NCBI GenBank assembly: GCA_031266915.1
Contig: JAISAB010000017.1
Span: 1-63,367 of the forward strand
Reading direction: 5' to 3'
Length of the DNA: 63,367 nt
Source: Rickettsiales bacterium
GTDB taxonomy: Bacteria > Pseudomonadota > Alphaproteobacteria > Rs-D84
Shown here: one piece after another, positions 1 through 63,367 of the stretch
Layout of the letters: every line of letters starts with the position of its first letter
Position numbering within the stretch: position 1 is the stretch's first letter
Program-made: the position numbers and the translations under genes
The notes under the pieces: generated by a model
What the model saw: the letters and a program-made list of their open reading frames with translations, nothing else
The model's database searches: none
What the model was told of the DNA's origin: nothing

Positions 1-514
1 CAGACATTGCGTCCGCAGGCTTTAACGGGTCGTCTATTATTATCCAATCGGCACCACGACCAGTCAATGTTCCGCCGATAGATGTAGACATTCGTCCACC
101 ACCATGAGTCGTCTCAAAATCGTTTAAGGCCCGTCTTGACGGATGCAGGCGCGTCATTGGAAATAATTCACGATACCATTCGGACAACATAATGTTACGA
201 CAATCGTTTGCAAATTTTTCCGCAAGACCATCATTATAGCTGACGCAGATGATATTCGTTTTTGGATGATGCCCCAACAACCATGCAGGCAGCGCGACCG
301 AACAGATAATTGACTTCATGTATCGCGGTGGAATATTAATAATCAGACGATTATTATCGCCGTCATACATATTCATAATGGCGTTACAAACGACATCAAT
401 GTGCCAGTTGTCTAGGTATTCAGAACCTGCCACAACCTCGTTAAAAACTTTGATTATGAATGATTTGAAATCCGTGCGTAGTATTGCGTTAAAAGTATCT
501 TTATTCATGTCCAT
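1..514 (-). CDS. Phage terminase large subunit (N-terminal part, cut by window edge)
   Basis: The reverse strand reads openly from an ATG at 514 to the window edge, so only about 171 N-terminal residues are visible and the stop lies outside. The product resembles the ATPase of phage large terminases, the motor that packages DNA into proheads. Visible landmarks are a deviant Walker A stretch IINIPPRYMKS near residues 57-67, a following block LPAWLLGHHPKTNIICVSYN, and a Walker B-like WIIIDDP near the edge. The start overlaps the end of the upstream DUF5681 gene by 14 bases; a second ATG lies at 508. The usual small-subunit-like neighbour upstream supports the call. The nuclease domain cannot be assessed. 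Confidence 0.8.
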   Translation of the reverse strand, partial: MDMNKDTFNAILRTDFKSFIIKVFNEVVAGSEYLDNWHIDVVCNAIMNMYDGDNNRLIINIPPRYMKSIICSVALPAWLLGHHPKTNIICVSYNDGLAEKFANDCRNIMLSEWYRELFPMTRLHPSRRALNDFETTHGGGRMSTSIGGTLTGRGADWIIIDDPLKPADAMS

Positions 515-869
515 TATCCTTTAAAAGTTGTTTGACGATTTCCATATCGTCTTGTTTTATTGCCGCCGACACCTTGGCGCGTTCTTCATTTTTTCCATCC
601 GCTATCAACATATGCGGTAACAGCGTTTGCATCGCCTTGCTGTCGCCTTTGACGGCCTTATTAACCATCTGCAACAAAGCCGCTGTTTTCTTGTTGAGTT
701 TTATCGGCTTGCCGTCTTGGGTCATCTGTATTTTTTGTCCCAAAAGGTCATCCAATATGGCGTATGTGTTTTTGCTGCCCTTTGGACGGCCTTTGTCGTT
801 ACCCGATTGACCTGGCTTGAATCGGGTCGCGGTTGGTGGTTTCATGTAACCAACATCGTAATTTGCCAT
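501..869 (-). CDS. DUF5681 domain protein, phage-associated
   Basis: This 122-residue protein has the N-terminal signature of DUF5681 (RFKPGQSGNDKGRPKGSKN, residues 17-35), a basic glycine- and proline-rich segment typical of small proteins encoded just upstream of large terminase subunits. The rest is helical and charged with no catalytic motif. It starts at an ATG that overlaps the methyltransferase stop by one base (TAATG) and runs 14 bases into the terminase gene, so the three genes look like one translationally coupled operon. A small-terminase or DNA-recognition role is inferred only from position. Confidence 0.75.
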   Translation of the reverse strand: MANYDVGYMKPPTATRFKPGQSGNDKGRPKGSKNTYAILDDLLGQKIQMTQDGKPIKLNKKTAALLQMVNKAVKGDSKAMQTLLPHMLIADGKNEERAKVSAAIKQDDMEIVKQLLKDNGHE

Positions 870-2173
870 TACGCCACCTCTTGCTTTGCGGACAATAATT
901 CGGAATATGTTTTGCCATCGGATTCGCGAACGGCATTAATGCCAAACAGGTCACGAAATCGGCGAATTGTCGTATCCACATAAAGTGGCTCAAATTCAAC
1001 CCCGTAACAGATGCGTTTTGCTTGGTGTGCCGCGATAAGCGTGCTGCCAGACCCAAGGAACGAGTCCAACACAATGTCGCCACGTTTTGATACATCCAAT
1101 ATCGCGTCTTTCAGCATCTCAACGGGTTTGACTGTTGGGTGCAGTTTGATGTCGTTTTTATGACGACCAAAAGCGTTGACTCCCGCATATTGCCACACAT
1201 TTGTGCGATATCGGCCATTCTTGCCAAGTTCCACATTATTGGTATGCGGTTCGCGCCCGTTCTTGAACACGAAGCATAATTCGTGCTGACTGCGCCAGAG
1301 ACTCCCCATTCCACCCGCTGATTTTACCCATACGCACATATTTATCAGACCGCTGAAAACATCACCACCGGCGGCGGTAATTTCGCCGATGTGGCGCCAA
1401 TCCATAAAGTTCAGGTGCAACGACCCCGCTTTTGAGAATTTTGCACACAGCGCGAAATTTGCGCGCAGAAAGTTTGTGAATTCGTCCACAGACATCTCGC
1501 CAGATGCCATCGCAAATTCTTTATGCTTTACTGCGCCCGAACCACAGACATGGCCCTGGATTTTCACATTGAACGGCGGATCTTGCAAAATCATGTCGGC
1601 GCGACTGTCACCGAGCAACCTCTCAAAAGTCTCAGCTTTAAGGCTATCACCGCAAATCACACGATGTTCGCCGATGCGCCACACATCGCCCAGTTGGGTT
1701 ATAATTTCATTTTCGGGAATATATGGTACGGCGTTTGCCTTTGGGTCGGCGGGCTTTCCCTTTGGGTTTTCCAGAACATCAATTTCAACATCGGCAAAAC
1801 CAGTTATTGAAATATCCAAATCGCCACAGATTTCCTCTAACTCGGCGATTTCAAGACGCAAGATGTCCGCATTCCACCCACCATTCTCTCCGATTTTGTT
1901 ATCGGCCAATCTATAAGCGCGTTTCTGCGCGTCCGATAGATGCGACAGGCGAATTACTGGCACCGTTTCCAGTCCAATTACATGCGCCGCCGCCAGACGA
2001 CCATGACCTGCAATTATCTCCGAATTTTCATCAATCAGAATGGGATTATTAAACCCAAATTCTTTGATGGATGCGGCAATTTGCTGCACCTGTTTTTCGG
2101 GATGATTTTTGGCATTTTTCGCGTAAACGCGAATTTGCCCCACCGCTACGTTTTCGATATGTAAATTACCCAT
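869..2173 (-). CDS. ParB-domain DNA methyltransferase
   Basis: A 434-residue fusion of an N-terminal ParB/sulfiredoxin-like domain (IIAGHGRLAAAHVIG near residues 52-66) and a C-terminal beta-class DNA methyltransferase. The catalytic motif is DPPF (about residues 197-200); the S-adenosylmethionine motif is DSFLGSGST in the last quarter, after a conserved HPTVKPVEML segment, in the order expected for the beta class (N6-adenine or N4-cytosine). The ATG at 2173 is chosen over an upstream one because AAGGAG lies eight bases before it. Such orphan methylases are common in phages and integrated elements. No restriction enzyme is adjacent. Target sequence unknown. Confidence 0.88.
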   Translation of the reverse strand: MGNLHIENVAVGQIRVYAKNAKNHPEKQVQQIAASIKEFGFNNPILIDENSEIIAGHGRLAAAHVIGLETVPVIRLSHLSDAQKRAYRLADNKIGENGGWNADILRLEIAELEEICGDLDISITGFADVEIDVLENPKGKPADPKANAVPYIPENEIITQLGDVWRIGEHRVICGDSLKAETFERLLGDSRADMILQDPPFNVKIQGHVCGSGAVKHKEFAMASGEMSVDEFTNFLRANFALCAKFSKAGSLHLNFMDWRHIGEITAAGGDVFSGLINMCVWVKSAGGMGSLWRSQHELCFVFKNGREPHTNNVELGKNGRYRTNVWQYAGVNAFGRHKNDIKLHPTVKPVEMLKDAILDVSKRGDIVLDSFLGSGSTLIAAHQAKRICYGVEFEPLYVDTTIRRFRDLFGINAVRESDGKTYSELLSAKQEVA

Positions 2174-2247
2174 TGGTAACTCCTTTTTGTTATGCGAATT
2201 TTGCACGTCAAAAGACCTGCGAAAAACCGCGTTAGTTATTTGGAAAT

Positions 2248-2316
2248 TACCTCTGTGGGTGGTCGGGCTGGATCATCTGAGAATATCAGAAAGCCCTAAA
2301 TAATACCTCTATGGGT
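2248..2316. promoter_or_regulatory. Divergent intergenic region with repeated sites and a dyad
   Basis: Between the divergent methylase and DUF2924 genes, TACCTCTGTGGGT (2248-2260) recurs as TACCTCTATGGGT (2304-2316). Between the copies lies a dyad: GGGCT...AGCCC (2265-2296) enclosing TCTGA/TCAGA. Repeated half-sites around a dyad, next to a serine recombinase, could be an operator for the divergent promoters or the recombinase attachment site. The sequence alone does not decide between these. Confidence 0.4.
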
Positions 2317-2425
2317 ACACAAAGTATGCTGTGTAAAAATTGAAAAGTCAAATTTTATTTTATGTTTTTAACGACTTGACTTTGTTCGCTTTGTAAGCAG
2401 TAATGGACGCGACCAGAGGTTAAAT

Positions 2426-2878
2426 ATGAAAAAGAAGATTTATTTACCAAAGACGTTGGATGAACTGCAAAAGATGTCATTTACAGCGAAATCGGCATTA
2501 TGGGCACGATATGTGCCACATCCGTTCAAGCGTCAGATTCGCGCCCTGTGGCACTATGTGCGCTGTGAAAATATGAACCTTAAAATCGAGCCAAAATACA
2601 TGACGAAAATCCGCAAATATATGAAGAATCCCGAAGAATGCGCGAGCCGTGTTTATCATAATAAATATAACCTTACGCCTGGGGCGGAGATTATCAAAAC
2701 TTTCCGTGGTTTGGAATTCAGAATTACGGTCGCCAATAATGGCGACTTTCTTTATGACGGACGCACATACAAAAGCCTGTCCGCCATCGCCAAGGAAATC
2801 TCTGGCATTAAAGTATCTGGTCCAGACTTTTTCGGATTATCAAACAAAAACCAAAGGATAATAAATGCCAAAAATTAA
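2426..2878 (+). CDS. DUF2924 protein paired with recombinase
   Basis: A 150-residue protein of the DUF2924 type: an N-terminal helical part (LPKTLDELQKMSF, then WARYVPHPFKRQIRALWHY) and a C-terminal piece with the family's pattern of a short beta element (DFLYDGRTYKSLSAIAKEIS). Genes of this family are regularly found directly before large serine recombinases in prophages and integrated elements; here its last 14 bases overlap the recombinase start. No enzymatic motif is visible. A role as recombinase accessory or DNA-binding factor is inferred from that conserved pairing. Confidence 0.75.
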   Translation: MKKKIYLPKTLDELQKMSFTAKSALWARYVPHPFKRQIRALWHYVRCENMNLKIEPKYMTKIRKYMKNPEECASRVYHNKYNLTPGAEIIKTFRGLEFRITVANNGDFLYDGRTYKSLSAIAKEISGIKVSGPDFFGLSNKNQRIINAKN

Positions 2879-4448
2879 ATGTGCGATATATGTCCGTAAA
2901 TCTACGGAACACGGATTAGAGCAAGAATTCAATTCCCTGCACAACCAAGAAGATGCTTGCAAAGCATATATTGCATCGCAGGCTTTTAATGAATGGGAAT
3001 TTTGCAAAACCTATGTGGATGGTGGAATATCGGGTGGCACGATGGAACGACCTGCGCTGAAACAAATGTTGGACGATATGTCGCGTGGGCTGATTCAAAC
3101 CGTGGTTGTATACAAAGTCGATAGACTGTCGCGAAGTATTATGGACTTTCATAACATGATGGGGATTTTCGATAAATATAATTGTTCGTTTGTGTCAATT
3201 ACGCAAAGTTTTGACACATCTACATCCATGGGTAAATTAACGCTGAATATGCTATTGAGTTTCGCACAGTTTGAACGCGAAGTATCATCGGAACGTGTGC
3301 GTGATAAAATCCGCGCCAGTCGCGCCAAGGGCTTGTGGACTGGCGGCATTCCGTGGCTTGGTTATGATGTCGTGAATAAAAAATTGGTCGTCAATCCAAC
3401 CGAAGCCACGCAGGTTCGCCAAATGTTTGAGATGTATTTGCAAATTGGCTCAATTGTGGAACTGGGCAAATGGTTGCGCGATAATGGAATCTTTAATAAG
3501 AAATGGACGACCGCGAATGGCTCTACACGCGGTGGCAATGAAATATCGGTGATGACAGTACACCGTTTATTGCGCGAAAAAATCTATGTAGGATTCATAG
3601 AGCACAAAAGATTAAAAACATCAGTTCGTGGCGAACACGAAGCAATAATATCACACGAATTGTTTGACGCGGTTCAAGCACGACTGACAGAAAACACCAA
3701 CGGCAAAACTGGGCGCAGTAATGCATCGCCGAATTTATTGGCGGGCAAGCTATATAACGGCAAGGGGACATTGTTCACCAACCAACGCGCCACCAAGGGC
3801 AACCGCCATTATTATTCCAGTCGTGGATTCTATCTGCCTGCGCCAGACATTGACCGACTAGCCACAGATACTGTGCGCGAATTTTTAGACTCTGATATGA
3901 CCGCTTTGTCCGACAATACTGCGCATATCCTTAAACAAATTGACTATGAAAATCTGCCGTATTTTCACAAACGCCAATTGATAAAAACCTTGATAGATAA
4001 GGCGATTTACACAACCGACAAAATCACATTTTTTATAAACACCGCACCCGATAATTTACAACAATTTATCAGCCCGAACTTTATAAACCAAAACAATAAT
4101 CCAATGAAATTCATGGTAAACGGCGATGCCGTGACTATTGAAAAATACATTGTAATAAATAAAGGCTTTTCTAGTAATAAATATAAGATTAGTAGTGGTG
4201 GCATTATGTCAAAAACTGATAATAATCACTTAATTGTCCGAGCATTCGCAACAGCTTGGAAATATAAAGAAATGTATGAAAGGTTGGGTAATGTTGACGT
4301 TATCGCCGCACAAGAGAAAGCATCCCCGATGACAATCTACCGATATCTTAATCTGGCATATATATGTCCTACAAAGGTCAATGAAATTCTATCTGGTAAA
4401 ATCACTTGCACAGTTGATGAATTGTTTAAAATTGCAAATAATGCTTGA
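2865..4448 (+). CDS. Large serine recombinase
   Basis: A 527-residue site-specific recombinase. The N-terminal resolvase fold is clear: the catalytic serine lies in YVRKSTEHG (about residue 13), followed by the conserved VVVYKVDRLSRS (85-96) and LSFAQFEREVSSERVRDKI (131-149). Next come the recombinase domain (GIPWLGYDV, then a zinc-region-like stretch without an obvious CxxC) and a helical C-terminal tail ending in a LAYICPTKVNEILSG segment of the kind found in recombinases paired with DUF2924. Expected role: integration or excision of the island at 1-5 kb through a serine-DNA intermediate. The gene is full length and looks intact. Confidence 0.93.
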   Translation: MPKIKCAIYVRKSTEHGLEQEFNSLHNQEDACKAYIASQAFNEWEFCKTYVDGGISGGTMERPALKQMLDDMSRGLIQTVVVYKVDRLSRSIMDFHNMMGIFDKYNCSFVSITQSFDTSTSMGKLTLNMLLSFAQFEREVSSERVRDKIRASRAKGLWTGGIPWLGYDVVNKKLVVNPTEATQVRQMFEMYLQIGSIVELGKWLRDNGIFNKKWTTANGSTRGGNEISVMTVHRLLREKIYVGFIEHKRLKTSVRGEHEAIISHELFDAVQARLTENTNGKTGRSNASPNLLAGKLYNGKGTLFTNQRATKGNRHYYSSRGFYLPAPDIDRLATDTVREFLDSDMTALSDNTAHILKQIDYENLPYFHKRQLIKTLIDKAIYTTDKITFFINTAPDNLQQFISPNFINQNNNPMKFMVNGDAVTIEKYIVINKGFSSNKYKISSGGIMSKTDNNHLIVRAFATAWKYKEMYERLGNVDVIAAQEKASPMTIYRYLNLAYICPTKVNEILSGKITCTVDELFKIANNA

Positions 4449-4449
4449 A

Positions 4450-4965
4450 CTATCTTATCCCAATCGCTTTGATTGCAACTTCAGATGCGATGTTGACCAA
4501 TATATCGCGCAAAGCGTTAGCAGTACCCGCGCCCATTTTAGCTAAATACTTTTTTATTCTATTTGCACTAACTTCTGTAAGTGGAGTATCAACAATAATA
4601 TTATCAATGCTATCCGACATTTTTTCACGTTCTTCAACAGAAAGTTCTTCTATGTCATCAATCATCATTTTTGCTGCTTGTATCTTCAATTCTGTCCAGG
4701 GATAGGCTTTGCCGCAACGATGACAATATGCAGGGGGGTGATATTTTGCGAGACTAACAACACCTGGAACTTTATAGTAGCCTTGAATATTCGCATTGCA
4801 ATGCTTGCATTGTGTAGTAACTTCTGCACCGCAAATTTTACAAAATTGATCTACTTGTGTGCGCGATGTATCGCTAGTAATAGCATGGCCGTTGGTGCAT
4901 ACAGCCGCATTCTTATAATGAGCAACTTCTTGTGATTGATTGTAGCCGAAAGGATTTCTATACAT
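4450..4965 (-). CDS. DUF2321-like zinc-ribbon protein
   Basis: A 171-residue protein with three paired-cysteine knuckles: CTNGH near residue 22, CKICGAEVTTQCKHC (about 42-56) and CHRCGKAYPW (about 81-90). This matches the DUF2321 family of uncharacterised bacterial zinc-ribbon proteins. The C-terminal half is helical and acidic with no recognisable motif. It is convergent with the recombinase (one base between stops) and is preceded by a promoter module that recurs upstream of the Nudix gene at 43.4 kb, in both cases just downstream of a tRNA-Ser. It may be cargo of the island. Function unknown. Confidence 0.65.
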   Translation of the reverse strand: MYRNPFGYNQSQEVAHYKNAAVCTNGHAITSDTSRTQVDQFCKICGAEVTTQCKHCNANIQGYYKVPGVVSLAKYHPPAYCHRCGKAYPWTELKIQAAKMMIDDIEELSVEEREKMSDSIDNIIVDTPLTEVSANRIKKYLAKMGAGTANALRDILVNIASEVAIKAIGIR

Positions 4966-4977
4966 TTTTATCTCTTT

Positions 4978-5087
4978 AGTTCACAGTACAGAAATAGCAA
5001 TTGTATGTAAGGCATGCCAAATCTGCGATTTTTTTATTTATATCAACATACCACTGTGAAAATAAAAAGTAAAGTGGCGGGATTTCG
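4978..5087 (-). promoter_or_regulatory. Promoter module A (duplicated at 43449-43559)
   Basis: A ~110-bp module about 80% identical by eye to the one at 43449-43559. It is bounded by inverted octamers, TTCACAGT (4980-4987) and ACTGTGAA (5053-5060), with exactly the same 73-base offset in both copies. On the minus strand it contains two promoter-like pairs: TTTACT-17-TATGTT and TCGCAG-17-TACAAT (TTGCAG-17-TATAAT in the other copy). It lies between tRNA-Ser and the DUF2321 gene. A shared regulator binding the octamers is an inference. Confidence 0.55.
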
Positions 5088-5102
5088 GCGGGGCGCGCAG
5101 GC

Positions 5103-5131
5103 AAAAATAAAACCCAGTCGTAACTGGGCTA
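5103..5131 (-). terminator. Intrinsic terminator after tRNA-Ser(CGA)
   Basis: On the minus strand the stem GCCCAGT/ACTGGGT closes on a short loop and is followed by TTTTATTTTT, directly downstream of the tRNA. Confidence 0.8.
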
Positions 5132-5135
5132 ATTC

Positions 5136-5225
5136 TGGCGGAGACGGAGGGATTTGAACCCTCGATAGACTTGCGCCTATGCCTGATTTCGAGTCAGGTA
5201 CATTCAACCACTCTGCCACGTCTCC
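5136..5225 (-). tRNA. tRNA-Ser(CGA)
   Basis: Read on the minus strand the gene begins GGAGACGTGGCAGAGTGG and ends with an encoded CCA. It has a long class II variable arm, acceptor GGAGACG/CGTCTCC, a TTCAAAT T-loop, and the anticodon loop CTCGAAA, giving anticodon CGA (serine UCG codons). The phage-like island and a DUF2321 gene lie directly downstream, so this tRNA could mark an integration point, although serine recombinases do not usually use tRNA genes. Confidence 0.95.
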
Positions 5226-5321
5226 AAAAGTCATGGCATTATATAATATTTTTTGAATTAGTCAATATACTTTGAGCAAGACCATCGCATGGCGAATCAT
5301 ATTCGCCAGAACCCCAAACAA

Positions 5322-5457
5322 ACCGTCACCCCCGCGAAGGCGGGGGCCCATTGTGTTCGTCACACGGGCATTGTTCAAGGCTTGAATACAATGGATACCG
5401 GTTCTTTTGAAAAACAATTATCAATTGTTTTCCAAAATTCAATGCCGGTATGACGAG
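5322..5457. repeat. Palindromic element without ORF (relative of the GIY-YIG element arms)
   Basis: Left part CGTCACCCCCGCGAAGGCGG followed by CCATTGTGTTC. The right part contains GAATACAATGGATACCGG, a nested hairpin and CCGGTATGACGA. These are versions of the arms that flank the GIY-YIG gene at 31.2-31.7 kb, but here no ORF lies between them. The stretch 5226-5576 holds no gene. Confidence 0.7.
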
Positions 5458-5576
5458 TCTTGAGGTTTTGGCGCCAAAAAGGTACACTCCTGTCAGTTGA
5501 GTATTACTTTACCTATCCAGCTGGAGTACCCACCTCTCATGAAACAATCATTTTCCGCGTCCGACATAGTCTCGTA

Positions 5577-7052
5577 TCAGTGGCCGCGGGTATTGGCGCG
5601 GTTTATGGCCTGCATGCGCTTTTTCTCCATCCGCTGCTTCGCCATCATTTTCTCATCAAAAGACGATTGGGGCGTCGAAGAAGGACCCGTGGATGAAGTC
5701 GCATTCGAGTCATAAGATACCGCATTCTGGAACGGCGCATCGTCATGCGGATTATACCAATAAAACGAACGATGCTTGTCGCCCAGCAGAGTCCCGTTGC
5801 CGTTGTTATCCTCGTACCGGTTGACTACAGTTATGCCGCGCGCAGACAGCATCTGCAGAACCATATAGTTCTGTAGGAACGGCAGAACATCCGCATCCGC
5901 GGACAGCGTTGACAGCCACTTGATAGAATCATTTTCACTTATCCTTATCGCCGTTGTTGTCGCGTCTATTGTCAAGTTGATGCCCAGCGAATTCGATATT
6001 TGTTTGTCCGGCGCATTACTGATTGAATCCAGCAAAGACGAATATATCAGAGTGACCAATCCGGGCTGAAAAACCGGCCCGCCCCCGTGGGTCGGCAGCG
6101 TCGCCGTATTCCTATACCGCGTTTCTTCCGAGAACTTTATCGGCAATGAGGCCCGCTTGAACGAATGTATCTTCAAACTGCGCCCGTCCTGTATCGACAT
6201 TGTCGATTCTATCACTTTTTCCGCGGAATGCGACCCGGTTCCATACTCCAACTTGGTCGCTCCCACTTGTTGCACTTCGGTCGCCCCGCCCTCTTGTCCC
6301 GATACAAACGCCTTGCCCAGCACCGGGTGTTTATCCGTGCTTAGCGGATGGCCCGAATCTTCGTGCCCCATTATATCCAATATCGCGTCGTTCACGCCGC
6401 CAAACGCAGGAACCCCTCCTGACAAATCCTGGCAATATTCCAGCAGCACCTTTATCGTGTACGGCCAGTCCTGCAACGCGGACAAAGCACTGCAATCTTG
6501 CAGATGATTATCGCGCTTCCAATACGTAGTGTCCGGAATTATCGCCGAGATGGTGCTGGCACCGCCCATTGGCGTCAATCCCGCTTTGGTCAACGTGCTC
6601 ATCATCGATGCAGATTCAAGCATATCACCAATATCCATCTTGTTTGTCCGAATGGTCGGTGCGCCGGATGGAACATCGTTCCTGGTCAAATCGCGCACAT
6701 AGAAGTAATCATACACTATGTCGCCGTCCTTGTCGCCCGACTTCAGTATCCCGTTCGTCTTCGACAGCAGATTCTTGCTGATATTGGTTTTCGAACCATT
6801 GGGCTTTAATCCGCCGGCGGCGCCTACAACCTCAAAGCTAACGTTCGGATTCACGGCCGCCGCCTCCAGCGACGCCAGCATGTCCGCATCAACCGTCATA
6901 TCGGCCGCGACGTACAGCGTCGTCGGTTCGGTCGCGTTCGCCGCATCGGCCGCCGCATCCCGAACCTCTTTGGGCGTCTGCGCGGCGTTCCCGTTCAGAA
7001 TATGCAAAGCGTCCGCGTATTCTGCGAACCTGTCCTGCTCGTTTCTGTTCAC
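5577..7052 (-). CDS. Uncharacterised exported-protein segment downstream of amber codon
   Basis: An open frame of 491 codons from the first possible start (a GTG at 7052), but the frame is open without interruption up to 7145, immediately after the TAG that ends the lipoprotein gene at 7146. The codons between (PANNDVLLTFENWNKLRQFK and so on) look like real coding sequence. It is therefore best read as the C-terminal part of one ~640-residue exported protein interrupted by an amber codon. No known domain is recognised. The text is rich in Asp, Ser, Ala and Asn, and the C-terminus is charged and coiled-coil-like (EKMMAKQRMEKKRMQAINRA). There is no ribosome-binding site before the GTG. Confidence 0.6.
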   Translation of the reverse strand: MNRNEQDRFAEYADALHILNGNAAQTPKEVRDAAADAANATEPTTLYVAADMTVDADMLASLEAAAVNPNVSFEVVGAAGGLKPNGSKTNISKNLLSKTNGILKSGDKDGDIVYDYFYVRDLTRNDVPSGAPTIRTNKMDIGDMLESASMMSTLTKAGLTPMGGASTISAIIPDTTYWKRDNHLQDCSALSALQDWPYTIKVLLEYCQDLSGGVPAFGGVNDAILDIMGHEDSGHPLSTDKHPVLGKAFVSGQEGGATEVQQVGATKLEYGTGSHSAEKVIESTMSIQDGRSLKIHSFKRASLPIKFSEETRYRNTATLPTHGGGPVFQPGLVTLIYSSLLDSISNAPDKQISNSLGINLTIDATTTAIRISENDSIKWLSTLSADADVLPFLQNYMVLQMLSARGITVVNRYEDNNGNGTLLGDKHRSFYWYNPHDDAPFQNAVSYDSNATSSTGPSSTPQSSFDEKMMAKQRMEKKRMQAINRANTRGH

Positions 7053-7145
7053 CGCGAACTTATCGCCGTTCTGGCCCGTGCCTATCTTGAACTGACGCAG
7101 CTTGTTCCAATTCTCGAACGTCAGCAGAACATCGTTGTTCGCCGG

Positions 7146-7487
7146 CTAGCAATATCCGCTCGCGCCGAAATTTACCCCGATACCGGATTTTTGCATCCAA
7201 TGATAATCCCCATTCAGGTCTTCCGCGCTCAAAGCCATCGGAAAGTCTATCTGGCACACAACATTCTTGCCGCAATTCAGGTATTCGTTCACCAGCGTCA
7301 TTTTATTGTTCATATCTGCCGCAGTCGCGAATACCATCGTGGTGTCCCCGCGCGCGGCGCACTTGTCGACCGGGGGCTGAGGCGTGGGTTCGACAATCTC
7401 GTCCGCGCCGCATGACGCCAGCATTACGGCCGGCAATATTATGCTCAGCGCCCATTTGCTCAACATTAGCAATTGTTTGTTTTTCAT
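7146..7487 (-). CDS. Lipoprotein N-terminal part ending at an in-frame TAG
   Basis: A 113-residue product with a lipoprotein signal peptide (MKNKQLLMLSKWALSIILPA, then VMLASCGADE with the lipobox cysteine at about residue 27). The ATG at 7487 is preceded by AAAGGA at good spacing. The mature part has four further cysteines and no recognised domain. The stop TAG (7146-7148) is in the same frame as the large ORF beneath it, separated by 93 open bases, so this is probably the first sixth of a longer envelope protein. It lies 19 bases below the cysteine-rich gene 7507-8355 in the same operon. Confidence 0.65.
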   Translation of the reverse strand: MKNKQLLMLSKWALSIILPAVMLASCGADEIVEPTPQPPVDKCAARGDTTMVFATAADMNNKMTLVNEYLNCGKNVVCQIDFPMALSAEDLNGDYHWMQKSGIGVNFGASGYC

Positions 7488-7506
7488 GGTGTGTCCTTTT
7501 TTTTGG

Positions 7507-8355
7507 TTACTGGTAATAGCACGGTGCGTCCTGGAACTGGTATGAACCCGTATCGTCATTATAGGTGGTGTTGGCCAATGCAAAACATCTGTAGACACTT
7601 TCGTTTGAATTGGTGGTCGATTCGGCGTTGGCCCCCGGAACGCTGTTCCCATAGCCGTTCGATAAAGCCGTCGGAATCAGGGGACATTGTTCGCACGTGC
7701 CCGGACTGGTCGTATTCGCAGTCCCGTGATATCCCGCCGCGCAACGGTATGTTGTAATCGGCGTCGCAGCGTCCGTGCCGCCGCTGCACGACTTCACGCA
7801 TTTCGTCATTTTTTGATGACTCGTATCATGCGGTACCCAAGTATCATACGTCCCAGCAACACAGGACGCCGTGCAGGTTATGCATTGATTGGCATTGCCA
7901 GCGCCAGCCAGCGACCTCTTTCCGCTTGGGCAAGGGTGTTCGGTGTCACAATTTAATAGCATGTCGCCATGGAACTCAGTGCAACCTGTTAGCCCGCGCT
8001 CATCCATAGAACCGGACGGGCAGTAATAGTTTTCAGCGCATAGGTTATTGTGATAATCGCCGCCTTCCGAGCCGCCGTATGGGTCTGATGACACCATACC
8101 ATAATTCGGGCAATAATAACCAGCAGGACATGCATGGCAGGTACCGCTACTGCCATATGTGCCCGGCGGGCAATTTAAGCATATACCGCCGGTACTACTG
8201 TTACCATAACACCCGTCAGGACAACCGAACTGTACCAGATACGACCTGTCACCCTGACAGGTTTCCGCAACACCGGCGACCACCGCCGCCGTCAGGCATA
8301 TTACAAAAATGAAAGCCATGACACAGGTGTTGAATATCTTTGAAAAAATGTACAA
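7507..8355 (-). CDS. Exported cysteine-rich GYYCP-type protein
   Basis: A 282-residue secreted protein. A signal peptide occupies the first ~30 residues (hydrophobic core VMAFIFVICLTAAVVAGVAE). The mature part carries about 24 cysteines in modules such as CLNCPPGTYGSSGTCHACPA, GYYCPNYG and ENYYCPSGS, the same style as the giant protein at 32.3-39.1 kb. Such repeats resemble growth-factor-receptor-like cysteine modules stabilised by disulfides. The likely start is the TTG at 8355, with GGGAGG five bases upstream. A cell-surface or adhesion role is inferred. The leader upstream can form mutually exclusive hairpins that hide this ribosome-binding site. Confidence 0.75.
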   Translation of the reverse strand: MYIFSKIFNTCVMAFIFVICLTAAVVAGVAETCQGDRSYLVQFGCPDGCYGNSSTGGICLNCPPGTYGSSGTCHACPAGYYCPNYGMVSSDPYGGSEGGDYHNNLCAENYYCPSGSMDERGLTGCTEFHGDMLLNCDTEHPCPSGKRSLAGAGNANQCITCTASCVAGTYDTWVPHDTSHQKMTKCVKSCSGGTDAATPITTYRCAAGYHGTANTTSPGTCEQCPLIPTALSNGYGNSVPGANAESTTNSNESVYRCFALANTTYNDDTGSYQFQDAPCYYQ

Positions 8356-8470
8356 AAAACCTCCCTTTGGATTATGCGGAATAGAGGGATATGAAATATG
8401 TGGAAATCAGGGATTTTTAAAAATAAAACCATGCCTAATCCAAAGGGAGGTTTGGATTAGGCATGGTTAT
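8356..8470 (-). promoter_or_regulatory. Leader with hairpin that can pair with the ribosome-binding site
   Basis: On the minus strand CATGCCTAATCCAAA and TTTGGATTAGGCATG form a perfect stem around the loop CCTCCC, followed by TTTTATTTTT. Downstream, AATCCAAAGGGAGGTT, which contains the GGGAGG ribosome-binding site of the next gene, is exactly complementary to AACCTCCCTTTGGATT in that stem-loop. Two exclusive folds follow: terminator-like hairpin, or leader paired with the ribosome-binding site. Related leaders are at 20358-20468 (+) and 40580-40690 (-). Confidence 0.55.
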
Positions 8471-8546
8471 CCGCTTATTATTCCCCTGAATTATGAATAT
8501 ATTTGCGGCTTTTGTCAATTGAAAAATAAATGTTTTATAAATTATT

Positions 8547-8776
8547 GGCGCAACTGACGGGAATGGAACTTTTTGAACAAAAAACACGAAGTGTTTTTTG
8601 TCATCCCTGCGTAGGCAGGGATAGGGTCTATTAACCGCAACGCGCAGCGTTGCCAAGTTTTATATTTGGTTCACTTCGCTCACGGTTTAGAGACCCTATT
8701 CCGGCCTACGCCGGAATGACAAAAGTTTGTTACACAAACTTTTGTTTTAATTAAGGTACATTTATGTCGGTTGAGC
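8547..8776. repeat. MITE-like palindromic element with nested palindrome
   Basis: The left end GGCGCAACTGACGGGAATGG and the right end (reverse complement GCTCAACCGACATAAATG) form an imperfect ~35-bp terminal inverted repeat, each followed inward by AT-rich sequence ending in ACAAAA. Between them is a second palindrome of the GTCATCCCTGCG type and the hairpin ACAAAAGTTTGTTACACAAA. Shorter relatives are at 16335-16465, 53569-53654, 54109-54172 and 56767-56803. No gene is present. Confidence 0.65.
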
Positions 8777-8808
8777 TTTATTAATTATTGGCTCAACCAA
8801 TACAAATA

Positions 8809-9861
8809 TCAATAAACTCTTTTTCCGCCGAGCCAAACGCCACCGGCGCGGCGGCCGTCGACGAACGGAATGTTTATCATCTTGCCGTTCAGCCACATTC
8901 CGGCCCCACTGTAATCGTATGTCCCGACGGCAACATCGCCGCTGCCGCCATAGCTGACCGTAACGGCCTGGTTTCCCGTTCCCGGCGGGATGGTGCAGCG
9001 AATCTCGGCCGCGCTGATAATGACCGGGTTCGTGCACAGGCCATCGCCGACCTTTACCACGACGGGCATCCGAAACCGGACGTTGTCCACCTGAAAGTTA
9101 TGCTGAATTTCATCGGCGTCCAGGGTCCGATTGTAAATACGGATTGAATTGATAAGATTCCCGCTGCCATATTCATTGTTCGTCGTTTTGCCAATCAAAA
9201 AATTCCCGGTCGCGCATGTGTTTTTCGCCGTGCTGGAATGCGTACCGAACAGCGCGGCGTCCGAATATCCCTTGCGCCCGACCGTATTGTCGTATGATAT
9301 TGACAGATTGCGGACCTCGGACGTGCTGGACGGCATGCAGAAATCGAAATCGTCCGTCCACCAATAATGCCGAAAGCACTGCTGCGTCGTGCTGGCGTTC
9401 AGGAACCTGGTGTTATTCGTCTGCCTATAGGCGCCGTTGCAACCCCATCCGACGAAGCCGCCGTCTCTCAGGTTCGTGGTCTGCGCCGGGTTCCAAACCG
9501 CTTCTATGGTATAGTTCTGGTTCGCGACCGGCAGCATAGGCATGCTTGATACCGCCCTGTAAAAATAAGCACCGCTTGGGAATTTGAATCCCTTGTCCGT
9601 CCAGCCGGAGGCCCCAGACAGCGTCACGTCGTATCCGTTGCCCGACAGGTCCGTCCAAACTGTCGCCGCCGCGTCATGGACGCCGGGGCCGGCGTTGTCG
9701 ATTCCGTCATAGTGCGCCACCAGCCCGTCGGAGATATAGCTGTAATCGGAAATATCGGGCGCATTCGACGCAGTCAGCGTCAGGACATTCCCGCCGACCG
9801 CGGCGCCCGTCACGGGGAATATGGCGTTAATTGCGAATGCACCAATAATCGTTGTCGACAT
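8809..9861 (-). CDS. LamG-like/IPT-like domain surface protein
   Basis: A 350-residue protein. The ATG at 9861 is selected over the longer frame because AAGGGGG precedes it at good spacing. The N-terminus is hydrophobic (MSTTIIGAFAINAIFPVTGA). A concanavalin-like (LamG type) jelly-roll is suggested by GLVAHYDGIDNAGPG..TVWTDLSGNGYD (about residues 47-80) and, at the end, LINSIRIYNRTLDADEIQHN, the hallmark final strand and helix of LamG_3 domains. A C-terminal IPT/TIG-like part (VVVKVGDGLCTNP..GTGNQAVTVSYGG) follows. Glycan or surface binding is inferred. It lies 11 bases below the small exported gene 9873-10241. Confidence 0.7.
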   Translation of the reverse strand: MSTTIIGAFAINAIFPVTGAAVGGNVLTLTASNAPDISDYSYISDGLVAHYDGIDNAGPGVHDAAATVWTDLSGNGYDVTLSGASGWTDKGFKFPSGAYFYRAVSSMPMLPVANQNYTIEAVWNPAQTTNLRDGGFVGWGCNGAYRQTNNTRFLNASTTQQCFRHYWWTDDFDFCMPSSTSEVRNLSISYDNTVGRKGYSDAALFGTHSSTAKNTCATGNFLIGKTTNNEYGSGNLINSIRIYNRTLDADEIQHNFQVDNVRFRMPVVVKVGDGLCTNPVIISAAEIRCTIPPGTGNQAVTVSYGGSGDVAVGTYDYSGAGMWLNGKMINIPFVDGRRAGGVWLGGKRVY

Positions 9862-9872
9862 GGCAAACCCCC

Positions 9873-10241
9873 TTATATCCCGACCCAGACCAGCACATTG
9901 GGATTGGCGGCGCTGTACGCCTGGGCGTCGGATTCGGTCAGCTTTTCGACAAACACGCCGTCGACCGCGGTCTTGACCGCGCCGCTGGTGATAAGATTGA
10001 CCGACGATGCCGCGGGCGCCGAATCTATTCCGCGCGCAACGCCCCAAGTGCCGGCCGACGCGCCGATTACCGGAATCTTGCCCGCGTCGGCCGTCGCGCA
10101 CGGCGCCTGATATTCCAGCGCGTCCACTATCGAATCAACGTAAGTTTTTGACGCAATCTCACCCTGCGCGGCCATGGGAAAAATTGTTGCGAAACACGGC
10201 GCCGCAACGACCCCGAAAAAACTATTCGTGCGTATAGTCAT
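9873..10241 (-). CDS. Small exported protein with EIASKTYVDS motif
   Basis: A 122-residue protein with a signal peptide (FFGVVAAPCFATIFPMAAQG) followed directly by EIASKTYVDSIVDALEYQ. The same pattern (EIASKSYVDS) follows the signal peptide of the protein at 39878-40552 and is echoed at 20441-21388. Later segments (NLITSGAVKTAVDGV, NPNVLVWVGI) resemble short collar or tail-fibre-like repeats. No enzyme motif is visible. It is the first gene of a two-gene unit with the LamG-like gene. Function unknown; envelope location is supported by the signal. Confidence 0.65.
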   Translation of the reverse strand: MTIRTNSFFGVVAAPCFATIFPMAAQGEIASKTYVDSIVDALEYQAPCATADAGKIPVIGASAGTWGVARGIDSAPAASSVNLITSGAVKTAVDGVFVEKLTESDAQAYSAANPNVLVWVGI

Positions 10242-10278
10242 TTTTTACTCCTATCTTAATTTACTTTTATTGTACCCG

Positions 10279-11415
10279 TCAGACTTCGAAATCATAATTT
10301 TTTATAGACTTTACAATCGCATCGGCCAGCTTGTTTTGATGGGCCGACGTGTTCAGCAATTTTTCCTCGGCCGCGTTGGACAGGTGACCCAATTCCAACA
10401 ACGCCCCCGGAATCGTCGAACGCAGAACCGCGAACGGCGCCTGGCGAATATCCGCGCCGGGCTGTTTCTCGATACTGGCGTTTTTGAAAGATTTCACGCA
10501 GCCGGACGCGTATTCCATCGACATTTCCGCGACGGCATGCTGCTGCAGCGCGGATAAAGCGTTCCTGATGTCGGCGGAAAATCTTTCGAATCCGTCGACG
10601 TCGATTTTGTCGGATGCGTTTTCGGCGTCGGATAGTTTTTGCGCCTCTTCATCCGAGGCCTTTTTGGACAACGTGTAAATCGAGAATCCCTTCATCGCGC
10701 GGCTGGGGTTCGCGTTGCAGTGCAGCGACAAAAACAGGTCTGCATGATGCTTTTCCGCGATGGATGCGCGCGTATCCAAATTCAGAAAAACGTCCGTCGC
10801 GCGCGTCATGTATACGGCATAGCCGGCGGTCTCTAGCTTATTCTTCAGTTTTTTGCCAATCGACAGAACGATGTCTTTTTCCTTGGTGCCGTTTTTACCG
10901 ATGCAGCCCGGGTCCTTTTTGCCATGTCCGGGGTCGATGACGATGACGTGTTTTTTTGCGGGCGCTTTTACCGGCGCGGCGGCGGTTGTCGCGGACGGTT
11001 TCCCGGCGACAAAATCCAGCACCAAACGATAGTCATTGTCGCCGGTCGGGTTCAGAATCTGTTTTTTTGAAATATCGGCGATTGATTTGGACAGATTCGC
11101 GACGATTTGCAAGCGGTCGCCGACCTGGGACTGGGTTACGGATTTAATCAGCGTTCCGGCGGCTATTTTCGGCGATACCGCTGCATCGGCCGCCGTGTTA
11201 GCCAGACTGACAATCAATTGGTTTTCTGCATAAGACAAAGTATACGATGGTCGCAGGGACGTTTCGATAACCAGCCTGGTTTCGCCGCCCGGCTGCAATC
11301 CCGTGCGCAAAGACCGCAGACTGCCGCGGGCGGCAAAAGCCACGCGGGGCAAAAAAGTGACAACCAACGCCCCGCCGCCAGCAATCTTTAAAACTGTTCT
11401 GCGACTGAATTTCAT
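10279..11415 (-). CDS. amiC: N-acetylmuramoyl-L-alanine amidase (AmiC type)
   Basis: A 378-residue periplasmic cell-wall amidase that cuts between muramic acid and the stem peptide, typically for daughter-cell separation. A twin-arginine signal is visible (SRRTVLKIAGGGALVVTFLP, residues 4-23). An AMIN domain (about 35-140) is followed by the Amidase_3 domain with zinc ligands in IDPGHGKKDPG (about 160-170), the glutamate after it (TKEKDIVLSIG), the histidine of LFLSLHCNAN and the catalytic GALLELGHLSN. Length and order are normal for the family. It stands alone, with a long quasi-palindrome upstream. The symbol is by family; amiA or amiB cannot be excluded. Confidence 0.92.
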   Translation of the reverse strand: MKFSRRTVLKIAGGGALVVTFLPRVAFAARGSLRSLRTGLQPGGETRLVIETSLRPSYTLSYAENQLIVSLANTAADAAVSPKIAAGTLIKSVTQSQVGDRLQIVANLSKSIADISKKQILNPTGDNDYRLVLDFVAGKPSATTAAAPVKAPAKKHVIVIDPGHGKKDPGCIGKNGTKEKDIVLSIGKKLKNKLETAGYAVYMTRATDVFLNLDTRASIAEKHHADLFLSLHCNANPSRAMKGFSIYTLSKKASDEEAQKLSDAENASDKIDVDGFERFSADIRNALSALQQHAVAEMSMEYASGCVKSFKNASIEKQPGADIRQAPFAVLRSTIPGALLELGHLSNAAEEKLLNTSAHQNKLADAIVKSIKNYDFEV

Positions 11416-11460
11416 ATGCTATGAATTATATCATAAAACGAATTTTGTATCAAAGCCTTT

Positions 11461-11590
11461 TTATTAAACACTAGTTTATAGCGAATAGTGATTAGTGCAT
11501 AGCGGATAACGGACAGCCCTGGGGCGACAATATCCGCCCACTATAAAACTAATCACTATTCACTATAAACTATCCGCTAATGGTTATTTA
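11461..11590. repeat. Quasi-palindrome of TAGTGATTAG-type short repeats
   Basis: The left half (CTAGTTTATAGCGAATAGTG, ATTAGTGCATAGCGGATA) is mirrored by the right half (TATCCGCCCACTATAAAACT, AATCACTATTCACTATAAAC). Both are built from 7-8-base near-repeats. The same kind of block follows other gene ends at 14132-14235, 25508-25612, 39165-39245, 50738-50825 and 63273-63367. Confidence 0.7.
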
Positions 11591-12841
11591 TTAAAATTGG
11601 CTGACGCAATTGCCAAAGGACTGGGCGATGACGCTGCGCTGCTTGGTGTCCAGGTCCGCGACCGGAACGATATAGCATCGCGCGCTGTCGCGCAGGATAA
11701 AGACCTTGGTCCCCAGCTTGTAAGCCGTCTGCATATTGTCCATCTGGGCGCTGGTCAGAAACGCGTTCTGGGTCGTCGAGACATTGCCTAGTCCAGCCTG
11801 GACCACCTGGCGCGCGGTCGCAAAGTCATACACATCCGACATAGATTGAATTTCCTGGTAAATGCTCCACGTTTCATAGGGATTCTGAACCTGAGCATCA
11901 GTGCCGGGGAACGCCATTCCAACTGCCAGCGCGGCGGCCGTCTGCAGGGACGTCGGCTGGCCGCTGTTGCCGGAACCGTACGAAACCGTGTTCATCTGGA
12001 CATTGTCGCCACATGCAACATTCATGCGGTTGGTATATCCGGCCAAGACCGAATCCATGGCGGCCTGCCAGTCGGCGCCCTTGTTATTCAAATCCAAATT
12101 GACAATCTTTTCAGCCCAACCCCAAATATTCGCGCCAACATTGCCGGCGCTGGAAAACCGAGTCACCATTTCGGCCGAGCCGCCCGGCGCGCCCGCGCCG
12201 CAATAATCGGTCAACATGGATGTCAATTGGCTGGACGTGCCGTTGCCATAGGCCAGCGCTATGGCATGGCATGACGTCGCGGCCTCTAATTCCTGGCGGC
12301 GCTGGACGCATTGGCCCGAACGGGACCTGTTTAATTGCTCGGCCATGTTGGACATAGACAGGTACGACATCAATTCCTGTTGGACGTATGACGGGCACAG
12401 GCGCGCCGCCGTGTTCATACCACCGGTTCCGTTCTTGGTATTTACGCCGTATTGCGGCAGCAATATCGTGGTGTCTTTCTGCAGACACAGCAAGGCGTAA
12501 TTGTACAATTCGCCCTCGGTGGAATATGCGCAGCGTCCGCCGGGATTCTGGCCCGGAACGACGGTCACATCGCCGCAATAGCCGGACAGACAGGCGTATA
12601 TTTTTTGGCGGCATGCGGTGTCCACATCGGGCTGGGTCACCATGAAATAGTTGTTACGCTGATTCGTCATATAGGCATTGACGGACGCCTGGGTGCCGCG
12701 AATATTTCCATTGTTGGCATAGGTCGTGGTCATCGCGCGCGCATTGTCGGCGGCGCCGACCGTTCCGGCGGAAACCGCGTTCGCATCCATCGCTGCACAA
12801 ATAGCAATTAGCAAATAGCAAATAGCAAATGTTTTTTTCAT
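11591..12841 (-). CDS. Exported protein of unknown function, cysteine-containing
   Basis: A 416-residue protein with a clear signal peptide (MKKTFAICYLLIAICAAMDA, cleavage near NAVSA). The mature part has paired cysteines (CRQKIYACLSGYCGDV, CAYSTEGELYNYALLC, CVQRRQELEAATSC, CGAGAPG, CGDN, a late CYIV and NCVSQF) consistent with periplasmic disulfides. It is otherwise rich in Ala, Asn, Gly, Met and Thr. No catalytic motif or known domain is recognised. It is a single gene, separated from its neighbours by repeats. Confidence 0.65.
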   Translation of the reverse strand: MKKTFAICYLLIAICAAMDANAVSAGTVGAADNARAMTTTYANNGNIRGTQASVNAYMTNQRNNYFMVTQPDVDTACRQKIYACLSGYCGDVTVVPGQNPGGRCAYSTEGELYNYALLCLQKDTTILLPQYGVNTKNGTGGMNTAARLCPSYVQQELMSYLSMSNMAEQLNRSRSGQCVQRRQELEAATSCHAIALAYGNGTSSQLTSMLTDYCGAGAPGGSAEMVTRFSSAGNVGANIWGWAEKIVNLDLNNKGADWQAAMDSVLAGYTNRMNVACGDNVQMNTVSYGSGNSGQPTSLQTAAALAVGMAFPGTDAQVQNPYETWSIYQEIQSMSDVYDFATARQVVQAGLGNVSTTQNAFLTSAQMDNMQTAYKLGTKVFILRDSARCYIVPVADLDTKQRSVIAQSFGNCVSQF

Positions 12842-12931
12842 AACTACACTCTCTCTTTTATGGAAATTTTATCACATTTTGAAAACAAAGGCAAATGTTC
12901 ATTTGAATTAAGAATTAAAAGTTAAGAATTA

Positions 12932-13015
12932 TCCACCACTGTGTCATTGCGAGGGGCGTCAGCCTCACGGCAATCCAGATAGTATAGAGTGCGGCTTTGC
13001 CGCTCTGACCTATAA
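12932..13015. repeat. Dispersed palindrome (GTCATTGCGAG type)
   Basis: GTCATTGCGAGGGGCGTCAG...CGGCAATCCAGATAG is one copy of an intergenic repeat that also occurs near 18330-18390, 31205 and 61719-61755. It precedes prfB and contains no ORF. Confidence 0.55.
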
Positions 13016-13063
13016 ATTCCACAAAAATCTTGATTTTCGGAAATAAGTTGATAAAATGCAGTT

Positions 13064-14135
13064 ATGGCCGCGCCGAACGAATTATTATCGCAGATTTCTG
13101 ACGACATCTCCGCCGTCAGGGGGTTTCTTTGACCCGGACAAATTACAATCCGAAATAGACGTCTTGAACGAAAACGTGAACGCACCCGACCTGTGGGACA
13201 ACCCGGACGCTGCGCGCGCGTTGTTGCAGAAAAAATCCAATCTGGAAAAATCCTTGAATGAATTGCTGGCGCTGGAATCGGAATACCGGAATCTGGCCGA
13301 GCTGTTCGACATGGAGCCCGAAGACCCCGAAATTACCCAAGCCGTCCGCGATTTAAGCGAAAAATCGCACTCGGCGAAGTTCATCACTTTGTTCAACCAG
13401 CCGGCCGACAACGACGGCGCGTTCCTGTTCATTCAGGCTGGCGCCGGCGGGACCGAGGCTCAGGACTGGGCCATGATGATGTCGCGAATGTACCAGCGCT
13501 GGGCCGAGCGCCACGGATTCGTAATTGAGGTCGTCGAAGAACACCCGGGCGACACCGCCGGCATCAAAAACGTCACTTTCCGCATCAGCGGCGCGCGCGC
13601 GTATGGCTGGCTGAAGAACGAGGTCGGTGTTCACCGCCTGGTCCGCATTTCGCCGTTCAACGCCAACGGCAAGCGCCAGACCAGTTTTGCGTCCGTAGAC
13701 GTCTGGCCTGACATCGACGACGATGTAGAAATCGACATTAACGACAAAGACCTGCGCATCGACACGTACCGCGCCAGCGGCGCCGGCGGCCAGCACGTCA
13801 ATAAAACTGACAGCGCGGTCCGTATCACCCACTTGCCGACGAATACGGTCGTGACGTGCCAGAACGAGCGCTCGCAGGTTCAAAACAAGGACATGGCGAT
13901 GAAGATGCTGCGGTCGCGCCTGTACGAATTGGAAATGCAAAAACGCGCCGCCGAAGAGGATGCCGCCAAAGCCAATCAAAAGAAAATCGAATGGGGCAGC
14001 CAGATACGAAACTATGTCCTGTACCCGTACCAGCTGGTCAAGGATGTTCGCACGGGCGTCGAAAAGACCGATTCCGACGCGGTTTTGGATGGCGACTTGG
14101 ACGATTTCATGCTGACCGCGCTGAATAAAAATTAG
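13064..14135 (+). CDS. prfB: Peptide chain release factor 2, programmed +1 frameshift
   Basis: RF2 releases nascent peptides at UGA and UAA codons. Synthesis starts at ATG 13064 in one frame (MAAPNELLSQISDDISAVRG) and meets CTT TGA C at 13127-13133, with AGGGGG immediately upstream: the classic autoregulatory shift site. After slipping one base the frame continues to 14135 (join 13064-13129 with 13131-14135; 356 residues). The stop-recognition motif SPF is in RISPFNANGKRQTSF and the catalytic GGQ in ASGAGGQHVNKTDS. The gene itself ends in TAG, so it avoids its own recognition codons. An unshifted reading from 13056 gives a misleading N-terminus. Length is normal. Confidence 0.95.
13118..13133 (+). 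promoter_or_regulatory. prfB frameshift signal
   Basis: AGGGGGTTTCTTTGAC: an internal Shine-Dalgarno-like AGGGGG three bases before the slippery CTT followed by the in-frame TGA. The arrangement matches the RF2 frameshift site of other bacteria. Confidence 0.95.
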
Positions 14136-14235
14136 TGTATAGTGATTACTCAATAGTCGTTAGTCATTAGTGAATGTGTCGCGCAAAGCGCGACGGCTTT
14201 ATTAACTATTGACTATAGACTAATGATTAACCAGT
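14132..14235. repeat. Quasi-palindrome of TAGTGATTACT-type repeats after prfB
   Basis: TTAGTGTATAGTGATTACTC AATAGTCGTTAGTCATTAGT is mirrored by TATTAACTATTGACTATAGA CTAATGATTAACCAG, with a GTCGCGCAAAGCGCGAC hairpin at the centre. Confidence 0.7.
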
Positions 14236-14336
14236 AATCTCCCCGAAAATCATCATCGTTAAGAAAATTCATATAAATTGGTGGATTTATGATATAGAAT
14301 ATCACCAACTGTTCGTAATTCATAAAAAATATGCAA

Positions 14337-14364
14337 AGAAAAAGCCCCTATAGCGGGGCTTAAT
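14337..14364 (-). terminator. Terminator of the toxin-antitoxin operon
   Basis: The minus strand forms AAGCCCC/GGGGCTT with a short loop, followed by TTTTC, just past the antitoxin stop. Confidence 0.75.
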
Positions 14365-14706
14365 TTATGCTGCCAGTCTTTGGCGAGAGTTTGTTTTTGC
14401 CATTACTTTGTGTTCCTGTGCCGGTATGACTGATATGCGAACACCAATGGCATGTAAAAACTTCTGCACAGTGGAAAATTCAGGGTTTCCGTTTTCAGAA
14501 AGCATTTTATAAAGTCCGCGCGTACTGATTCCCATGTCGCGGGCAATCGCCGACATGTTGCGCGCACGCGCCACATCCGCCATTACGCTGCGGATAATTA
14601 CAGGGTCGCCATCTTCAAAAGCCGCGGCAAGATACGCTGCATAATCATTCTCATTATGCAGATGTTCCGCAGCGTCCCACTTTCTAACAGTAATTTTCTT
14701 TTTCAT
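14365..14706 (-). CDS. Antitoxin, HTH addiction-module family
   Basis: A 113-residue protein of the addiction-module antidote family (HigA-like HTH). The helix-turn-helix is MSAIARDMGISTRGLYKMLS (about residues 50-69), followed by the family's ending NPEFSTVQKFLHAIGVRISV. It would neutralise the upstream-encoded toxin and repress the shared promoter. The order is toxin first, antitoxin second, two bases apart, which is the usual order for HigBA-type modules. The perfect dyad at 15028-15045 inside the promoter is the probable operator. Confidence 0.88.
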   Translation of the reverse strand: MKKKITVRKWDAAEHLHNENDYAAYLAAAFEDGDPVIIRSVMADVARARNMSAIARDMGISTRGLYKMLSENGNPEFSTVQKFLHAIGVRISVIPAQEHKVMAKTNSRQRLAA

Positions 14707-14708
14707 TT

Positions 14709-14999
14709 TTACACCTCTTTTGCTAATTCTTTTGCTGTTTTTATGTCTTTATGCTGGCTGTCCTTATCGCCACCGCAAAGCAGAATTATGATTTGTAGTC
14801 CGCGGACAGTGTAATACAACCTATATCCCGGACCGTAAGACAATCGAATTTCAGACACGCCGTTACCAACTGTGTGATGGTCTTGAAGATTACCAACCTC
14901 AATCCGCTTTATCGATACCATGATTTTATGTTGCGCCGACTTATCATTCAAATCGTCAAGCCATTCAGCAAACACATCAGTTCTAGATACAACAAACAT
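14709..14999 (-). CDS. Toxin, RelE/HigB family (Gp49-like)
   Basis: A 96-residue toxin of the RelE/ParE superfamily, addiction-module killer subgroup. Its pattern is WLDDLNDKSAQHKIMVSIKR, GNLQDHHTVGNGVSEIRLSY, GPGYRLYYT and LLCGGDKDSQHKDIKTAKEL, the last being the signature C-terminal block. Such proteins usually cleave mRNA on the ribosome. It is the first gene of the operon under a strong promoter (TTGACA-17-CATAAT on the minus strand). Confidence 0.9.
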   Translation of the reverse strand: MFVVSRTDVFAEWLDDLNDKSAQHKIMVSIKRIEVGNLQDHHTVGNGVSEIRLSYGPGYRLYYTVRGLQIIILLCGGDKDSQHKDIKTAKELAKEV

Positions 15000-15021
15000 T
15001 TATATCCCTTTTGATTTACAT

Positions 15022-15053
15022 CTGTATTATGAACTATAGTTCATATAATGTCA
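15022..15053 (-). promoter_or_regulatory. TA promoter with 18-bp perfect dyad operator
   Basis: On the minus strand TTGACA and CATAAT are separated by 17 bases. The spacer and -10 box are covered by the perfect palindrome TATGAACTATAGTTCATA (15028-15045). Binding of the antitoxin HTH dimer here would give the autoregulation expected of such modules. Confidence 0.8.
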
Positions 15054-15180
15054 AGTGGAAAAATAAAAAACTACTCAATCTGACAATGTGGTTTTTTAAT
15101 GGAATAAAAGAAAATGACACAGCCGATTGTTGGGGGCGCTTTTGACAAGAGGGGCCGGCGCCTTGCCGGCGCGGACGCGG

Positions 15181-16107
15181 CTAATTATGCAGTCTGATTA
15201 TCACGATTCCCTGATACCCGTTGCCGCCCTGGCCATATGTATGGTTGCTGGAAAATGCGGCCCCGCCGCCGCCTGCGCCGTAAAATGTTCCGTTGCTGCC
15301 ATGGTTACTGGAAGTGTTGTCGGTGCCTCTGCCTCCATTTCCGCCGCCAGTGACGCCGCCGTTGCCGCCCTTTTTACCTGTGGTGTAAGTGAAACTGGTG
15401 CAACTGGGATAAGCGTTGCCTCCGCCGCCTCCGCCCGCGCCGTAAAGCTTTCCATCAAGGTTTGTATCGCCGGTTGCAAACTGCAGTTCTGTGCCGTCCG
15501 CGCCATTCCGCAGATTCCATCCGCCGTCGTCCTCAGTGGCGATGTTTGGGGTTCCGCCGTTCGCGACAACGGAGCCGAAAGATGTATTTCCGCCCGGATT
15601 ACCTTTGCTTTGCGGATGTTGATTTTGCGCGCCGCCGGTCCCGCCGGCACCAATTTCCACAGATATTTGCTGTCCGGCCGATACGGTTATGGTTTGATAA
15701 ACTGTCTGCCCGCCGTTTCCCCCTTTACCCGAATGACCACAAAAATACATGTCCCCGCCGCCGCCTGCGCCGCCGCCAACTGCGAATACATCAATTTTTG
15801 TAAATCCGTCCGGAACGGTAAACGTTGTTTTTTTAGTAAACGTATATACGGCTTGCGGGAGTGGAACGGAATAAGTAACGCCGTTATACCTGACGCGGAT
15901 TGTACTGTCTGGAACGGCGTCCGCAGTCAGCGGCGCATACCATATCGTCTCGTTGACTTTCACGCATAGTGCCGGTGTTGTTTCTCTTGTCGCACTTAAT
16001 TCCACCGATACGCCCGTGTTTGTTTTCAAGGTCAGCCCCGCCGCGCCCCAGGCGATGAAAATCATCGGCATGAAGAGAAAGAAAAAACGTTGCGAAATTT
16101 TTACCAT
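15181..16107 (-). CDS. Exported glycine-rich-domain protein
   Basis: A 308-residue protein with a signal peptide (MVKISQRFFFLFMPMIFIAW, cleavage near GAAG). After ~90 residues of beta-rich sequence comes a glycine-rich domain of the type seen in phage tail fibres and surface proteins: FTVPDGFTKIDVFAVGGGAG (about 93-112), many GGNGG and GAGGGG blocks, and a terminal GGNGYQGIVIIRLHN. This fold is thought to form a trimeric polyglycine helix sandwich. A surface-adhesin role is inferred. It is preceded by attenuator element 1, whose terminator ends 15 bases before the ATG, so expression is likely controlled by readthrough. Confidence 0.72.
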   Translation of the reverse strand: MVKISQRFFFLFMPMIFIAWGAAGLTLKTNTGVSVELSATRETTPALCVKVNETIWYAPLTADAVPDSTIRVRYNGVTYSVPLPQAVYTFTKKTTFTVPDGFTKIDVFAVGGGAGGGGDMYFCGHSGKGGNGGQTVYQTITVSAGQQISVEIGAGGTGGAQNQHPQSKGNPGGNTSFGSVVANGGTPNIATEDDGGWNLRNGADGTELQFATGDTNLDGKLYGAGGGGGGNAYPSCTSFTYTTGKKGGNGGVTGGGNGGRGTDNTSSNHGSNGTFYGAGGGGAAFSSNHTYGQGGNGYQGIVIIRLHN

Positions 16108-16121
16108 CTATGAAATCCTCG

Positions 16122-16266
16122 ATAAAAAACCACCTGAAGGTGGTTGGAGGTTCAAGACTATAATTTTTGGAAAATAGCGGGCTTATTCGATATATTCGCC
16201 GCCCTCCAACCCATGGTTGGAGGTATTTTATGTCCCCACGGACACCAAAAATTAAAGGTCTTGACA
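16122..16266 (-). ncRNA. Attenuator RNA element 1 (GAATATATYGAATAA class)
   Basis: Minus strand, 5' to 3': outer-stem arms TCAAGAC and TAATTTTTGG; a small hairpin TGTCC/GGGACA; inner hairpin CCTCCAACC/GGTTGGAGG; hairpin with stem GGC/GCC and loop GAATATATCGAATAA; closing arms CCAAAAATTA and GTCTTGA; then CCTCCAACCACC, overlapping terminator AACCACC/GGTGGTT and TTTTTTA. The inner 3' arm GGTTGGAGG can pair either backward (terminator forms) or forward with CCTCCAACC (antiterminator). Directly upstream of the glycine-rich gene. Confidence 0.75.
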
Positions 16267-16334
16267 CCCCGTTCCGGAATTTTTCCGGCCACAAGAATAT
16301 TATAAACGAAAAATGTGCCTTTGTGAATAAAAAA

Positions 16335-16465
16335 TTGCGCAATTGACAGGAATGGAACTTTTTCAAACAAACCTCTGAAAGATGTTTGTCATTCCGACGT
16401 AGGCCGGAATGACAAAAGTTTGTTACACAAACTTTTGTTTTAATATAAGATACATTCCTGGCACC
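16335..16465. repeat. MITE-like palindromic element, copy 2
   Basis: GCGCAATTGACAGGAATGGA at the left and the ACAAAAGTTTGTTACACAAA hairpin with TAAGATACATTCCTGGCACC at the right match the element at 8547-8776. A GTCATTCCGACGTAGGCCGG palindrome lies inside. Confidence 0.6.
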
Positions 16466-16512
16466 TGAATATAACATTTCAGATTTAAGATTGCCACCCG
16501 CGCGGACAGGCG

Positions 16513-17076
16513 TCAGAGCAAGAACGGCGCGAGCAACGTCGATAGGAACTCGCTATCCCTGCCAGCGTTGAACATGCAATCGTAAGCGCAGTTCTGCGCG
16601 CAATTAGCGGCCGTGTAAAGCGAATATAGGATGACCCAACCGGCAGGACTTAAATCACCGATTTTTCTTTTCAAACGGCAATAGCAGAAGACATAGACAT
16701 TATTTATATCATTAGAAGCGGCGGTATTATTGCTATCTATTCCAATATCATAACATTTGGCAACCCCACTAGAAGCGCATACATCTTGAAGATAATAGTC
16801 GTTTAAATCACTAGGGGTGTCATAAGAATAAGAACGAACGGTTTCGCCTTTATATTCGTCAAAAAGGCCATTTGTGCTGTACTTTCCATTAGTATTTTGA
16901 ATTGTATGTATACCTCTATTATAGTCGAAATTCGGGGTGTTATTCTCAGTATCAATGGAAATTTCATAACTTCCGATACTATCTGAACCCGTTGAAATTA
17001 CATCAGCAAAAGCGCCCTGGAACACGAACGCACAGACAAGCAAAGCGGTTAAAGCGGTTATAGTTGATTTTTTCAT
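16513..17076 (-). CDS. Exported cysteine-containing protein, unknown
   Basis: A 187-residue protein with a signal peptide (MKKSTITALTALLVCAFVFQ GAFA). The mature part is polar (Asn, Ser, Asp, Tyr) with a cysteine-rich second half (CASSGVAKCYD, VFCYCRLKRK, NCAQNCAYDCMFN) and a hydrophobic C-terminus. No family is recognised. TGGAGG lies upstream of the ATG at good spacing. Attenuator element 2 lies directly upstream, the same arrangement as for the glycine-rich gene below it. The TGGAGG could be engaged by the CCTCC segments of that element, giving possible translational control as well. Confidence 0.6.
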   Translation of the reverse strand: MKKSTITALTALLVCAFVFQGAFADVISTGSDSIGSYEISIDTENNTPNFDYNRGIHTIQNTNGKYSTNGLFDEYKGETVRSYSYDTPSDLNDYYLQDVCASSGVAKCYDIGIDSNNTAASNDINNVYVFCYCRLKRKIGDLSPAGWVILYSLYTAANCAQNCAYDCMFNAGRDSEFLSTLLAPFLL

Positions 17077-17108
17077 TCAAGACCTCCATTTTTCAGCTTT
17101 TCGGCAAA

Positions 17109-17297
17109 TGAAAAACCACCGACGAATCTGGTGGTCAGGAGGTTAGTAACAACTACTTGGAATTGTGCCGCTTATTCAATATATTCGCATGCCCTCCTGA
17201 CCTAAAGTCAGGAGTTCTTTTTATCGTTGCGAACGCATCCGCAACGCCAAGTATAAGGGAGTTACTACACTCCGTCGCAGGAATACCCTGCGACAAG
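17109..17297 (-). ncRNA. Attenuator RNA element 2 (GAATATATTGAATAA class)
   Basis: Minus strand, 5' to 3': GTCGCAGG hairpin; outer arms TAGTAAC and ACTTGG; hairpin CGTTGCG/CGCAACG; inner hairpin CTCCTGAC/GGTCAGGAG; hairpin with loop GAATATATTGAATAA; closing arms CCAAGT and GTTACTA; then CCTCCTGACCACC overlapping terminator ACCACC/GGTGGT and TTTTTC. All arms differ from element 1 yet pair with each other, which is covariation across copies. Lies upstream of the exported-protein gene 16513-17076. Confidence 0.78.
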
Positions 17298-17428
17298 AAA
17301 ATTATATCCAATCATCACGTCTTTTGCAATATGATTTTACCATTCCGTGGCCGAAGACAGGACATCAATTGAATTTCTTGACTTTTGATTTATTGACTGT
17401 AGAATATTTTTTATCACAAATTATTTTA

Positions 17429-18238
17429 ATGAAAAACTGCAAAGATTCTTTTTATTATGACGCTATTCACAGCGTGCACCCCGATGTGTGCGGAATCAGC
17501 AATCCTCTTGTGCGCGGGGCGAGCAGACACGTTCTTATCGCCAACACGCCGTCGGGGGCTTTCGTCTTCAAATTCGGCACCCAAGCGATTGCGTACCGAA
17601 ATCAGCAAATCGGCCAAACACTGCGGAATTCGGATATTCCTGCGCCGGCGCCCACGGCAATGAAACACGAAACGCATCATTTCGAAGTCTATCCCTATAT
17701 AGTCGGAAAAACCTTGTTTCAGTCCCATCGCGAGGGCTTGGACCGCCGAAAGGTCAACCGCGTTTACGAACAACTGATAAATCTGACGGAAAACATGTCC
17801 GCCATCGATACAAATTGCTTGGAATCTGTGCCGCACAAATACTTTCACGACATCGCCCTGGTGACCACGACCAAAACATCCGGACTGATTGCAGGCGGCG
17901 TTGTTTCTGCGGCCATGCGCCTGATGAATTCCGGCCGGCAAGGCCTTCACCATTTCGGCCTGACGCCCAAGAACATTCTGGTGGACGATGCCGGCGATTT
18001 TCTGGCCATTTTGGATTTGGATGAAGTCGCCATCGGAAACGAAAACTATATGTTCGGCACAATGTTGGAGGCCTATAACAGACTGGGCGGCCAAAGCGCT
18101 TATTTATTCGACGCGTACGAGCGCATCACCGGCCGTCATCTGGACCGCAAACGCATAAGCGGCCAGGTTGGCGTCATCGCCGCCGGCAAGAAGTTCCTGT
18201 ACAAATTATCCGGAATGAGGGCGGGACGCCGCCGATAA
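17429..18238 (+). CDS. Aminoglycoside-phosphotransferase-like kinase
   Basis: A 269-residue protein with the phosphotransferase fold of the APH/choline-kinase group. The catalytic loop is HHFGLTPKNILV (about residues 171-182), where the usual HxDLxxxN aspartate is replaced (HFGLTPKN). The metal-binding loop is LAILDLDEVAIG (about 189-200). The N-terminal lobe has VFKFGTQAIAYRNQQIG. It may phosphorylate a sugar, amino alcohol or other small molecule. Loss of the catalytic aspartate may mean altered or absent activity. The ATG at 17429 is the plausible start. It is a single gene with a terminator at 18491-18521. Confidence 0.65.
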   Translation: MKNCKDSFYYDAIHSVHPDVCGISNPLVRGASRHVLIANTPSGAFVFKFGTQAIAYRNQQIGQTLRNSDIPAPAPTAMKHETHHFEVYPYIVGKTLFQSHREGLDRRKVNRVYEQLINLTENMSAIDTNCLESVPHKYFHDIALVTTTKTSGLIAGGVVSAAMRLMNSGRQGLHHFGLTPKNILVDDAGDFLAILDLDEVAIGNENYMFGTMLEAYNRLGGQSAYLFDAYERITGRHLDRKRISGQVGVIAAGKKFLYKLSGMRAGRRR

Positions 18239-18490
18239 CGCGCGATGTTTCGTAATACGTGGCACGCGATATACAGTCGGATCGCCTATGGCGACAGCCC
18301 CCCTCAATAAGGGGGGCTAATAGAACTGAGCTTATTTTATGACTGGATTGTTTCGCTGTGCTCGCAATGACACGGTGGCGATTTAGTGCTCAGTACCTAA
18401 TACCAAGTACCCAATACCCAGTACCCATCTGCGCTGCGCAATGACAATTGATTTTGTTTTACGAATCACGAGTCACGAATTACAAATCAC

Positions 18491-18521
18491 GAAAAAACCG
18501 CCCAAAGGACGGTTTTTTTGT
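18491..18521 (+). terminator. Intrinsic terminator after the kinase-like gene
   Basis: AAAAAACCGCCC...GGACGGTTTTTTT, preceded by short CGAATCACGAGTCACG-type repeats that occur beside several terminators in this window. Confidence 0.7.
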
Positions 18522-18550
18522 TATAGATTTCAAATATTTTTTGATATAAT

Positions 18551-18733
18551 GCCCATCGTGGTGGCGTGTTGCCGCCACGGAGCTTTAACAACTCCACGCA
18601 AGGCGTCCGAAGGGACGAAAAAGACTCCAGCTGCGGTTGGAGTGTGCAAAATAATGCGTTCGCGCAAAATATGCACAGCTATCTTTGCGTAGTTGTTAAG
18701 CTCCAACCGCCTTTTTCAAAGCGCGGTTTTTAT
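18551..18733 (+). ncRNA. Attenuator-type RNA element, orphan, plus strand
   Basis: Same layout as the other elements: hairpin GTGGCG/CGCCAC; outer arms GAGCTTTAACAACT and ACGCAA; hairpin CGTCC/GGACG; inner hairpin CTCCAGC/GGTTGGAG; a long hairpin TGTGCA/TGCACA with a nested loop instead of the GAATATATTGAATAA loop; closing arms TTGCGT and AGTTGTTAAGCTC; then CTCCAACCGC overlapping terminator ACCGC/GCGGT and TTTTT. A strong -10 (TATAAT, 18544-18549) lies just upstream. No ordinary gene follows on the plus strand; only a 10-codon ORF (MSYAPKDLSY) follows. It may act as a free RNA. Confidence 0.7.
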
Positions 18734-18804
18734 CTTTGGGGGCCCGATACTTCTCTCCCCAAGACGAAATGTCTTACGCCCCCAAAGACCTGTCTTATTA
18801 AATA

Positions 18805-19227
18805 TTAAATTCTGCCGGTTTTCAACTCGTCGCCCAAATAATATTTGTATTCCCGCGGAATAAACCGCAACAGGGCATAGTGTTCGTCATCCGCCCCCGA
18901 ATATCCGAACGCTTTGAAATCATCGTTCCAGAACAAGCGTTTCTGAACGGGGTAATCGACAATTTCGATTTCGCCGAACAGTCGGACCGCGTGTCTGTTT
19001 TCAGGGTTGAAATAGTACAGGCAGACCCTGGGATTCCGCTGCAATTGCCGGTACTTCGGCGATTGGTTGCTTGTCATAAAATGCAGGCTCAGACCGGACG
19101 CGTTCGAATTCATCGCATTCATGACATGGCGGGTCTCGGGATAACCGTCCAGCGATATTGTCGCCAGCTGCAGCGAATCGCATGCCCTGACGATTTTTAG
19201 AATAGATTGCAAAGTTTCATCATTCAT
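18805..19227 (-). CDS. Pyridoxamine 5'-phosphate oxidase-like protein
   Basis: A 140-residue protein with the split-barrel flavin-binding fold of the PNPOx-like family: LQLATISLDGYPETRHVMNA (about residues 19-38), LHFMTSNQSPKYRQLQRNPR and VCLYYFNPENRHAVRLFGEI. Members bind FMN, F420 or heme and include general-stress proteins. This is a short single-domain form, not PdxH itself. It is a single gene, oriented toward the orphan RNA element. The exact substrate cannot be told. Confidence 0.82.
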   Translation of the reverse strand: MNDETLQSILKIVRACDSLQLATISLDGYPETRHVMNAMNSNASGLSLHFMTSNQSPKYRQLQRNPRVCLYYFNPENRHAVRLFGEIEIVDYPVQKRLFWNDDFKAFGYSGADDEHYALLRFIPREYKYYLGDELKTGRI

Positions 19228-19249
19228 TTTTTATATCCGTTTTTTCAGA

Positions 19250-19771
19250 TTACTTTTTTATAAGATTTCCAGACGATTCGCCGGATGAATCAGCATTTTT
19301 AATCTCCATCTCGTCCAGCGCCCGGTTCAGTTTCCGCAGCGAACTGCCCGCGCATCCGCTGCCGTGCCAAGTCATCAGTTCCCGGCCGTTCGTTTGGTCG
19401 TCTATGGACATGTTGAAATTCACCCACCACAGACCGTTGAAAACGCACCACGGAATATACAGCGGCGTCCAAAGCGATTCCGCGGTTTCGCTGATGTTCA
19501 CCACATATTTTACGTTCTCGACCTTGTATTCGTCGATGTTTATGACGCCGCCCTCGCGGGTGCCCATGGTTTTCTTGGTCAGGCGTTTTCCGATGCGCAC
19601 GTCGTATCCGCGCCTGTCCATGCTTTCTTTGACATGGCGCGCCATCATCCCGCCGCCCGGATTGAAATAAAACGTGTCGCGCGCGTCCAGCGTGCCGGGC
19701 TTGATATACATGTCGTTGCAGCCGGCCAGCAAAACGCACGCCACCAAGGACAGAAAATAAATGGGTTTCAT
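19250..19771 (-). CDS. Putative lipoprotein, unknown
   Basis: A 173-residue protein. The ATG at 19771 is chosen because it begins a lipoprotein signal (MKPIYFLSLVACVLLAGCND, lipobox LAGC) and GGAGAGAG lies upstream. The mature part has aromatic-rich strands (VVNISETAESLWTPLYIPWC, FNGLWWVNFNMS) and a polar C-terminus. No family is recognised. It is probably anchored in the outer or inner membrane. Confidence 0.65.
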   Translation of the reverse strand: MKPIYFLSLVACVLLAGCNDMYIKPGTLDARDTFYFNPGGGMMARHVKESMDRRGYDVRIGKRLTKKTMGTREGGVINIDEYKVENVKYVVNISETAESLWTPLYIPWCVFNGLWWVNFNMSIDDQTNGRELMTWHGSGCAGSSLRKLNRALDEMEIKNADSSGESSGNLIKK

Positions 19772-19931
19772 AATCGTTTCTCTCTCCGGGTTATAGAACC
19801 AAAGTGATTCTATATCAAGAAGCGGTGCAAAAACAAGAGATAAAAAATTCGTGAACGTGAAGCGCAAAATCGGATGGCATACTGATTACCTCTTGCTTTT
19901 TATCGCTTTACATTTATAATCCCCCTGCAAT

Positions 19932-20008
19932 GCACCCGTGGCCTAACTGGATATGGTACGTCCCTCCGAAGGACGGGGTTGCAGGTTCGAATCCTGCCGG
20001 GTGCGCCA
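19932..20008 (+). tRNA. tRNA-Arg(CCG)
   Basis: Begins GCACCCGTGGCCTAACTGGA, has anticodon loop CTCCGAA (anticodon CCG), T-loop TTCGAAT, and an encoded CCA. Stems close fully. A terminator-like AAACCGCCC/GGGTGGTTTT follows at 20015-20037. Confidence 0.95.
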
Positions 20009-20011
20009 AAA

Positions 20012-20187
20012 TTCAAACCGCCCGAATGGGTGGTTTTAAATTTGGCATACAACCGGCGGATGAGAACCGTAAAGGTTCGATACGGAGTAGATTTGGCAAG
20101 TGTAACGCAGCCAAATCGTCACGAGTGGAGAGGGTTCCCACCGCGCCGACGGCGCGGAAGGGAGTCCAATCCTGCCGGGTGCGCCAA
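20012..20187 (+). pseudogene. Degenerate tRNA-Arg 3' copy behind a short insertion
   Basis: The last 20 bases of the tRNA and one flanking base (AATCCTGCCGGGTGCGCCAA, 19990-20009) recur exactly at 20168-20187. Between the copies are a terminator-like hairpin and a palindromic stretch (GGTTCCCACCGCGCC, GGCGCGGAAGGGAGTCC) but no other half of a tRNA. It resembles a mini-insertion that regenerated the tRNA 3' end, or a decayed duplicate. Confidence 0.6.
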
Positions 20188-20205
20188 TTTTCACTGACTA
20201 GCGCG

Positions 20206-20310
20206 TGTGGCGACTGGGGGGAGCTCCCCCTCCCCCGCTTCACCCTTCGCCAAGGCTACGGGTGACAAGCCGCGTGTACTCCCCAAAAAGAGGGGGGAGA
20301 CAAAAAAATA
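20206..20310. repeat. C-rich dispersed repeat (copy at 61795-61895)
   Basis: GCGACTGGGGGGAGCTCCCC, CTTCACCCTTCGCCAAGGCT and GTGACAAGCCGCG occur here and again near 61809-61880 in the same order. It precedes the exported gene at 20441; no independent ORF is supported. Confidence 0.6.
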
Positions 20311-20357
20311 TCTTGAATCCTTGGCGGATTTCTGCCAGAATTTACATATATCAACTG

Positions 20358-20468
20358 CGCTAATCCAACCCAGGGTTAGCTTTCGGCAGTTTTCTCTTCT
20401 TAAAAAACGCAGTTTTACGGGACATTTTTTGATACGGCGATTGCCTAATAAAAACCCTGGTTTTCTTT
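20358..20468 (+). promoter_or_regulatory. Leader of the GCTAATCC family
   Basis: GCTAATCCAACCCAGGGTTAG forms stem CTAATCC/GGGTTAG with loop AACCCA. A conserved TTCTTAAAAA follows, then TTGCCTAAT and AAAACCCTGGTTTT, which is weakly palindromic and partly complementary to the loop. The same order of parts occurs upstream of the exported genes at 7507-8355 and 39878-40552. The TTG of TTGCCTAAT is also the likely start codon. Confidence 0.5.
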
Positions 20469-21388
20469 GGCTGTCTGCACTGCTATTCGCGGCCGTGGCC
20501 GTATGCATTGGCGCGCTGAGTCGCTCGGCGCACGCAGACATCGCCGGAACTAGTTATATAAAACAGCGCGTGCAAAATAATTATGGCATATCGCTGGCAC
20601 AGCCCGCAGGCACCATCGCATCCGCAAAATATCTGTTCACGGTTATCGATTCGGCGAATCTGGCGCTGAACGGCGTCGACACTCTGTACCGCGATGCGGC
20701 GTCCGCGAACGTTATCAGCAAAGAATTTGCGGACGATAATCTCTCAAAGATTAAGGATTGCTTGCCCGGAATGTATTTGTCTGCGGATTCCAAGGTCTGC
20801 CAGAATTGCGGCGCCGGATATTATTGTCCGGGAATCGGCCGGCAAAGGTGCGTTTACGGAATCGCGACCTGTCCGGACGACACGCATTCGGCCGAGGTTG
20901 TTCCACAAACCTGGGCGGGCAAGTTCAACAATTACCTGGACTTGGCCGATTTGCAGGCGATGGGAATTCCAGACACGACACTTTCCCAGTGGGAATTGAT
21001 TTCATGCGGGCGCGCCCAGTCCAGTTATCCGGCAACGTCAAACGATGACATGGCAAATAATGCGCCTGAATCCGCGGGCGGCACGATTGGCCCAGGCGTG
21101 TATTTGTTTACGGAATCGAATACCGGAAGCACGGCGGATTCTTATTCTTCGGATATTGTCGTCTTTGACCGTACGGTCGGATACCGCAGCGTCCATACTT
21201 ACCAGTACGGCGACATACCTATTTTATACCACACATTTGTCGACACGAGCAACGCGGTTTTCAACGGCTGGACGTTGAAGTTCGACCGCAGCTGGATATT
21301 CAGCACCAGTGCGAAAAACGCGAATGTGACGGATTTGGGGACGGTACTGCCCTACTATAATATGCTATGCGTCTGGCGGCTGAAGTAG
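20441..21388 (+). CDS. Exported protein with one GYYCP cysteine module
   Basis: A 315-residue protein. The start is taken as TTG 20441, giving a good signal peptide (MPNKNPGFLWLSALLFAAVA, cleavage after SAHA). The mature N-terminus DIAGTSYIKQRVQNN echoes the EIASKxYVDS motif of two other exported proteins here. A cysteine module follows (KDCLPGMYLSADSKVC, QNCGAGYYCPGIGRQRC), then a ~200-residue beta-rich domain without known motifs. Longer in-frame starts would place the signal in the interior. Probably a surface protein. Confidence 0.65.
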   Translation: MPNKNPGFLWLSALLFAAVAVCIGALSRSAHADIAGTSYIKQRVQNNYGISLAQPAGTIASAKYLFTVIDSANLALNGVDTLYRDAASANVISKEFADDNLSKIKDCLPGMYLSADSKVCQNCGAGYYCPGIGRQRCVYGIATCPDDTHSAEVVPQTWAGKFNNYLDLADLQAMGIPDTTLSQWELISCGRAQSSYPATSNDDMANNAPESAGGTIGPGVYLFTESNTGSTADSYSSDIVVFDRTVGYRSVHTYQYGDIPILYHTFVDTSNAVFNGWTLKFDRSWIFSTSAKNANVTDLGTVLPYYNMLCVWRLK

Positions 21389-21397
21389 GGACAAAAC

Positions 21398-21563
21398 AAT
21401 TAATAAAGAATAGAGAATAAAGAATAAATAATCAGAGCTTAGTCTAAAAGCCTCAAACCACCCCGTCATGCTTCGCATGCCACCCCTCCCATAGGAGGGG
21501 AACTTGGACCGAGCACACCATTTATTCTTTATTATTTGTTATTTGTGCTCTGTTAATTGGTAA
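21398..21563. repeat. Long AT-rich inverted repeat with CACCCC core
   Basis: ACAATTAATAAAGAATAGAG on the left is mirrored by TTTATTCTTTATTATTTGTT and CTGTTAATTG on the right. The core reads CCACCCCGTCATGC...GGAGGGGAACTT. A close relative is at 40735-40975 and a fragment at 39800-39890. It is followed by the rubrerythrin terminator GGGGCGC/GCGCCCC (21569-21591). Confidence 0.65.
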
Positions 21564-21566
21564 CTG

Positions 21567-21592
21567 AAAAGGGGCGCAAATATGCGCCCCTT
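21567..21592 (-). terminator. Terminator after rubrerythrin
   Basis: On the minus strand AAGGGGCGCATATTTGCGCC followed by CCTTTTC. Symmetric enough to work in either direction. Confidence 0.6.
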
Positions 21593-21620
21593 CTAGTTAC
21601 TAGCGACTAGATACTAACCA

Positions 21621-22244
21621 CTAATCGATGTTCGAGTATTCGCAGAAACCTTCGTTCGTGTCGCAGCGCGACGTCGTGCCTTCGCTGATAAAGTATCCCT
21701 GGGCGTGCAGGCAGGCCGGGCATACCTTGGGCGCCTCGGCGCCGATGTGCCACATGCCGCAGTTCGTGCAACGCCACATGACAATCTTGTTCTGCTTGAA
21801 CAGGGTTCCGTTTTCAATCGCCTCAATCAGCGCGCGGAAACGCGATTCGTGATAACGCTCGGCATAGCCGATGTTCTTCAGAATCTCGGCGATTGCCGCA
21901 AAGCCCTCTTGGGCCGCGATTTGCGCGAACTTCGGATACATTTCGGTGTTTTCTTCGTGTTCGCCGTACGCGGCCGCCTGCAGGTTTTCCAACGTCGTGC
22001 CTATCTTGCCGGCCGGATAGGAATGAGTGATTTCCAAATCGCCGCCCTCCAAGAATTTGAACAAGCGTTCGGCGTGTTCTTTTTCCTGTTCGGCCGTTTC
22101 CAAGAAAATCTTGGAAATCGCCTGGAAACCCTCTTCCTTCGCCTTGGATGCGAAGAATGTGTAACGGTTGCGCGCCTGCGATTCGCCGGCGAACGCAATC
22201 AGCAGATTTTTTTCGGTCTGTGTGCCTTTCAGTGATGTAGACAT
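21621..22244 (-). CDS. rbr: Rubrerythrin
   Basis: A 207-residue non-heme iron protein that reduces hydrogen peroxide in anaerobic and microaerophilic cells. The N-terminal ferritin-like four-helix part supplies the di-iron ligands (GESQARNRYTFFASKAKEEG; ETAEQEKEHAERLFKFLEGG; YGEHEENTEMYPKFAQIAAQ; EILKNIGYAERYHESRFRAL). The C-terminal rubredoxin-like knuckles are WRCTNCG and CPACLHAQGYF. An extra tail (SRCDTNEGFCEYSNID) adds two cysteines. It is full length and single. It is good evidence for a low-oxygen lifestyle. Confidence 0.95.
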   Translation of the reverse strand: MSTSLKGTQTEKNLLIAFAGESQARNRYTFFASKAKEEGFQAISKIFLETAEQEKEHAERLFKFLEGGDLEITHSYPAGKIGTTLENLQAAAYGEHEENTEMYPKFAQIAAQEGFAAIAEILKNIGYAERYHESRFRALIEAIENGTLFKQNKIVMWRCTNCGMWHIGAEAPKVCPACLHAQGYFISEGTTSRCDTNEGFCEYSNID

Positions 22245-22349
22245 AGCTTTCTCCTTTTATTTTTAGCTGGGGCCATGTTAGCACATTGAAAACGAAAAGC
22301 AACCCAAAGCATAAAAAACGGCAACTATTTCAAGATTGCCTAAAAATTT

Positions 22350-24059
<1,710 letters not shown>

Positions 24060-24130
24060 ATAGGGCATTGTATATGAAAAGTTTTTAATTTCCACTGGAA
24101 AAAAACTGAACTGTAAATTCGGGAGAAGAT

Positions 24131-24616
24131 TTATTTGGTATAATTTTTAGGGTCAGCCAGCTTCTTCAACAAATCGGATGCTTTCTCAGCATCTTTCATT
24201 ATTTCTTGCGCTTGCGGATATTTCTTGTAAATTTCCTGACAATAATCGTCGTTGGTATATTTTCTTGCATACAGCGCGATGCCGATGCCTGTGGCAACAG
24301 CCAACATTCCACAAATAAACATACCGATTTTGTAATCAATAGAGATGTCCTTTTCCAGCAAGGAAACCAATACCAACCCACAGCCGGACACCGAAATCGT
24401 TATTCCCCAGATAAGATGGTCTTTTATCGATTCCTTGGTCTTATCTTTTGCACAATTCTTAAAATCCATGATTTTTTTCTGGTCTTGTTTCGATAACACG
24501 GGGATTACGGCCTGTTCGATACAGTAAATAACTTCTTTATTGTACGGCAGTTTTTCCGCTATGTCCGCCAATTTCGGCGCTACAACTTCAGTTGAATGTA
24601 TGAATACAGGCATCAT
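24131..24616 (-). CDS. Small membrane protein, unknown
   Basis: A 161-residue protein. AAGGAG precedes the first of two adjacent ATGs (24616). Two transmembrane helices in the middle (LIWGITISVSGCGLVLVSLL and IGMFICGMLAVATGIGIALY) are separated by a short loop (EKDISIDYK). Cytoplasmic-looking N- and C-terminal parts are helical and charged, with LKKLADPKNYTK at the end. No family recognised. Single gene, divergent from ssrA. Confidence 0.6.
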   Translation of the reverse strand: MMPVFIHSTEVVAPKLADIAEKLPYNKEVIYCIEQAVIPVLSKQDQKKIMDFKNCAKDKTKESIKDHLIWGITISVSGCGLVLVSLLEKDISIDYKIGMFICGMLAVATGIGIALYARKYTNDDYCQEIYKKYPQAQEIMKDAEKASDLLKKLADPKNYTK

Positions 24617-24726
24617 GTTTAGCTCCTTCTTTAAATACAATGTTATATATAACACTTTTTTGACATTTGTCAATGAATTGTATATTTGTCTTGTGTTTTT
24701 TAAATTTCGCCTTTATAATTACTTTA

Positions 24727-25200
24727 CCGCGCAAGCGGCGATGATTCTGAATCCGTTGTGAAATAGTCGTTTTGGACTGGGGGGCGGTACCCCACAGCTC
24801 CACCATTAAAACCGCCGGCGGCGATTTTAATGGTGGAGTGAGAGTTGCGCGCGGCACAGCCGCGCAGAGTCGGAGAGTTAAAAGAGTATAAACCTCTGCA
24901 AATCTCTAACTCTTCAACTCTGATTTTGCGAAAGCAAAATCTACGCTCTGCGCGCAAAGCGCGCCATTTGGGGCTGACATAGATTCGACAGGCGATGAAA
25001 GACAAATTGGGTGAATTCGACATGGCGTCGTAAAAAGCCGAATAAAAACTGAATGGCGATAAAATCGCTGCGAACGACAACGTTCGCGTTGCATTGGCTG
25101 CTTAACCAAGCACCGGATTCGGCCGGCAATTGTTGGCTGAATCCAATTTAAGCCTATGCGGGGTCCGCCGCGAACCTGTCACAACAATCGCGGCGCTTGC
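24727..25200 (+). ncRNA. ssrA: tmRNA, circularly permuted (two-piece)
   Basis: The 3' piece comes first: GTTTTGGACTG, T-arm, then ACAGCTCCACCA ending at 24805. After a ~165-base intervening segment the 5' piece begins GGGGCTGACATAGATTCGAC (24970). It encodes the tag AANDNVRVALAA with a TAA at 25103-25105. GCAAGCG (24731) pairs with CGCTTGC (25194-25200), joining the pieces. GGGGCTG pairs with CAGCTCC as the acceptor stem. Permuted ssrA is characteristic of alphaproteobacteria. With SmpB (49456-49926) it rescues stalled ribosomes and marks their products for proteolysis. Confidence 0.93.
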
Positions 25201-25235
25201 AATATTTACAAAATTTACAAAAAAAAGGTTAAAAA

Positions 25236-25469
25236 ATGTTCGGAAAAATTAAAAAAGTGTTCTTTACCGGAATATTCGGTGTTCTGTATATTTCATTCGT
25301 CGCGCAGCTGGTTTATGTTTTAGGTTGGGCGAACGGCTGGGAGACAAAATTCATCAGTCTGGGATTCCTGGCGGTGGAATGGCTGGTTTTGGTCGCCGCA
25401 CGCTATTTGTCCAAGAAATCCAGCAGCGGTGCGCAGTACAGCGGCGGGTACAACAATCGTCGGCGTTAA
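25236..25469 (+). CDS. Small membrane protein
   Basis: A 77-residue protein with two hydrophobic stretches (FFTGIFGVLYISFVAQLVYV and FISLGFLAVEWLVLVAARYL) and a polar basic tail (KKSSSGAQYSGGYNNRRR). AAAGG precedes the ATG. It follows ssrA closely and ends in a terminator at 25473-25499. No family recognised. Confidence 0.65.
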   Translation: MFGKIKKVFFTGIFGVLYISFVAQLVYVLGWANGWETKFISLGFLAVEWLVLVAARYLSKKSSSGAQYSGGYNNRRR

Positions 25470-25472
25470 TGC

Positions 25473-25500
25473 AAAAAACCGGTGAAAGCCGGTTTTTTCG
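25473..25500 (+). terminator. Intrinsic terminator
   Basis: AAAAAACCGGTGAAAGCCGG followed by TTTTTTCG, directly behind the small membrane-protein gene. Confidence 0.8.
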
Positions 25501-25507
25501 TGACTCG

Positions 25508-25612
25508 TAAAACCAATAGTGCATAGTAAGTAGTGCTTAGTTATTAGTGAACTAGTTAACTATGCACTATAAACTAATCACTAAGCACTACTGGTTATAG
25601 ACTATTGACTAA
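25508..25612. repeat. Quasi-palindrome of TAGTGCTTAG-type short repeats
   Basis: AATAGTGCATAGTAAGTAGT, GCTTAGTTATTAGTGAAC is mirrored by GTTAACTATGCACTATAAAC and TAATCACTAAGCACTACTGG. The two halves would form a long imperfect hairpin. No gene. Confidence 0.7.
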
Positions 25613-25641
25613 TTGTCAAAATGCATTATATTTAGGTGACT

Positions 25642-27399
25642 ATGAAACAATTTATACTACCTCTTCGCGATTTGATTGTGCATCCGGGCCTGACCGTGCC
25701 AGTCTATATCGACAATCCGCTGTCTATCGCCTGTGTCGAGGCCGCCATGGAAGGCAATCAAAAGATTATCATGGCCGCGCAGCACACTTGGAACTACCCG
25801 ACAAATCCGGCCGACATCCACACCGTCGGCACGATTGGCGATATTGCTCAGGTTTTGCGCATGCCCGACGGCGCGGTTCATTCCATCGTGCATACGACTG
25901 GCGCGGGCGTCTTGTCCGACATCGAGGTTGACCGAGGACTGTTTTCCGGCGCGTTCAGCCCGATTGATATGCTGGACGATTCCGAATTCGACCAGACATT
26001 GGCTCTGCGCGATAAAATCGCGGAAAACATGCAGTCCCTGTCCGTCGCGCGCAAGTTCAAGATGGATAAACTGCGCGCCGTCATGCAGAACTATCCGCTG
26101 CCGGCGTTCGTCGATTCGGTAATCCAAATGGCGAACATCGACACTGACGAAGCCGTCAAGATTCTGTCGGCGGGCAGCTGGCACGAAAAGCTGATGATTC
26201 TGCTGGAACAAATCAACCTGATGACCGAGACCGCAAAGATAGAGGATTCCATAAACCGCCGCGTTCATGCTCAGTTGGAGGGCGGCCGCCGCGATGCCAT
26301 TCTGCAGGAAAAGCTGCGTGCGATTCAAAAGGAAATGGGCGAAGACGTCGAAGAAATGGACACCAACGGCATTCGCGACCGCATCAACAACTCATCCATG
26401 CCGGCCGACGCCAAAGAAAAGGCGATGGGCGAATGGAAACGCATGCGTTCGCTGTCGCCTATGTCCAACGAAGGCGGATTACTGAAAACATATTTGGACG
26501 AGGTTCTGTCCATGCCTTGGGGCAAATCTGACAAATCGAAAATCGATTTAAAGGCCGCGCGCGATATTTTGGACGCCGACCATTCGGGGATGCAGCCGGT
26601 CAAGGAACGAATCCTGGAACACATCGCCGTGATGAAAAAAACCGGGGCCAACCAAGGCAGCATCCTGTGTTTCGTCGGCGCGCCGGGCGTGGGCAAGACG
26701 TCTCTGGGCAAATCCGTCGCCAAGGCGCTGGGGCGCAAGTATCACCGGATTTCGCTGGGCGGCGTTTCGGACGAGGCGCATTTCCGCGGCCACCGCAAGA
26801 CGTATATCGGCTCGCAGCCGGGCCGCATCATGGACGCGCTGAAACGCGCCAAGGCCAACAATCCCGTCATCGTTCTGGACGAAATCGACAAGATGTGCCG
26901 CGACTACCGCGGCGACCCTGAATCGGCGCTGCTGGAAATTCTGGACACGGAACAGAACAAAAGTTTCCGCGACCATTATTTGGAAGTGGATTTCGACTTG
27001 TCCAGCGTGCTGTTCATCGCGACGGCAAATACGCTGAACATGTCGCCTGCATTGAAAGACCGCATGGAAATTATCGAGATTCCGGGCTATGCCGAAGATG
27101 AAAAGGTAAAAATCGCGCGCGAGCATCTGATTGCCCGCGCCGCGCACGATACCGGCTGGAACGTAGAAAATATCGAAATCGCGGACGATGCGCTGCGCCA
27201 CATTATCAAAAACTACACGTCCGAACAAGGCGTGCGCGAACTGCAGCGCGAAATCACCGCGATGCTGCGCCGCACCCTGTTGGAAAACGACGGCGAAGAC
27301 GTCCGAACCAAATTCGACATACCTAAAATCGACCGACTGCTGAGCCTGCGTAAATCCGGCAATATGTCCAAACGAATCGGTTTCGGCGCATGCTTGTGA
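25642..27399 (+). CDS. Lon-like AAA+ protein lacking the peptidase domain
   Basis: A 585-residue protein matching Lon over its substrate-binding N domain (LPLRDLIVHPGLTVPVYIDN) and AAA+ module: Walker A FVGAPGVGKTSLGKSVAKAL, the conserved GGVSDEAHFRGHRKTYIGSQ PGRI, Walker B NPVIVLDEIDKM, sensor-1 LFIATANTLN and arginine-finger region LKDRMEIIEIPGY. It ends soon after the AAA lid (SEQGVRELQREITAMLRRTL) with a short tail, KSGNMSKRIGFGACL. The ~200-residue serine-lysine peptidase domain is absent, and no remnant appears downstream. It should unfold or bind proteins but not cleave them. Start: ATG 25642 after AGGTGA. Confidence 0.88.
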   Translation: MKQFILPLRDLIVHPGLTVPVYIDNPLSIACVEAAMEGNQKIIMAAQHTWNYPTNPADIHTVGTIGDIAQVLRMPDGAVHSIVHTTGAGVLSDIEVDRGLFSGAFSPIDMLDDSEFDQTLALRDKIAENMQSLSVARKFKMDKLRAVMQNYPLPAFVDSVIQMANIDTDEAVKILSAGSWHEKLMILLEQINLMTETAKIEDSINRRVHAQLEGGRRDAILQEKLRAIQKEMGEDVEEMDTNGIRDRINNSSMPADAKEKAMGEWKRMRSLSPMSNEGGLLKTYLDEVLSMPWGKSDKSKIDLKAARDILDADHSGMQPVKERILEHIAVMKKTGANQGSILCFVGAPGVGKTSLGKSVAKALGRKYHRISLGGVSDEAHFRGHRKTYIGSQPGRIMDALKRAKANNPVIVLDEIDKMCRDYRGDPESALLEILDTEQNKSFRDHYLEVDFDLSSVLFIATANTLNMSPALKDRMEIIEIPGYAEDEKVKIAREHLIARAAHDTGWNVENIEIADDALRHIIKNYTSEQGVRELQREITAMLRRTLLENDGEDVRTKFDIPKIDRLLSLRKSGNMSKRIGFGACL

Positions 27400-27419
27400 A
27401 TGAATAAAAGGAAAGCAAA

Positions 27420-27818
27420 ATGAATCTTAATTCTATTCTAAAATTCCACCGCAGGGACGCGGTAAACGATATATCGACGATACTGGCCGGCGGACTGACC
27501 AATAAATCAGCACAAAGAAAACTGTATAAAAAAGTCAAAAACAGCTACGTCTGCGTCGACACTGATTCCCGCAAACAGGAAATCGCGCACGAGCTGGGCG
27601 GCGGCGTAATCTATGACATGTCGCTGAGCGCCGTTGTCGACGGATACACAATACGCACAATCAAAAACGACAAAAATTTCGGCGAAGAAATCAATTATTC
27701 CCTGATTATCACGGATGTGAAAAATAACGATGTCGCGACGATGCGCAGGGATTGCGCGCGCAAAATGCACTGTTTGCTGCAACAAAAGAAAAATGCGCAA
27801 ATGTGCATACGCGCATGA
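27420..27818 (+). CDS. Hypothetical protein upstream of tsaB
   Basis: A 132-residue soluble protein with no recognised motif. Visible are a basic N-terminal half (FHRRDAVNDISTILAGGLTN) and a beta-rich middle (YVCVDTDSRKQEIAHELGGG, YTIRTIKNDKNFGEEINYSL). Its stop overlaps the tsaB ATG (ATGA), so translation of tsaB is probably coupled to it. AAAGGAAAGC precedes its own ATG. Function unknown. Confidence 0.6.
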   Translation: MNLNSILKFHRRDAVNDISTILAGGLTNKSAQRKLYKKVKNSYVCVDTDSRKQEIAHELGGGVIYDMSLSAVVDGYTIRTIKNDKNFGEEINYSLIITDVKNNDVATMRRDCARKMHCLLQQKKNAQMCIRA

Positions 27819-29038
27819 TTTTGATTATAAACACATCTTCTACCGGTATTGATTTAGCATTAGGCGCGCACGATATTCAGCCCCCCACCGGCGCACAAGA
27901 CGGTACGCCGACTCCCACGCAAGGGGGGAGTTTGCAGTTGCATCACCCCGTTGGAGTGAATGTAACGCGCGCGGTGCCCCATTTGCACAAACACCAAAAT
28001 ATTTCTGCACGCATACGGAATTTTGCGCAACATATGCGCCGCAATATGACCTTGGCGGAAAAGAAGTTTTGGTATGCGGTCAACAATAAAAAACTCGGCT
28101 TTAAATTTTGCAAACAATATCCGGTAGACGACAAGTATATCGCCGATTTTGTTTGTCTCGAGAAAAAATTAATCGTCGAAATCGACGGCGCCCTGCACTA
28201 TGAAAATAAAAATGACAAAATTCGGACTGAATACTTGCAAAAATTCGGATTCAATGTCGTCAGATTCTGGAATTGGGATATAAATGAAAATTTAAACGGA
28301 TGTTTGAATATTATCGGCGATATTCTTACCAATAACAGCTTTGAAAAACGGCTGGAAGAATTTCATAAAAATATTAATTACCTCAAACTTGATAAAAATA
28401 ACAATGTCGTTCTGCCTGCGACGCAACTCCCCCCCCGCGGGGGAGTAGCAGAGCGGCGCAGTCGCGATGCGGTGGGGGGCTTACCGGCCTCAATCTGCAA
28501 ACATATCGAAACCGCGAAACAATCGCTGGAATTGCCGGGGGCGGTGGAAAGTTTTCTGCGCGAAAATAATTGTTGGTTCACCACTATCCCGGCGGGTGAT
28601 ACCAGCTTCGCCACCTCTTCGCCCGCGAAGGGGATTTCCGCTGTCGGCGTTGTCGTCGGCCCGGGCAGCTTTACCGGAATCCGCTTGGGCATCGCGTACA
28701 CCAAGGGATTGGGAATAGGATTGAATATTCCCGTCGTGCCCGTCAATGCGTTCGAGATTTATTTGGCCGCGACGCCGGACGCGTTTGTCGCGATTGATTC
28801 GGGCCGCGGAGATCTGTTCGTCGCCGCGCATGACATCGCGCCCTGCACTATGGAAATCGACGCCGTCGAAACCAAGCAGATGGAATACCAGCGAACCGTC
28901 GGACACAAGCCTTTTGACCTGGCGGACGCGCTGGCAATTGTCGCGCGCAAATTGGAATCGGAAAATTCAGAACCGGCTGTTCCGATGTACCTGCGCCCAA
29001 GTTACGCCGAGATAAATAATGATAAAAAATCCAACTGA
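27815..29038 (+). CDS. tsaB: TsaB with an in-frame DUF559 nuclease insertion
   Basis: TsaB is the TsaD partner in making the threonylcarbamoyl-adenosine 37 modification of tRNA. Here 407 residues instead of the usual ~220. The TsaB part starts MILIINTSSTGIDLALGAHD and resumes near residue 225 (CKHIETAKQSLELPGAVESF), with the diagnostic ISAVGVVVGPGSFTGIRLG following. Between residues ~22 and ~224 lies a DUF559 domain (MRRNMTLAEKKFWYAVNNKK, FCKQYPVDDKYIADFVCLEK, LIVEIDGALHYENK) bounded by inverted repeats at DNA level. The 609-bp insertion keeps the frame. Whether the host protein still works is unknown. It overlaps rimI by 20 bases. Confidence 0.85.
   Translation: MILIINTSSTGIDLALGAHDIQPPTGAQDGTPTPTQGGSLQLHHPVGVNVTRAVPHLHKHQNISARIRNFAQHMRRNMTLAEKKFWYAVNNKKLGFKFCKQYPVDDKYIADFVCLEKKLIVEIDGALHYENKNDKIRTEYLQKFGFNVVRFWNWDINENLNGCLNIIGDILTNNSFEKRLEEFHKNINYLKLDKNNNVVLPATQLPPRGGVAERRSRDAVGGLPASICKHIETAKQSLELPGAVESFLRENNCWFTTIPAGDTSFATSSPAKGISAVGVVVGPGSFTGIRLGIAYTKGLGIGLNIPVVPVNAFEIYLAATPDAFVAIDSGRGDLFVAAHDIAPCTMEIDAVETKQMEYQRTVGHKPFDLADALAIVARKLESENSEPAVPMYLRPSYAEINNDKKSN
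27878..28486 (+). mobile_element. Palindrome-bounded DUF559 insertion inside tsaB
   Basis: The left arm (AGCCCCCCACCGGCGCACAA, then ACTCCCACGCAAGGGGGGAG) is the imperfect inverted copy of the right arm (CTCCCCCCCCGCGGGGGAGT, then GCGGTGGGGGGCTT). The nuclease-like reading frame fills the space between. The whole unit, arms included, is translated in frame with tsaB, as with palindromic elements known to insert into rickettsial genes. Confidence 0.72.
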
Positions 29039-29468
29039 ATTTATCTCTGAGTCAATCCCCCCACCTCTGAGGGGGGGTAATTTCCTTATACGCACGGCTG
29101 AGCTACACAAACTCTGTTTCCCAGACCGGCCGTGGGGCACCGACGATTTCGCTGATTTGAAAAAATCAGGATGCGAGATTATTTCCAGCGACCATGGCTT
29201 TATCGTTTGGCGTGTTGTTGGAACAGAGGCCGAAATCATCACCATTGGCGTTCACCCCGAACATCGCAGCGCTGGAATCGCGGCGGCGATATTGGCACTG
29301 GCCGAAAACGATATGAAGAAATCCGGCGCCGAAAGCATATTCCTTGAGGTTGCCGCCGACAACCGCCCTGCCCGCAAATTATATGAAAACCAAGGCTATG
29401 TTCAAATCGGCCTCCGTCCGAAATATTATGCCGGCGTCGACGCGATAATTATGAAAAAGGTTCTGTAA
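29019..29468 (+). CDS. rimI: RimI-type N-acetyltransferase
   Basis: A 149-residue GNAT-fold acetyltransferase of the ribosomal-protein-alanine type. Acetyl-CoA motif A is VHPEHRSAGIAAAILALAEN (about residues 79-98) and motif B is FLEVAADNRPARKLYENQGY VQIG. The N-terminus contains SIPPPLRGGN, encoded by a small palindrome (CCCCCCACCTCTGAGGGGGG), apparently an in-frame insertion near the start; the true family homology begins near LHKLCFPDRPW. The tsaB-rimI order is common in bacteria and supports both calls. Confidence 0.88.
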   Translation: MIKNPTEFISESIPPPLRGGNFLIRTAELHKLCFPDRPWGTDDFADLKKSGCEIISSDHGFIVWRVVGTEAEIITIGVHPEHRSAGIAAAILALAENDMKKSGAESIFLEVAADNRPARKLYENQGYVQIGLRPKYYAGVDAIIMKKVL

Positions 29469-29470
29469 AA

Positions 29471-29824
29471 ATGTCACGGCAAAGAAAATTCAAATGCAAC
29501 CGATGCGGCGAATGTTGTGGTGTTCCGCTGTTTTTCCCGGAAATCGGCGATGACAAAATCGTCGTACGATTGTCTGAAAAGTACGATATGAAATTTGTCG
29601 AGATTCGTATTCCGAAAATCGGCGCCGCGCGAATTCCTGAAACATCCAATGAACAAATGCAACTGGTATCCGAAGGAAAACTGCCGCGCGCGGTTTGCCC
29701 CTTTGTCGAAAAAGACGAAAACGGCAAAGCCTCGTGCCGCATCTATGAAGACCGCCCTGTCATTTGCAAACTATTCTGCAAATCTCCCATCCCCAGCTTG
29801 AATTGTCCCAACCAAGGCCGTTGA
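29471..29824 (+). CDS. YkgJ-family cysteine-cluster protein
   Basis: A 117-residue protein of the YkgJ/UPF0153 group with metal-binding cysteines CNRCGECCG (about residues 11-19), CPFVEKDENGKASCRIYEDR (two cysteines) and VICKLFCKSP. Members are thought to bind zinc or an iron-sulfur cluster; their role is unclear. It starts two bases after rimI and is the last gene of this operon, convergent with the helicase gene (stops adjacent). Confidence 0.8.
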   Translation: MSRQRKFKCNRCGECCGVPLFFPEIGDDKIVVRLSEKYDMKFVEIRIPKIGAARIPETSNEQMQLVSEGKLPRAVCPFVEKDENGKASCRIYEDRPVICKLFCKSPIPSLNCPNQGR

Positions 29825-31111
29825 TTATATCGCATTGACAAAATCCAGAACGCGCGCGTCGAATATCACGTCGCGCGGACGCAACGGCGACGCCACATGC
29901 ATGTCGGTGGACGCGCGGGTGCGCGACAGCGCGACATATGTCTGACCGTGCGCAAATGCGCCGCGGGAAATATCTACGACGACCGCGTCCAGCGTTTTGC
30001 CCTGGGCCTTGTGAATGGTCATCGCGTACCCCAGGCTCAGCGGAAATTGGCGGTATCCGCCGGTTTCGACCTCGGTCAGTTTCGATGTCTCGGGGTCGGT
30101 CGAGTATTCTATCTTCTGCCATTTTTCCGGCTTTATCGTGACGACATCCCGGTTGATGTTTAATAATTGAAGTTTTATTTCCTTGGCGCCCAATTCCAGA
30201 ACCAATCCCGTCGCGCCGTTCAAACAGCCATCGCCGTATTCGCGGACGTTCCGGGTGAATATGACCAAGGCGCCGACCTTTAGTATCAATTCCAGCGGCG
30301 ACGGCACGTCCTTTTCGTTAAAGTTTCCGGTCAGCTCGCCGCGATACAGGACCTCGGGCGCGTCAATTCGGGCCAGCCGGTCCGCGTTGATTCTTTCGGC
30401 GGCCGCGCGGAACGGCGTGATGATGACGGCGTTGGCGCGGCGCACGTCGTCGGCGATTCTGCAATCGTTAAAGAATTCCAAGGCGCCCGCTTCGTTGTCG
30501 CGCAGACGCATCAAATTGTCCAACAGCGCCGCGTCATTCTGGCGGTACACCAAATCAAAATTCGCCTTTTTGAAACGAGCACGCTTGTAGACATGGCTGT
30601 CAAAGAAATACGCGTTCGGATGCTCGTAGGCTTCTTTATAGTACTGCTCGGCCTCACGAGTGATGACCGGTGGCAGCTGGAACAAATCGCCGATGGCGAC
30701 GACCTGCAGTCCGCCAAAGGGCTCGTTGCTGCGGCGGGCTTGGCGCGCCAGAATGTCCATCGCGTCCAGCAGGTCCGGCGAGACCATCGATATTTCGTCA
30801 ATAATCAGCAAATCGGCCGAGACCAGAATATTTCTGGGCTTTGCCTTTAGTTTCAAGAATTCGTGCATAATGAAATCGCGCGGCTGGATTTGGAACAGCG
30901 AGTGAATCGTCTGGCCGCCGATATTCAGCGCGGACACCGCCGTCGGACATGCGCAGATGATGCGCTTTTTGGACGCGCTTTTCAGATAGTTGACGAAGGT
31001 GGATTTGCCGGTTCCGGCCTGGCCCAGAATCAGCATGTTGGCGTCGCCGCACTCTATATCATCGAACGCGGCCAGCTGGGATTCGTTTAAAATCGGCGCA
31101 ATCAGGGTCAT
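29825..31111 (-). CDS. Pif1-like DNA helicase
   Basis: A 428-residue SF1 helicase of the Pif1/RecD-like group. Motif I is LILGQAGTGKSTFVNYLKSA (about residues 27-46), motif Ia CACPTAVSALNIGGQTIHSL, motif II LLIIDEISMVSPDLLDAMDI, motif III GLQVVAIGDLFQLPPV, and the late motifs GYAMTIHKAQGKTLDAVVVD and GQTYVALSRTRASTDMHVAS. It unwinds DNA 5' to 3' and may resolve G-quadruplexes or replication blocks. It is full length for the short bacterial form and a single gene. Confidence 0.9.
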   Translation of the reverse strand: MTLIAPILNESQLAAFDDIECGDANMLILGQAGTGKSTFVNYLKSASKKRIICACPTAVSALNIGGQTIHSLFQIQPRDFIMHEFLKLKAKPRNILVSADLLIIDEISMVSPDLLDAMDILARQARRSNEPFGGLQVVAIGDLFQLPPVITREAEQYYKEAYEHPNAYFFDSHVYKRARFKKANFDLVYRQNDAALLDNLMRLRDNEAGALEFFNDCRIADDVRRANAVIITPFRAAAERINADRLARIDAPEVLYRGELTGNFNEKDVPSPLELILKVGALVIFTRNVREYGDGCLNGATGLVLELGAKEIKLQLLNINRDVVTIKPEKWQKIEYSTDPETSKLTEVETGGYRQFPLSLGYAMTIHKAQGKTLDAVVVDISRGAFAHGQTYVALSRTRASTDMHVASPLRPRDVIFDARVLDFVNAI

Positions 31112-31244
31112 GAAATCCTCGTGCTAACATATTTACACAAATTGTATCGAAATATAATAAAAAAATCGTCCCCCCTGTGACCCACCCGCAAAAATTTAAT
31201 AGTTTTATTGCGAGGCACGAGCTCGTACGTAATTCATTAAACAG

Positions 31245-31678
31245 TCACATCGTCACCCCGGCGCAGGCCGGGGTCCATTGTGTTCAAGCAGTGTTATTTT
31301 GTTTGTATTTTTCCAACAAATCGATAATTTCGCCAGATAATTCATCAAACAAATCCAACCAATTCGGATTAAATTCTATTATTCTTGCCAATTTCCAACT
31401 TCGTTTCCATTCTTTCATTTGTCGTTCGCGCTTTACCATTTTCTCCAGACTGTCATGAAACTCATAATACACAAGAAGTTTGACATCATATTTTTTGGTA
31501 AAACTTTCAAAGAATTTATTTCTGTGCTGATACATCCTCTGCGCGATATTGGACGTAGAGCCGATATAAATCGTTCCCATAGGTTTATTTGCAAGAATAT
31601 ATACAAACCCTCCAAGTTTCATACGAATTCCTCAATTTGAATACAATGGATACCGGCCTGCGCCGGTATGACGATGTG
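31245..31678. mobile_element. Palindromic element enclosing a GIY-YIG nuclease ORF
   Basis: The left arm 31246-31286 (CATCGTCACCCCGGCGCAGG, then CCGGGGTCCATTGTGTTCAA) is an inverted copy of the right arm 31637-31678 (TTGAATACAATGGATACCGG, then CCTGCGCCGGTATGACGATG). Differences are in base pairs that stay complementary within each arm's own hairpin. The nuclease ORF exactly fills the space, its stop codon lying in the left arm. Confidence 0.75.
31284..31622 (-). CDS. GIY-YIG endonuclease-like protein
   Basis: A 112-residue single-domain GIY-YIG protein of the UPF0213/YhbQ type. GFVYILANKPMGTIYIGSTS (about residues 4-23) carries the GIY..YIG signature, followed by the catalytic-region arginine NIAQRMYQHRNKFFESFTKK and the family's C-terminal YYEFHDSLEKMVKRERQMKE WKR. 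Such domains cut DNA in repair or mobility. GAGG precedes the ATG. The gene lies exactly between the arms of an inverted repeat, so it is probably the enzyme of a mobile palindrome, not a house-keeping protein. Confidence 0.88.
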   Translation of the reverse strand: MKLGGFVYILANKPMGTIYIGSTSNIAQRMYQHRNKFFESFTKKYDVKLLVYYEFHDSLEKMVKRERQMKEWKRSWKLARIIEFNPNWLDLFDELSGEIIDLLEKYKQNNTA

Positions 31679-31706
31679 AAAAGTGTGTTACGTCACAGAT
31701 ATGCTT

Positions 31707-31832
31707 GCACATTTTCCCCTTGCAACACTTATGCTTTCCTTTTGAGACACCTCTTCTCCGTTCGTCATCCTTTGTGCGGCGCGAAGGGGAATCTGGTTCG
31801 CAGCCTATTTAAACACATTTTCCCCTTGCAAC
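31707..31832. repeat. Direct repeat CACATTTTCCCCTTGCAAC
   Basis: CACATTTTCCCCTTGCAAC occurs at 31708-31726 and 31814-31832. The sequence between, with GAGACACCTCTTC and GGCGCGAAGGGGAAT, has palindromic pieces and no ORF. Confidence 0.6.
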
Positions 31833-31864
31833 GCAAAGGAAATAATATATAATTTCCTCGTTTC

Positions 31865-32054
31865 GGGTCGGCAGCTCAGTTGGTCAGCCGCGGAGCGCTC
31901 ATAACGCTTTGGTCCGGGGTTCGCCCGTCTCGCCCGCAGCTGCGCTGCGGACAAGCCGAGGTTGGCGAAGACAACCGATGGCGCGGGAGACGGAGCGTCT
32001 CGGTCTCGGTGCCGCAAAGCGGCAACGGAACGGACGAGTCAAGGTATGTTTGTA
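31865..32054 (+). pseudogene. tRNA-CAT copy disrupted in the T-arm
   Basis: GGGTCGGCAGCTCAGTTGGT and GGAGCGCTCATAACGCTTTG match the intact tRNA at 32067, but after GGTCCGGGGTTCG the T-arm is broken by ~110 bases containing an inverted repeat (CCGTCTCGCCCGC / GCGCGGGAGACGG). GAGTC reappears afterwards. It is probably a second tRNA gene hit by a palindromic insertion. Confidence 0.65.
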
Positions 32055-32066
32055 TAAAATTTTTTC

Positions 32067-32143
32067 GGGTCGGTAGCTCAGTTGGTTAGAGCGGAGCGCT
32101 CATAACGCTTTGGTCCGGGGTTCGAGTCCCTGCCGACCCACCA
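32067..32143 (+). tRNA. tRNA-Met(CAT) or tRNA-Ile2(CAT)
   Basis: GGGTCGGTAGCTCAGTTGGT begins the gene; the anticodon loop is CTCATAA, the T-loop TTCGAGT, and CCA is encoded. The first acceptor pair (G-C) excludes a typical bacterial initiator. Elongator methionine and lysidine-modified isoleucine tRNAs cannot be told apart here. Confidence 0.9.
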
Positions 32144-32316
32144 ATTTTCGTTATCGGCAAAGCCGATTAAGAAAATTGAGTGTCTCGGCCATTGCGTCGG
32201 CAATGGACGGACTAGTCGAGTTTGCAAATCTCTCAACATAAATCACTAATGATTATTTTTTCTCTTGCATGACATGGGTCAATTTTTATAGAATGGTATC
32301 TGATGGAGAAGAAGAT

Positions 32317-35300
32317 TTGATTAAAGTCCCACGTTTTCTGCATGTTTTTGCGTTTTTGTTTATAACGCTTTTTGTCGGCAATGCCTTTGCCGCCGGCTAT
32401 ACCTGCGATACTTATAAGAAATATACTTCCTGCGTGGCGGGCAGAGCACTTAGCGGAATCACCGCTGGTAACTCCTGCAATGAGTGCGGTTCAAACGCTA
32501 CTTCGGCGTCCGGTAACACAACGACCTCTTGTTATTGCAGCAACGGTTATTGGGCGGGTTCCGGCACTATCAGTTCCGGCTGTACTCCCACCGCAAGCAG
32601 TTATACCGGAACCTGCGCGACCGTTGCGCCGGGCACGGCATGTTCGGTGGCAAAGAAGACCTGCGGAACCGGACAATATTTAAGCGCGGCCGGCAATTGC
32701 ACTGATTGTGAAAAGGGATACTATTGCCCAAATGCCAGCACGTATGAGTACACCCCGAATGGTTCAGTCCAGGGCCGCACGCAGTGTATGACCAACCGCA
32801 CGACATCCAGCACCAAGTCGACCAGTTACTCTTCATGCTATATTACCTGTGACGCCGGCAAGTACGTGGCTTCTTCAACCGCGACATCCTGCACCGATGC
32901 CCCGGCCGGTAGTTTCCGCGCCGGCCAGAAAACTTACTATCAAACTAGCTCTACGGCCAGCCAATATGGGGGGCAAACGTCATGCGCCGCGGGCTCGCAC
33001 AGCGCCGCTGGCGCCAGCGGCTGCATTGGCTGCACCAGCGGTTATATGTCCAGCGCCGGGACCAGCACAGCGACTGGCTGTACGGCGTGCACGACGATAA
33101 CTGGAAGGTATTCTTGGTCCGAGACGAAATGGAATACGGACAATACGGTTTCAAATGTATGCACAGTCAATCAGTGTGCGGTGGGATACTATAAAAGCGG
33201 CAATACTTGTCCGGCGTGTTCAGCCCTGACCGGCGTGTCGGTGGCTAACGGCGCGTACACGTCTGCGCTCGGGTCGACGGCGAACACGGCCTGCAAGTAC
33301 ACTGCGCCGGCCAAGACGATAACGGGGTGCACGTCGGTGACGTCGAACCAAGTGACCTATGGTTCTAACGGTTGGCCGACCAGCACGTATAAGGTCACGG
33401 CGAATGCAGGACATATCATATCCAATAATGACACGGCCAACGCCACATGTACGGCCTGCATTGCAGGCGAATATCGCGAGGGCGACGGCAGTACGGCGAC
33501 GGCTTGCGACACGTGTCCGACAGACTATGATGACGGCGGCACCGGTGTGACCCTTAGAACAAATTGCAAGATAAGCTGCGCCGCGGGCACACGTGTCGGG
33601 ACTGCGAACGACATATGCAGAACCAGCACAGGATACGGTTGCGCATTGCATACCGTGAATGCTGGAAGTATTTCTTCGTCAAGCTATTGCACAGCCTGCA
33701 ACAACGCGGCTACGGACTGCACCAGTTATACCCGCGGCGCCGGAACCACTAACAGCGCGTCCGCATGCCCCCTGACAGTTGTTGCGACCGGTGTGCCGGG
33801 CGGCAAGTATGTCAGCAGCAACGGCACTACGTCAGCAAATTGCAGCAGCGACTGCGCGGCTGGTTATTATGGGGCTGCCGGAAATTTGCGCACATCCAAT
33901 TCATGCGATGGCAAATGTGCTACGGGTTCGCACAGCGCGGATGGCGCCAGCGGCTGTATATTCTGCACCGCCGGGACAACTACGTCTGGAACAGGAACCA
34001 AGACCTCGACCGGCTGCACCGTGTCTTGTGGGATAGATGGCGTATATAGCTGGACCACACCATCTTGGTCCGCCAATACCGTTTCCAACTTGTGTACGGT
34101 CAATACCTGCGTGGCCGGACGATACAAGAGCGGCAACACATGTCCGCAATGTCTAAACAATACATACAGTTCGGCCGGCGCGACGTTGTGCGCGTCTTGC
34201 AACGATGGATACTCGATCAGTGGTACGAACGTTGACGACCATAACAGCAGCACGGACTGCAAAATCTATTGCGACCCGAACACGACTGTTGCGACGGCTG
34301 GTAAAAAGTGTACATCCTGCGCCGCTGGAACCGGAAACTCGGGCAACACGGTAACTCAGGGCGACACGGGCCCGACTTGTAGCGTACTTAGTTATACCTG
34401 CGTCGCGGGCGAATACCTGCCTGCTGGCGAGACCAGCTGCGATACGTGTAAAGCTGGTCATTTCTGTCCGGGCGGTACGCCATATAATTATAGCGCCACT
34501 CAGAACCAAGGCATGACGGAGTGCGTCAAAGGCTCGCACAGCGGCGATGGCGCCAGCGCCTGTACGCCCTGCGCCGGCGGTGTTACGACGCCCGGAACGG
34601 CGACCAAATCGACGAACGGATGCAGCGTTAATTGTGGGAATATAACGGGATTAGATGCTTGGAAACAGCCGGGATGGTCGTCGAACAATACGGTTTCCGA
34701 TTTGTGTAAGCTCGATTATTGCTTGACCGGACGCTATAAAAGCGGCGAAACATGTCCCGAGTGTTCGAACAAGCCGACGGCGGCAACGTATACAGGCACT
34801 GCGGACAGCAATGCATGTCCTTGGTCATTGACGTGCAGTGCGGGCAAATACTTTGTTCACAACACGGACGAAAAGTTGCGGGCATGCAGCAGCGAATGTG
34901 TGGATGGAAAATACTGCGAGGGCGTGACGGCCTATCGTTCGTCGACGACAAACCTCGGTCTTTCGGATTGTCCGGCGAACTATGACGACGGCGGTACGAA
35001 ATTAACAAAACAGGCCGACTGCAAATGGCAGACCACAGCTGGCACGTATGTGAAGAATGCGAGAGCCACGACGGCGACGCCATGCGATGCCGGCTATGCA
35101 TGTCCGTCCGCATTGATTTCTTATGGCGAAACGGGCGAAATAACGCAATGCACCAACAATACATATTCGACCGGCAGCGCCGAGATGTGCACGGGATGTC
35201 TGACTGGTTATTCCATCAGCGGCACGACCGCTGCCGACCATAACGAATTGGCTGATTGTAAAAAAGAATGCGACTCCGGCACATATTTGGCAACCAAGAA

Positions 35301-38300
35301 CGATCCCTCTTGCACGGATGTGGGCAATGGATACTGGGCCGCCAAGACGTCCAACATCTCGCAGGGAACCACCAGCGCGCGTACCCCCTGTGATGCCGAC
35401 GACGCCAGAAACAGAATCATCGGCAGCGACAGCGGACGCGGCAGTCGTGCCAGCTGTTATTCGGTCTGCCCGACCCCAAAGGATCTTCTGAATAAGATCC
35501 TAGAGGTTGTTGGCACCGCGACGACTGTTAACCTCAAGGAATATTTTATCGAGGCAACGTCCGAATATCCCGTTTGCACGTATACCGCCAGCTGCTTATC
35601 GACCTATTCGGCTTATGGCCAAAATACCGAAAATCCGCAATGCTTGTTTTCGACGGAATGTCCCCCGAATCATTACTGTAGTCCAGACCCGATTCCATGC
35701 CCAAGCGACGGTAAAAACGCTGGCAAAAACAACGCGGGCGATACATCTATATATGATTGTTATGTGACAACGAAATATTCGAATTATCCGAATGGCGAGG
35801 GAGAATCCACATGCTATTACACCAGCGGCGCGGATGGCTCGGCGCTTTATAATACAAGTTGCCAAATCACACCGAAATCTTGTGAAGCTGGATATTATCA
35901 TTTGAATGGCAATGCGTGCAGCCCAGTAGAAGACGGTTTCTTCAGCCCAGCCGGCAATATCAATCAGAACCAATGCCCAAAATTGAACAACAACACTATT
36001 CCGGCCAGCGGCAGCGACGATGGCTCTGATTCGGGCATAACCGAGCGCGACAGCGCCACCGACTGTTATTATTCATGCGCCATAAACGTCGCGCATTCGA
36101 CATCTGTGACGGCGGCGCAGAACAAGGTTTATTTTAACAACATAGATTATCCGGCATGTTCGTTCCAGGTAATTTGCGACAACGGCTATCATATAGCCGG
36201 CAACAGCAACAATACCGCGAATCCGATATGCGATGCCAACCAATATACAATTATGCTGAATAAAAACGGCGGCGCCGGTTCGGTCGACCTCAGCCGTGAC
36301 TGCGTGTTCGACAGCGGGTCGTGCCAGCTGCCTGAAAACAACGCGCTGACGCAGGACGGCTATACATCGGCGGGATATTGGTGTTCCGACGCGGGCGGCG
36401 GTCTGCCTTGTTATACGGCCGGGTCCGTGGTGACGACGAATATATCGCCGAATGGTACTGCGCATACGCTGTTCGCGAAATGGACGCCAAGGGTTTACAC
36501 CGTGACGCTGGACCACCAGAGCGCGTCGCAGGCTGGCGCGCCGGAAACGTTCTATCTGAAATACGCAAACGACTGGTATTCGGACGCGGGTGCAGCAACG
36601 ACGCTCTCCGCGCTGACAACCAAGCCGACGCGCGGCGGATATGCGTTCGTCGGATATTACACCGCGCCGAACGCGGGCGGGGTTCAAGTCGTCGATTCCA
36701 ACGGCAACTTCATAAAATCCACGGACGTGTTGACCATGACTACGTCTTCGCCGGCCAAAATATATGCGGCATGGTCTGTCGGAACGACGCACTGCGATGC
36801 GGGCCAGTACTATACCGGTACAGGCACCGACTGCGCGAAATGCTTGGAAAACAATTACTGTCCGGACGGCGACTATACCACAGACACTGGCAAGGCCGCG
36901 GGTTTGGTCCCATGTCCCAACGGCGGCGCGTCTGCCGAGGGCGCGGATTCCGCCGGCAAGTGTTACAAGCCGGGCCTGCAGTACAATGCGACGCATGGCT
37001 CTGGCACCCAGCGATGCTTCCATACCAGCGGCAGCGGCACGAACGCGATTTATGACACGAACTGCGATTACAAGGTCATTCAGTATTGCAATATTGGCCA
37101 TTATTATGACAGCGGGGTGGATTGTACCGAGGTTGGCGCGGGCTATTACAGCGCGGCGGATGACAAGACGCGCGAGTCTTGTCCGAACGGCGGCACGACC
37201 ACAACAACGATCAGCGGAGTAATCCAGGAATGTTACAAGATCGGTTTGGATTATACCGCGGCAAACGGTGCAGGAACGCAACGCTGTTTCTATTCCAGCG
37301 GCGCCGGTTCTACTGCCAAATATGAAAACAGTTGCGACACCAAGCGGATTTCGACCTGCAAAGAGGGATACTGGCGCGAAAACGCGAACGATTCCGACTG
37401 CGCGCCCGCCGGGTATAATTATTACAGCCTTGCGACAACGGTTATGCGTGAACCTTGTCCGAACAGCGGTTTGACCAGCATCAACAACGCCGCCGCGGCC
37501 GGTCAGTGCTACAAGCCGGGCCTGCCGTACATAGCGACGTATGGGTCGGGCACCAAGTTATGTTTCTATAACGTAACCGGCGACAGCTATGATACGAATT
37601 GCGGAACGATTACGATTACGTATTGCAGCGCTGGATATTATCGCGAAACGGTCAATTCCGAGGATTGTTCCGAGGCCGGAATCGGATTCTACAGCCCGAT
37701 TGCGGACATCGCCAACTATCCTTGCGAAAACGGGGGTATAACCGTCGGCACGACCAGCAGCGGCGCATCCGAATGCTTTTTGGAAAGGGTATCGTGCGCC
37801 ATAGCAAACGGTTTAGGCGAACATAAGTGCTATTATTCCAGCGGGGTCGGCGCGACTGCCGATTATGCCGCGAACTGCACGTCTTGCCTGGTGACGGGCT
37901 GCGCCGGTGGATTTTCCCAGGTCGGCAACACATGCGTGTTCTGTTCGGAAAATCATTTTTGCGGCGGCGGCACCCAAGAGAACTGCGGCAGCGTCGGCGA
38001 CGGAACATACGTGTACTCGGATGCCGGAACGACCAGCTCGTCGGGTTGTTACAAGGCGTGTGCGCTGGGAATGAACTCGGCAACCATGAAGGGACGTGAT
38101 TATTACATCGGCGCCGATACATGCGAAATCGCGACCTGCGCGGAACGCTATGAATTGGACGGCGGCGTGTGCAAAACTTGCGCCGCAGGCAGTTTCTGCG
38201 ACGGAACCGGCGGCGGTACGGGCGGCGGCAAAAGCTGCGCCAGCTTGGGCGACGGCAGTTGGGAATTCTCGGCGGCGGGCGCGGCCAGCCAGAACGACTG

Positions 38301-39108
38301 TTACAGAACATGTCCGGAATACGCCATCACATACGGAACTGCGGTGCCGGATAGCCTGACGGAATACTACCCTGATGCATGCACGTATTCATGCAAATCC
38401 ATCACTGGAAATACCGGCGTGATTATCGGCGGCGCCTGTCTGGAACAAAGCTGTTCGAACACGTATGAAATGGTTGGTGGCGTCTGCAAGCCTTGCGACC
38501 GGGACAAAGCCTTGTCGTACAACACCAGCGGAAACTGCGAAATCGCCAGCTGCGTGGCGGGCTATCACCCGAACGGACAGTCTTGCGAGGGAAATGTCAT
38601 CGAATGCCTGGCACCCAATGCGGACGAAGCGACCCAGACATGGAACGCTGCCAAGAAAGCCTTTGGCATATGCACAATCAAGACTTGCGCGCCGGGGTAT
38701 CATGTGTCTTCGAACGCCTGCGTCATCGACGAACAGGAATGCGTCGTCGAAAACGGAACGGGATACAAGGAATGGGATTCTGCCAAGAACAGATGGGGCG
38801 ACTGCGTCGTTACATACTGCAAGCCGGGATATTCGTTCGACCCCAGCGAGACGAATGAACTGACCAAGCCTTGCGGCCAATGCAAGAACAAGTTCAGCGT
38901 GCTGGGCGAACTTGCGGTCAGCAGCTATACCGCCGGATGCGACATCGCCGCGTGCATGTACCAGGGCGAAATGTATAATCTGGAAGGCGGAGAATGCGTG
39001 CCGATTTGCGATGTCAATGGGTACGAGGATGAAACCGGAACCATGAAATGGAATTCTGGGTCCAAGAAGTGCGTCCGCCAATGCAAGGAAGGCTTTACAG
39101 CCTGGTAA
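32317..39108 (+). CDS. Giant exported cysteine-rich repeat protein
   Basis: About 2263 residues from a TTG at 32317 (GGAG eight bases upstream; an in-frame ATG at 32269 would add 16 residues and bury the signal). Signal peptide MIKVPRFLHVFAFLFITLFV GNAFA. The mature protein is a chain of cysteine modules: CPxC pairs, AGxYY/GYYCP, CxxGTxxS, YKSGNTCPxC, KCYKPGL and QRCFYSSGAG, with well over 150 cysteines. Two InlB-like beta repeats (VYTVTLDHQSASQAGAPETF, KPTRGGYAFVGYYTAP) lie around residues 1310-1490. No anchor is visible at the C-terminus (RQCKEGFTAW). Surface adhesion or a disulfide-knit coat is inferred. It is much longer than its relatives here. Confidence 0.85.
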   Translation: MIKVPRFLHVFAFLFITLFVGNAFAAGYTCDTYKKYTSCVAGRALSGITAGNSCNECGSNATSASGNTTTSCYCSNGYWAGSGTISSGCTPTASSYTGTCATVAPGTACSVAKKTCGTGQYLSAAGNCTDCEKGYYCPNASTYEYTPNGSVQGRTQCMTNRTTSSTKSTSYSSCYITCDAGKYVASSTATSCTDAPAGSFRAGQKTYYQTSSTASQYGGQTSCAAGSHSAAGASGCIGCTSGYMSSAGTSTATGCTACTTITGRYSWSETKWNTDNTVSNVCTVNQCAVGYYKSGNTCPACSALTGVSVANGAYTSALGSTANTACKYTAPAKTITGCTSVTSNQVTYGSNGWPTSTYKVTANAGHIISNNDTANATCTACIAGEYREGDGSTATACDTCPTDYDDGGTGVTLRTNCKISCAAGTRVGTANDICRTSTGYGCALHTVNAGSISSSSYCTACNNAATDCTSYTRGAGTTNSASACPLTVVATGVPGGKYVSSNGTTSANCSSDCAAGYYGAAGNLRTSNSCDGKCATGSHSADGASGCIFCTAGTTTSGTGTKTSTGCTVSCGIDGVYSWTTPSWSANTVSNLCTVNTCVAGRYKSGNTCPQCLNNTYSSAGATLCASCNDGYSISGTNVDDHNSSTDCKIYCDPNTTVATAGKKCTSCAAGTGNSGNTVTQGDTGPTCSVLSYTCVAGEYLPAGETSCDTCKAGHFCPGGTPYNYSATQNQGMTECVKGSHSGDGASACTPCAGGVTTPGTATKSTNGCSVNCGNITGLDAWKQPGWSSNNTVSDLCKLDYCLTGRYKSGETCPECSNKPTAATYTGTADSNACPWSLTCSAGKYFVHNTDEKLRACSSECVDGKYCEGVTAYRSSTTNLGLSDCPANYDDGGTKLTKQADCKWQTTAGTYVKNARATTATPCDAGYACPSALISYGETGEITQCTNNTYSTGSAEMCTGCLTGYSISGTTAADHNELADCKKECDSGTYLATKNDPSCTDVGNGYWAAKTSNISQGTTSARTPCDADDARNRIIGSDSGRGSRASCYSVCPTPKDLLNKILEVVGTATTVNLKEYFIEATSEYPVCTYTASCLSTYSAYGQNTENPQCLFSTECPPNHYCSPDPIPCPSDGKNAGKNNAGDTSIYDCYVTTKYSNYPNGEGESTCYYTSGADGSALYNTSCQITPKSCEAGYYHLNGNACSPVEDGFFSPAGNINQNQCPKLNNNTIPASGSDDGSDSGITERDSATDCYYSCAINVAHSTSVTAAQNKVYFNNIDYPACSFQVICDNGYHIAGNSNNTANPICDANQYTIMLNKNGGAGSVDLSRDCVFDSGSCQLPENNALTQDGYTSAGYWCSDAGGGLPCYTAGSVVTTNISPNGTAHTLFAKWTPRVYTVTLDHQSASQAGAPETFYLKYANDWYSDAGAATTLSALTTKPTRGGYAFVGYYTAPNAGGVQVVDSNGNFIKSTDVLTMTTSSPAKIYAAWSVGTTHCDAGQYYTGTGTDCAKCLENNYCPDGDYTTDTGKAAGLVPCPNGGASAEGADSAGKCYKPGLQYNATHGSGTQRCFHTSGSGTNAIYDTNCDYKVIQYCNIGHYYDSGVDCTEVGAGYYSAADDKTRESCPNGGTTTTTISGVIQECYKIGLDYTAANGAGTQRCFYSSGAGSTAKYENSCDTKRISTCKEGYWRENANDSDCAPAGYNYYSLATTVMREPCPNSGLTSINNAAAAGQCYKPGLPYIATYGSGTKLCFYNVTGDSYDTNCGTITITYCSAGYYRETVNSEDCSEAGIGFYSPIADIANYPCENGGITVGTTSSGASECFLERVSCAIANGLGEHKCYYSSGVGATADYAANCTSCLVTGCAGGFSQVGNTCVFCSENHFCGGGTQENCGSVGDGTYVYSDAGTTSSSGCYKACALGMNSATMKGRDYYIGADTCEIATCAERYELDGGVCKTCAAGSFCDGTGGGTGGGKSCASLGDGSWEFSAAGAASQNDCYRTCPEYAITYGTAVPDSLTEYYPDACTYSCKSITGNTGVIIGGACLEQSCSNTYEMVGGVCKPCDRDKALSYNTSGNCEIASCVAGYHPNGQSCEGNVIECLAPNADEATQTWNAAKKAFGICTIKTCAPGYHVSSNACVIDEQECVVENGTGYKEWDSAKNRWGDCVVTYCKPGYSFDPSETNELTKPCGQCKNKFSVLGELAVSSYTAGCDIAACMYQGEMYNLEGGECVPICDVNGYEDETGTMKWNSGSKKCVRQCKEGFTAW

Positions 39109-39136
39109 AAACCGCCCGATGGGCGGTTTTTTTCGT
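39107..39136 (+). terminator. Terminator after the giant gene
   Basis: AAAAACCGCCCGATGGGCGG followed by TTTTTTTCG. Confidence 0.85.
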
Positions 39137-39164
39137 AAATCGTAATTCGTGACTCGTGACTTGC

Positions 39165-39545
39165 AAAAACACTAGTGCATAGTCATTAGTGCTTAGTTGG
39201 TAGTGATTAGTGCATAGTTAAATACTTCATTATAAAACTATGCACTACTTACTATTTGTTGCTTGCACCCGACATCCCCCAAGAGTTGCTATGCGCGCCC
39301 TGCGCGCAAGCCAACTCTTTCCCCCTTTATCAAGAGGGACAAGAGCTGAACTAAGAAAGACAAGTGACAAAGCAAGTGGGAAAAGTGCTGAACCAATGGG
39401 GATAAGAGTCAAGTCTTGTGCCGATGCGCGGTTCTGGGCGCCGGTCCCAAATTGTTTTACACTCTTTCCCCGCATCTGGCCCCGGCCCCTTTTGTTAAAG
39501 AGGGGTGAAAATCTTGGCAACTATGTTGCCATAGATTTTCGGGGA
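39165..39545. repeat. Repeat block: TAGTG quasi-palindrome and decayed AAGAGTTG palindrome
   Basis: TAGTGCATAGTCATTAGTGC with its mirror (to 39245) is followed by AAGAGTTGCTATGCGCGCCC and AAGCCAACTCTTTCCCCC, a degraded relative of the DUF559 element arms at 46.7 and 47.2 kb, and GGGGTGAAAATCTTGGCAAC. No gene is convincing in 39109-39570. Confidence 0.55.
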
Positions 39546-39571
39546 GATTACTGTTTAATCAGTAGTGATTT

Positions 39572-39730
39572 GTGAATAGTTACGCTGGGGGCGATTTGGA
39601 CAAGATTGATTCGTTAAAATACCAGGAAGATATAACCGGCGCATTTATCAAGGATGACAAAGGCTGGACAATCAGGGCCACTTTCAATCGAACAGACAGG
39701 CTGTGCTTGCCCTATAACAATGGAAACTAG
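39572..39730 (+). pseudogene. Short ORF, possible gene fragment
   Basis: GTG 39572 to TAG 39730 gives 52 residues (VNSYAGGDLDKIDSLKYQED...TFNRTDRLCLPYNNGN) with coding-like composition amid repeats. No ribosome-binding site or family is visible. It may be the remaining C-terminus of a lost gene. Confidence 0.3.
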
Positions 39731-39877
39731 GGTCGGGAATTCCTATTCTCTCTTGTTATTGCCATAAAAGTCAAATAATCCAATAACTAGCTCGGTTTTA
39801 TTTATCACCGTTCTTGAGGGAGAACTTAGACCGAGCACATCATTTATTCTTTATTCTCTATTCTTTACTCTTTATTA

Positions 39878-40552
39878 TTATGGTGCGGCGAACAACTTGG
39901 CGCGGGTGCACGAGTGATTCGTGCCATCGCGGATGCAGAGACCACAATCGACAGCGCACCTGGAACCGCAATCAGCAATCGTGGAATCCGTGTTGCTGAA
40001 TACCCAAGCCCCAACAACACGCTCGTCATTCACCCTTGATACCCGGCAATAACAATTCCTGCCCCAGTCATTCCATCGCGGCTTGCCGCTGACAAGAGCG
40101 CTTACAGATTCGGAAACGGCATCGTTATTATTGCCACCGCCCAAACATGCCGCGACGCCTTCTACTTTGATTGAGTTATCCGATGTGGCAGCTTCCCATG
40201 TATCTCCCCAGTTTACAGATACCCAGTCTGCATCTCTTAGCGTTGCCCATGAAGGCGAATTTCCGTTCAGTCCGCCCGCGCTCTGCGCCGCTATGTCGTC
40301 CACATACTTTTTCGTCACGGCGTCCGTGCCGCCCGTTGGCGTGCCAAGTCCCGTTATTTTGCTGCCGCCCATCGCGATTTCGCCCGTCATAGTACCGCCG
40401 TCTTTAAGCAGATAATCATCCCCGTTCGGCATTGCCAGACTGTCGACATAAGACTTAGACGCGATTTCTGCCAGCGCCGACCCGTGTGCAAATAACGCGA
40501 TAACCACCGTACACGCCAAAACACGTGATAACCTGAAAATTATTCTATTCAT
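39878..40552 (-). CDS. Exported protein with EIASKSYVDS and tail-fibre-like repeats
   Basis: A 224-residue protein. From ATG 40552 the signal peptide is MNRIIFRLSRVLACTVVIAL FAHGSA. The mature start EIASKSYVDSLAMPN matches the small exported protein at 9873-10241, and TGGTDAVTKKYVDDIAAQSA is the repeat common in phage tail-fibre proteins. The second half has clustered cysteines (RNCYCRVSRV, DCGSRCAVDCGLCIRDGTNH SC). A TTG at 40606, aligned with the start of the 20441 gene, is an alternative. Surface location is likely; function unknown. Confidence 0.65.
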   Translation of the reverse strand: MNRIIFRLSRVLACTVVIALFAHGSALAEIASKSYVDSLAMPNGDDYLLKDGGTMTGEIAMGGSKITGLGTPTGGTDAVTKKYVDDIAAQSAGGLNGNSPSWATLRDADWVSVNWGDTWEAATSDNSIKVEGVAACLGGGNNNDAVSESVSALVSGKPRWNDWGRNCYCRVSRVNDERVVGAWVFSNTDSTIADCGSRCAVDCGLCIRDGTNHSCTRAKLFAAP

Positions 40553-40579
40553 CTCTCTTTTCCCCATTGCCAAAAACGG

Positions 40580-40690
40580 CAAAAAACCATGGTTTAGATT
40601 AGGCAATAAATGGGAAACAAAAGATGGCGGGAAACGGGGATTTTTAAGAACAAGAACATTGTACAATCCAACGATGGTTTGGATTAGCGG
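40580..40690 (-). promoter_or_regulatory. Leader of the GCTAATCC family
   Basis: On the minus strand GCTAATCCAAACCATCGTTG forms stem AATCCAA/TTGGATT with loop ACCATCG. GTTCTTAAAAATCCC follows, then ATTGCCTAATCTAAACCATG GTTTTTT. The loop ACCAT can pair with ATGGT at the end. The parts occur in the same order in the leaders at 8356-8470 and 20358-20468. Confidence 0.5.
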
Positions 40691-40734
40691 TCCTGTAAGC
40701 ATATTGTGCGCCTTTGTGGCGCCCGTGTCCAGCG

Positions 40735-40975
40735 AAAAATAGCAATTAACAGATAACAGAGCACAAATAACAATTAATAAAGAATAGAGAATAGAGAATA
40801 AATAATCAGAGTTTAATCTCGAAGTCCCTAACCACCCCGTCACTTCGTGACACCCCTCCACAGGAGGGGAACTTTCCACCGCGCAATGACAAAATCTGGA
40901 ATAATATTCTTAATTCTTATTTTTTAATTCTTAATTAACAATTGTTATTTGTGCTCTGTTAATTGAAAATAGCGC
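40735..40975. repeat. Long AT-rich inverted repeat with CACCCC core, copy 2
   Basis: TTAACAGATAACAGAGCACA on the left mirrors TTGTTATTTGTGCTCTGTTA on the right, ~200 bases apart. The core CCACCCCGTCACTTCGTGAC ACCCCTCC matches the block at 21398-21563. No gene. Confidence 0.65.
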
Positions 40976-40992
40976 AAAGAATGCGCTTTTTT

Positions 40993-41406
40993 TTATTCCG
41001 CCCTGACGAATTCGCAATCAATATGCTGCATTCCGTTTCTGAAAATGCCGGTATCGCTGAATATCGCCCGAACATCCAAAACACTATCCCCGCTTTCGTA
41101 CCGCGTCAATTGAAAGATAATTTTGTTGTCCGGCGTGCTGAGCGTTTTGGACCAGACCTCGGTCTTGCCGTCGCCGCCGACAATCAGCGGCCATTTGACA
41201 ATGTTTGAAGAATTCAACTCAACGGGTTCCATCCCTTCGCGTGTCAACAGCCCGCCCGACAAATCATAAGTCTTTTCAACATAAGGGTCCAAATAGACTG
41301 TATAATCGCCGCATTGGTAAACCTCGACGGTCGGCACATTGCTGGTTGCGCCGCCGGAACATGCCGCGACCAAAAGTGCAGCAAGTAAAAATAAAGTCCT
41401 TTTCAT
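40993..41406 (-). CDS. Putative lipoprotein, unknown
   Basis: A 137-residue protein with a lipoprotein signal (MKRTLFLLAALLVAACSGGA, lipobox VAAC). The mature part has a short beta-rich region (VEVYQCGDYTVYLDPYVEKT YDL) and ends HIDCEFVRAE, giving two further cysteines. No family recognised. Single gene, divergent from the radical SAM gene. Confidence 0.65.
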   Translation of the reverse strand: MKRTLFLLAALLVAACSGGATSNVPTVEVYQCGDYTVYLDPYVEKTYDLSGGLLTREGMEPVELNSSNIVKWPLIVGGDGKTEVWSKTLSTPDNKIIFQLTRYESGDSVLDVRAIFSDTGIFRNGMQHIDCEFVRAE

Positions 41407-41523
41407 ATCCCTGACCTCTTATAACAGCATAATGATACCATATATTCTAACTGGATAGAACAAAAAATAATTTGACAAATCAATACGTAAGTATAACATT
41501 CCTTACACGCAAAAGGTAAAACA

Positions 41524-42648
41524 ATGTTTTCAGAATTCCATATCAAAGGCGAGCGGATTACCAAGGACAAGTTTTTCGAACTGGCGGACGGCTTTTACAG
41601 AATCATCGTTGGCAACCAAAAATCCCCCGTATTGATGCGGCCATGCTTTGATATAACGGAATACTGTCCCCTGGCGTGCGACTATTGTTATATGAACAGC
41701 GGCCCGTGGCAGGCAAAAACGACAATCCCGTTTTCGGACATCAAATATTATACGGACGCGTTTCAACGGCATCCCGCTTTGAAAATGATGGAGCTAAGCG
41801 GCGGCGAACCCCTGTCCGCGCCGACGCCATACCTGGAAAAAGTATTCGACTATTCGGCGAAATACAATAATTTCATAGACGTTCACACCAACGGATATTT
41901 TTTAAAAAGCCCGTCCAAAACCGTGGACATTATTAAAATACTGAAAAAATATCCCAGAAATCCGGATGGCATCGCCGCAATCCAGCTGAGCATTTCTTCG
42001 GATTCAAGGCATAAGACCGATTATGAAAAGAAATTCGATTTCGCGATGCGGACAATTCACGACCCCGATTTAAGCGGAAAAATTTACCCGATTTTGTTTG
42101 TATATGAACAATCCATTGCGGATTATTTCAAAATCATGCAATCGCGGAAACAAGAACTGGGGATAAAAGTCGTCAGGCGCGACCACAATGAAGTACTTGG
42201 GAACAACGAGCTGACCTTTGAATCAAATGGCCGGCCGTTCGGCATTTGCGACTGCAACTTTATCAAGGTTTTTGACAGCGGCTTCGCGCAGAACGACGGC
42301 ACCTGGAAGGTATTCGAAGAACCTTCTGTCGCATTGCCCATAGCCCTGTTCAATGCGATTGGATACGGTGGCCGCGGCGGTATAAAATCGACGGAACTGT
42401 TTTTCTGGCCCGACGGCGGGGCCGGTTTGCTGATTGACTTGATACCGGTTGGCCGCGTTCCGTACAAAGAGGAAAACGGCGAAAATAAAACCATCGTGAG
42501 GCTGCTGAACGACATCGCGGTAAAACTGGCGTTCCAGTCAACGGACGAAGGCAGCCGGCAATTGCAAGACAGCTTGAAAGAACGTTTTAATATCGCCCGC
42601 GGCCAGCGCGCCGCCTTTTGCGCCAGAACCAGGAACAGACAGATATAG
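41524..42648 (+). CDS. Radical SAM protein, unknown substrate
   Basis: A 374-residue enzyme with the iron-sulfur motif CPLACDYCYM (about residues 49-58; CxxxCxxC) and the following radical SAM landmarks MMELSGGEPLSAPTPYLEKV (GGE motif), VHTNGYF, and AIQLSISSD. There is no visible SPASM cysteine set at the C-terminus, although CDCNF and CART occur there. It generates a 5'-deoxyadenosyl radical; the substrate is not evident and no precursor peptide or partner lies beside it. Confidence 0.85.
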   Translation: MFSEFHIKGERITKDKFFELADGFYRIIVGNQKSPVLMRPCFDITEYCPLACDYCYMNSGPWQAKTTIPFSDIKYYTDAFQRHPALKMMELSGGEPLSAPTPYLEKVFDYSAKYNNFIDVHTNGYFLKSPSKTVDIIKILKKYPRNPDGIAAIQLSISSDSRHKTDYEKKFDFAMRTIHDPDLSGKIYPILFVYEQSIADYFKIMQSRKQELGIKVVRRDHNEVLGNNELTFESNGRPFGICDCNFIKVFDSGFAQNDGTWKVFEEPSVALPIALFNAIGYGGRGGIKSTELFFWPDGGAGLLIDLIPVGRVPYKEENGENKTIVRLLNDIAVKLAFQSTDEGSRQLQDSLKERFNIARGQRAAFCARTRNRQI

Positions 42649-42696
42649 GCCGATTGTTTTATTCTGGCGGAGCTAATACCTGTGCTAATCCAATAA

Positions 42697-43437
42697 TTAT
42701 AAATCAGATTTTATAAAAGGTATAACGCTGTTTATAAAATACTGTCGCATATCCTCAAATACAATTATTTTTTCATCACTCAACAAGTCAATATTTAACC
42801 ACTTGACATCAAATCCAGGGTTGCCTTTTTCACAAAACACTAATTCTGTATCCGCGGGAACTTTTTTAACAAAATAAGTATGTTCCTCATTTTCTGCACG
42901 ACGAAATAAAACATCGCGAATCTTAATTCTGTTTTTTTCTGGAATTTCAATTGCATCATATGTTATAAACTTTGCGGATTCGCCAAGTTCTTCACAAACT
43001 TCACGACATACCGCTTCGCTTGGCGTTTCATTCCCATCCAAACGACCACCAATTAAGCCATGCCACCCGCTTTTATAAACGGCCATCGCCACTTGTTTTT
43101 GACCATTAATTTCGCGCACAGGAAATATATAAGCAGCATATTTCCATTCTTTGATTTCAATATTACGGCTGTTTCCATAGACAATTTTAAAGTTCCATCT
43201 CTTCTTTTTCTTGAATGAAACATGTGGTTTGTCTGAATCAATTATCAATATAAATTTGCCCAGCCATATTCTAAAATACCGTGCTGAAATTTTATCTGAT
43301 TTTTCAATTTTTATTCTGCCATTTTTGCGAATTTCTGTACCATCGGCATATTCAACCTCGGTTGAACGTCCAAGCCAGTATTTATTATTATCAAAGTCTA
43401 ATCCATATTCGACAAAAATTTTGATATTATTTGACAT
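42697..43437 (-). CDS. Nudix hydrolase
   Basis: A 246-residue protein with a C-terminal Nudix domain; the box is GGRLDGNETPSEAVCREVCE ELGES (about residues 141-165), fitting GX5EX7REUXEEXGU. The N-terminal ~100 residues (KIFVEYGLDFDNNKYWLGRS, YFRIWLGKFILIID) are not recognised. It should hydrolyse a nucleoside-diphosphate-linked compound. AT content is higher than in neighbours. The promoter region is module B, a near copy of that before the DUF2321 gene, and as there it lies just downstream of a tRNA-Ser, which suggests a transferred cassette. Confidence 0.82.
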   Translation of the reverse strand: MSNNIKIFVEYGLDFDNNKYWLGRSTEVEYADGTEIRKNGRIKIEKSDKISARYFRIWLGKFILIIDSDKPHVSFKKKKRWNFKIVYGNSRNIEIKEWKYAAYIFPVREINGQKQVAMAVYKSGWHGLIGGRLDGNETPSEAVCREVCEELGESAKFITYDAIEIPEKNRIKIRDVLFRRAENEEHTYFVKKVPADTELVFCEKGNPGFDVKWLNIDLLSDEKIIVFEDMRQYFINSVIPFIKSDL

Positions 43438-43448
43438 ATTTGGCTCCG

Positions 43449-43559
43449 AGTTCACAGTGCGGAAATGGCGATTATATGTAAGTTGCGCCAAGTCTGCAAT
43501 TTTTTGATTAACAGCAGCATACCACTGTGAAAACAAAAAGTAAAGTCGCGGGAATTCGA
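43449..43559 (-). promoter_or_regulatory. Promoter module B (duplicate of 4978-5087)
   Basis: Carries TTCACAGT (43451-43458) and ACTGTGAA (43524-43531) at the same offset as module A, plus TTGCAG-17-TATAAT and TTTACT-17-TATGCT on the minus strand. Drives or controls the Nudix gene. Confidence 0.6.
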
Positions 43560-43620
43560 TGCTCTCGTTCTTGCTGACTCATTGTCGAACCTCATGTCGG
43601 TTCTCATCCGTAGTCCTCGG

Positions 43621-43659
43621 CAGAATAAAACAATCGGCGCAAGGCCGATTGTTTTATTC
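43621..43659 (-). terminator. Terminator after tRNA-Ser(GGA)
   Basis: AGAATAAAACAATCGGC and GCCGATTGTTTTATTCT are exact inverted copies around a short loop, giving a strong terminator working in both directions. Confidence 0.85.
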
Positions 43660-43749
43660 TGGCGGAGACGAGAGGATTCGAACCTCCGATACCCTTGCGA
43701 GTATACACGCTTTCCAAGCGGGCGCATTCAGCCACTCTGCCACGTCTCC
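43660..43749 (-). tRNA. tRNA-Ser(GGA)
   Basis: Minus strand GGAGACGTGGCAGAGTGGCT start, class II long variable arm, anticodon loop TTGGAAA (anticodon GGA), T-loop TTCGAAT and encoded CCA. Confidence 0.95.
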
Positions 43750-43762
43750 GTATAGGTATGGA

Positions 43763-44152
43763 TTATTCGTCGTCTTCCGCGCCATCCGCCGAAACATCCG
43801 CGATTTCTTCCGTTTCGTCCGGCGAAATCGGATTCTCAATCAACGCATTTTCCAATTCGGCGTCAATTTCGCGCAGCAACGGGTCCTCGGACTTTATTTC
43901 CAAGGAAACATCGTCTTCGGACATTGCCGGGGCGTCTTTGTAAGACTGCACGAATTCATGGCGCAGATTGTCGACATCGACCAGACCGGAACCGATTTCG
44001 CGCAAAGCGACAACTATCAGCTTGTCCTGTTTCTTTTCAACCACAGGCTCGGCGCCGCCGGTCAAATCACGGAAGCGCTGGGATGCCAGCATCCCCAGCT
44101 CGTATCGGCTTTCCACGAATGGCAAAGTATCGGAATTTGTTGTGCGCGCCAT
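43763..44152 (-). CDS. rpoZ: RNA polymerase omega subunit
   Basis: A 129-residue omega subunit: the N-terminus carries the family core [20 protein letters not shown] and [20 protein letters not shown] (residues ~15-62). The remainder is a long acidic tail ([32 protein letters not shown]) as in many alphaproteobacteria. It helps assemble and stabilise beta-prime. Located 13 bases above tRNA-Ser(GGA) on the same strand. Confidence 0.9.
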
Positions 44153-44213
44153 ATTAAAAATCCTTTGTTGAAATAAATTTAAGCCCCGTTATAATGCCCT
44201 ACAGGTTACGAAA

Positions 44214-45440
44214 ATGCAAGCAGAAAATATAAAAATCTTATCTTTTGGATGTCGCCTGAACAGCCTGGAATCGGAAAAAATCCGGGCGATGCTGGCGCCT
44301 GTTTTGGAATGCGCCATCGTGGTCAACACCTGCGCCGTCACCGCCGAGGCCGAGCGCCAATCCGGCCAAGCCGTTCGGAAACTGGCGCGCGAAAACCCGA
44401 ACGCGCCCATTTTCGTCACGGGATGCGCCGCGACCCGCAATCCGGGCATGTTCGCGGAAATACCGAACACCATAGTCGTCGATAATCGGGACAAGATGAA
44501 TCCGGACGCTTATTCGCGCGCGCTGGGGCGGGCGCCGTGCCACAAGACCGCGCCGGAAATCCATCGATTCAAAAACCGCGACGCAGGGCTGTCCAAGCAA
44601 TTCATTCAGATTCAAAACGGATGCAATCACGACTGTTCATACTGCGTGACCCGATTGCTGCGCGGGCGGCAGTCCTCATTTGAATATGGCGCCATTTTGG
44701 CGGACGCACGGACGGCCGTCGCCGGCGGATACCGTGAAATCGTGCTGACCGGCGTTGATATTGCCAGCTGGCGCCAGCAAGGGCCAGGTTCAGATTTTCT
44801 GTATCTATCTGATTTGTGTCGAATGTTGCTGCACGATGTGCCGGAAATTCAACGCTTGCGACTGTCGTCACTGGACCCGGCCAGTCCCGAGATTCCGAAA
44901 ATCATCGAACTGATGAAGACCGACAGCCGGATGTTGCCGCATATGCACCTGTCCATGCAATCCGGATGCGACCCCATCCTGGCCGCGATGCGCCGCCGCC
45001 ACAGCGCCGATATTGTGCGCGGTTTCGTCCGGCCCAATCCTGATATTTCATTCAGCTGGGATATTATTTGCGGATTTCCCGGCGAAACTGAGGCTTTGTT
45101 TGATGAAACGGCCGCCCTGGCCTGCGAATTGCGCCCCATCAAGATACACGCGTTTCCTTTTTCGCCGCGCCCGGGCACGCCGGCGGCCAGCATGCCGAAT
45201 CAGATGGACCGCGCCGTATCCAAGCATCGCGTCAAGGTCATCACCGATATTGCCGACGAAAACAAGCGCGAATTTATGAAGGCACAACTGGGAAAAACCG
45301 TTCAGGTTCTGGTCGAGGAAAACAATACCGCCCGCACCGCGGATGACATCGGGGTTTGCATCGACGGCGCCCTAATCCCGGCGCGGACCATATGCGATTT
45401 GCAATTAAAGGATATTTCTGATTTGCATTTCACGGCATAA
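44214..45440 (+). CDS. mtaB: tRNA t6A37 methylthiotransferase MtaB
   Basis: A 408-residue radical SAM methylthiotransferase that converts t6A37 of tRNA to ms2t6A. The N-terminal UPF0004 cysteines are FGCRLN, VNTCAVT and TGCAA (about residues 13, 39, 71). The radical SAM cluster is CNHDCSYCV (about 142-150). The sequence GCRLNSLES is the MtaB-type signature, unlike the GCQMN of MiaB. The C-terminal TRAM-like part is short (VQVLVEENNTARTADDIGVC). The substrate modification depends on TsaB (27.8 kb). dacC follows 17 bases downstream. Confidence 0.9.
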   Translation: MQAENIKILSFGCRLNSLESEKIRAMLAPVLECAIVVNTCAVTAEAERQSGQAVRKLARENPNAPIFVTGCAATRNPGMFAEIPNTIVVDNRDKMNPDAYSRALGRAPCHKTAPEIHRFKNRDAGLSKQFIQIQNGCNHDCSYCVTRLLRGRQSSFEYGAILADARTAVAGGYREIVLTGVDIASWRQQGPGSDFLYLSDLCRMLLHDVPEIQRLRLSSLDPASPEIPKIIELMKTDSRMLPHMHLSMQSGCDPILAAMRRRHSADIVRGFVRPNPDISFSWDIICGFPGETEALFDETAALACELRPIKIHAFPFSPRPGTPAASMPNQMDRAVSKHRVKVITDIADENKREFMKAQLGKTVQVLVEENNTARTADDIGVCIDGALIPARTICDLQLKDISDLHFTA

Positions 45441-45457
45441 GTTTGTAAGGTAAAAAT

Positions 45458-46636
45458 ATGAAAAAGTATTTGCTGTTTGCTGTTTGCCATTTGCTGTTTG
45501 TATCGAATGCCATTGCGTTCGATACCAAGGCCAAGTCCGCGTTTCTGGTCGATTACGATTCCGGCGCGGAATTGTTTGCAAAAAATGCCGACGAATTGAT
45601 GCCGCCGTCGTCGATGGTCAAATTGATGACGCTGGCGGTGCTGTTCGACGCGATTCAGGCGGGCGATTTGACGATGGACGACACGATGCCGGTCAGCGCC
45701 AATGCGGACTATCAAAATCCGACATGGTACCCGGCCAGCAAGATTTGCCTGTCCCGAGGCCAAAATCTGCGTGTCAGTGATGCCGTCATGGGCCTGATAG
45801 TGCAATCGGCCGGCGACGCCGGCGTGGTGGTTGCGGAAAAACTGGCCGGTTCGGAATCCGCCTTTACTGTTAAGATGCAGCAAAAAGCGCGCGACATCGG
45901 CATGCCTTTGTCGACATTCGGCAACGCCAGCGGCCTGCCGAATTCGAACAACCTGATGACCAGCCGCGAACTGGCGACTTTGGGCATGCACATCGTGTCG
46001 CGGTATCCTGATATGTATCCGCTGTTTTCGACCCGGCGCTTTGAATTCGGCGATTATAAAACCGACTGGTGCCGCGAATGGGGACGCACGCATACACTGA
46101 ATTATAACAAGCTGCTGTTCGTCATGCCCGGCGCGGACGGCTTGAAGACCGGCCACACAGACGAAGGCGGATACGGCATGGTGGCAAGCAGCCGGGTCGC
46201 CGGCCGCCGCTTGGTCGCCGTTATCAACGGATTCAAAGGCAAGAATCACACCGCATTGGCCGAAGAGGCCAAAAAACTGCTGAATCACGGATTCGCGACC
46301 ACCGTCAACCGGGTTTTCTATAACGCCGGCGACAAGATTGCCGAAATACCGGTCTGGTACGGCCGTCAAAAGATAGTCATCGCGACCGTTGAAAAAACCT
46401 TCGCGATAACGCTGAAAAAGAATCAGGCGGCGGCGGGCCTGCGCGTTTTGGCGCGCTATGACGAACCGGTCGCCGCGCCGATTAAAAAAGGCCAGAAAAT
46501 CGGCGAAATCTTTGCCGAATTGAACGGCAAGACAATCGCGCGCGCGCCTTTGGTCGCCGCCGCCCGAGTCAACAAAACGCAATTCTTTGGCCGCGTGTTT
46601 AAAAATATTCAGGTCATCTTCGGGGACCGGAAATGA
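45458..46636 (+). CDS. dacC: D-alanyl-D-alanine carboxypeptidase
   Basis: A 392-residue periplasmic penicillin-binding protein (class PBP5/6) that trims the terminal D-Ala of stem peptides. Signal peptide MKKYLLFAVCHLLFVSNAIA. Active-site serine in MPPSSMVKLMTLAV (SxxK, about residue 51). The second motif reads QSAGDAG where SGN/SAN is usual, so the asparagine is replaced by glycine. KTG lies in GADGLKTGHTDEGGYG. The C-terminal PBP5-type domain follows (YNAGDKIAEIPVWYGRQKIV). The operon order mtaB-dacC-[DUF559 element]-holB suggests that an element interrupted the original linkage. Confidence 0.92.
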   Translation: MKKYLLFAVCHLLFVSNAIAFDTKAKSAFLVDYDSGAELFAKNADELMPPSSMVKLMTLAVLFDAIQAGDLTMDDTMPVSANADYQNPTWYPASKICLSRGQNLRVSDAVMGLIVQSAGDAGVVVAEKLAGSESAFTVKMQQKARDIGMPLSTFGNASGLPNSNNLMTSRELATLGMHIVSRYPDMYPLFSTRRFEFGDYKTDWCREWGRTHTLNYNKLLFVMPGADGLKTGHTDEGGYGMVASSRVAGRRLVAVINGFKGKNHTALAEEAKKLLNHGFATTVNRVFYNAGDKIAEIPVWYGRQKIVIATVEKTFAITLKKNQAAAGLRVLARYDEPVAAPIKKGQKIGEIFAELNGKTIARAPLVAAARVNKTQFFGRVFKNIQVIFGDRK

Positions 46637-46677
46637 ACAACCCGCCCTTCAGTATGGGATAATGTTCGTCGTTATTT

Positions 46678-47239
46678 TTACCTGCCCCGGTTACGGGGCG
46701 GGAAAGAGTTGGCCTGCGAGTGTAACGAGCTTGGCAACTCTTGGGTGGGGTAACAACGGCGGCGGCGATGGGAAAATACATGACCAATCACTCGGATAAA
46801 ATAATCCGCGCAAGGGAATTGCGCAAAAACGCGTCAGATGCCGAAATAAAATTCTGGTATGCGATAAACGACAATCAACTTGGGGTAAAATTCCGCCGCC
46901 AGCGCCCAATCGGACCATATTATGCAGATTTTGTTTGTCTTGAACAAAAATTAATTATAGAATTAGACGGCGACCAGCATGCGCGGAACATAAATTACGA
47001 TAACGCGCGAACCGATTATATGACCGAACTTGGGTATAGATTGATACGAATCCAGAACGGTTATATTTACAAGGAACTGGATGCAGTGATAGGGCACTTG
47101 CGCTTGATACTGAATGGTGAATTGGACGCGAACGAATATTTCAAAAGTAAATATTCTTGATTCACCCCACCCAAGAGTTGCCAAGCTCGTTACACTCGCA
47201 GGCCAACTCTATCCCGCCCCGCACAGCGGGTCAGGTAAA
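46678..47239. mobile_element. 73-bp inverted repeat enclosing a DUF559 ORF
   Basis: The left arm 46678-46750 (TTTACCTGCCCCGG, AGAGTTGGCCTGCGAGTGTA, ACGAGCTTGGCAACTCTTGG) is a near-perfect inverted copy of the right arm 47163-47239 (CCACCCAAGAGTTGCCAAGC, TCGTTACACTCGCAGGCCAA). Only a few positions near the tip hairpin differ. The ORF between starts ~30 bases inside the left arm and stops two bases before the right arm. Located between dacC and holB. Confidence 0.82.
46780..47160 (+). CDS. DUF559 endonuclease-like protein
   Basis: A 126-residue protein of the DUF559/Vsr-like PD-(D/E)XK family: IIRARELRKNASDAEIKFWY, VKFRRQRPIGPYYADFVCLE, QKLIIELDGDQHARN (catalytic-type IELDGxxH), and YRLIRIQNGYIYKELDAVIG. 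It is related to the domain inserted in tsaB (RNMTLAEKKFWYAVNNKKLG, IADFVCLEKKLIVEIDGALH). ATG 46780 is preferred (GGGA seven bases upstream). It sits inside an inverted repeat and is probably the enzyme that mobilises or maintains it. Confidence 0.88.
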   Translation: MTNHSDKIIRARELRKNASDAEIKFWYAINDNQLGVKFRRQRPIGPYYADFVCLEQKLIIELDGDQHARNINYDNARTDYMTELGYRLIRIQNGYIYKELDAVIGHLRLILNGELDANEYFKSKYS

Positions 47240-47277
47240 ATATCCCACCTCCGGCACAGCGGGGCAGGCAAATAAAA

Positions 47278-48177
47278 ATGGCACAGAAAAAAAATAACTC
47301 TTATAACTTTCCTCACCCGATGGATAATGATTCATTGGTGGGTCATGACGGCGTGATGCGGGCCTTTCTGGACGCGTGGGAACGCCGCGACATGCATGCG
47401 ATTCATCCCGTATGGATGCTGTCGGGGACCAAGGGCATCGGCAAGGCCACGCTGGCCCACCGCATCGCCCGAATGGTTTACGGCAACGTCAGCGACTTTT
47501 TCGTCATCGATATGGAACGCAACATCGACAAAGACGGCCGCCAAAAGACCGACGGCAAGGTCATTTCCGTCTACACGGTGCGCAAAATGATTGAACGGAT
47601 GCAGCTGTCTTCATCGTCGGGTGGATGGCGCGCCGTTGTCATCGATTCCGTGGACGAGCTGAATTCCGCCGCGTCGAACGCCATGCTGAAATTGTTAGAG
47701 GAACCGCCCGCCAAGACAATTTTCCTGTTGGTCGTTCATCAGCTGGCGAATGTTCTGCCGACTGTGCGGTCGCGGGCGCGCGTCGAGAAAATGTCCCCCT
47801 TATCCATATCCGAACTGCGCGCGCTGTGCGCGAAGTTTCTGCCGGGCGAAGACATCGGCGCCGCGACGCTGCGCCTGGCCAACGGCAGCTTTGGCAAAAT
47901 TGCGAATCTGAAGAAATCCGGCGGCGACGAAATTTACGACGAATTAATCGGATTGTTGGAAAGCCCGCGGAGCAACGCGTCCGACATGATGGCGATGGCG
48001 CGGAAAATCGCGCCGTCCGCGGAACTGCACGGCATATTGCTGGACGCCATCGCACATTTTGGCCTGGCGGATTTGTACCCTGCCGCCGCAGTCGGCATAG
48101 CGGACATCAGCCGCATTTACCTGGAACCTGAAATCGCCCTGTTTAAAATAATCAACGATATAAAAAAGTCGCTATAG
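47278..48177 (+). CDS. holB: DNA polymerase III delta-prime subunit
   Basis: A 299-residue clamp-loader subunit of the AAA+ superfamily. The P-loop region is WMLSGTKGIGKATLAHRIAR, the Walker B-like site VVIDSVDELNSAASNAMLKL LEEPP, and the sensor/SRC-like segment is VLPTVRSRARVEKM. These features (NAMLKLLEEPP, VRSR) are typical of HolB. Together with HolA and DnaX it loads the sliding clamp. tatD follows after a divergent small gene, the usual holB-tatD neighbourhood. Confidence 0.9.
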   Translation: MAQKKNNSYNFPHPMDNDSLVGHDGVMRAFLDAWERRDMHAIHPVWMLSGTKGIGKATLAHRIARMVYGNVSDFFVIDMERNIDKDGRQKTDGKVISVYTVRKMIERMQLSSSSGGWRAVVIDSVDELNSAASNAMLKLLEEPPAKTIFLLVVHQLANVLPTVRSRARVEKMSPLSISELRALCAKFLPGEDIGAATLRLANGSFGKIANLKKSGGDEIYDELIGLLESPRSNASDMMAMARKIAPSAELHGILLDAIAHFGLADLYPAAAVGIADISRIYLEPEIALFKIINDIKKSL

Positions 48178-48179
48178 AT

Positions 48180-48404
48180 TTAGACGCGCTTCTTTAATTG
48201 TCTTATTTCCGTTTTCAATTCTTTGATTAGTTTTTTCTGTTCATTGAATATTGCAAAACTCTCAAGCTGTCCGTACGCCAACCGGTCCAGGAATTCATCC
48301 CTGGTATTTTTATTTTGCAACATTACACTGTAAGCCCTTCGAATTATGTCCAACAATTCAAGCAGCGGCATTTTGTTAATGTAGTCTTTTAATTGCATAT
48401 CCAT
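48180..48404 (-). CDS. Small coiled-coil protein under attenuator control
   Basis: A 74-residue cytoplasmic protein (MDMQLKDYINKMPLLELLDI...), helical throughout, with a coiled-coil-like basic end (FNEQKKLIKELKTEIRQLKK RV). No family recognised. GGGGCGCAGGT precedes the ATG. It lies directly below attenuator element 48427-48570 and ends two bases from holB, convergent with it. Its size and setting resemble the 49-residue protein at 62007-62156. Confidence 0.6.
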   Translation of the reverse strand: MDMQLKDYINKMPLLELLDIIRRAYSVMLQNKNTRDEFLDRLAYGQLESFAIFNEQKKLIKELKTEIRQLKKRV

Positions 48405-48426
48405 ACCTGCGCCCCTTTTTTTCGAA

Positions 48427-48570
48427 GAAAAAAACCACTTGAAAAGTGGTCGGGAGTTTACCGGTCACAAACTAACCCCGCTGCCTTTGGCCGAAACCTG
48501 TTATATAGCAGCAGCATCCCGACCAAGTCGGGACACTTGCGATTTGTAGTTTGTGGGCGGTAAAGCCCGG
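48427..48570 (-). ncRNA. Attenuator RNA element, variant second hairpin
   Basis: Minus strand: outer arms TTTACCG and CACAAACTA; inner hairpin TCCCGAC/GTCGGGA; a larger hairpin GCTGC/GCAGC whose loop holds TATATAACAGGTTTCGGCC instead of GAATATATTGAATAA; closing arms TAGTTTGTG and CGGTAAA; then TCCCGACCACTT overlapping terminator ACCACTT/AAGTGGT and TTTTTTT. The same competing pairing of the inner 3' arm is possible. Precedes the 74-residue protein gene. Confidence 0.72.
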
Positions 48571-48686
48571 TTACACCAACAAATGTCTGGCTGAATTATA
48601 TAACAATAAAAACATTATTGCAATATTTCATTGAAAATTTCTATATAAGATGAGATAATTAATGAAATGAAAAAAGTCGCTTTAAA

Positions 48687-49454
48687 ATGTTTATCGATAC
48701 CCACTGCCATTTGACTGATGAATTATGCGACGCCGGCGAATTGGACGCGATTGTCGCGCGCGCTGCGAACGCGGGCGTCGGCGCGCTGATTTGTCCGGGC
48801 GCGGATGCCGCGGACGCCGCCAAGCAAATCGAAATCATCAACAAATATGAAAAGGTATTCGCGACCCTGGGCATTCATCCAGAACGCGCGAATCAGAATG
48901 CGGATGTCGGGGCGATTCTGCCGGACGATTTATTCGCGCATCCAAAGGTTCTGGGCGTCGGCGAAATCGGTTTGGATTACCACTATGGTGCGGAATTTAA
49001 AAAGCAGCAAATTGAATTGTTCGAACGTCAGCTGGACCTGGCGCAGCGTCATCACTTGCCGGTGGCGATTCACACGCGCGACGCCGACGAAGACACCGCG
49101 CGCATTTTGGACGACGCCGGCGTCGGCGGCGTTATGCATTGCTTTACCGGTTCGTGGGATTTTGCCAAGAAGATGCTGGACCGCGGATTTTTCTTTTCGG
49201 CGGGCGGTATTCTGACCTTTAAAAACGCGGCGGAGCTGCGCGATGTCTTCGCGAAAATTCCAAATGACCGCATTGTTATCGAAACTGATTCGCCGTACTT
49301 GGCGCCCGTTCCCTATCGCGGTAAAAAATGCGAGCCTTTTATGGTTGTCGAAACCGCAATCACCATGGCCGGCATTAAAAAGTTGCGTTTGGACCAGATG
49401 GAAGATATATTGATGCAAAACACCAAGAAATTGTACCCAAGAATAAAATTATAA
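48687..49454 (+). CDS. tatD: TatD family metal-dependent deoxyribonuclease
   Basis: A 255-residue TIM-barrel hydrolase. Metal ligands: FIDTHCHL (residues 2-9), GEIGLDYHYG, PVAIHTRDADEDT, HCFTGSWDFA, and the terminal ETDSPYLAPVPYRGK with the catalytic aspartate. Members have 3'-5' DNA and RNA exonuclease activity linked to repair and RNA decay. Full length. smpB follows with one base between. Confidence 0.93.
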   Translation: MFIDTHCHLTDELCDAGELDAIVARAANAGVGALICPGADAADAAKQIEIINKYEKVFATLGIHPERANQNADVGAILPDDLFAHPKVLGVGEIGLDYHYGAEFKKQQIELFERQLDLAQRHHLPVAIHTRDADEDTARILDDAGVGGVMHCFTGSWDFAKKMLDRGFFFSAGGILTFKNAAELRDVFAKIPNDRIVIETDSPYLAPVPYRGKKCEPFMVVETAITMAGIKKLRLDQMEDILMQNTKKLYPRIKL

Positions 49455-49455
49455 A

Positions 49456-49926
49456 ATGAAACGTCAAATTATCAAATCTGGACAGGTTTCCGAAAACCGC
49501 AAGGCGCGGTACAATTATTCTATCGAAGACACGATAGAGGCCGGGATTTCGTTGACCGGCGCGGAAATCAAATCCATTCGTTACGGCCTGGTGACGATTA
49601 TCGACGGATTCGTCCAGCGCCGCGGGGACGATTTATTCCTGGCCGGGATTGAGATTCAAAAGCTGCCGACCGCGGCTAAAATCGTGAATTTCGACGAGCG
49701 GCGGCCGCGACGGCTGCTGCTGCACCGCAATCAGATTAACCGCATGATTGGCAAGCTGCAGGAAAAAGGCGCGACCATTGTGCCGCTGAAATTATACTTC
49801 AACAACCGCGGCCGGCTGAAGGTTCTGCTGGGCATCGGATACGGCAAGAACAAAGTCGACAAGCGCGAAACCATCAAACGGCGCGAATGGAACAAGGACA
49901 AAGCCCGCATCCTGAAGGGTAAATAG
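49456..49926 (+). CDS. smpB: SsrA-binding protein
   Basis: A 156-residue OB-fold protein that carries tmRNA to stalled ribosomes. Family landmarks: NRKARYNYSIEDTIEAGISL TGAEIKSIR, FVQRRGDDLFLAG, PRRLLLHRNQINRMIGK, VPLKLYFNNRGRLKVLLG, and the decoding-centre tail (KNKVDKRETIKRREWNKDKA RILK). It works with the tmRNA gene at 24.7 kb. The gene ends in TAG, showing that TAG is a functional stop here. Confidence 0.95.
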   Translation: MKRQIIKSGQVSENRKARYNYSIEDTIEAGISLTGAEIKSIRYGLVTIIDGFVQRRGDDLFLAGIEIQKLPTAAKIVNFDERRPRRLLLHRNQINRMIGKLQEKGATIVPLKLYFNNRGRLKVLLGIGYGKNKVDKRETIKRREWNKDKARILKGK

Positions 49927-50028
49927 GTCCCTTTTCCTAAAAAATCCCTTGTGTCGCAAAACTATTTCTAATATTATCAGACCGTTCCAAGCAATTGGAA
50001 CACGTAAGGCATAGGTTTGTGGTTTGGC

Positions 50029-50168
50029 TTAGAACACCAAAACATTGTATTGACCGCAGCATATGTCCCGACTCACCGTGGTCGGGATGTCGCAGTTCGT
50101 AAGACTGCGAGGTCACCAATGTTTGATTGTTCTAACTCCCGACCACCAAACTGGTGGTCTTCTTTTTA
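50029..50168 (+). ncRNA. Attenuator RNA element upstream of the PAP2 gene
   Basis: Plus strand: outer arms TTAGAACA, AAACATTG and GACC; inner hairpin TCCCGAC/GTCGGGA; second hairpin TCGCAG/CTGCGA with loop TTCGTAAGA; closing arms GGTC, CAATGTTT and TGTTCTAA; then TCCCGACCACC overlapping terminator GACCACC/GGTGGTC and TTCTTTTT. The element ends about 20 bases before the start of the phosphatase gene. A GTTCCAA/TTGGAAC hairpin lies just upstream. Confidence 0.74.
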
Positions 50169-50190
50169 ATAAAAAATCAAGGAAACGAAC

Positions 50191-50730
50191 GTGCTAAAAC
50201 TTAGAACTTTTAGTATATTCTCCGTTTGCCTGACATTGCTGTGCGCAAACGGGGCCGTCGCGGGGCCATTTACGAATAAGAATAAACTGGGCGACTTGTT
50301 TTTGTCCGGGTCCGTGTTTTACGCATATGGCATGACGATGCATGAAAAAAGCTGGACGGCGGCGCTTCAGCTGACCGAATCCATCGTCGCAGCCCAGGCT
50401 GCGACGGAATTGTTGAAACGAACCGTTCATGAAGAGCGTCCGAACCGCAGCGATGACTTGTCTTTCCCCAGCGGCCACGCGTCGGGCGCGTTTTCCGGCG
50501 CGATGTTCGTTCACAAGCGCTATGGTTGGAAAGCCGCGATTCCGCCGTACATAATGGCCGGCGTCGTCGGTTGGTCGCGCGTCCAGGCGCGCGCGCATTA
50601 TTGGCACGACGTGCTGGGCGGCGCGGCCGTCAGCGCCCTGTTCACATGGGTGCTGGTCGACAGCGAAAATTCGCTATCCGTATCAGCGGATACATCCGGC
50701 GCACAATTGAACTTTAGCTTTAAGTTTTGA
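50191..50730 (+). CDS. PAP2 family phosphatase, exported
   Basis: A 179-residue protein with a GTG start after AAGGAAACG and a signal peptide (MLKLRTFSIFSVCLTLLCAN GAVA). The three PAP2 motifs are present: KRTVHEERP (KX6RP), PSGHASG and SRVQARAHYWHDVLGG (SRX5HX3D). Such enzymes dephosphorylate lipid phosphates such as undecaprenyl pyrophosphate or lipid A. This short form has the catalytic core and few membrane helices. Transcription is likely controlled by the attenuator just upstream. Confidence 0.88.
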   Translation: MLKLRTFSIFSVCLTLLCANGAVAGPFTNKNKLGDLFLSGSVFYAYGMTMHEKSWTAALQLTESIVAAQAATELLKRTVHEERPNRSDDLSFPSGHASGAFSGAMFVHKRYGWKAAIPPYIMAGVVGWSRVQARAHYWHDVLGGAAVSALFTWVLVDSENSLSVSADTSGAQLNFSFKF

Positions 50731-50737
50731 AAAAAAA

Positions 50738-50825
50738 ATAGTGATTAGTGCTTAGTTGATAGTGCATAGTTGACTAGTTTACTGAACACTAAGCACTATC
50801 AACTAATCACTAAGCACTAGTGTTT
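50738..50825. repeat. Quasi-palindrome of TAGTGATTAG-type repeats
   Basis: AATAGTGATTAGTGCTTAGT mirrored by AACACTAAGCACTATCAACT AATCACTAAGCACTAG. It is followed by a GC-rich terminator hairpin (AAAGCGCGGCC/GGCCGCGCTTT, 50844-50870). Confidence 0.7.
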
Positions 50826-50843
50826 TTATCTTACGATTCACGA

Positions 50844-50870
50844 AAAAGCGCGGCCGTGGCCGCGCTTTGA
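50844..50870 (-). terminator. GC-rich bidirectional terminator
   Basis: AAAAAGCGCGGCCGTGGCCG CGCTTT between the PAP2 gene and the EF-hand gene. The minus strand ends in a TTTTTCG run. Confidence 0.7.
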
Positions 50871-50885
50871 ATTTACGAAAACGAA

Positions 50886-51440
50886 TCAGTCGTTCGCTTC
50901 CTGATGTTTCGGATGGCCGCCGCATTTGCCACAGCCGCATCCTTTGCCCAATTCCTTGCGGGCGGATTTGAGCTCTTCCTTGGTGACGCAGCCATCGCCG
51001 TTCGCATCGGCCGCCGCAATCTTTTCAGCCGTTTCCGGACAAGAGATTTTTGTAACATCGACGCAACCGTTCACGAATTCAACGCGCGGACCGTGAAAGC
51101 CCTTGAATCCATGATGATGCCGCATAGTGCAAAACTTTGCCGCCGCAAAACCCAGGGCGAAGATAATCGCAAAGATTATCAACTTCTTGACAAAGCGTCC
51201 CGCACCGCCGCAATGACATTTTTTGCCATCGCCGCAGCCGCATTCGCAACCCTGTGCACAGGACGCCGCGATCGGGGCAGTCGTCGCCGTTTTTTCTGCC
51301 GCAATCGGCGCCGTTTTAACGGGCGCTGTCTTTTTCGCAGCGATTTTCTTGACCGGCGCTTTTTTTACGGCCGGTTTGACAACCGGCTTTGCCGCCGGCG
51401 CCTTTTTCGCAATAGTTTTTTTGACTGGTTTTTTAGCCAT
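50886..51440 (-). CDS. Lys/Ala-rich membrane protein with EF-hand
   Basis: A 184-residue protein (ATG 51440). The layout is unusual: a histone-H1-like N-terminal tail (MAKKPVKKTIAKKAPAAKPV and more, residues 1-50), a cysteine knot-like stretch (SCAQGCECGCGDGKKCHCGG), one transmembrane helix (LIIFAIIFALGFAAAKF), then a domain with a canonical EF-hand loop DANGDGCVTKEEL and a C-terminal CGCGKCGGHPKH metal-binding-like tail. The N-terminal tail would be cytoplasmic and could touch DNA or RNA; calcium sensing outside the membrane is inferred. Confidence 0.6.
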   Translation of the reverse strand: MAKKPVKKTIAKKAPAAKPVVKPAVKKAPVKKIAAKKTAPVKTAPIAAEKTATTAPIAASCAQGCECGCGDGKKCHCGGAGRFVKKLIIFAIIFALGFAAAKFCTMRHHHGFKGFHGPRVEFVNGCVDVTKISCPETAEKIAAADANGDGCVTKEELKSARKELGKGCGCGKCGGHPKHQEAND

Positions 51441-51514
51441 TTTTCTTTCCTTTTTGTTCGACCCTGCCATTGTATTCAATATCGAAATTCAAGTAAAGGG
51501 GAAAATTTAATTTT

Positions 51515-51670
51515 TTGAGGTCGAAGAGCGCAGAGCGCAGAGCGAAGGTATAAAGTTCAAAATGCAAAGTTCCGAGTTCAAAAAAGTAATTTAAAATCTC
51601 TGTTCTACCTGCGCTCTGCGAATTACGCTCTTCGAACTTTGACTTCTACCTTCGTTCTGCGATCTTCGAC
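51515..51670. repeat. Quasi-palindrome of CGAAGAGCGCAGAG-type repeats
   Basis: GAGGTCGAAGAGCGCAGAGC ... AAAGTTCAAAATGCAAAGTT is mirrored by CGCTCTTCGAACTTTGACTT ... TGCGATCTTCGACCT. Same construction principle as the TAGTG blocks but with different unit sequence. No gene. Confidence 0.65.
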
Positions 51671-51672
51671 CT

Positions 51673-51703
51673 AAAAAAAATCCGGCGGTTGCCGGATTTT
51701 TTC
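51673..51703 (-). terminator. Terminator after the HU gene
   Basis: Minus strand AAAAATCCGGCAACCGCCGG followed by ATTTTTTTT. Confidence 0.85.
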
Positions 51704-51720
51704 TTCTGCAAGCAAAAGAT

Positions 51721-51993
51721 TTAGTTCAAAGATTCTTTCAGAGACTTGCCGGCTTTGAACTTCGGCTGCACAGAGGCAGGGATTTTAATCGCAGCGCCAG
51801 TTTGAGGATTGCGGCCCATAGTGGCTTTGCGCTTTGCCGTCGTAAATGTACCGAAACCGACCAAGCGAACTTCGCCTTTCTTTTTCAGAACTTTCGTAAC
51901 AGTGTTGATGAACGCATCCAAGCATGCGGCGGCCGTCGCTTTTGTCGTATCGACTTCGTTCGCAATCGCTTCAATCAATTCCATTTTGTTCAT
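51721..51993 (-). CDS. hup: HU family DNA-binding protein
   Basis: A 90-residue nucleoid protein. MNKMELIEAIANEVDTTKAT starts the helical body, GEVRLVGFGTFTTAKRKATM GRNPQTG forms the beta arm with the DNA-intercalating NP, and IPASVQPKFKAGKSLKESLN ends it. GAAAGGAG precedes the ATG. It bends DNA as a dimer. The region upstream can form a 13-bp stem (52036-52127). Confidence 0.95.
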   Translation of the reverse strand: MNKMELIEAIANEVDTTKATAAACLDAFINTVTKVLKKKGEVRLVGFGTFTTAKRKATMGRNPQTGAAIKIPASVQPKFKAGKSLKESLN

Positions 51994-52029
51994 ATGTTTC
52001 TCCTTTCGTGAGTTTGGTTGTTCGGCAGA

Positions 52030-52130
52030 TTATAGGCAATGTCTTTAGAACCTTCTGACCCGCTGTGCACGGGGATCATGGGACTTCTATCTGCTATGCG
52101 CCTTGTATTCCAAAGACATTGCCTGGCCTG
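52030..52130 (-). promoter_or_regulatory. HU leader with 13-bp stem
   Basis: AGGCAATGTCTTT (minus strand) and AAAGACATTGCCT are exact inverted copies ~60 bases apart, upstream of the HU gene. The downstream arm runs into TATAATC, a good -10 box. Either a structured leader or an operator overlapping the promoter. Confidence 0.45.
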
Positions 52131-52189
52131 CTTGGTCGAATCGTAGAGAATTCGGGCTTTTATGTCAAGGGCATATTTGCGGACAATAA

Positions 52190-52669
52190 TTAGCGCTTGA
52201 CAGCCTGCGCCTTAACTGGTAGTGCCCCGGGCGTGTTCGCCTCGCACAGAACATAGGTCCCGTCCGCGCCCTGGACATGAACCTTTCTGTAATTATTGGG
52301 CGTCCACACCAGTATCAGGACAACCATAGCAATCCAAAAGACAACCTTGGTCATCATCCATGAATTTTTGAACGCCTTGTCTTCGAACTTGTCCTTTAGC
52401 AGATTCTGGTACAGCGCCCAGCACCAGCTGAACACCAGCAGCATCGTCGCAAAGAAAAACGCCATGGTTATATACCGGACGAACGGACGCAGGCCCGCCG
52501 CCGTCGAATCCCAGACGGAACTGGCCGCCGGGCACACGTACAGCGCGCCGGCCGCCACATCTTCGCTTAGCTTGTACAAAGGGTCGATTGGCTGGATATG
52601 CAGGCCGAAAGACGCCGCCAGAACGATGGCCGTAATCATCACGATTGAAAATAACATTGTCGGTTTCAT
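52190..52669 (-). CDS. Membrane protein, unknown
   Basis: A 159-residue protein with three hydrophobic helices: an N-terminal one (MLFSIVMITAIVLAASFGLH), YITMAFFFATMLLVFSWCWA and WMMTKVVFWIAMVVLILVWT. The polar C-terminus (VHVQGADGTYVLCEANTPGA) is probably periplasmic. No family recognised. Confidence 0.62.
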   Translation of the reverse strand: MKPTMLFSIVMITAIVLAASFGLHIQPIDPLYKLSEDVAAGALYVCPAASSVWDSTAAGLRPFVRYITMAFFFATMLLVFSWCWALYQNLLKDKFEDKAFKNSWMMTKVVFWIAMVVLILVWTPNNYRKVHVQGADGTYVLCEANTPGALPVKAQAVKR

Positions 52670-52751
52670 ATTTCGCCCCTTTTACACTTTTATTATATCA
52701 CAAAAAACTATCTCATTGCAATTTTTGCTCATAGGTTATAAACTGGGCGTC

Positions 52752-53552
52752 ATGTTGCGGAGAAAGAATTGCGTTATCGTCGGATTGACGACGTTTGATA
52801 CCGAGTTTTTGCGGTTATCAGTTCCGGCGTTGGCCCGGCTGAGGGGGGACATTTATTTAATCGTTCATAACGACAATCCGAATGCGCGTGTCGAGAAACG
52901 GGGCATTCGCCGATTGGGGTACAGTGGGCCGCTGCATATTATCAATGTAAATAAAAGCGGCGGGGCGCGCGCCGCGCGTTTGGATATTCTGGCCGCGATT
53001 CCAAAATTGAAGATTCGGTCCGACTGGATGATTTTCGCCGATGACGACGGCTTGATGAACGACGCGGAAATTCCTGCGGTCAGGGACGGCGTTTTCGCCG
53101 TCATGCAGAATACGCTTTTTATCCGAAAACGCCTTTTGGATTTGCTGCGCGTGATTAATAATCCGAAAAACTATAATGTCGACAATTCCAACGTAATAAT
53201 GGAGCGCGCGCGTGTCGGCATCGTCGGCACGCTGGTGCGCACGGACATGATGGTCCGAATTGGCGAACTGATTCGGCCGATAATGCCGAACATAATGGCG
53301 CTGGACGCGACGCCGGCCGCCCGCGCGCCGGAAAACATTGTCATGTGGTTTTATCTGCAGATGTATGCCAGGCATCTGAATCCGGACGCCAGGCCTATAT
53401 ATATGGACAAGACGAACTATATCGCCGTGACATTGGGACACAATTCGATTCGCTGCGACAGGCCCGCTGAATTCAACGAAAGAAATATCCAGCGCTATTG
53501 CGATTTATTCGCAGAGCAATTGCAGCGGCCGGCCGCCCCGGCTGGGCAGTAA
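52752..53552 (+). CDS. Glycosyltransferase-like (GT-A type) protein
   Basis: A 266-residue soluble protein. The start is ATG 52752; the longer open frame upstream overlaps the neighbouring membrane gene and is not coding. A nucleotide-sugar-transferase-like pattern is visible: CVIVGLTTFDTEFLRLSVPA, DIYLIVHNDNPNARVEKRG, and SDWMIFADDDGLMNDAEIPA, where ADDDG is the likely metal-binding DxD. The C-terminal half (GHNSIRCDRPAEFNERNIQR YC) is unassigned. A role in surface glycan synthesis is inferred. Confidence 0.6.
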   Translation: MLRRKNCVIVGLTTFDTEFLRLSVPALARLRGDIYLIVHNDNPNARVEKRGIRRLGYSGPLHIINVNKSGGARAARLDILAAIPKLKIRSDWMIFADDDGLMNDAEIPAVRDGVFAVMQNTLFIRKRLLDLLRVINNPKNYNVDNSNVIMERARVGIVGTLVRTDMMVRIGELIRPIMPNIMALDATPAARAPENIVMWFYLQMYARHLNPDARPIYMDKTNYIAVTLGHNSIRCDRPAEFNERNIQRYCDLFAEQLQRPAAPAGQ

Positions 53553-53568
53553 TTTCTATAGAAAATTT

Positions 53569-53654
53569 GGCTCAACTGACAAGAACATATCTTTTTGAAC
53601 AAAAATTACAAAGTAATTTTTGTTTTAATAAACCACACCCATATCACTTGAGCC
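53569..53654. repeat. Compact MITE-like palindrome, copy 3
   Basis: GGCTCAACTGACAAGAACAT at one end and ATATCACTTGAGCC at the other, with the hairpin CAAAAATTACAAAGTAATTT TTG between. It is the most complete small copy of the family seen at 8547-8776. Confidence 0.7.
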
Positions 53655-53740
53655 TTTTAAATCGCCAATATAAGATAACGGGGGGTTGATTAGGCCCCCC
53701 GCATGCGCACTATCTGCTTCCATACTCCCACATATGGAAA

Positions 53741-53861
53741 CAAAAAACCGCTTGTTTGAAAAAGCGGCTGGAGGTTGATAACAATCCTAGAATTGCACGA
53801 CTGAGTCAATATATTCGCCGCCCTCCAGCCATCGCTGGAATTTCTAGGCACAGGTTATCAA
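53741..53861 (-). ncRNA. Attenuator RNA element, GAATATATTGACTCA loop, orphan
   Basis: Minus strand: outer arms TTGATAAC and CCTAGAA; inner hairpin TTCCAGC/GCTGGAGG; hairpin with loop GAATATATTGACTCA; closing arms TTCTAGG and GTTATCAA; then CCTCCAGCCGC overlapping terminator GCCGCTT/AAGCGGT and TTTTTT. A GC hairpin (GTCGCGGAGC/GCGA) precedes it. Downstream there is no clear gene, only a 32-codon ORF (MEADSAHAGGLINPPLSYIG...) without a ribosome-binding site. Confidence 0.74.
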
Positions 53862-53939
53862 GCCTCATCGCGGAAACGCTCCGCGACGGGGGCTATTGTA
53901 CATCGTAAAGGCGATTTTTGCAAGCAATGATTTAAGAAA

Positions 53940-54175
53940 ACTTGTCATCCCGGGGCTGTCCTTCTTGACATTTCATCCCGTGGCTTGATCACGGGACCCA
54001 GGTCATAAAATAACTTTCATTTACCTGGGTCGTGGGGTTAAGCCCCACGATGACAAGTTTGTATTTTATTTCCAAGATTATTAATATTTCTTCTCTTTTG
54101 TCATCCCGCGGAATGACAAAAGTTTGTAAAACAAACTTTTGTTTTAAATTAAGGTACATTACCGTCAATTTAGTT
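53940..54175. repeat. GTCATCCCGGGG palindrome and MITE-like half element
   Basis: CTTGTCATCCCGGGGCTGTC ... CCCCACGATGACAAG is a long inverted repeat with an inner pair (GGGACCCAGGT / ACCTGGGTCGT). Then GGAATGACAAAAGTTTGTAA and TTAAGGTACATTACCG, the right half of the MITE-like family (54109-54172). No gene between 53553 and 54246. Confidence 0.65.
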
Positions 54176-54203
54176 AAATTTTCAATATATTTTATTGCGC
54201 AGG

Positions 54204-54233
54204 CGCCGTGGGGCGTTTATAATCGCATCCGTG
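54204..54233 (+). promoter_or_regulatory. alaS promoter
   Basis: TTGCGC-17-TATAAT just upstream of the alaS ATG (AAAAGGACCGAAT before it). Confidence 0.65.
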
Positions 54234-54246
54234 AAAAGGACCGAAT

Positions 54247-56025
54247 ATGACAGCCAATGAATTAAGAAACCTTTATATCAACTTTTTTACCGAACGCGGG
54301 CACAAGCGGATTCCGTCGGCGTCCCTGGTGCCAGAAAACGACCCCAGCGTTTTGTTCACAACCGCCGGAATGCATCCGCTGGTGCCGTATTTGCTGGGCG
54401 AAAAGCATCCGCTGGGACGGCGCCTGGTCGATTGCCAGAAATGCCTGCGCACGGGCGACATCGACGCGGTGGGCGACGCGTATCACTGCACTTTTTTCGA
54501 AATGCTGGGCAATTGGTCCCTGGGCGATTATTTTAAAAAAGAATCAATTGAAATGAGCCACGAACTGCTGACCAAAGCCCTGAAATTCCCACAGGAAAAA
54601 ATCTCGGTAACCTGTTTTGCGGGCGACCGGGACGCGCCGCGCGACGACGAGGCCGCGGATGTCTGGCGCTCGCTGGGGTATCCGGACGACAGAATCCATT
54701 TTCTGCCCAAAGAAGACAACTGGTGGGGACCGGCGGGCGTCACGGGACCCTGCGGCCCTGATACCGAGATTTTCTATGACACGGGCAAACCGAAATGTGG
54801 CGCCGACTGCAAGCCCGGATGTCATTGCGGAAAATATGTCGAAATTTGGAACAACGTCTTTATGCAATATTTCAAGGACGAAAACGGAAACTTTACACCG
54901 TTGGAGCAAAAGAATGTTGACACGGGATTTGGGCTGGAACGCAACCTGTGCATTCAGACCGGCGTCGAAAGCGTCTATGACACCGAATTGTTTGTTCCAC
55001 TCATTCGTAAAATCGAAGAGCTGACCGGCAAAAAATATGCCGAGCCCAACCTGCGCGCGTTCCGCATAATCGCGGACCATCTGCGCGCGGCGACGTTTAT
55101 TCTGGGTGACGATAAGGGCGTCGCGCCGTCCAACGTCGACCAGGGATACGTCCTGCGCCGATTGATTCGCCGCGCGTACCGCTATCTGACCCAGATGGGC
55201 GCGCCCGCGAAAACCATGTCGGCCGTGGCCGCCGTCGTGATTGAAAACTATGGCGACGTTTATCCGGAACTGACGCGCAACCGCGAATTTATCATCAAAA
55301 ATCTGGACCGCGAGGAAGAGCTTTTCAGCCGCACCTTGGAAACCGGAATGAAGATTGCGACCAAGGAACTGGATTACGCGCAAAACGGAAAACTGGCGGC
55401 GGCCAAGGCGTTCAAGCTGTACGACACATATGGCTTTCCGCTGGAATTCACCGAGGAATTGGCAACCGAGCGCGGAATCGCCGTGGACGTCGATGGATTT
55501 CATAAACTGTTCGCCGAACATCAGGAAAAATCTCGCGCCGGCGCCGAGCAGAAATTCAAAGGCGGACTGGCCGACCACAGCGCCGAGACCACCAAGCTGC
55601 ATACTGCCGCGCATTTGCTGCAGGGGGCCTTGCGCCGCGTCCTGGGCGACACCGTGTTTCAAAAAGGCAGCAATATTACGGCCGAACGCCTGCGATTCGA
55701 CTTTTCATTCGACCGCAAAATGACGCCCGAAGAAATCGCCGCGGTTGAAAAAATCGTGAACCAGGCCATCAAGGCCGCCGTGCCCGTGGTCTGCGCGGAA
55801 ATGTCGGTCGCCGACGCCAAGGCCGCCGGGGCCCTGGGCGTGTTCGAAAGCAAATACGGCGAGATGGTCAAGGTTTATTCAATCGACGGATATTCCAAGG
55901 AAATCTGCGGCGGCCCGCATGCGGCCAACACCGCCGATTTGGGCGCTTTTAAAATTGTAAAAGAAGAATCCAGCGCCGCCGGCGTTCGCCGAATCAAGGC
56001 GGTGATAGGGGACGCGGCAGAATAA
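54247..56025 (+). CDS. alaS: Alanyl-tRNA synthetase, short form without C-Ala domain
   Basis: A 592-residue enzyme that charges tRNA-Ala. Class II motifs are seen in the N-terminal half (TTAGMHPLVPYLLGEKHPLG, CTFFEMLGNWSLGDYF, NVDTGFGLERN, RNLRAFRIIADHLRA-type region). The editing domain carries HTAAHLLQGALRRVLG and CGGPHAANTADLG, the zinc ligands needed to clear mischarged Ser and Gly. The usual enzyme is ~870 residues; here the sequence ends right after the editing domain, so the C-Ala tRNA-elbow-binding domain is missing. No frameshift is visible downstream. Confidence 0.93.
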   Translation: MTANELRNLYINFFTERGHKRIPSASLVPENDPSVLFTTAGMHPLVPYLLGEKHPLGRRLVDCQKCLRTGDIDAVGDAYHCTFFEMLGNWSLGDYFKKESIEMSHELLTKALKFPQEKISVTCFAGDRDAPRDDEAADVWRSLGYPDDRIHFLPKEDNWWGPAGVTGPCGPDTEIFYDTGKPKCGADCKPGCHCGKYVEIWNNVFMQYFKDENGNFTPLEQKNVDTGFGLERNLCIQTGVESVYDTELFVPLIRKIEELTGKKYAEPNLRAFRIIADHLRAATFILGDDKGVAPSNVDQGYVLRRLIRRAYRYLTQMGAPAKTMSAVAAVVIENYGDVYPELTRNREFIIKNLDREEELFSRTLETGMKIATKELDYAQNGKLAAAKAFKLYDTYGFPLEFTEELATERGIAVDVDGFHKLFAEHQEKSRAGAEQKFKGGLADHSAETTKLHTAAHLLQGALRRVLGDTVFQKGSNITAERLRFDFSFDRKMTPEEIAAVEKIVNQAIKAAVPVVCAEMSVADAKAAGALGVFESKYGEMVKVYSIDGYSKEICGGPHAANTADLGAFKIVKEESSAAGVRRIKAVIGDAAE

Positions 56026-56045
56026 CCGACCTTGGCGGAGTAAAA

Positions 56046-56468
56046 ATGGAAAATATCAACATTGATTCAGTGCTGCAAATAGACGGACAAAAATATATTG
56101 TTCTGGGCAAGGCGCTTTACCACGCAGGTCTTGATAAATATTACAAGATATTTTTGTCCGAACATCATATATTGGTTTTTACAAATCATAAAGTCCCAAT
56201 AATATTTGGCAAGGTTGTGCCCGCATTGCCCTATTCAGTACCGTTCCCGAAAGAAATAGAATATAACGGAGAAAAATTCAAAAAAGATTCCTCAGAACAT
56301 CAAGTAGTGGATGAATTGATATTCGGCGATGTCGAAGGCGAATGCGATTTTCATGATTATATAAACGAGAACAAGGTAATTTCTATCGCCGTGCTGGCAA
56401 GTGGCGAACGTGCCGACGTTTACGGCAAAAACATATCTATTCAAGATATACAGATAATATTCCTCTAA
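56046..56468 (+). CDS. Hypothetical protein behind alaS
   Basis: A 140-residue soluble, beta-rich protein (DGQKYIVLGKALYHAGLDKY, HHILVFTNHKVPIIFGKVVP) with an acidic second half (SSEHQVVDELIFGDVEGECD FHDYI). No signal, helix or motif is recognised. It lies 20 bases after alaS with GGCGGAG before the ATG, probably co-transcribed. Confidence 0.62.
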   Translation: MENINIDSVLQIDGQKYIVLGKALYHAGLDKYYKIFLSEHHILVFTNHKVPIIFGKVVPALPYSVPFPKEIEYNGEKFKKDSSEHQVVDELIFGDVEGECDFHDYINENKVISIAVLASGERADVYGKNISIQDIQIIFL

Positions 56469-56495
56469 ATCTTAAATAAATCGGACTTTCGTGCG

Positions 56496-56735
56496 ATGTT
56501 AATCCCTTTGCTTAAATTCTTTTTGCAGGGTCAAAAGTGGACGCATATCAAGGTTATGAATCCGTCAGAAAAATTATTGTCGGAATTGAATATCTCCGAA
56601 CTGCCGGCGCTGGTTTTCTGGCGCGATGGCAAAATTATCGGCGACGTTCAGGGATACTTTGAAAACATCGATTCTGAAAAGGGATTGCTGTTGAAAAAAG
56701 TCAAGGGATTTAAGATTTGTGATTTACGGATTTAA
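56496..56735 (+). CDS. Thioredoxin-like C-terminal half, possibly a remnant
   Basis: A 79-residue ORF. ISELPALVFWRDGKIIGDVQ GYFE looks like the cis-proline and final strand of a thioredoxin fold. The CxxC part expected before it is absent, and no ribosome-binding site is clear. Either a truncated thioredoxin-like gene or a small divergent relative. It is followed by a MITE-like half element. Confidence 0.4.
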   Translation: MLIPLLKFFLQGQKWTHIKVMNPSEKLLSELNISELPALVFWRDGKIIGDVQGYFENIDSEKGLLLKKVKGFKICDLRI

Positions 56736-56802
56736 GATTTGTGGATGAAGAATTTTTAGAAATATTCAAGCGACAGGAATGTATCTTTTCCAAACAAATA
56801 AA

Positions 56803-56827
56803 AAACCTCTAAAAGAGGTTTTGTTGT
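56803..56827 (-). terminator. Terminator after the YadA-type gene
   Basis: AAAACCTC/GAGGTTTT hairpin with T-runs on both sides. It serves the minus-strand gene. Confidence 0.7.
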
Positions 56828-56849
56828 ATAATAAAAGAAACATCTCTTA

Positions 56850-57440
56850 TTAAAACGCCTTGAACTTATAGTTCGCACCTGCACGGAATGTAGATTCATA
56901 AGAATTCAAACCTACTCCGGCATTCACGCTAAACCCGTTTGCGATTCCAACAACAGCGCCAAAAGCAGCTGCATTCTCTCCATTGAACGAGCCATAACCA
57001 CCACCAACAGATATTTCGCCTTTTTCTACATTAGCGACAGCGACCGCTGATAATGCAGTTGCGGAAGCAACGCCGGCAGATAAGTTCTTTTGCAGGTCAT
57101 TAACTTTGTTATCCAATGCATCAATTCTGCCATTCGTCAATGTAAGTCCATTGTTCAGATTATTAATAGACACGCTTTCATAGTTATCAAGCGCAATTAA
57201 ATGGTTGATGGTGTCGCTGACTTTTGTAATATCCAGAGTTTGATTTCCAAAGGCTGTAAAAAGGTCAGCGGGGGTCGGATAAAGCGTGCCAAAATCATAC
57301 CAAGCCTGATTCAAGGAATTTAATGCTTGCTCTTGATTCTCGGTGTTAAGAACATCTTGAACACCGGGGTTAATATCTGCTGCGTTGGCAGAACCAATAA
57401 TTCCACCAATAATAATCAATGATGTTAAGATTTTTTTCAT
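56850..57440 (-). CDS. YadA-type trimeric autotransporter anchor protein
   Basis: A 196-residue outer-membrane protein. Signal peptide MKKILTSLIIIGGIIGSANA. After a ~90-residue head comes a short coiled coil (NGRIDALDNKVNDLQKNLSA) and the YadA C-terminal barrel segment (GVASATALSAVAVANVEKGE ISVGGGYGSFNGENAAAFGA VVGI..FRAGANYKFKAF) ending in an aromatic residue, as needed for outer-membrane insertion. Three copies would build one 12-strand barrel. The head is much shorter than in classic adhesins. Attenuator element 3 lies immediately upstream. Confidence 0.85.
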   Translation of the reverse strand: MKKILTSLIIIGGIIGSANAADINPGVQDVLNTENQEQALNSLNQAWYDFGTLYPTPADLFTAFGNQTLDITKVSDTINHLIALDNYESVSINNLNNGLTLTNGRIDALDNKVNDLQKNLSAGVASATALSAVAVANVEKGEISVGGGYGSFNGENAAAFGAVVGIANGFSVNAGVGLNSYESTFRAGANYKFKAF

Positions 57441-57465
57441 ATTTAACTCCTTTTAGTTTTCAATG

Positions 57466-57620
57466 AATAAAACCACTAACAAGACCATTCCTGTTGGTGG
57501 TTGGAGTTTTAACAACAATGTTTTAGGATTGCCGCGTTTATTCAATATATTCACGCACTCCAACCAATAGGTTGGAGATTTTTATTGTCATCACTGACAC
57601 TAAAACAAGGGTTGTTAAAG
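57466..57620 (-). ncRNA. Attenuator RNA element 3 (GAATATATTGAATAA class)
   Basis: Minus strand: outer arms TTTAACAAC and TGTTTTAG; hairpin TGTCA/TGACA; inner hairpin CTCCAACC/GGTTGGAG; hairpin GCGT/ACGC with loop GAATATATTGAATAA; closing arms CTAAAACA and GTTGTTAAA; then CTCCAACCACC overlapping terminator AACCACCAACA/TGTTAGTGGTT and TTTTATT. A TTGACA box lies ~40 bases before the outer arm. Precedes the YadA-type gene. Confidence 0.8.
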
Positions 57621-57759
57621 ACCCAACAGATAGATTGCCTACCTGTCAATTAGAAATTTTACAAATTAAGCAATGTTTTGTCTAGTAAAAAATCTCTGAT
57701 AATTTTGTAGAGGATTCAATGTACACAAAAAGATACATTCTATAGGACAGAGTGTTATA

Positions 57760-57825
57760 TTCTGTTCCTTGTTCCTGCCTGCCCGCCGTAGCCTCGGCGA
57801 AGGCGGGTTCCTCGTTCCTACTAAT
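57760..57825. repeat. Palindromic repeat CCTGCCCGCCGTAG...GGCGGG
   Basis: TTCCTGCCTGCCCGCCGTAG and GAAGGCGGGTTCCTCGTTCC form an inverted pair in the gene-free stretch 57621-57950. Confidence 0.5.
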
Positions 57826-57954
57826 AATATCCCTTGAAAACTTGAAATAAAGATACTATAATAGATGTGCAATACCAATTCAGGGCTTCGATTTATTTAG
57901 CGCCCGAATAAAATCCCCTTCTGAATTTATTGTTTTTATGACATAATGTGTCGT

Positions 57955-58060
57955 GTAAACCGTGCCATCACGGATTCACTACAAATAAAGCATTCGGCTT
58001 TATTGGCAATGGATTTCTGTGATGGCGCGCAACCTGAAACCATAACAAAAGGATTAACAA
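57955..58060 (+). promoter_or_regulatory. Structured leader of the RNase J gene
   Basis: GTGCCATCACGGATTC and GATTTCTGTGATGGCGC pair over ~15 bases, enclosing a perfect AATAAAG/CTTTATT hairpin. The arrangement is a stable double hairpin directly before the RNase J ribosome-binding site, a possible site for autoregulatory cleavage. Confidence 0.45.
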
Positions 58061-59908
58061 ATGGTTAAAGTAAGAGAAAAGAAAATAATACCCGCCGTCC
58101 AAGAGGACGATTTGGACACTATCATAACGACTGTGATAAACGACAGAAAATCCGCGGCATCAAAAAAGCCCGGCAAAATTTCGGGCCAGCCCCGCCATGA
58201 ATCCGACGCGAACGATGAAAAAGTCTACTTTATGGCCCTGGGCGGATTGGAACACGTCGGCCAGAACATGTACGTCTACAAGTACAAAGGCAAATACCTG
58301 GTCGTCGACTGCGGCATGGGATTTTTGGAAGAGGAAATCGGCGCCGGCGACGTTCAATACTGTGACACGACATGGCTGGAAAAGCGCAAGAAAGACGTCG
58401 TCGGATTCGTTATCACCCACGGGCACGAAGACCATATCGGCGCGCTGAAATTCATATGGCCAAAATTCAAAAAGCCCATCTATTGCACGCGTTTCCCGGG
58501 CGAAATCATCCGCAGGACTTTTAATGGCATGGAAATCGATTTCAAAGATGGCAAGGACCTGGTCATTTTCGACCATAACGGCGCCAATCTGGACCTGAAT
58601 CCGTTCCAGGTCGAGACCTTTCACATATCGCATTCCGTCCCCGAGGCCCAGATGCTGATTATCAAAACTGGCGCGGGAAAAATCCTGCACACGGGCGACT
58701 GGACATTCAACGACGATATTCCGATTGAAAATCCGACGGACTATGCGCGTTTGCGCGAAATCGGCTCGGACCCGAAACTGCTGGCCGTGGCGTGCGATTC
58801 GACATCGTCCGAGCGCCAGACCGTCCAAACGACCGAGGGCGAAGTTGGCCAGACGCTGGAAGAAATCATGAAAAACGCACCGGGACGCGTCTTCGTCACC
58901 GGATATTCGCGCAGCATCGCGCGTATCAAGATGTTCGCGAACGCCGCCAAAAAGGCCGGCCGCGTCGCCGCAATCAAAGAGCGCAGCAACCCGAATCCCG
59001 TCCCTTATGTCGGCCTGCCCGAGTTCCGCGAAATCGGCATTAATTTCGGATATTTAAACAAGGACGACGTTTATCTGCACTCAGACATCCGTGACCTGCC
59101 CGCTGAAAAGCAGGCCATATTCCTGACCGGTTCCCAGGGCGAAAAGTACGCGATGCTGACGCGCCTGTGCCGCGGCCATGTCAAAGAGTTAAAGCTGCAG
59201 CCGACCGACACGATTGTCTTCAGCGCGATTATCATCCCGGGCCGCGAATCCGACGTGTCGTTCCTGTACAACAAGCTGGCGCGCATGGGCATCCGCACGC
59301 ACACGATTTACGACACGGACAAAGTTCACGCGAACGGCCACGCCGGCCGGCCTGAATTCGAGCGATTCTATGACATCGTTCATCCCCAGGTATCGATTCC
59401 GATGCACGGCGAATACATCACCGAAATGCTGAACGGCAAGATGGCGATGGAACGCGGCGGCGCCAAGCATATGATGCTGGTCAAAAACGGGGATGTCGTG
59501 GCGCTGTCCGACGGCCAGCCGCCCTATGTCGCCGAAACGATTCAAACCAGCTTTGTCGTTATGGAGGGCGAAACCGAGCGTAGCGCCAACGACCAGGTCT
59601 ACAAGAACCGCCGAAAAATCGCCACATCCGGCGCGGTGTTCGTGACCCTGCCGGTGGATAAAAAGGGATTTCTGAAGGGCGTGCCCGAGGTTTCCAGCGC
59701 CGGCATCTTCGAGACCGACAACACCGGATTCATGAAGCGCCAGATTCAGATTGAAATCACCAAGGCAATCGACGGCCTGACCAAGGCCGAGCGCAAGGAC
59801 CAGAATAATCTGAAAGCGGTCGTCCAGACGGCGTCCAACCGGGTTGTGCGCGCGTCGCTGGGCGCGGACAAGAAACCGCAGTATAGCGTGCACTTTGTGA
59901 TGAAGTAA
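58061..59908 (+). CDS. rnj: Ribonuclease J
   Basis: A 615-residue metallo-beta-lactamase/beta-CASP ribonuclease that processes and degrades RNA, with 5'-3' exo and endonuclease activity. The zinc motif is FVITHGHEDHIGALKF (about residues 117-132), further ligands in FHISHSVPEA and LHTGDWTFND, and the beta-CASP motifs in VFVTGYSRSIARIKM, IFLTGSQGEKYAMLTRL and PMHGEYITEM. An N-terminal extension of ~50 residues is basic and variable. Full length. RNase J is common in alphaproteobacteria. Confidence 0.94.
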   Translation: MVKVREKKIIPAVQEDDLDTIITTVINDRKSAASKKPGKISGQPRHESDANDEKVYFMALGGLEHVGQNMYVYKYKGKYLVVDCGMGFLEEEIGAGDVQYCDTTWLEKRKKDVVGFVITHGHEDHIGALKFIWPKFKKPIYCTRFPGEIIRRTFNGMEIDFKDGKDLVIFDHNGANLDLNPFQVETFHISHSVPEAQMLIIKTGAGKILHTGDWTFNDDIPIENPTDYARLREIGSDPKLLAVACDSTSSERQTVQTTEGEVGQTLEEIMKNAPGRVFVTGYSRSIARIKMFANAAKKAGRVAAIKERSNPNPVPYVGLPEFREIGINFGYLNKDDVYLHSDIRDLPAEKQAIFLTGSQGEKYAMLTRLCRGHVKELKLQPTDTIVFSAIIIPGRESDVSFLYNKLARMGIRTHTIYDTDKVHANGHAGRPEFERFYDIVHPQVSIPMHGEYITEMLNGKMAMERGGAKHMMLVKNGDVVALSDGQPPYVAETIQTSFVVMEGETERSANDQVYKNRRKIATSGAVFVTLPVDKKGFLKGVPEVSSAGIFETDNTGFMKRQIQIEITKAIDGLTKAERKDQNNLKAVVQTASNRVVRASLGADKKPQYSVHFVMK

Positions 59909-59992
59909 TCCCCTTTCCTGTGGAAAGGGGTGGATGCGCGAAGCGCAGACGGGGTATGGGTTGATGAATGTGATTTTGCCATGTATGTCGCC

Positions 59993-60027
59993 AATAAAAA
60001 TCCTTGCAAATCGCAAGGATTTCTGTT
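59993..60027. terminator. Terminator between rnj and thrS
   Basis: AAAAATCCTTGCAAATCGCA AGGATTT serves the convergent genes from both sides. Confidence 0.75.
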
Positions 60028-60036
60028 GCGTATCGT

Positions 60037-61350
60037 TTATAATTCTAAACTTTTATCTTTTATAGCCTTTTGTATTCGTGCCAAAAAATCAGATAGTTTA
60101 ATATCTGATTCCTGTTCGCCACCTCGAAAACGCACTGAGATACTATTATCGACAACTTCTTTATCGCCAACAATTATCACGTATGGAATTTTTTGTTTGG
60201 CAGCAGCGCGAATTTGATAGCCGACCGTATTGCCATCACCGTCATATTCAGCGCGGATTCCTGCGTCTATCAGTTTTTGTTCTATCTGCTTCGCATATTC
60301 CGAATGTTTGTCGGACACTGATAAAATCTTGACCTGCACAGGCGACAGCCATACAGGCAGGTTACCGTTGCAATTTTCAAGATATACAGCCAAATAACGT
60401 TCAAGCGCGCCAAGAATAGCACGATGAATCATTATTGGGACTTGTTTTTTTCCGTCTTCGCCAACGTATGACATTCCCCACTTTTCAGGCAGATTCATAT
60501 CAAGTTGAATCGTCATCCACTGCCACTCGCGTCCGCCACAATCAATCACCTTAAAATCAATAGCCGGACCATAGAATTTTGCGCCGCCGACATCTACGTC
60601 ATAATCAATGCCTTTGTCTTTCAAGACTTGTTTGATTGATTCTTCCGCGAATTGCCATATTGGTTCATTTTCTATGTATTTGTCGCGTTTGTTTTCCAAA
60701 TCACGAACGGAAAAATAGACTTTGAATTTGTCATATCCAAAGACCTTGTGAAAGTCACGGCCGAAATCAATGACTTTATTCAATTCGTCCATAAATTGGT
60801 CTTTTCGGCAGATTATATGCGCGTCATCCTGCGTGATACAGCGCACTCGCGACATTCCGTGCAGACCGCCGGACGCTTCGTATCTATACACGCGACCAAG
60901 TTCGCAGTATTTGATAGGCAATTCCCGATAGCTGCGCGGCCCGGAATTATAAATACAGACGTGAAACGGACAACTCATCGGTTTTACATAATACGCCGTC
61001 TGTTCTGCTTTATCTTTCAGCGACATATCCATAGGCGGATACATTGCGTCAGCGAAGTGTGCAAGGTGACCGGATTTTTCAAATATCTTCTTCAACCCGA
61101 TTTCAGGCGTAAAAACATATTTATATCCATGCTTGCGATGATGTTCTTTCCAAAATGATTCAATTTCTTCGCGGATAATTGCGCCATTCGGATGCCATAA
61201 AGCTAACCCGCTGCCGACTATGTCGGGTGAGAATGAGAATAAATCAAGTTCTTTACCAAGACGGCGATGGTCGTTTTCTGGCAGACCAGATTCAATGTTA
61301 TTTTCAATTTCGTTTTTCAATTTTTTTGACCTTTTTATTATTGGAATCAT
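60037..61350 (-). CDS. thrS: Threonyl-tRNA synthetase, short form without TGS and editing domains
   Basis: A 437-residue class II synthetase for tRNA-Thr. It begins almost at the catalytic domain (HRRLGKELDLFSFSPDIVGS GLALWHPNGA). Zinc and active-site residues lie in KPMSCPFHVCIYNSGPRSYR ELP, motif 2 in GRVYRYEASGGLHGMSRVRC ITQDDAHI, and motif 3 in MIHRAILGALERYLAVYLEN. The anticodon-binding domain (VKILSVSDKHSEYAKQIEQK) is complete. The N-terminal TGS and Ser-editing domains of the ~640-residue form are absent. The start may be ATG 61350 or a TTG nearby with a better AAAAGG site. A Thr-rich leader ORF precedes it. Confidence 0.92.
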   Translation of the reverse strand: MIPIIKRSKKLKNEIENNIESGLPENDHRRLGKELDLFSFSPDIVGSGLALWHPNGAIIREEIESFWKEHHRKHGYKYVFTPEIGLKKIFEKSGHLAHFADAMYPPMDMSLKDKAEQTAYYVKPMSCPFHVCIYNSGPRSYRELPIKYCELGRVYRYEASGGLHGMSRVRCITQDDAHIICRKDQFMDELNKVIDFGRDFHKVFGYDKFKVYFSVRDLENKRDKYIENEPIWQFAEESIKQVLKDKGIDYDVDVGGAKFYGPAIDFKVIDCGGREWQWMTIQLDMNLPEKWGMSYVGEDGKKQVPIMIHRAILGALERYLAVYLENCNGNLPVWLSPVQVKILSVSDKHSEYAKQIEQKLIDAGIRAEYDGDGNTVGYQIRAAAKQKIPYVIIVGDKEVVDNSISVRFRGGEQESDIKLSDFLARIQKAIKDKSLEL

Positions 61351-61437
61351 ACCACATATATAATCCCAAGATTATTTGTTATTTACTATTATTGATATAT
61401 TCAGGCACAATCGCCAGTGGGGAAATATATAGACCGC

Positions 61438-61533
61438 CTAGGCGGTTGTGGTAGTGGTCAAAAAAGATGCAAAAGACACAACGGAAAAATTCCGACCAGA
61501 TGCAATATCAAAGATGCCTTCGTTTTTTAACAT
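61438..61533 (-). CDS. thrL-like: Threonine leader peptide of thrS
   Basis: An ORF of 31 codons beginning MLKNEGIFDIASGRNFSVVS and ending FASFLTTTTTA, that is ACC ACT ACC ACA ACC GCC TAG. Five successive threonine codons directly before a hairpin (CCGCCTAGGCGG, 61434-61445) upstream of a threonyl-tRNA synthetase gene is the pattern of ribosome-mediated attenuation: starved ribosomes stall on the Thr codons and change the fold. The promoter TTGACT-17-TATAAT lies so close that the first ATG would be nearly leaderless; an internal start is possible. Confidence 0.7.
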   Translation of the reverse strand: MLKNEGIFDIASGRNFSVVSFASFLTTTTTA

Positions 61534-61540
61534 ATTGAAC

Positions 61541-61569
61541 ATTATAAACCTGCTAATTTCAAAAGTCAA
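61541..61569 (-). promoter_or_regulatory. thrS/leader promoter
   Basis: Minus strand TTGACT and TATAAT separated by exactly 17 bases, just upstream of the Thr leader ORF. Confidence 0.8.
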
Positions 61570-61624
61570 GGTTGGTTTAATTTACATCACTACACGGCGT
61601 CCCTTGTCGCCTCATCACGCTCCG

Positions 61625-61975
61625 AAAAGTAGGCGTGATAAAAAACCGCCGGTTGGCGTTTTTTTCGTAAATCGTAATTTGGTACTGAGTATTGGGTACT
61701 AGGTACTAAATCGCCACTGTGTCATTGCGCGGCGCAGCGAAGCAATCCAGTCATAAAATAAGCTCAATTCTATTTGCCCCCCTTTTTGAGGGGGGCTGGC
61801 GCCGTAGGCGACTGGGGGGAGCTCCCCCTCCCCTGCTTCACCCTTCGCCAAGGCTACGTGTGACAAGCCGCGGGTACCCCCCATTTTGGGGGAGAAAAAG
61901 AGAGTGTGCACCCAACGTGCGTACGACTCTGTTTCACTGGATTGCAGCGCCCTGCGGGCTCGCAATGACAACCCG
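61625..61975. repeat. Block of dispersed repeats
   Basis: Contains a terminator hairpin (AAAAAACCGCCGG...GGCGTTTTTTT), short GGTACTGAGTATTGGGTACT repeats (mirrored near 18390-18425), a GTCATTGCGCGGCGCAGCGA palindrome, and a copy of the C-rich repeat found at 20206-20310. No gene between 61570 and 62006. Confidence 0.6.
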
Positions 61976-62006
61976 ATGTTCATGTTTTGCTTTCTGACCT
62001 CTGCCT

Positions 62007-62156
62007 TTATTTCGCGCATTTTTCCATAATCGTCTTTAAATCATTCAATATCATGGACAGGCGGTAATACACATCCGTCAGGTCCGCATTTGGGTCGTTT
62101 ACATACATTTCAACCAATTGTTTTAATAATTTTTCTTTTCTGGTTATTTTTCTCAT
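62007..62156 (-). CDS. Small 49-residue protein under attenuator control
   Basis: ATG 62156 to TAA gives 49 residues (MRKITRKEKLLKQLVEMYVN...LNDLKTIMEKCAK), charged and helical. A strong GGGGGGG purine tract lies just upstream of the ATG. It is preceded directly by attenuator element 4, which supports it being real. No family recognised. Compare the 74-residue helical protein at 48180-48404, in the same setting. Confidence 0.6.
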   Translation of the reverse strand: MRKITRKEKLLKQLVEMYVNDPNADLTDVYYRLSMILNDLKTIMEKCAK

Positions 62157-62180
62157 TTTTGCCCCCCCCTGGATTTGCAA

Positions 62181-62334
62181 ATAAAAAAAGCCGCCCGGGA
62201 AATACAGGGCGGACAGGGGTTCAAAACCTACTCATATAAAATAGCCTGCTGATTCAATATATTCACAGGACCCCTGCCCTTTAGACAGGGGGTACTAACG
62301 CGATACCCGAACGTATATGAATAGGGAGTTTTGA
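62181..62334 (-). ncRNA. Attenuator RNA element 4 (GAATATATTGAATCA loop)
   Basis: Minus strand: outer arms TCAAAAC and CTATTCATATA; inner hairpin CCCCTGTC/GGGCAGGGG; hairpin CCTGT/GCAGG with loop GAATATATTGAATCA; closing arms TATATGAGTAG and GTTTTGA; then CCCCTGTCCGCCC overlapping terminator GCCGCCC/GGGCGGC and TTTTTTTATT. It ends about 25 bases before the 49-residue gene. Confidence 0.78.
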
Positions 62335-62394
62335 TGTCCCTGCCGACGGAATTTCCAACGGCACTGCGATTATACCTTATTTATCCGTGTCTTG

Positions 62395-62579
62395 CCATAA
62401 AAATCATAAATTTCTTGATTTTTACGGATTTTCCGTATAGACTGGGCGTCGCCGGGTTATCAGAACTGACTAAGTTTGATGTTTTTGGCTTCAAACGATA
62501 AGGATTCTGCCGAATATCTGGCTTGCACGATGCCCGCAGGCGTCGCCCCAAAACCAAAAATGTAAAAAAGGAAAATATT
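62395..62579 (+). promoter_or_regulatory. rpsD promoter and leader
   Basis: A promoter-like TTGATT...TATAGA is followed by ~135 bases of leader in which GGGCGTCGCC (near 62445) recurs as GGCGTCGCCCC (near 62539). S4 binds its own mRNA in several bacteria, so this may be an autoregulatory leader, but no known S4 leader fold is recognised. Confidence 0.4.
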
Positions 62580-63212
62580 ATGGCAAGAGATGGTGCAAAA
62601 CGCAGCACGCGCAAACTAAAAATCACCCGCGCACTAGGACTGAATCTGTGGGGTCAGGCCAAGGCCCCCGTGAACAAGCGCAAATACAAACCCGGCCAGC
62701 ACGGCCCGACCGCACGCAACGGAAACCAGACCGACTATGCGAAACAAATGCGTGCCAAGCAGACATTGAAAGGCTATTATGGCAACGTCGGTGAAAAGAA
62801 ATTCCACGCTTATTATACCGAGGCCACCGGCATGAAAGGCAACGCCGCGCAGAACCTTATCGGCCTGTTGGAAAGCCGTTTGGACGCCGTGGTGTATCGC
62901 GCGAAACTGTCGCCGACGGTGTTCTCGGCCCGCCAGCTGGTCAGCCACGGTCATGTCAATGTTAACGGCAAGCGCGTTAAAATCGCGTCGTACCGCGTAA
63001 AGCCGGGCGACGTTATCACCGTTTCCGAAAAGGCGAAGCAAATGCCGTTGGTCGTGTTGGCCCTGGAATCAGCCGAGCGCGCGTTCTGCGACTATGTCAA
63101 AGTAGACAGCGGCGCATTCGAGGCGACGCTGGTCCGCCTGCCCGCGTTCGAGGACGTGCCCTATCCGGTGCAGATGCAGCCTGACCTGATTGTCGAATTT
63201 TATTCGAGATAA
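62580..63212 (+). CDS. rpsD: 30S ribosomal protein S4
   Basis: A 210-residue primary 16S rRNA-binding protein. ATG 62580 is preferred (AAAAGGAAAATATT before it) over an upstream in-frame start. Landmarks: the N-terminal ARDGAKRSTRKLKITRALGL, QMRAKQTLKGYYGNVGEKKF, and the S4 RNA-binding fold LLESRLDAVVYRAKLSPTVF SARQLVSHGHVNVNGKRVKI. The zinc-type cysteines are absent (cysteine-free variant). It stands outside the usual ribosomal operon, with its own terminator at 63216-63243. Confidence 0.96.
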   Translation: MARDGAKRSTRKLKITRALGLNLWGQAKAPVNKRKYKPGQHGPTARNGNQTDYAKQMRAKQTLKGYYGNVGEKKFHAYYTEATGMKGNAAQNLIGLLESRLDAVVYRAKLSPTVFSARQLVSHGHVNVNGKRVKIASYRVKPGDVITVSEKAKQMPLVVLALESAERAFCDYVKVDSGAFEATLVRLPAFEDVPYPVQMQPDLIVEFYSR

Positions 63213-63215
63213 AAA

Positions 63216-63243
63216 TAAAAACCGCCAACCGGCGGTTTTTTCG
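63216..63243 (+). terminator. Terminator after rpsD
   Basis: AAAAACCGCCAACCGGCGG followed by TTTTTTCG. Confidence 0.88.
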
Positions 63244-63272
63244 TGAAATGTGATTCTTGACTCGTGATTCGT

Positions 63273-63367
63273 AAAACCAGTAGTGCATAGTGAGTAATGT
63301 TTAGTTTATAGTGCATAGTTAACTATTTCACTAATAACTAAGCACTATAAACTAAACATTACTCACT
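63273..63367. repeat. Quasi-palindrome of TAGTG-type repeats (cut by window edge)
   Basis: CCAGTAGTGCATAGTGAGTA ATGTTTAGTTTATAGTGCAT is mirrored by AATAACTAAGCACTATAAAC TAAACATTACTCACT. Confidence 0.7.

Follow-up and report, generated by a model that had tools for sequence, protein, structure and literature searches.

It has been reported that CGTC REPs "apparently lack a dedicated transposase" (Di Nocera et al. 2013, PMC3733652). Because no such enzyme was found, the spread of these repeats, including dRS3 of Neisseria and the RPE repeats of Rickettsia, has been an open question since their definition in 2013. Members of the CGTC-1 family, which takes in dRS3 and RPE-6 (Rickettsia), have an 8-bp stem, a 4-nt loop, a CCA tail and a CGTC (or TGTC/CCTC) tag at one end; the complementary stem positions 1 and 2 are "almost invariably" AT, and the repeats are multi-copy and occur mostly as head-to-head dimers (PMC3733652). 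In the case of GTAG REPs, RAYT cuts at the tag (PMC3733652).

The locus described here lies in a 63,367-nucleotide stretch of DNA from a Rickettsiales bacterium (the window) and shares features with several known systems. Its arms have the CGTC tag, 8-bp stem, 4-nt loop, CCA tail and outward pairing of CGTC-1 REPs; however, the published repeats are gene-less, whereas the window pair encloses a GIY-YIG gene. The logic of RAYT, REPIN and REPtron systems, in which one protein-coding copy stands between palindromes and is accompanied by many gene-less dimers, is also found here, but RAYTs and REPtrons combine a GTAG tag with an HUH enzyme, whereas the window element combines a CGTC (or TGTC) tag with an unrelated GIY-YIG enzyme. 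Insertion sequences carry a transposase gene and make target-site duplications of constant length; the gene between the window arms is GIY-YIG. In GIY-YIG homing endonucleases (I-TevI, I-BmoI and free-standing phage enzymes), this catalytic domain likewise occurs in a mobile context, and gene-bearing versions replace gene-less ones at one site. Unlike these enzymes, the window element is intergenic, has no intron or intein and no second domain (NUMOD), and ends in palindromic REPs.

A GIY-YIG gene between two CGTC hairpins

An inverted-repeat search of the window identified a pair of arms of 43 nt each, 88% complementary and separated by 349 nt. The locus and the other CGTC-type hairpins of the window are as follows:

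31245 to 31287, plus strand: left arm, with the CGTC-tagged hairpin CGTC-ACCCCGGC-GCAG-GCCGGGGT-CCA at 31252-31274, tag outward
31284 to 31622, minus strand: GIY-YIG nuclease gene of clade A (see below), 112 aa, with residues Y, Y-G, R, H, E and N present
31637 to 31679, minus strand: right arm, with the CGTC-tagged hairpin CGTC-ATACCGGC-GCAG-GCCGGTAT-CCA at 31650-31672, tag outward
5325 to 5347, plus strand: single CGTC-type hairpin (CGTCACCCCCGCGAAGGCGGGGGCCCAT)
8600 to 8720, no strand assigned: ORF-less outward CGTC-type hairpin pair with a 75-bp spacer and ATAGGGTCTATTAACC tails
16388 to 16413, no strand assigned: single near-perfect CGTC-type palindrome (GTCATTCCGACGTAGGCCGGAATGAC)

The left arm overlaps the ORF by 4 nt. 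An earlier note on this DNA had described 42-nt inverted arms around the GIY-YIG gene; the arms are there, at 43 nt, and its statement that they differ in ways that keep each internal hairpin paired is borne out. Two stem positions differ between the arms, and the changes are paired within each arm (ACCCCGGC/GCCGGGGT on the left, ATACCGGC/GCCGGTAT on the right), so the sequence changed but the hairpin was kept. When folded as single-stranded DNA, both arms beat 200 of 200 dinucleotide shuffles (z -3.9 for the left and -4.5 for the right). The core CCGGCGCAGGCCGG has six matches in the window at up to two mismatches, against 0.83 expected.

The window hairpins agree with the published description of CGTC-1 REPs. 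Both have the CGTC tag, an 8-bp stem with a 4-nt loop and an unpaired CCA tail, with tags outward, and both continue as CCATTG. Stem positions 1 and 2 are AT in the right arm and AC, paired with GT, in the left. In the stretches of the window genome that were examined, outward pairs are multi-copy and have several tail types, most of them without a GIY-YIG gene.

This genome is a 1.09-Mb draft (26 contigs, 95% complete) with six GIY-YIG matches. Two small GIY-YIG genes lie between CGTC-type arms, namely the window copy and G000:C4:69326-69758 (L009), whose proteins are 38% identical over 91 residues. Their tails differ (CCATTGTGTTCAA in the window copy, ATAGGGTCTATTAACC in L009), and gene-less outward dimers exist for both. 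ORF-less copies in trans, proposed in the earlier note as something to look for, are therefore present. One of them, G000:C1:16695-16787, has a 47-bp core, and its two unequal ends, GTCACCCCGGC..CCATTGTGTTCAA and GTCATACCGGC..TATCCA, are both also those of the window element. Six gene-less dimers have a 71-77-bp core and the ATAGGGTCTATTAACC tail, and the ORF-bearing copy of the family of the 8600-8720 dimer is L009, elsewhere in the genome. The fixed-rule hairpin search found no closely flanking CGTC hairpin at the remaining GIY-YIG genes.

Several other features were observed. Two GIY-YIG genes without CGTC arms adjoin tRNA genes (L011 1397-1876 and L013 1315-1750; Pro and Leu), and the one next to tRNA-Leu is broken. 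Similar G+C-rich repeats of about 125 bp occur beside the tRNA-Pro copy and in the window (about 31865-32143), before tRNA-Met at 32067-32143, where the repeat adjoins a partial tRNA-like sequence. L009-type copies (L149, on G000:C4, and the G000 dimers) have A+T-rich stem-loops outside the tag, e.g. AAAAGTTTG..CAAACTTTT, and their insertion may thus favour terminators. A+T-rich inverted repeats typified by TAGTGATTAGTGCATAGT, another repeat family of this genome, are found at window positions 11472, 25514, 39201, 50731 and 63289, and a 2279-aa cysteine-rich ORF with no Pfam match lies near the element (32269-39108).

The window protein matched only GIY-YIG (55.2 bits, E 8.9e-15) and T5orf172 in Pfam; this search found no HUH motif or catalytic-Tyr transposase of the IS200/IS605 type. 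In 14 clade-A proteins, that of the window among them, the GIY-YIG site shows no variation at Y, Y-G, R, H, E and N. Small GIY-YIG proteins of the Slx1/UPF0213 kind are the closest solved structures in both sequence and fold: the sequence search returned UPF0213 1zg2 (2e-10), and a predicted clade-A model (pLDDT 94) matches UPF0213 structures and Slx1. Slx1 cuts branched DNA, but no Slx1/UPF0213 protein is known to be carried by an element. A group I intron endonuclease model matched residues 5-36 only, below cut-off, and phage records contained distant relatives only.

Association of CGTC hairpins with one nuclease clade

Occurrence of the arrangement was assessed in a class-level sample of 115 genomes, in which those other than the window genome each represent a different family, except one from the window's own family. 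The surroundings of 90 small GIY-YIG domains were read. Hairpins were called in these and in controls by the same rule (GTCA, stem of 8-9, at most one mispair), and a pair consisted of outward-tagged CGTC hairpins within 220 bp on both sides. Under this fixed rule, on which the counts depend and which makes them lower bounds for diverged arms, pairs flanked 13 of 90 GIY-YIG domains and 0 of 211 small ORFs (p 8e-8), and a hairpin on at least one side was present at 24 and 3 of these, respectively (p 3e-11). Random positions had hairpins on both sides once in 15,487. Any flanking inverted repeat was detected at 32/89 GIY-YIG domains and 1/193 control ORFs. According to the earlier note, the association would fall if such repeats were equally frequent around random genes; the opposite was observed, with palindromic arms strongly enriched at small GIY-YIG and DUF559 genes (the latter described below) but not at controls. 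Counting from ORF ends gave 3-6 of 78-79 GIY-YIG ORFs against 1 of 683-724 other ORFs, which is too low, as long ORF calls extend into the hairpin sequence; domain-centred tests were used for this reason.

A collection of 84,980 species supplied a second set of 80 loci, for which protein similarity was the only criterion; a five-row profile was used because a 14-row profile was too diverse. CGTC hairpins were present on both sides of 40 of these loci, compared to none of 111 control ORFs, and on at least one side of 65. Phylum labels, which may be individually wrong since the loci are mostly from metagenome bins, included Calditrichota, Elusimicrobia, Nitrospirota, Chloroflexota, Planctomycetota, Omnitrophota, Bacteroidota, candidate phyla and others. 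The pairing was also found in isolates (Niveispirillum lacus, Sphingomonas sp. Leaf412 and Maritalea porphyrae).

A tree of the 90 proteins contained a 25-row clade (X) and clade A (support 98/86), with both window-genome proteins in the latter. A palindrome of any kind on at least one side was present in 34 of 49 non-window clade A members, whereas none was seen at the separate GIY-YIG clade X (0/25; p 1e-9). CGTC hairpins on both sides were confined to clade A in this comparison (13/49, versus 0/39 in clades B and X; p 4e-4). Within clade A, arm loop types were mixed and only loosely tracked the protein tree, i.e., coevolution was weak. Such mixing would be expected if the tag and the structure matter more for recognition than the stem sequence does.

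REPs are mostly downstream of genes and probably transcribed (PMC3733652), and the palindromes could accordingly be terminators or mRNA-stabilizing hairpins that gather around isolated genes and have no role in mobility. We consider this very improbable: isolated control ORFs were rarely flanked (CGTC hairpins on both sides of 1/83, any inverted repeat at 2/83), the gene is enclosed on both sides with tags outward, and hairpins and gene are jointly missing at the empty sites described below, which already disfavours such a reading.

Presence and absence at orthologous sites

Comparison of related genomes showed that the unit moves. Seven species of one genus were compared at the gap between hemH and hemJ (names assigned by inspection of translated flanks); the element was present in two of them, and no hairpin was found between these genes in the other five. 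In Azospirillum lipoferum 4B, the sufB-sufC gap contains a REP dimer, a GIY-YIG gene and another REP dimer; the joined flanks match unbroken, with 84-89% identity, in A. ramasamyi, A. oryzae and Azospirillum sp. B510, from which the element is absent. At a third site, in the genus of genome G039, the element is forward in three species, and a fourth has it reversed and with different inner ends; a fifth species has a gene-less dimer of the same hairpin and a sixth a gene-less dimer of another CGTC hairpin. The GIY-YIG gene at this site is under purifying selection (dN/dS 0.04-0.11). Orthologous sites are thus empty, occupied by ORF-less dimers or occupied by the element in either orientation, and on this evidence from aligned genomes the unit is mobile. 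The GIY-YIG element of A. lipoferum has a gene-less DUF559-type palindrome as its counterpart in the sufB-sufC gap of Azospirillum sp. B510 (L350, NC_013857.1), as if this gap were a common target.

No target-site duplication was detected over 55 elements, whose exact junctions are not readable at empty sites because the intergenic DNA there is too diverged. The base preceding GTC was C or T at 104 of 110 element ends, giving CGTC or TGTC tags.

The earlier note had proposed a general mobility strategy of hairpin DNA plus a small nuclease. Movement of the unit agrees with this proposal; that the GIY-YIG nuclease drives the movement and cuts the hairpin is what we infer. Given that the pairing recurs across many phyla and is present in some relatives only, this nuclease is the best candidate for the missing mover of CGTC REPs. 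In our assessment, the window locus is probably a mobile CGTC-palindrome element with its own Slx1-like nuclease that spreads by cut-and-copy. Two outward-tagged CGTC REP hairpins and a minimal GIY-YIG gene would form one very small mobile element. The nuclease would recognize the palindrome extruded as a hairpin or cruciform and cut it, and repair of the cut would copy in another element copy through the arms. ORF-bearing and ORF-less versions could then swap and spread in a homing-like cycle, with ORF-less dimers in the non-autonomous role that REPINs play alongside RAYTs. Copying through the arms would explain the swaps at one site, the absent duplication, the matched arms and the gene-less dimers. 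The swaps at the G039-genus site are compatible with homing, in which a site without the nuclease is cut and a copy is introduced by repair.

Copying through arms does not explain arrival at hairpin-less sites, where a RAYT-like, single-strand route may operate. By analogy with IS200/IS605 and RAYT/REPIN systems, the GIY-YIG enzyme could nick beside the CGTC tag in single-stranded DNA and the unit be pasted elsewhere. The anatomy of tag, hairpin and tail, the outward dimers and the lack of target duplication resemble GTAG REPs, and insertion at hairpin-less sites needs some insertion step. However, replacement of versions at the G039-genus site fits arm copying better, and to our knowledge GIY-YIG enzymes do not hold DNA covalently and rejoin it. 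Such excision and insertion is therefore unlikely, and cut-and-copy by the enclosed nuclease is preferred.

Palindrome families of other nucleases

DUF559 genes of the same genomes were also found between inverted arms (31 of 39 loci, L197-L236). The best-scoring arms were palindromes in which CCCTCTCCC..GGGAGAGGG is followed by TTGGGGTGAGGG, and CGTC hairpins flanked none of 40 DUF559 genes on both sides. The window contains one such gene:

46741 to 47160: DUF559 gene, with 79-nt arms of their own type at 46673-46751 and 47164-47242

The earlier note had placed the GIY-YIG gene and an unrelated nuclease in the same palindrome architecture. The DUF559 gene is probably the one it compared, and since its arms are of a different, longer palindrome type, the two architectures are analogous, not the same. 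In the smaller clade B of GIY-YIG proteins, CCTGAGC..GTCGAAGG-type palindromes were present in six members (L059, L068, L080, L090, L097 and L098), and no CGTC pair was found in the class sample under the fixed rule. With arms of different families at DUF559, clade A and clade B genes, palindrome family follows nuclease family. The independent capture by palindromes suggested in the earlier note is thus replaced by a picture that looks more like cognate pairing than random capture.

These differences also bear on whether the GIY-YIG genes are merely carried or tolerated between CGTC REPs that an unrelated enzyme moves in trans. Many CGTC dimers are gene-less, and 5 of 20 CGTC-1-rich genomes had no listed clade-A gene, as such passengers would predict. 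A passenger role is nevertheless quite improbable, considering the specificity for one nuclease clade, with no such hairpin pairs around the 25 GIY-YIG genes of the other clade and hardly any around control ORFs, the different palindrome family at DUF559, the strong purifying selection on the gene, and the finding of Di Nocera et al. that no other transposase is associated with CGTC REPs (PMC3733652).

The proposal that the enclosed nuclease moves its own palindromes may apply more widely. GIY-YIG clade A, clade B and DUF559 could form a broad, previously unrecognized class in which each serves as the dedicated mover for one palindrome family, cutting extruded hairpins instead of using transposase chemistry, and the gene-less repeats abundant in many genomes would be non-autonomous offspring; we put the chances of this generalization at about even. 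In the open-access literature, preprints and most subscription papers being outside the scope of this search, no paper was found that connects GIY-YIG or DUF559 with REPs. Given a clade-specific nuclease partner, the question of CGTC REP spread can be tested with a single small protein and a synthetic hairpin. Such a partner would also assign a function to many small genes whose annotation goes no further than GIY-YIG nuclease family or DUF559 protein, and, if the DUF559 pairing holds, much bacterial palindromic repeat DNA may trace to a few small nucleases.

At the genome level, clade A was present in 15 of 20 CGTC-1-rich genomes versus 18 of 95 others, and DUF559 in 12/20 versus 18/95, while clade X showed no co-occurrence (4/20 versus 16/95); since DUF559 co-occurs with CGTC-1 almost as clade A does, such co-occurrence is weak evidence. 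In addition, a clade-A-like GIY-YIG gene of Sinorhizobium meliloti (CP090106.1, L345) has no CGTC hairpins, and CCTGTG..CACAGG palindromes, possibly another palindrome family, lie nearby.

Follow-up and report, generated by a model that had tools for sequence, protein, structure and literature searches.

The window, by which we mean the whole stretch of DNA analysed (63,367 nucleotides), belongs to a 1.09-Mb assembly of 26 contigs and carries, in the 641-bp interval between dacC and holB, a single gene for a DUF559 nuclease lying between two long inverted arms (Table 1). This pair of arms (46673-46751 and 47164-47242) is the strongest inverted repeat of the region. Aligned over 46678-46751 and 47164-47240 the arms are identical at 70 of 77 positions (91%), with an almost perfect inner part, and the open reading frame, which ends with a stop codon at 47158-47160, lies entirely inside the loop as the sole gene there. 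A preliminary description of this DNA had reported a near-perfect inverted repeat enclosing a DUF559 gene between dacC and holB, and both the arrangement and the naming of the neighbouring genes proved correct. A chance inverted repeat was considered and rejected, as the local score of the arm pair is 63, and 287 windows of identical geometry from the rest of the 63 kb average 9.6 and never exceed 30.5. The nuclease gene likely begins at the ATG at 46780, which is preceded by GGGAAAATAC; the listed TTG at 46741 falls within the arm. Terminal inverted repeats of the kind that mark MITEs and IS-type elements are hence present, and a further partial arm end between the element and holB is possibly the remnant of another insertion.

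Table 1. Features of the dacC-holB interval and of a second DUF559 element in the window.
Feature	Position	Strand	Remarks
Second DUF559 element, in frame inside tsaB	27815..29038	+	DUF559 at 28013-28318, bounded by C/G-rich palindromes
dacC	45458..46636	+	D-Ala-D-Ala carboxypeptidase (PBP5-type), intact, upstream neighbour
Left arm	46678..46751	+	hairpin 1, hairpin 2, then G tract; repeated elsewhere in the genome
Left-arm hairpin 1	46681-46702	+	CCTGCCCC-GGTTAC-GGGGCGGG
R1 tract	46695..46702	+	GGGGCGGG; read directly from the sequence
Left-arm hairpin 2	46705-46742	+	AGAGTTGG...CAACTCTT
Left-arm G tract (distal tract R2)	46743-46750	+	GGGTGGGG
DUF559 nuclease gene	46780..47160	+	126 aa; domain at 46804-47103
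Right arm, inverted copy	47164..47240	-	plan as in left arm; hairpin 1 at 47235-47213, G tract at 47172-47165
Extra partial arm-end copy	47260..47277	-	CGGGGCAGGCAAATAAAA; between element and holB
holB	47278..48177	+	DNA polymerase III delta', intact, downstream neighbour

The smaller hairpins that the preliminary description had placed within each arm number two per arm, and both are backed by compensatory changes. In 14 aligned arms of the same genome 97% of the cells are paired and 23 changes affect both sides of a pair, compared with only 0-2 such both-side changes in controls in which the pairing was slid by 1-3 columns. The source genome yielded 16 distinct full arms of 69-71 nt, which are modular, as variants of hairpin 1 and hairpin 2 combine freely. 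Their plan is a pyrimidine tract, a loop, a purine tract (R1), a second hairpin and a second purine tract (R2), and in the window arm R2 (GGGTGGGG) is the mirror image of R1 (GGGGCGGG) except for a T opposite a C. Across DUF559 loci R2 is closer to the mirror of R1 than to R1 itself (257 versus 146 cases where R1 is not symmetric), with a mean match of 0.81 to the mirror, 0.77 to the direct sequence and 0.68 to shuffled sequence. An intrastrand triplex motif (TM) is defined by a Y-R1 hairpin and a mirroring R2, and the window arm meets this definition with an extra hairpin in between. The TM/TMECO sequences of Holder et al. 2015 (PMC4666352) have the same Y-loop-R1-R2 core in which R2 mirrors R1, e.g., CCCTCTCCC..GGGAGAGGG..GGGTGAGGG, whereas the window arms have another sequence and the inserted second hairpin; no mobility gene was reported near triplex motifs in that study. 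That the window arm would form a triplex is an inference from its sequence alone. Two other classes of palindrome were noted in the source genome. One, a second arm type in which a GCGCGC hairpin accompanies CCCCCTT..AAAGGGGG, has a copy at 39278-39323 of the window, recurs at many other places of the genome beside a GATTTTC-type hairpin and constitutes a separate gene-less palindromic family. A third class consists of TTGTCATTGCGAG...GCGGCAATCCAG-like sequences that lie beside arms and resemble CGTC-type REPs.

The arms are dispersed. Searching the genome with the left arm returned twelve matches with 86-100% identity over at least 70 nt, two of them in the element itself, along with more distant copies of the second arm type, and on six contigs inverted arm pairs 40-330 nt apart are found with no DUF559 gene between them. 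The site itself is empty in relatives: in six of them holB follows dacC after 0 to ~30 bp, without the element. This check had been proposed in the preliminary description, and it indicates that the element was inserted in the lineage of the window, since loss in all other lineages would be a less simple account. Judged from such comparisons of sequence, mobility of the DNA is well supported. One further relative has a different sequence between dacC and holB, possibly with a small ORF on the opposite strand, and the interval has therefore received inserts more than once.

The gene product is a DUF559 protein (PF04480; E 1.8e-31, 108.7 bits against a curated cut-off of 20.6) with conserved residues E22, D50, E61-x-D63-G-x-x-H67, D74 and R77, of which E22, D50, E61, D63, H67, D74 and R77 are invariant in the alignment. 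Profile searches matched it to a DUF559-like Neisseria protein (PDB 3hrl; E 1e-35) and to I-Bth0305I (PDB 3r3p; E 1.3e-5), and profile comparison identified PvuRts1I as a weak relative. Foldseek matched the predicted structure (pLDDT 88.7) to 3hrl (E 5e-7), 3r3p (E 5e-5) and 1vsr (E 3e-3), each with probability 1.00, so that on the strength of this model the protein would adopt the Vsr/EDxHD nuclease fold of the solved members. Purifying selection acts on the nuclease, with dN/dS at 0.04-0.13 in pairs with estimable dS. In Caulobacter, loss of a cytosine methylase evokes a DNA-damage response that depends on the DUF559 protein VsrA, which acts together with the methylase ScmA and has been read as an enzyme of mismatch repair (PMC12907096). 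This role of VsrA in DNA damage and the matches to I-Bth0305I, 3hrl and Vsr make an active nuclease likely, the substrate of which at the element is not known.

The similarity of fold to Vsr (PDB 1vsr) and the cooperation of VsrA with ScmA could also be taken to mean that DUF559 is a Vsr-like mismatch endonuclease serving host DNA repair, and that the palindromes are merely terminators or mRNA stabilisers. We consider this very improbable: DUF559 is patchily distributed (54 of 113 genomes of one family), several diverged copies occur per genome, the domain is inserted in frame in core genes, and inverted repeats flank both sides of the gene and not just its 3' end. VsrA shares the fold and is linked genetically to DNA damage in vivo, but it has been read as acting in mismatch repair tied to cytosine methylation and not in mobility. 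A palindrome with a terminator or regulatory function only was likewise considered and rejected. We also give next to no weight to the idea of a stand-alone cassette with a nuclease for defence or restriction. In its favour are the small PD-(D/E)XK-type nuclease and the weak relative PvuRts1I; against it, PADLOC returned no match for the DUF559 protein, the neighbours are dacC and holB, and no methylase partner is found in the interval.

Four DUF559 domains are present in the source genome. The copy inside tsaB of the window is common to only one other genome among ~107 with tsaB, and two more copies lie on other contigs, the third in frame inside queA between C/G-rich palindromes and the fourth between long nested palindromes of a different arm sequence. 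A tree was built with 74 DUF559 domains of the family, of which 28 share the reading frame of a host gene, the hosts being QueA (two sites), QueH, TsaB, TruA, RecO and PorA (as an N-terminal extension), with names assigned by reading the sequences; uninterrupted alleles prevail (~105 genomes for TsaB, most for QueH and most for QueA). In other genomes of the phylum, a type I methylase and an asparagine synthase each contain DUF559 in frame. At QueH, a filled genome (G023) and an empty one (G127) have flanking SNPs in common, and ~8 nt of host sequence were apparently replaced rather than duplicated, which counts against the explanation we favour. Neither QueH nor QueA showed a recognisable target-site duplication, a further point against it, and the relatives at dacC-holB are too diverged for an exact junction. 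Derivatives that have lost the nuclease are observed as well: an in-frame palindrome of ~100 nt remains in QueH of G096, a solo arm occupies site 1 in QueA of G116, and QueA of G128 retains a short footprint-like remnant. The source genome's own QueH (C3:65292-65996) has two short in-frame inserts, one of them at the site where relatives have DUF559.

Insertion in frame with the host gene left open over its full length is the mark of elements like the Rickettsia palindromic elements (RPEs), and these sister elements show it, the dacC-holB copy being intergenic. RPEs and CGTC REPs (PMC3733652) are palindromes lying in frame in genes for functional proteins, and short gene-less in-frame inserts of the RPE kind also occur in relatives (QueA of G116 and QueH of G096). 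Unlike them, the element has arms of different sequence without the CGTC tag and a resident nuclease gene; Di Nocera et al. reported no dedicated enzyme for CGTC REPs (PMC3733652). The in-frame inserts translate to little beyond DUF559 and an arm-encoded peptide, no separate scan for Hint domains having been made, and we infer that these copies are not spliced. A group I intron was rejected, as no Rfam match was found in 46500-47500 at E up to 1 and the copies inside genes read in frame. The ShiLan insertion element (PMC11855218), as far as the accessible part of its description goes, is a similar in-frame and apparently non-splicing insertion of a homing-type endonuclease in a functional gene, but its HNH enzyme is out of frame, it resides in a phage, and palindromic arms are not described in that part.

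Clear kinship to I-Bth0305I, an EDxHD homing endonuclease (PDB 3r3p; PMC3943268) whose catalytic domain is homologous by profile and by fold, leads to the main rival explanation, namely that DUF559 is an ordinary free-standing homing endonuclease settling in pre-existing palindromes as fragile sites or safe harbours, while the palindromes multiply by other means such as template switching, slippage or another enzyme. The insertions at the same sites in QueA, QueH and TsaB of different genomes do resemble homing. Palindromes are, moreover, generally known as repair hot spots. I-Bth0305I is, however, part of a mobile group I intron, whereas the element is no intron, has palindromic arms and moves non-allelically. 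Homing would confine spread to the cognate allele, which is not what is observed. One genome (G065) contains four copies with different flanks, 94-98% identical in most pairs over ~680 nt (the lowest value being 90% over a longer stretch), which were copied to unrelated sites as a unit with long terminal inverted repeats; in one of them the left arm bears the second hairpin of the right arm. For one of these copies no clean empty junction was found, the flank being itself repetitive and the relatives too diverged. In the tree of 74 DUF559 domains, in-frame insertions arose in several separate clades, QueA took up insertions from at least three lineages, the labels of its two sites switch repeatedly, and one lineage is present in TsaB, TruA and QueA. 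Single forks of this tree are uncertain because of the few columns available. Multiplication in G065 and the pattern of the tree exceed allele-specific homing, and we regard the homing explanation as unlikely without dismissing it.

Inverted repeats accompany DUF559 well beyond this locus, as emerged from the search for DUF559 genes with flanking inverted repeats that the preliminary description had suggested. Within the family, 64 of 72 loci have an inverted-repeat score across DUF559 higher than that of any of 52 control genes. Among 71 named loci, from several phyla, 79% score over 13, compared with 3.4% for 263 windows taken from these loci. The association is thereby observed across phyla, the records of the named loci coming from Pseudomonadota, Planctomycetota, Bacteroidota, Nitrospirota, Nitrospinota, Zixibacteria and Poribacteria. 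The named loci, 79 in all, were drawn with one central DUF559 protein, and because of this single query the sample is biased towards proteobacteria; the 21% of the 71 loci without a detectable inverted repeat count against the explanation we favour. Most arms at the named loci are CCCTCTCCC/GGGAGAGGG-like "triplex" hairpins. In 399 genomes of the window's phylum (probably Pseudomonadota), mostly draft assemblies, a strong DUF559 match occurs in 47 of the 55 genomes with at least ten CCCTCTCCC hairpins versus 64 of the 344 others (odds ratio 26, p 3e-22), and the association persists when stratified by family (odds ratio 10-20, p ~1e-9). This link is a correlation, and stratification by family corrects only partially for relatedness. 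That hairpin presence follows DUF559 within families speaks against the homing explanation, while the eight hairpin-rich genomes without a strong DUF559 match, of which several are incomplete or match only weakly, speak for it and against a DUF559-driven element. The preliminary description had named what would refute it, namely a palindrome and gene fixed in all relatives, with no empty sites and no association elsewhere. This fails on every count, in view of the empty sites, the patchy presence and the association of inverted repeats with DUF559 in the family and in other phyla.

The system recalls REP/REPIN sequences and their RAYT partners (GTAG REPs; PMC3733652, PMC3116915), which are small and mostly intergenic palindromes occurring singly or as inverted pairs, with an autonomous form in which a single gene lies between the same palindromes. 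From this general likeness to REP/REPIN biology one could argue that IS200/IS605 or RAYT transposases move the palindromes, as in classical REPs, and that DUF559 is a passenger, a proposal that we find scarcely credible. Of the two hallmarks of REP-RAYT systems, a Y1 (HUH) tyrosine transposase and a palindrome with a GTAG tag at its foot, the element has neither, the second being judged on the arm sequences; Y1_Tnp (IS200/RAYT-type) shows no positive association with hairpin presence (odds ratio 0.5), and the source genome has no Y1_Tnp match in spite of its dispersed arms. The comparison with REP/RAYT made in the preliminary description, a likeness in concept with an unrelated enzyme, fits these results, the element's enzyme being a DUF559 nuclease and IS200/RAYT-type transposases not being the partner.

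We think it probable that a mobile palindromic element, of which the dacC-holB feature is one copy, spreads through the action of its own DUF559 nuclease, which also spreads gene-less arms. A self-contained mobile palindrome with a nuclease as its only gene, as first described, is supported by the empty sites, the dispersed arms, the gene-less copies and the other DUF559 copies, cleavage of the arms not having been demonstrated. That DUF559 is the mobilising enzyme, acting on the arms and with a copy step, is inferred from the constant association, the correlated presence and the kinship with homing endonucleases. There is no direct evidence of cutting or binding, and the nuclease as mover remains strongly correlated but unproven. 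Under such a mechanism the nuclease would recognise the arms as hairpins, cruciforms or triplex-like structures, together with a loosely specified target, and would break or nick the DNA, upon which repair would copy the element, or a gene-less arm pair, to a new place. Gene-less palindromes would then be non-autonomous derivatives moved in trans. Inside genes only frame-keeping copies would survive, and the element would therefore persist as an extra loop in TsaB, QueA and QueH, without splicing.

We are evenly divided on whether DUF559 nucleases supply the mobility so far missing for triplex-type palindromes (CCCTCTCCC hairpins and relatives) across bacteria. Such palindromes would then form a class of mobile element in which structured DNA is moved by a Vsr-like nuclease, either together with the nuclease gene or without it, and can also enter core proteins in frame without being spliced. 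The parts are known (the nuclease fold, the palindromes and in-frame palindromes), and the combined system fits no family tested; in the open full-text literature, subscription papers and most preprints being outside the scope, no paper was found in which DUF559 is tied to in-frame insertions or to repeats of the palindromic or triplex kind. If DUF559 does move the class of palindromes that flanks it, one large class of bacterial repeats gains an enzyme, a role is found for a domain of unknown function, and an apparently non-splicing in-frame mobile element puts whole nuclease domains into core proteins.

A TM and a DUF559 gene are also found close together in E. coli K-12, where TM no. 9 in the numbering of Holder et al. 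is separated by 168 bp from the strain's DUF559 gene, ycjD, whose 3' end overlaps with another TM-like hairpin. Partial matches in E. coli were considered as an empty ycjD site and rejected, as they derive from an efflux operon beside fabI. In K-12 the position next to fabI is that of the TM and ycjD; many E. coli genomes have this RND efflux operon, with a TetR-type regulator, there.

Follow-up and report, generated by a model that had tools for sequence, protein, structure and literature searches.

What does a short open reading frame (ORF) ending in a run of threonine codons do in front of a gene for threonyl-tRNA synthetase (ThrRS)? The question is raised by the minus strand of contig JAISAB010000017.1 of a Rickettsiales bacterium, analysed here over 63,367 nt (the window). 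A sequence-only reading of the locus had described a promoter, an ORF ending LTTTTTA and a tight palindrome ahead of the gene, and had proposed that thrS is attenuated in response to threonine. As a description of the DNA this is confirmed, with corrections, and the interpretation is partly supported: promoter, ORF with its five Thr codons and palindrome are all present (Table 1), and the start that had been listed, TTG 61569, is rejected as it sits within the -35 box, the plausible start being ATG 61533. That ATG lies only 7 nt 3' of the -10 box, so that the transcript would begin at or very near it and the ORF would be translated without a leader, a mode with alphaproteobacterial precedent in the leader peptide of Sinorhizobium trpL (PMC10117765). 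When the region was shuffled with dinucleotides preserved, a TTTTT peptide arose in any of three frames in none of 5000 shuffles and a comparable Thr-ended ORF in one of 5000; four short ORFs of the window end in at least four identical residues, and the single Thr run among them is this leader. Elsewhere in the window, positions 61640-61720 and 63240-63367 hold low-complexity intergenic repeats (types TACTGAGTATTGGGTACTAGGTACTA and AGTGCATAGTGAGTAATG), and an alphaproteobacterial permuted tmRNA (Rfam RF01849, RF04321) lies at 24687-25197.

Table 1. Features of the thrS2 leader region in window coordinates, in order of transcription
Feature	Position	Strand	Remarks
Sigma-70-type promoter TTGACT-17-TATAAT	61541..61569	(-)	11/12 matches; -35 box 61569-61564, spacer 17 nt, -10 box 61546-61541; equivalent boxes before the ATG in most relatives
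Leader ORF, putatively leaderless, MLKNEGIFDIASGRNFSVVSFASFLTTTTTA then stop	61438..61533	(-)	ATG at 61533, 31 codons, stop TAG 61440-61438; C-terminal Thr run in 14/14 loci
P1, hairpin CGGAA-TTT-TTCCG within the ORF	61482..61494	(-)	Covariation in relatives
Anti-SD UUUUUUGACC, 5' arm of P4, overlapping the first Thr codon	61456..61465	(-)	MFE and centroid fold
Five Thr codons ACC ACT ACC ACA ACC	61444..61458	(-)	
P2, hairpin ACCGCCTAGGCGGT, covering the fifth Thr codon and the TAG	61433..61446	(-)	Tail T-score 1.22
P3, hairpin GGC-GATTGT-GCC	61404..61415	(-)	Pairing kept in relatives with other sequences, among them TGGATT..AATCCA
3' arm of P4, GGUCAAAAAA, GG of the SD plus spacer to the start codon	61322..61331	(-)	MFE and centroid fold
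thrS2, accessory ThrRS, 427 aa from the likely start TTG 61320	60037..61320	(-)	Catalytic and anticodon-binding domains only

The downstream gene does encode a ThrRS, as the sequence-only reading held; however, it is not the housekeeping thrS but a short, editing-less and apparently horizontally acquired second gene, here called thrS2. Its product scores 493.4 bits against TIGR00418 (cut-off 383.65) and, aligned with solved ThrRS, keeps the zinc-site and Tyr462-Gly463 motifs (KPMSCP, QDDAHI, MIHR and FYGP). The SAD editing domain is absent from thrS2 and present in a longer ThrRS encoded in the same genome. TTG 61320 is likely to be the start, judging from the Shine-Dalgarno sequence (SD) AAAAAGG and alignment with the related locus L008; ATG 61350 is less likely, because L008 has no equivalent ATG and the SD suits the TTG. 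In a tree of 59 ThrRS sequences, for which the program warns of long branches, the short form makes a single clade (support 100/100) whose sister is an editing-domain ThrRS from another alphaproteobacterial family (L044), and the two together group with Bacillota, Actinomycetota and Chloroflexota sequences, not with the housekeeping ThrRS of the order. thrS2 is best read as a gene that came from a distant lineage and lost its editing domain. Nothing in it points to an antibiotic-resistant ThrRS of the ObaO type, the resistance residue Gly463 being unchanged. Two known modes of synthetase control find no counterpart: no T-box was matched in the window at the Rfam gathering score, and the operator control of Escherichia coli thrS needs the N-terminal domain of ThrRS, whereas thrS2 has no ThrRS N-terminal domains.

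Is the leader a real and lasting part of this gene? A search of 84,980 species yielded 13 thrS2 loci besides that of the window, from gut, rumen and termite metagenomes, giving 14 species-level loci in uncultured gut alphaproteobacteria; within the order the gene is sporadic (7 of 201 genomes). In two genomes thrS2 has a trpS-like neighbour, a gene for a class I tRNA synthetase of the W/Y type, on different sides (L048:5975-7015 and L049:4446-5444). The check that the sequence-only reading had proposed, for conservation of the Thr run in relatives, was run and finds a leader peptide rich in Thr codons ahead of the ThrRS gene, as in leader-peptide attenuators generally, at all 14 loci. The peptides have 31-36 residues and 4-6 Thr codons, mostly within the last 7-9 residues, and each ATG stands 6-8 nt after a -10-like box. 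In the most diverged, L054 (MRNVYD...TKTSTTA, then stop), all four helices are kept while the sequence is largely different. A covariance model of the leader (R1), used as a finder, is strong for close relatives and L045 and weak for L054 (E 0.04) and for the window locus (E 0.19), the last because that leader diverges; weak R1 matches near housekeeping thrS pointed to the housekeeping leaders described below. From these comparisons the existence and conservation of the leader are secure, and its presence at 14 of 14 loci is the strongest evidence that it is real. Short ORFs upstream of genes are common, and a non-regulatory ORF, or one coupled to thrS2 by reinitiation, might be considered here as well. 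Leader genes without regulatory codons have been discussed (PMC4833913). However, such a reading is very improbable given the constancy of the Thr run, the occurrence of unrelated Thr leaders before other thrS genes, and a distance of about 117 nt between leader stop and thrS2, which is far for reinitiation.

How, then, could the Thr run act on thrS2? The best-supported switch involves helix P4, in which part of the leader ORF is complementary to the SD of thrS2. At the window locus P4 (UUUUUUGACC with GGUCAAAAAA) has 10 bp at -12.4 kcal/mol, a value reached in 0 of 500 shuffles, and in 13 of the 14 loci (exception L048) the region of the first Thr codon is the leader site most complementary to the thrS2 SD. 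Its core pairs are retained in 13-14 of the 14 loci, and the compensatory changes seen there, A-U to G-C (window locus, L045), G-U (L055) and U-A to C-G (L054), represent few independent events. The anatomy and complementarity are thus accompanied by conservation and some covariation. When the footprint of a ribosome whose A site holds the first Thr codon is masked in the fold, the predicted cost of opening the SD falls from 7.0 to 1.0 kcal/mol at the window locus, and from 5.2-7.9 to 0.9-2.8 kcal/mol across the seven leaders, this one included, that respond to the footprint mask; in the other seven the SD is predicted to be mostly open already and masking alters little. Matched leader/SD pairs are better than permuted pairs at p = 0.04 only, and the fold of the window-locus leader has a z-score of only -1.5. 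The ACC:GGU match could in part be shared chance, given the separate conservation of SD and ACC codons. Because masking is predicted to free the SD in only half of the leaders and the permutation result is modest, the modelling supports SD sequestration well for the window locus and about half of the family, and leaves it uncertain for the other half.

The present data allow a scheme to be drawn, in which we infer the stalling, the direction of control and the action on translation. It proposes that a strong promoter would give a leaderless mRNA, the first ORF of which closes with the five-Thr run. With Thr-tRNA(Thr) plentiful, the ribosome would complete the leader and depart, and the freed anti-SD would pair with the SD and spacer of thrS2, P4 enclosing P2 and P3, so that thrS2 would remain untranslated. 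With Thr-tRNA scarce, the ribosome would stall at the Thr codons and cover the anti-SD, the SD would be released, and the spare ThrRS would be made. On this modelling thrS2 is probably made only under a shortage of charged threonine tRNA, and a threonine-sensing translational attenuator of an accessory ThrRS gene is the reading we hold to be reasonably probable.

The sequence-only reading had instead looked to the enterobacterial pheST pattern, of which the conserved Thr leader stands while SD sequestration is better supported as the output. In that alternative, P2 would act as an intrinsic terminator of low strength, and slow passage through the Thr codons would hold a ribosome over its 5' arm and allow RNA polymerase to read through, with P1 as a pause hairpin that could assist. 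P2, a perfect palindrome at the window locus, is kept in every thrS2 leader, and L044 has it as well; in most thrS2 leaders a U-rich stretch follows (TATTTTTTT a few bases past the stem in L054); housekeeping thrS leaders have a hairpin at the same place, likewise followed by a U-rich stretch. The tail T-scores, however, are 0.74-1.83 among the thrS2 relatives and 1.22 here, whereas hairpins that follow long ORFs in these sequences have a median of 2.09, and this poor U tail is why the translational switch is favoured over a terminator of the pheST type. Nor was a conserved antiterminator found among thrS2 leaders, and when the A site holds the first Thr codon, geometry would place the beginning of P2 12-17 nt downstream, at or past the ribosome edge. 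An alternative fold between GTTGTG (61482-61477) and CACAAC (61450-61445), suggested earlier, is indeed complementary here; by eye, similar pairs occur in some relatives but not in all. P1, which in most relatives reads CAGAACTT..AAGTTCTG, shows covariation in a count that leaves out the window locus, where the arm is shorter. Termination at P2 is therefore a weaker reading than SD sequestration, rather unlikely yet still alive. Of the relatives with Thr leaders the nearest, L044, shares P2 but lacks SD pairing, so that control through the SD may be secondary; in view of this and of the mostly conserved U-rich stretch, an older, P2-based mechanism is conceivable. Action at both levels, with P2 terminating some transcripts, P4 repressing those that escape and the weight varying by clade, would fit the conservation of both helices and the varying predicted stability of P4 among clades; it would be superfluous at the window locus, given a strong P4 there and a poor tail to P2, and we consider it improbable.

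Thr leaders before ThrRS genes had been expected to be unusual; in this order they are the rule. The housekeeping thrS carries a different Thr leader in 28 of 29 loci (L006, L007, L010-L029, L031-L036), near-leaderless and of the type MKKYCVFFTTTTTTPAGV, ending in a hairpin ACCCC...GGGGU formed from Thr-Pro-x-Gly-Val codons; that of the genome studied here is MRYMSAIFATTTTPFGV (G000:C1 near 99,000). An SD-pairing mode was rejected for most of these leaders, clear pairing being seen in 2 of 28 (L027 and L029); they thus provide a natural negative control that counts for the P4 model, and within one genome the output step seems not to be the same for both Thr leaders. Beyond this order, independent-looking leaders precede thrS in L110 (G288) and L044 (G238), of two other alphaproteobacterial families (MIYIAQKTTTRTTTTL and MRNFIETQINTTTGLTTTTTA, respectively). 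A general alphaproteobacterial trait is rejected: among 27 thrS loci of other families (L107-L133) L110 alone has a Thr leader, and none was seen in the other 26.

These observations may be joined in a wider proposal, that of a two-tier sensor in which the proofreading housekeeping ThrRS is served by one Thr leader and the acquired ThrRS without proofreading by another. In the latter leader the anti-SD takes in the first Thr codon, so that a starved ribosome would itself unmask the non-editing spare. We give this about as much credence as doubt. If it is true, the spare synthetase could charge tRNA without editing. The order, gut alphaproteobacteria with genomes of roughly 1 Mb, appears to have leader control of ThrRS in two different forms, one possibly translational. 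It may be asked why a silent ThrRS without proofreading is retained, to be switched on under Thr-tRNA shortage, and whether induction of thrS2 raises the mistranslation of threonine codons with serine.

Several known systems resemble parts of this arrangement. In the enterobacterial pheST attenuator a leader peptide with cognate codons likewise precedes a synthetase gene; however, it operates with a strong terminator and an antiterminator, neither of which is clear at thrS2. It has been named as a case of classical attenuation (PMC1262725). An auxiliary synthetase gene under leader-peptide attenuation is also found in trpRS1 of Streptomyces coelicolor (Vecchione and Sello 2010, as cited in PMC4787780), although control there is transcriptional and responds to Trp, whereas thrS2 is probably under translational control by Thr and has no known antibiotic link. 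The T1/T2 ThrRS pair of Anabaena likewise includes a second, stress-induced ThrRS with impaired proofreading, induced there by low zinc (PMC4787780) and here, as we suppose, through Thr codons of the leader. For the LEU element of actinobacteria, too, base pairing has been proposed between a series of control codons and the SD of the gene that follows, but the codons are for Leu, the gene is leuA and a pseudoknot is involved (PMC1262725); that source prefers control by a regulatory protein and refers to mutations of the codons that had no effect. The mycobacterial poly-cysteine short ORFs (Canestrari et al. 2020, doi 10.1111/mmi.14498), as cited in PMC9031893 and PMC13236596, are likewise leaderless with a run of codons for one amino acid, and the speed of the ribosome through the run likewise sets downstream translation; they differ in concerning Cys, mycobacteria and cysteine metabolism, as against Thr, alphaproteobacteria, an accessory ThrRS and an anti-SD overlapping the first control codon. 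Leader-peptide control of a ThrRS was not found in the freely accessible literature, though an earlier thrS case is possible, for example in the survey of aminoacyl-tRNA synthetase attenuators of Lopatovskaya 2010. The logic of attenuation is thus known from other amino acids and, as far as the accessible literature was searched, its threonine/ThrRS version is newly described here; what sets it apart from the precedents is the amino acid, the lineage, the target and an anti-SD that overlaps the first control codon.
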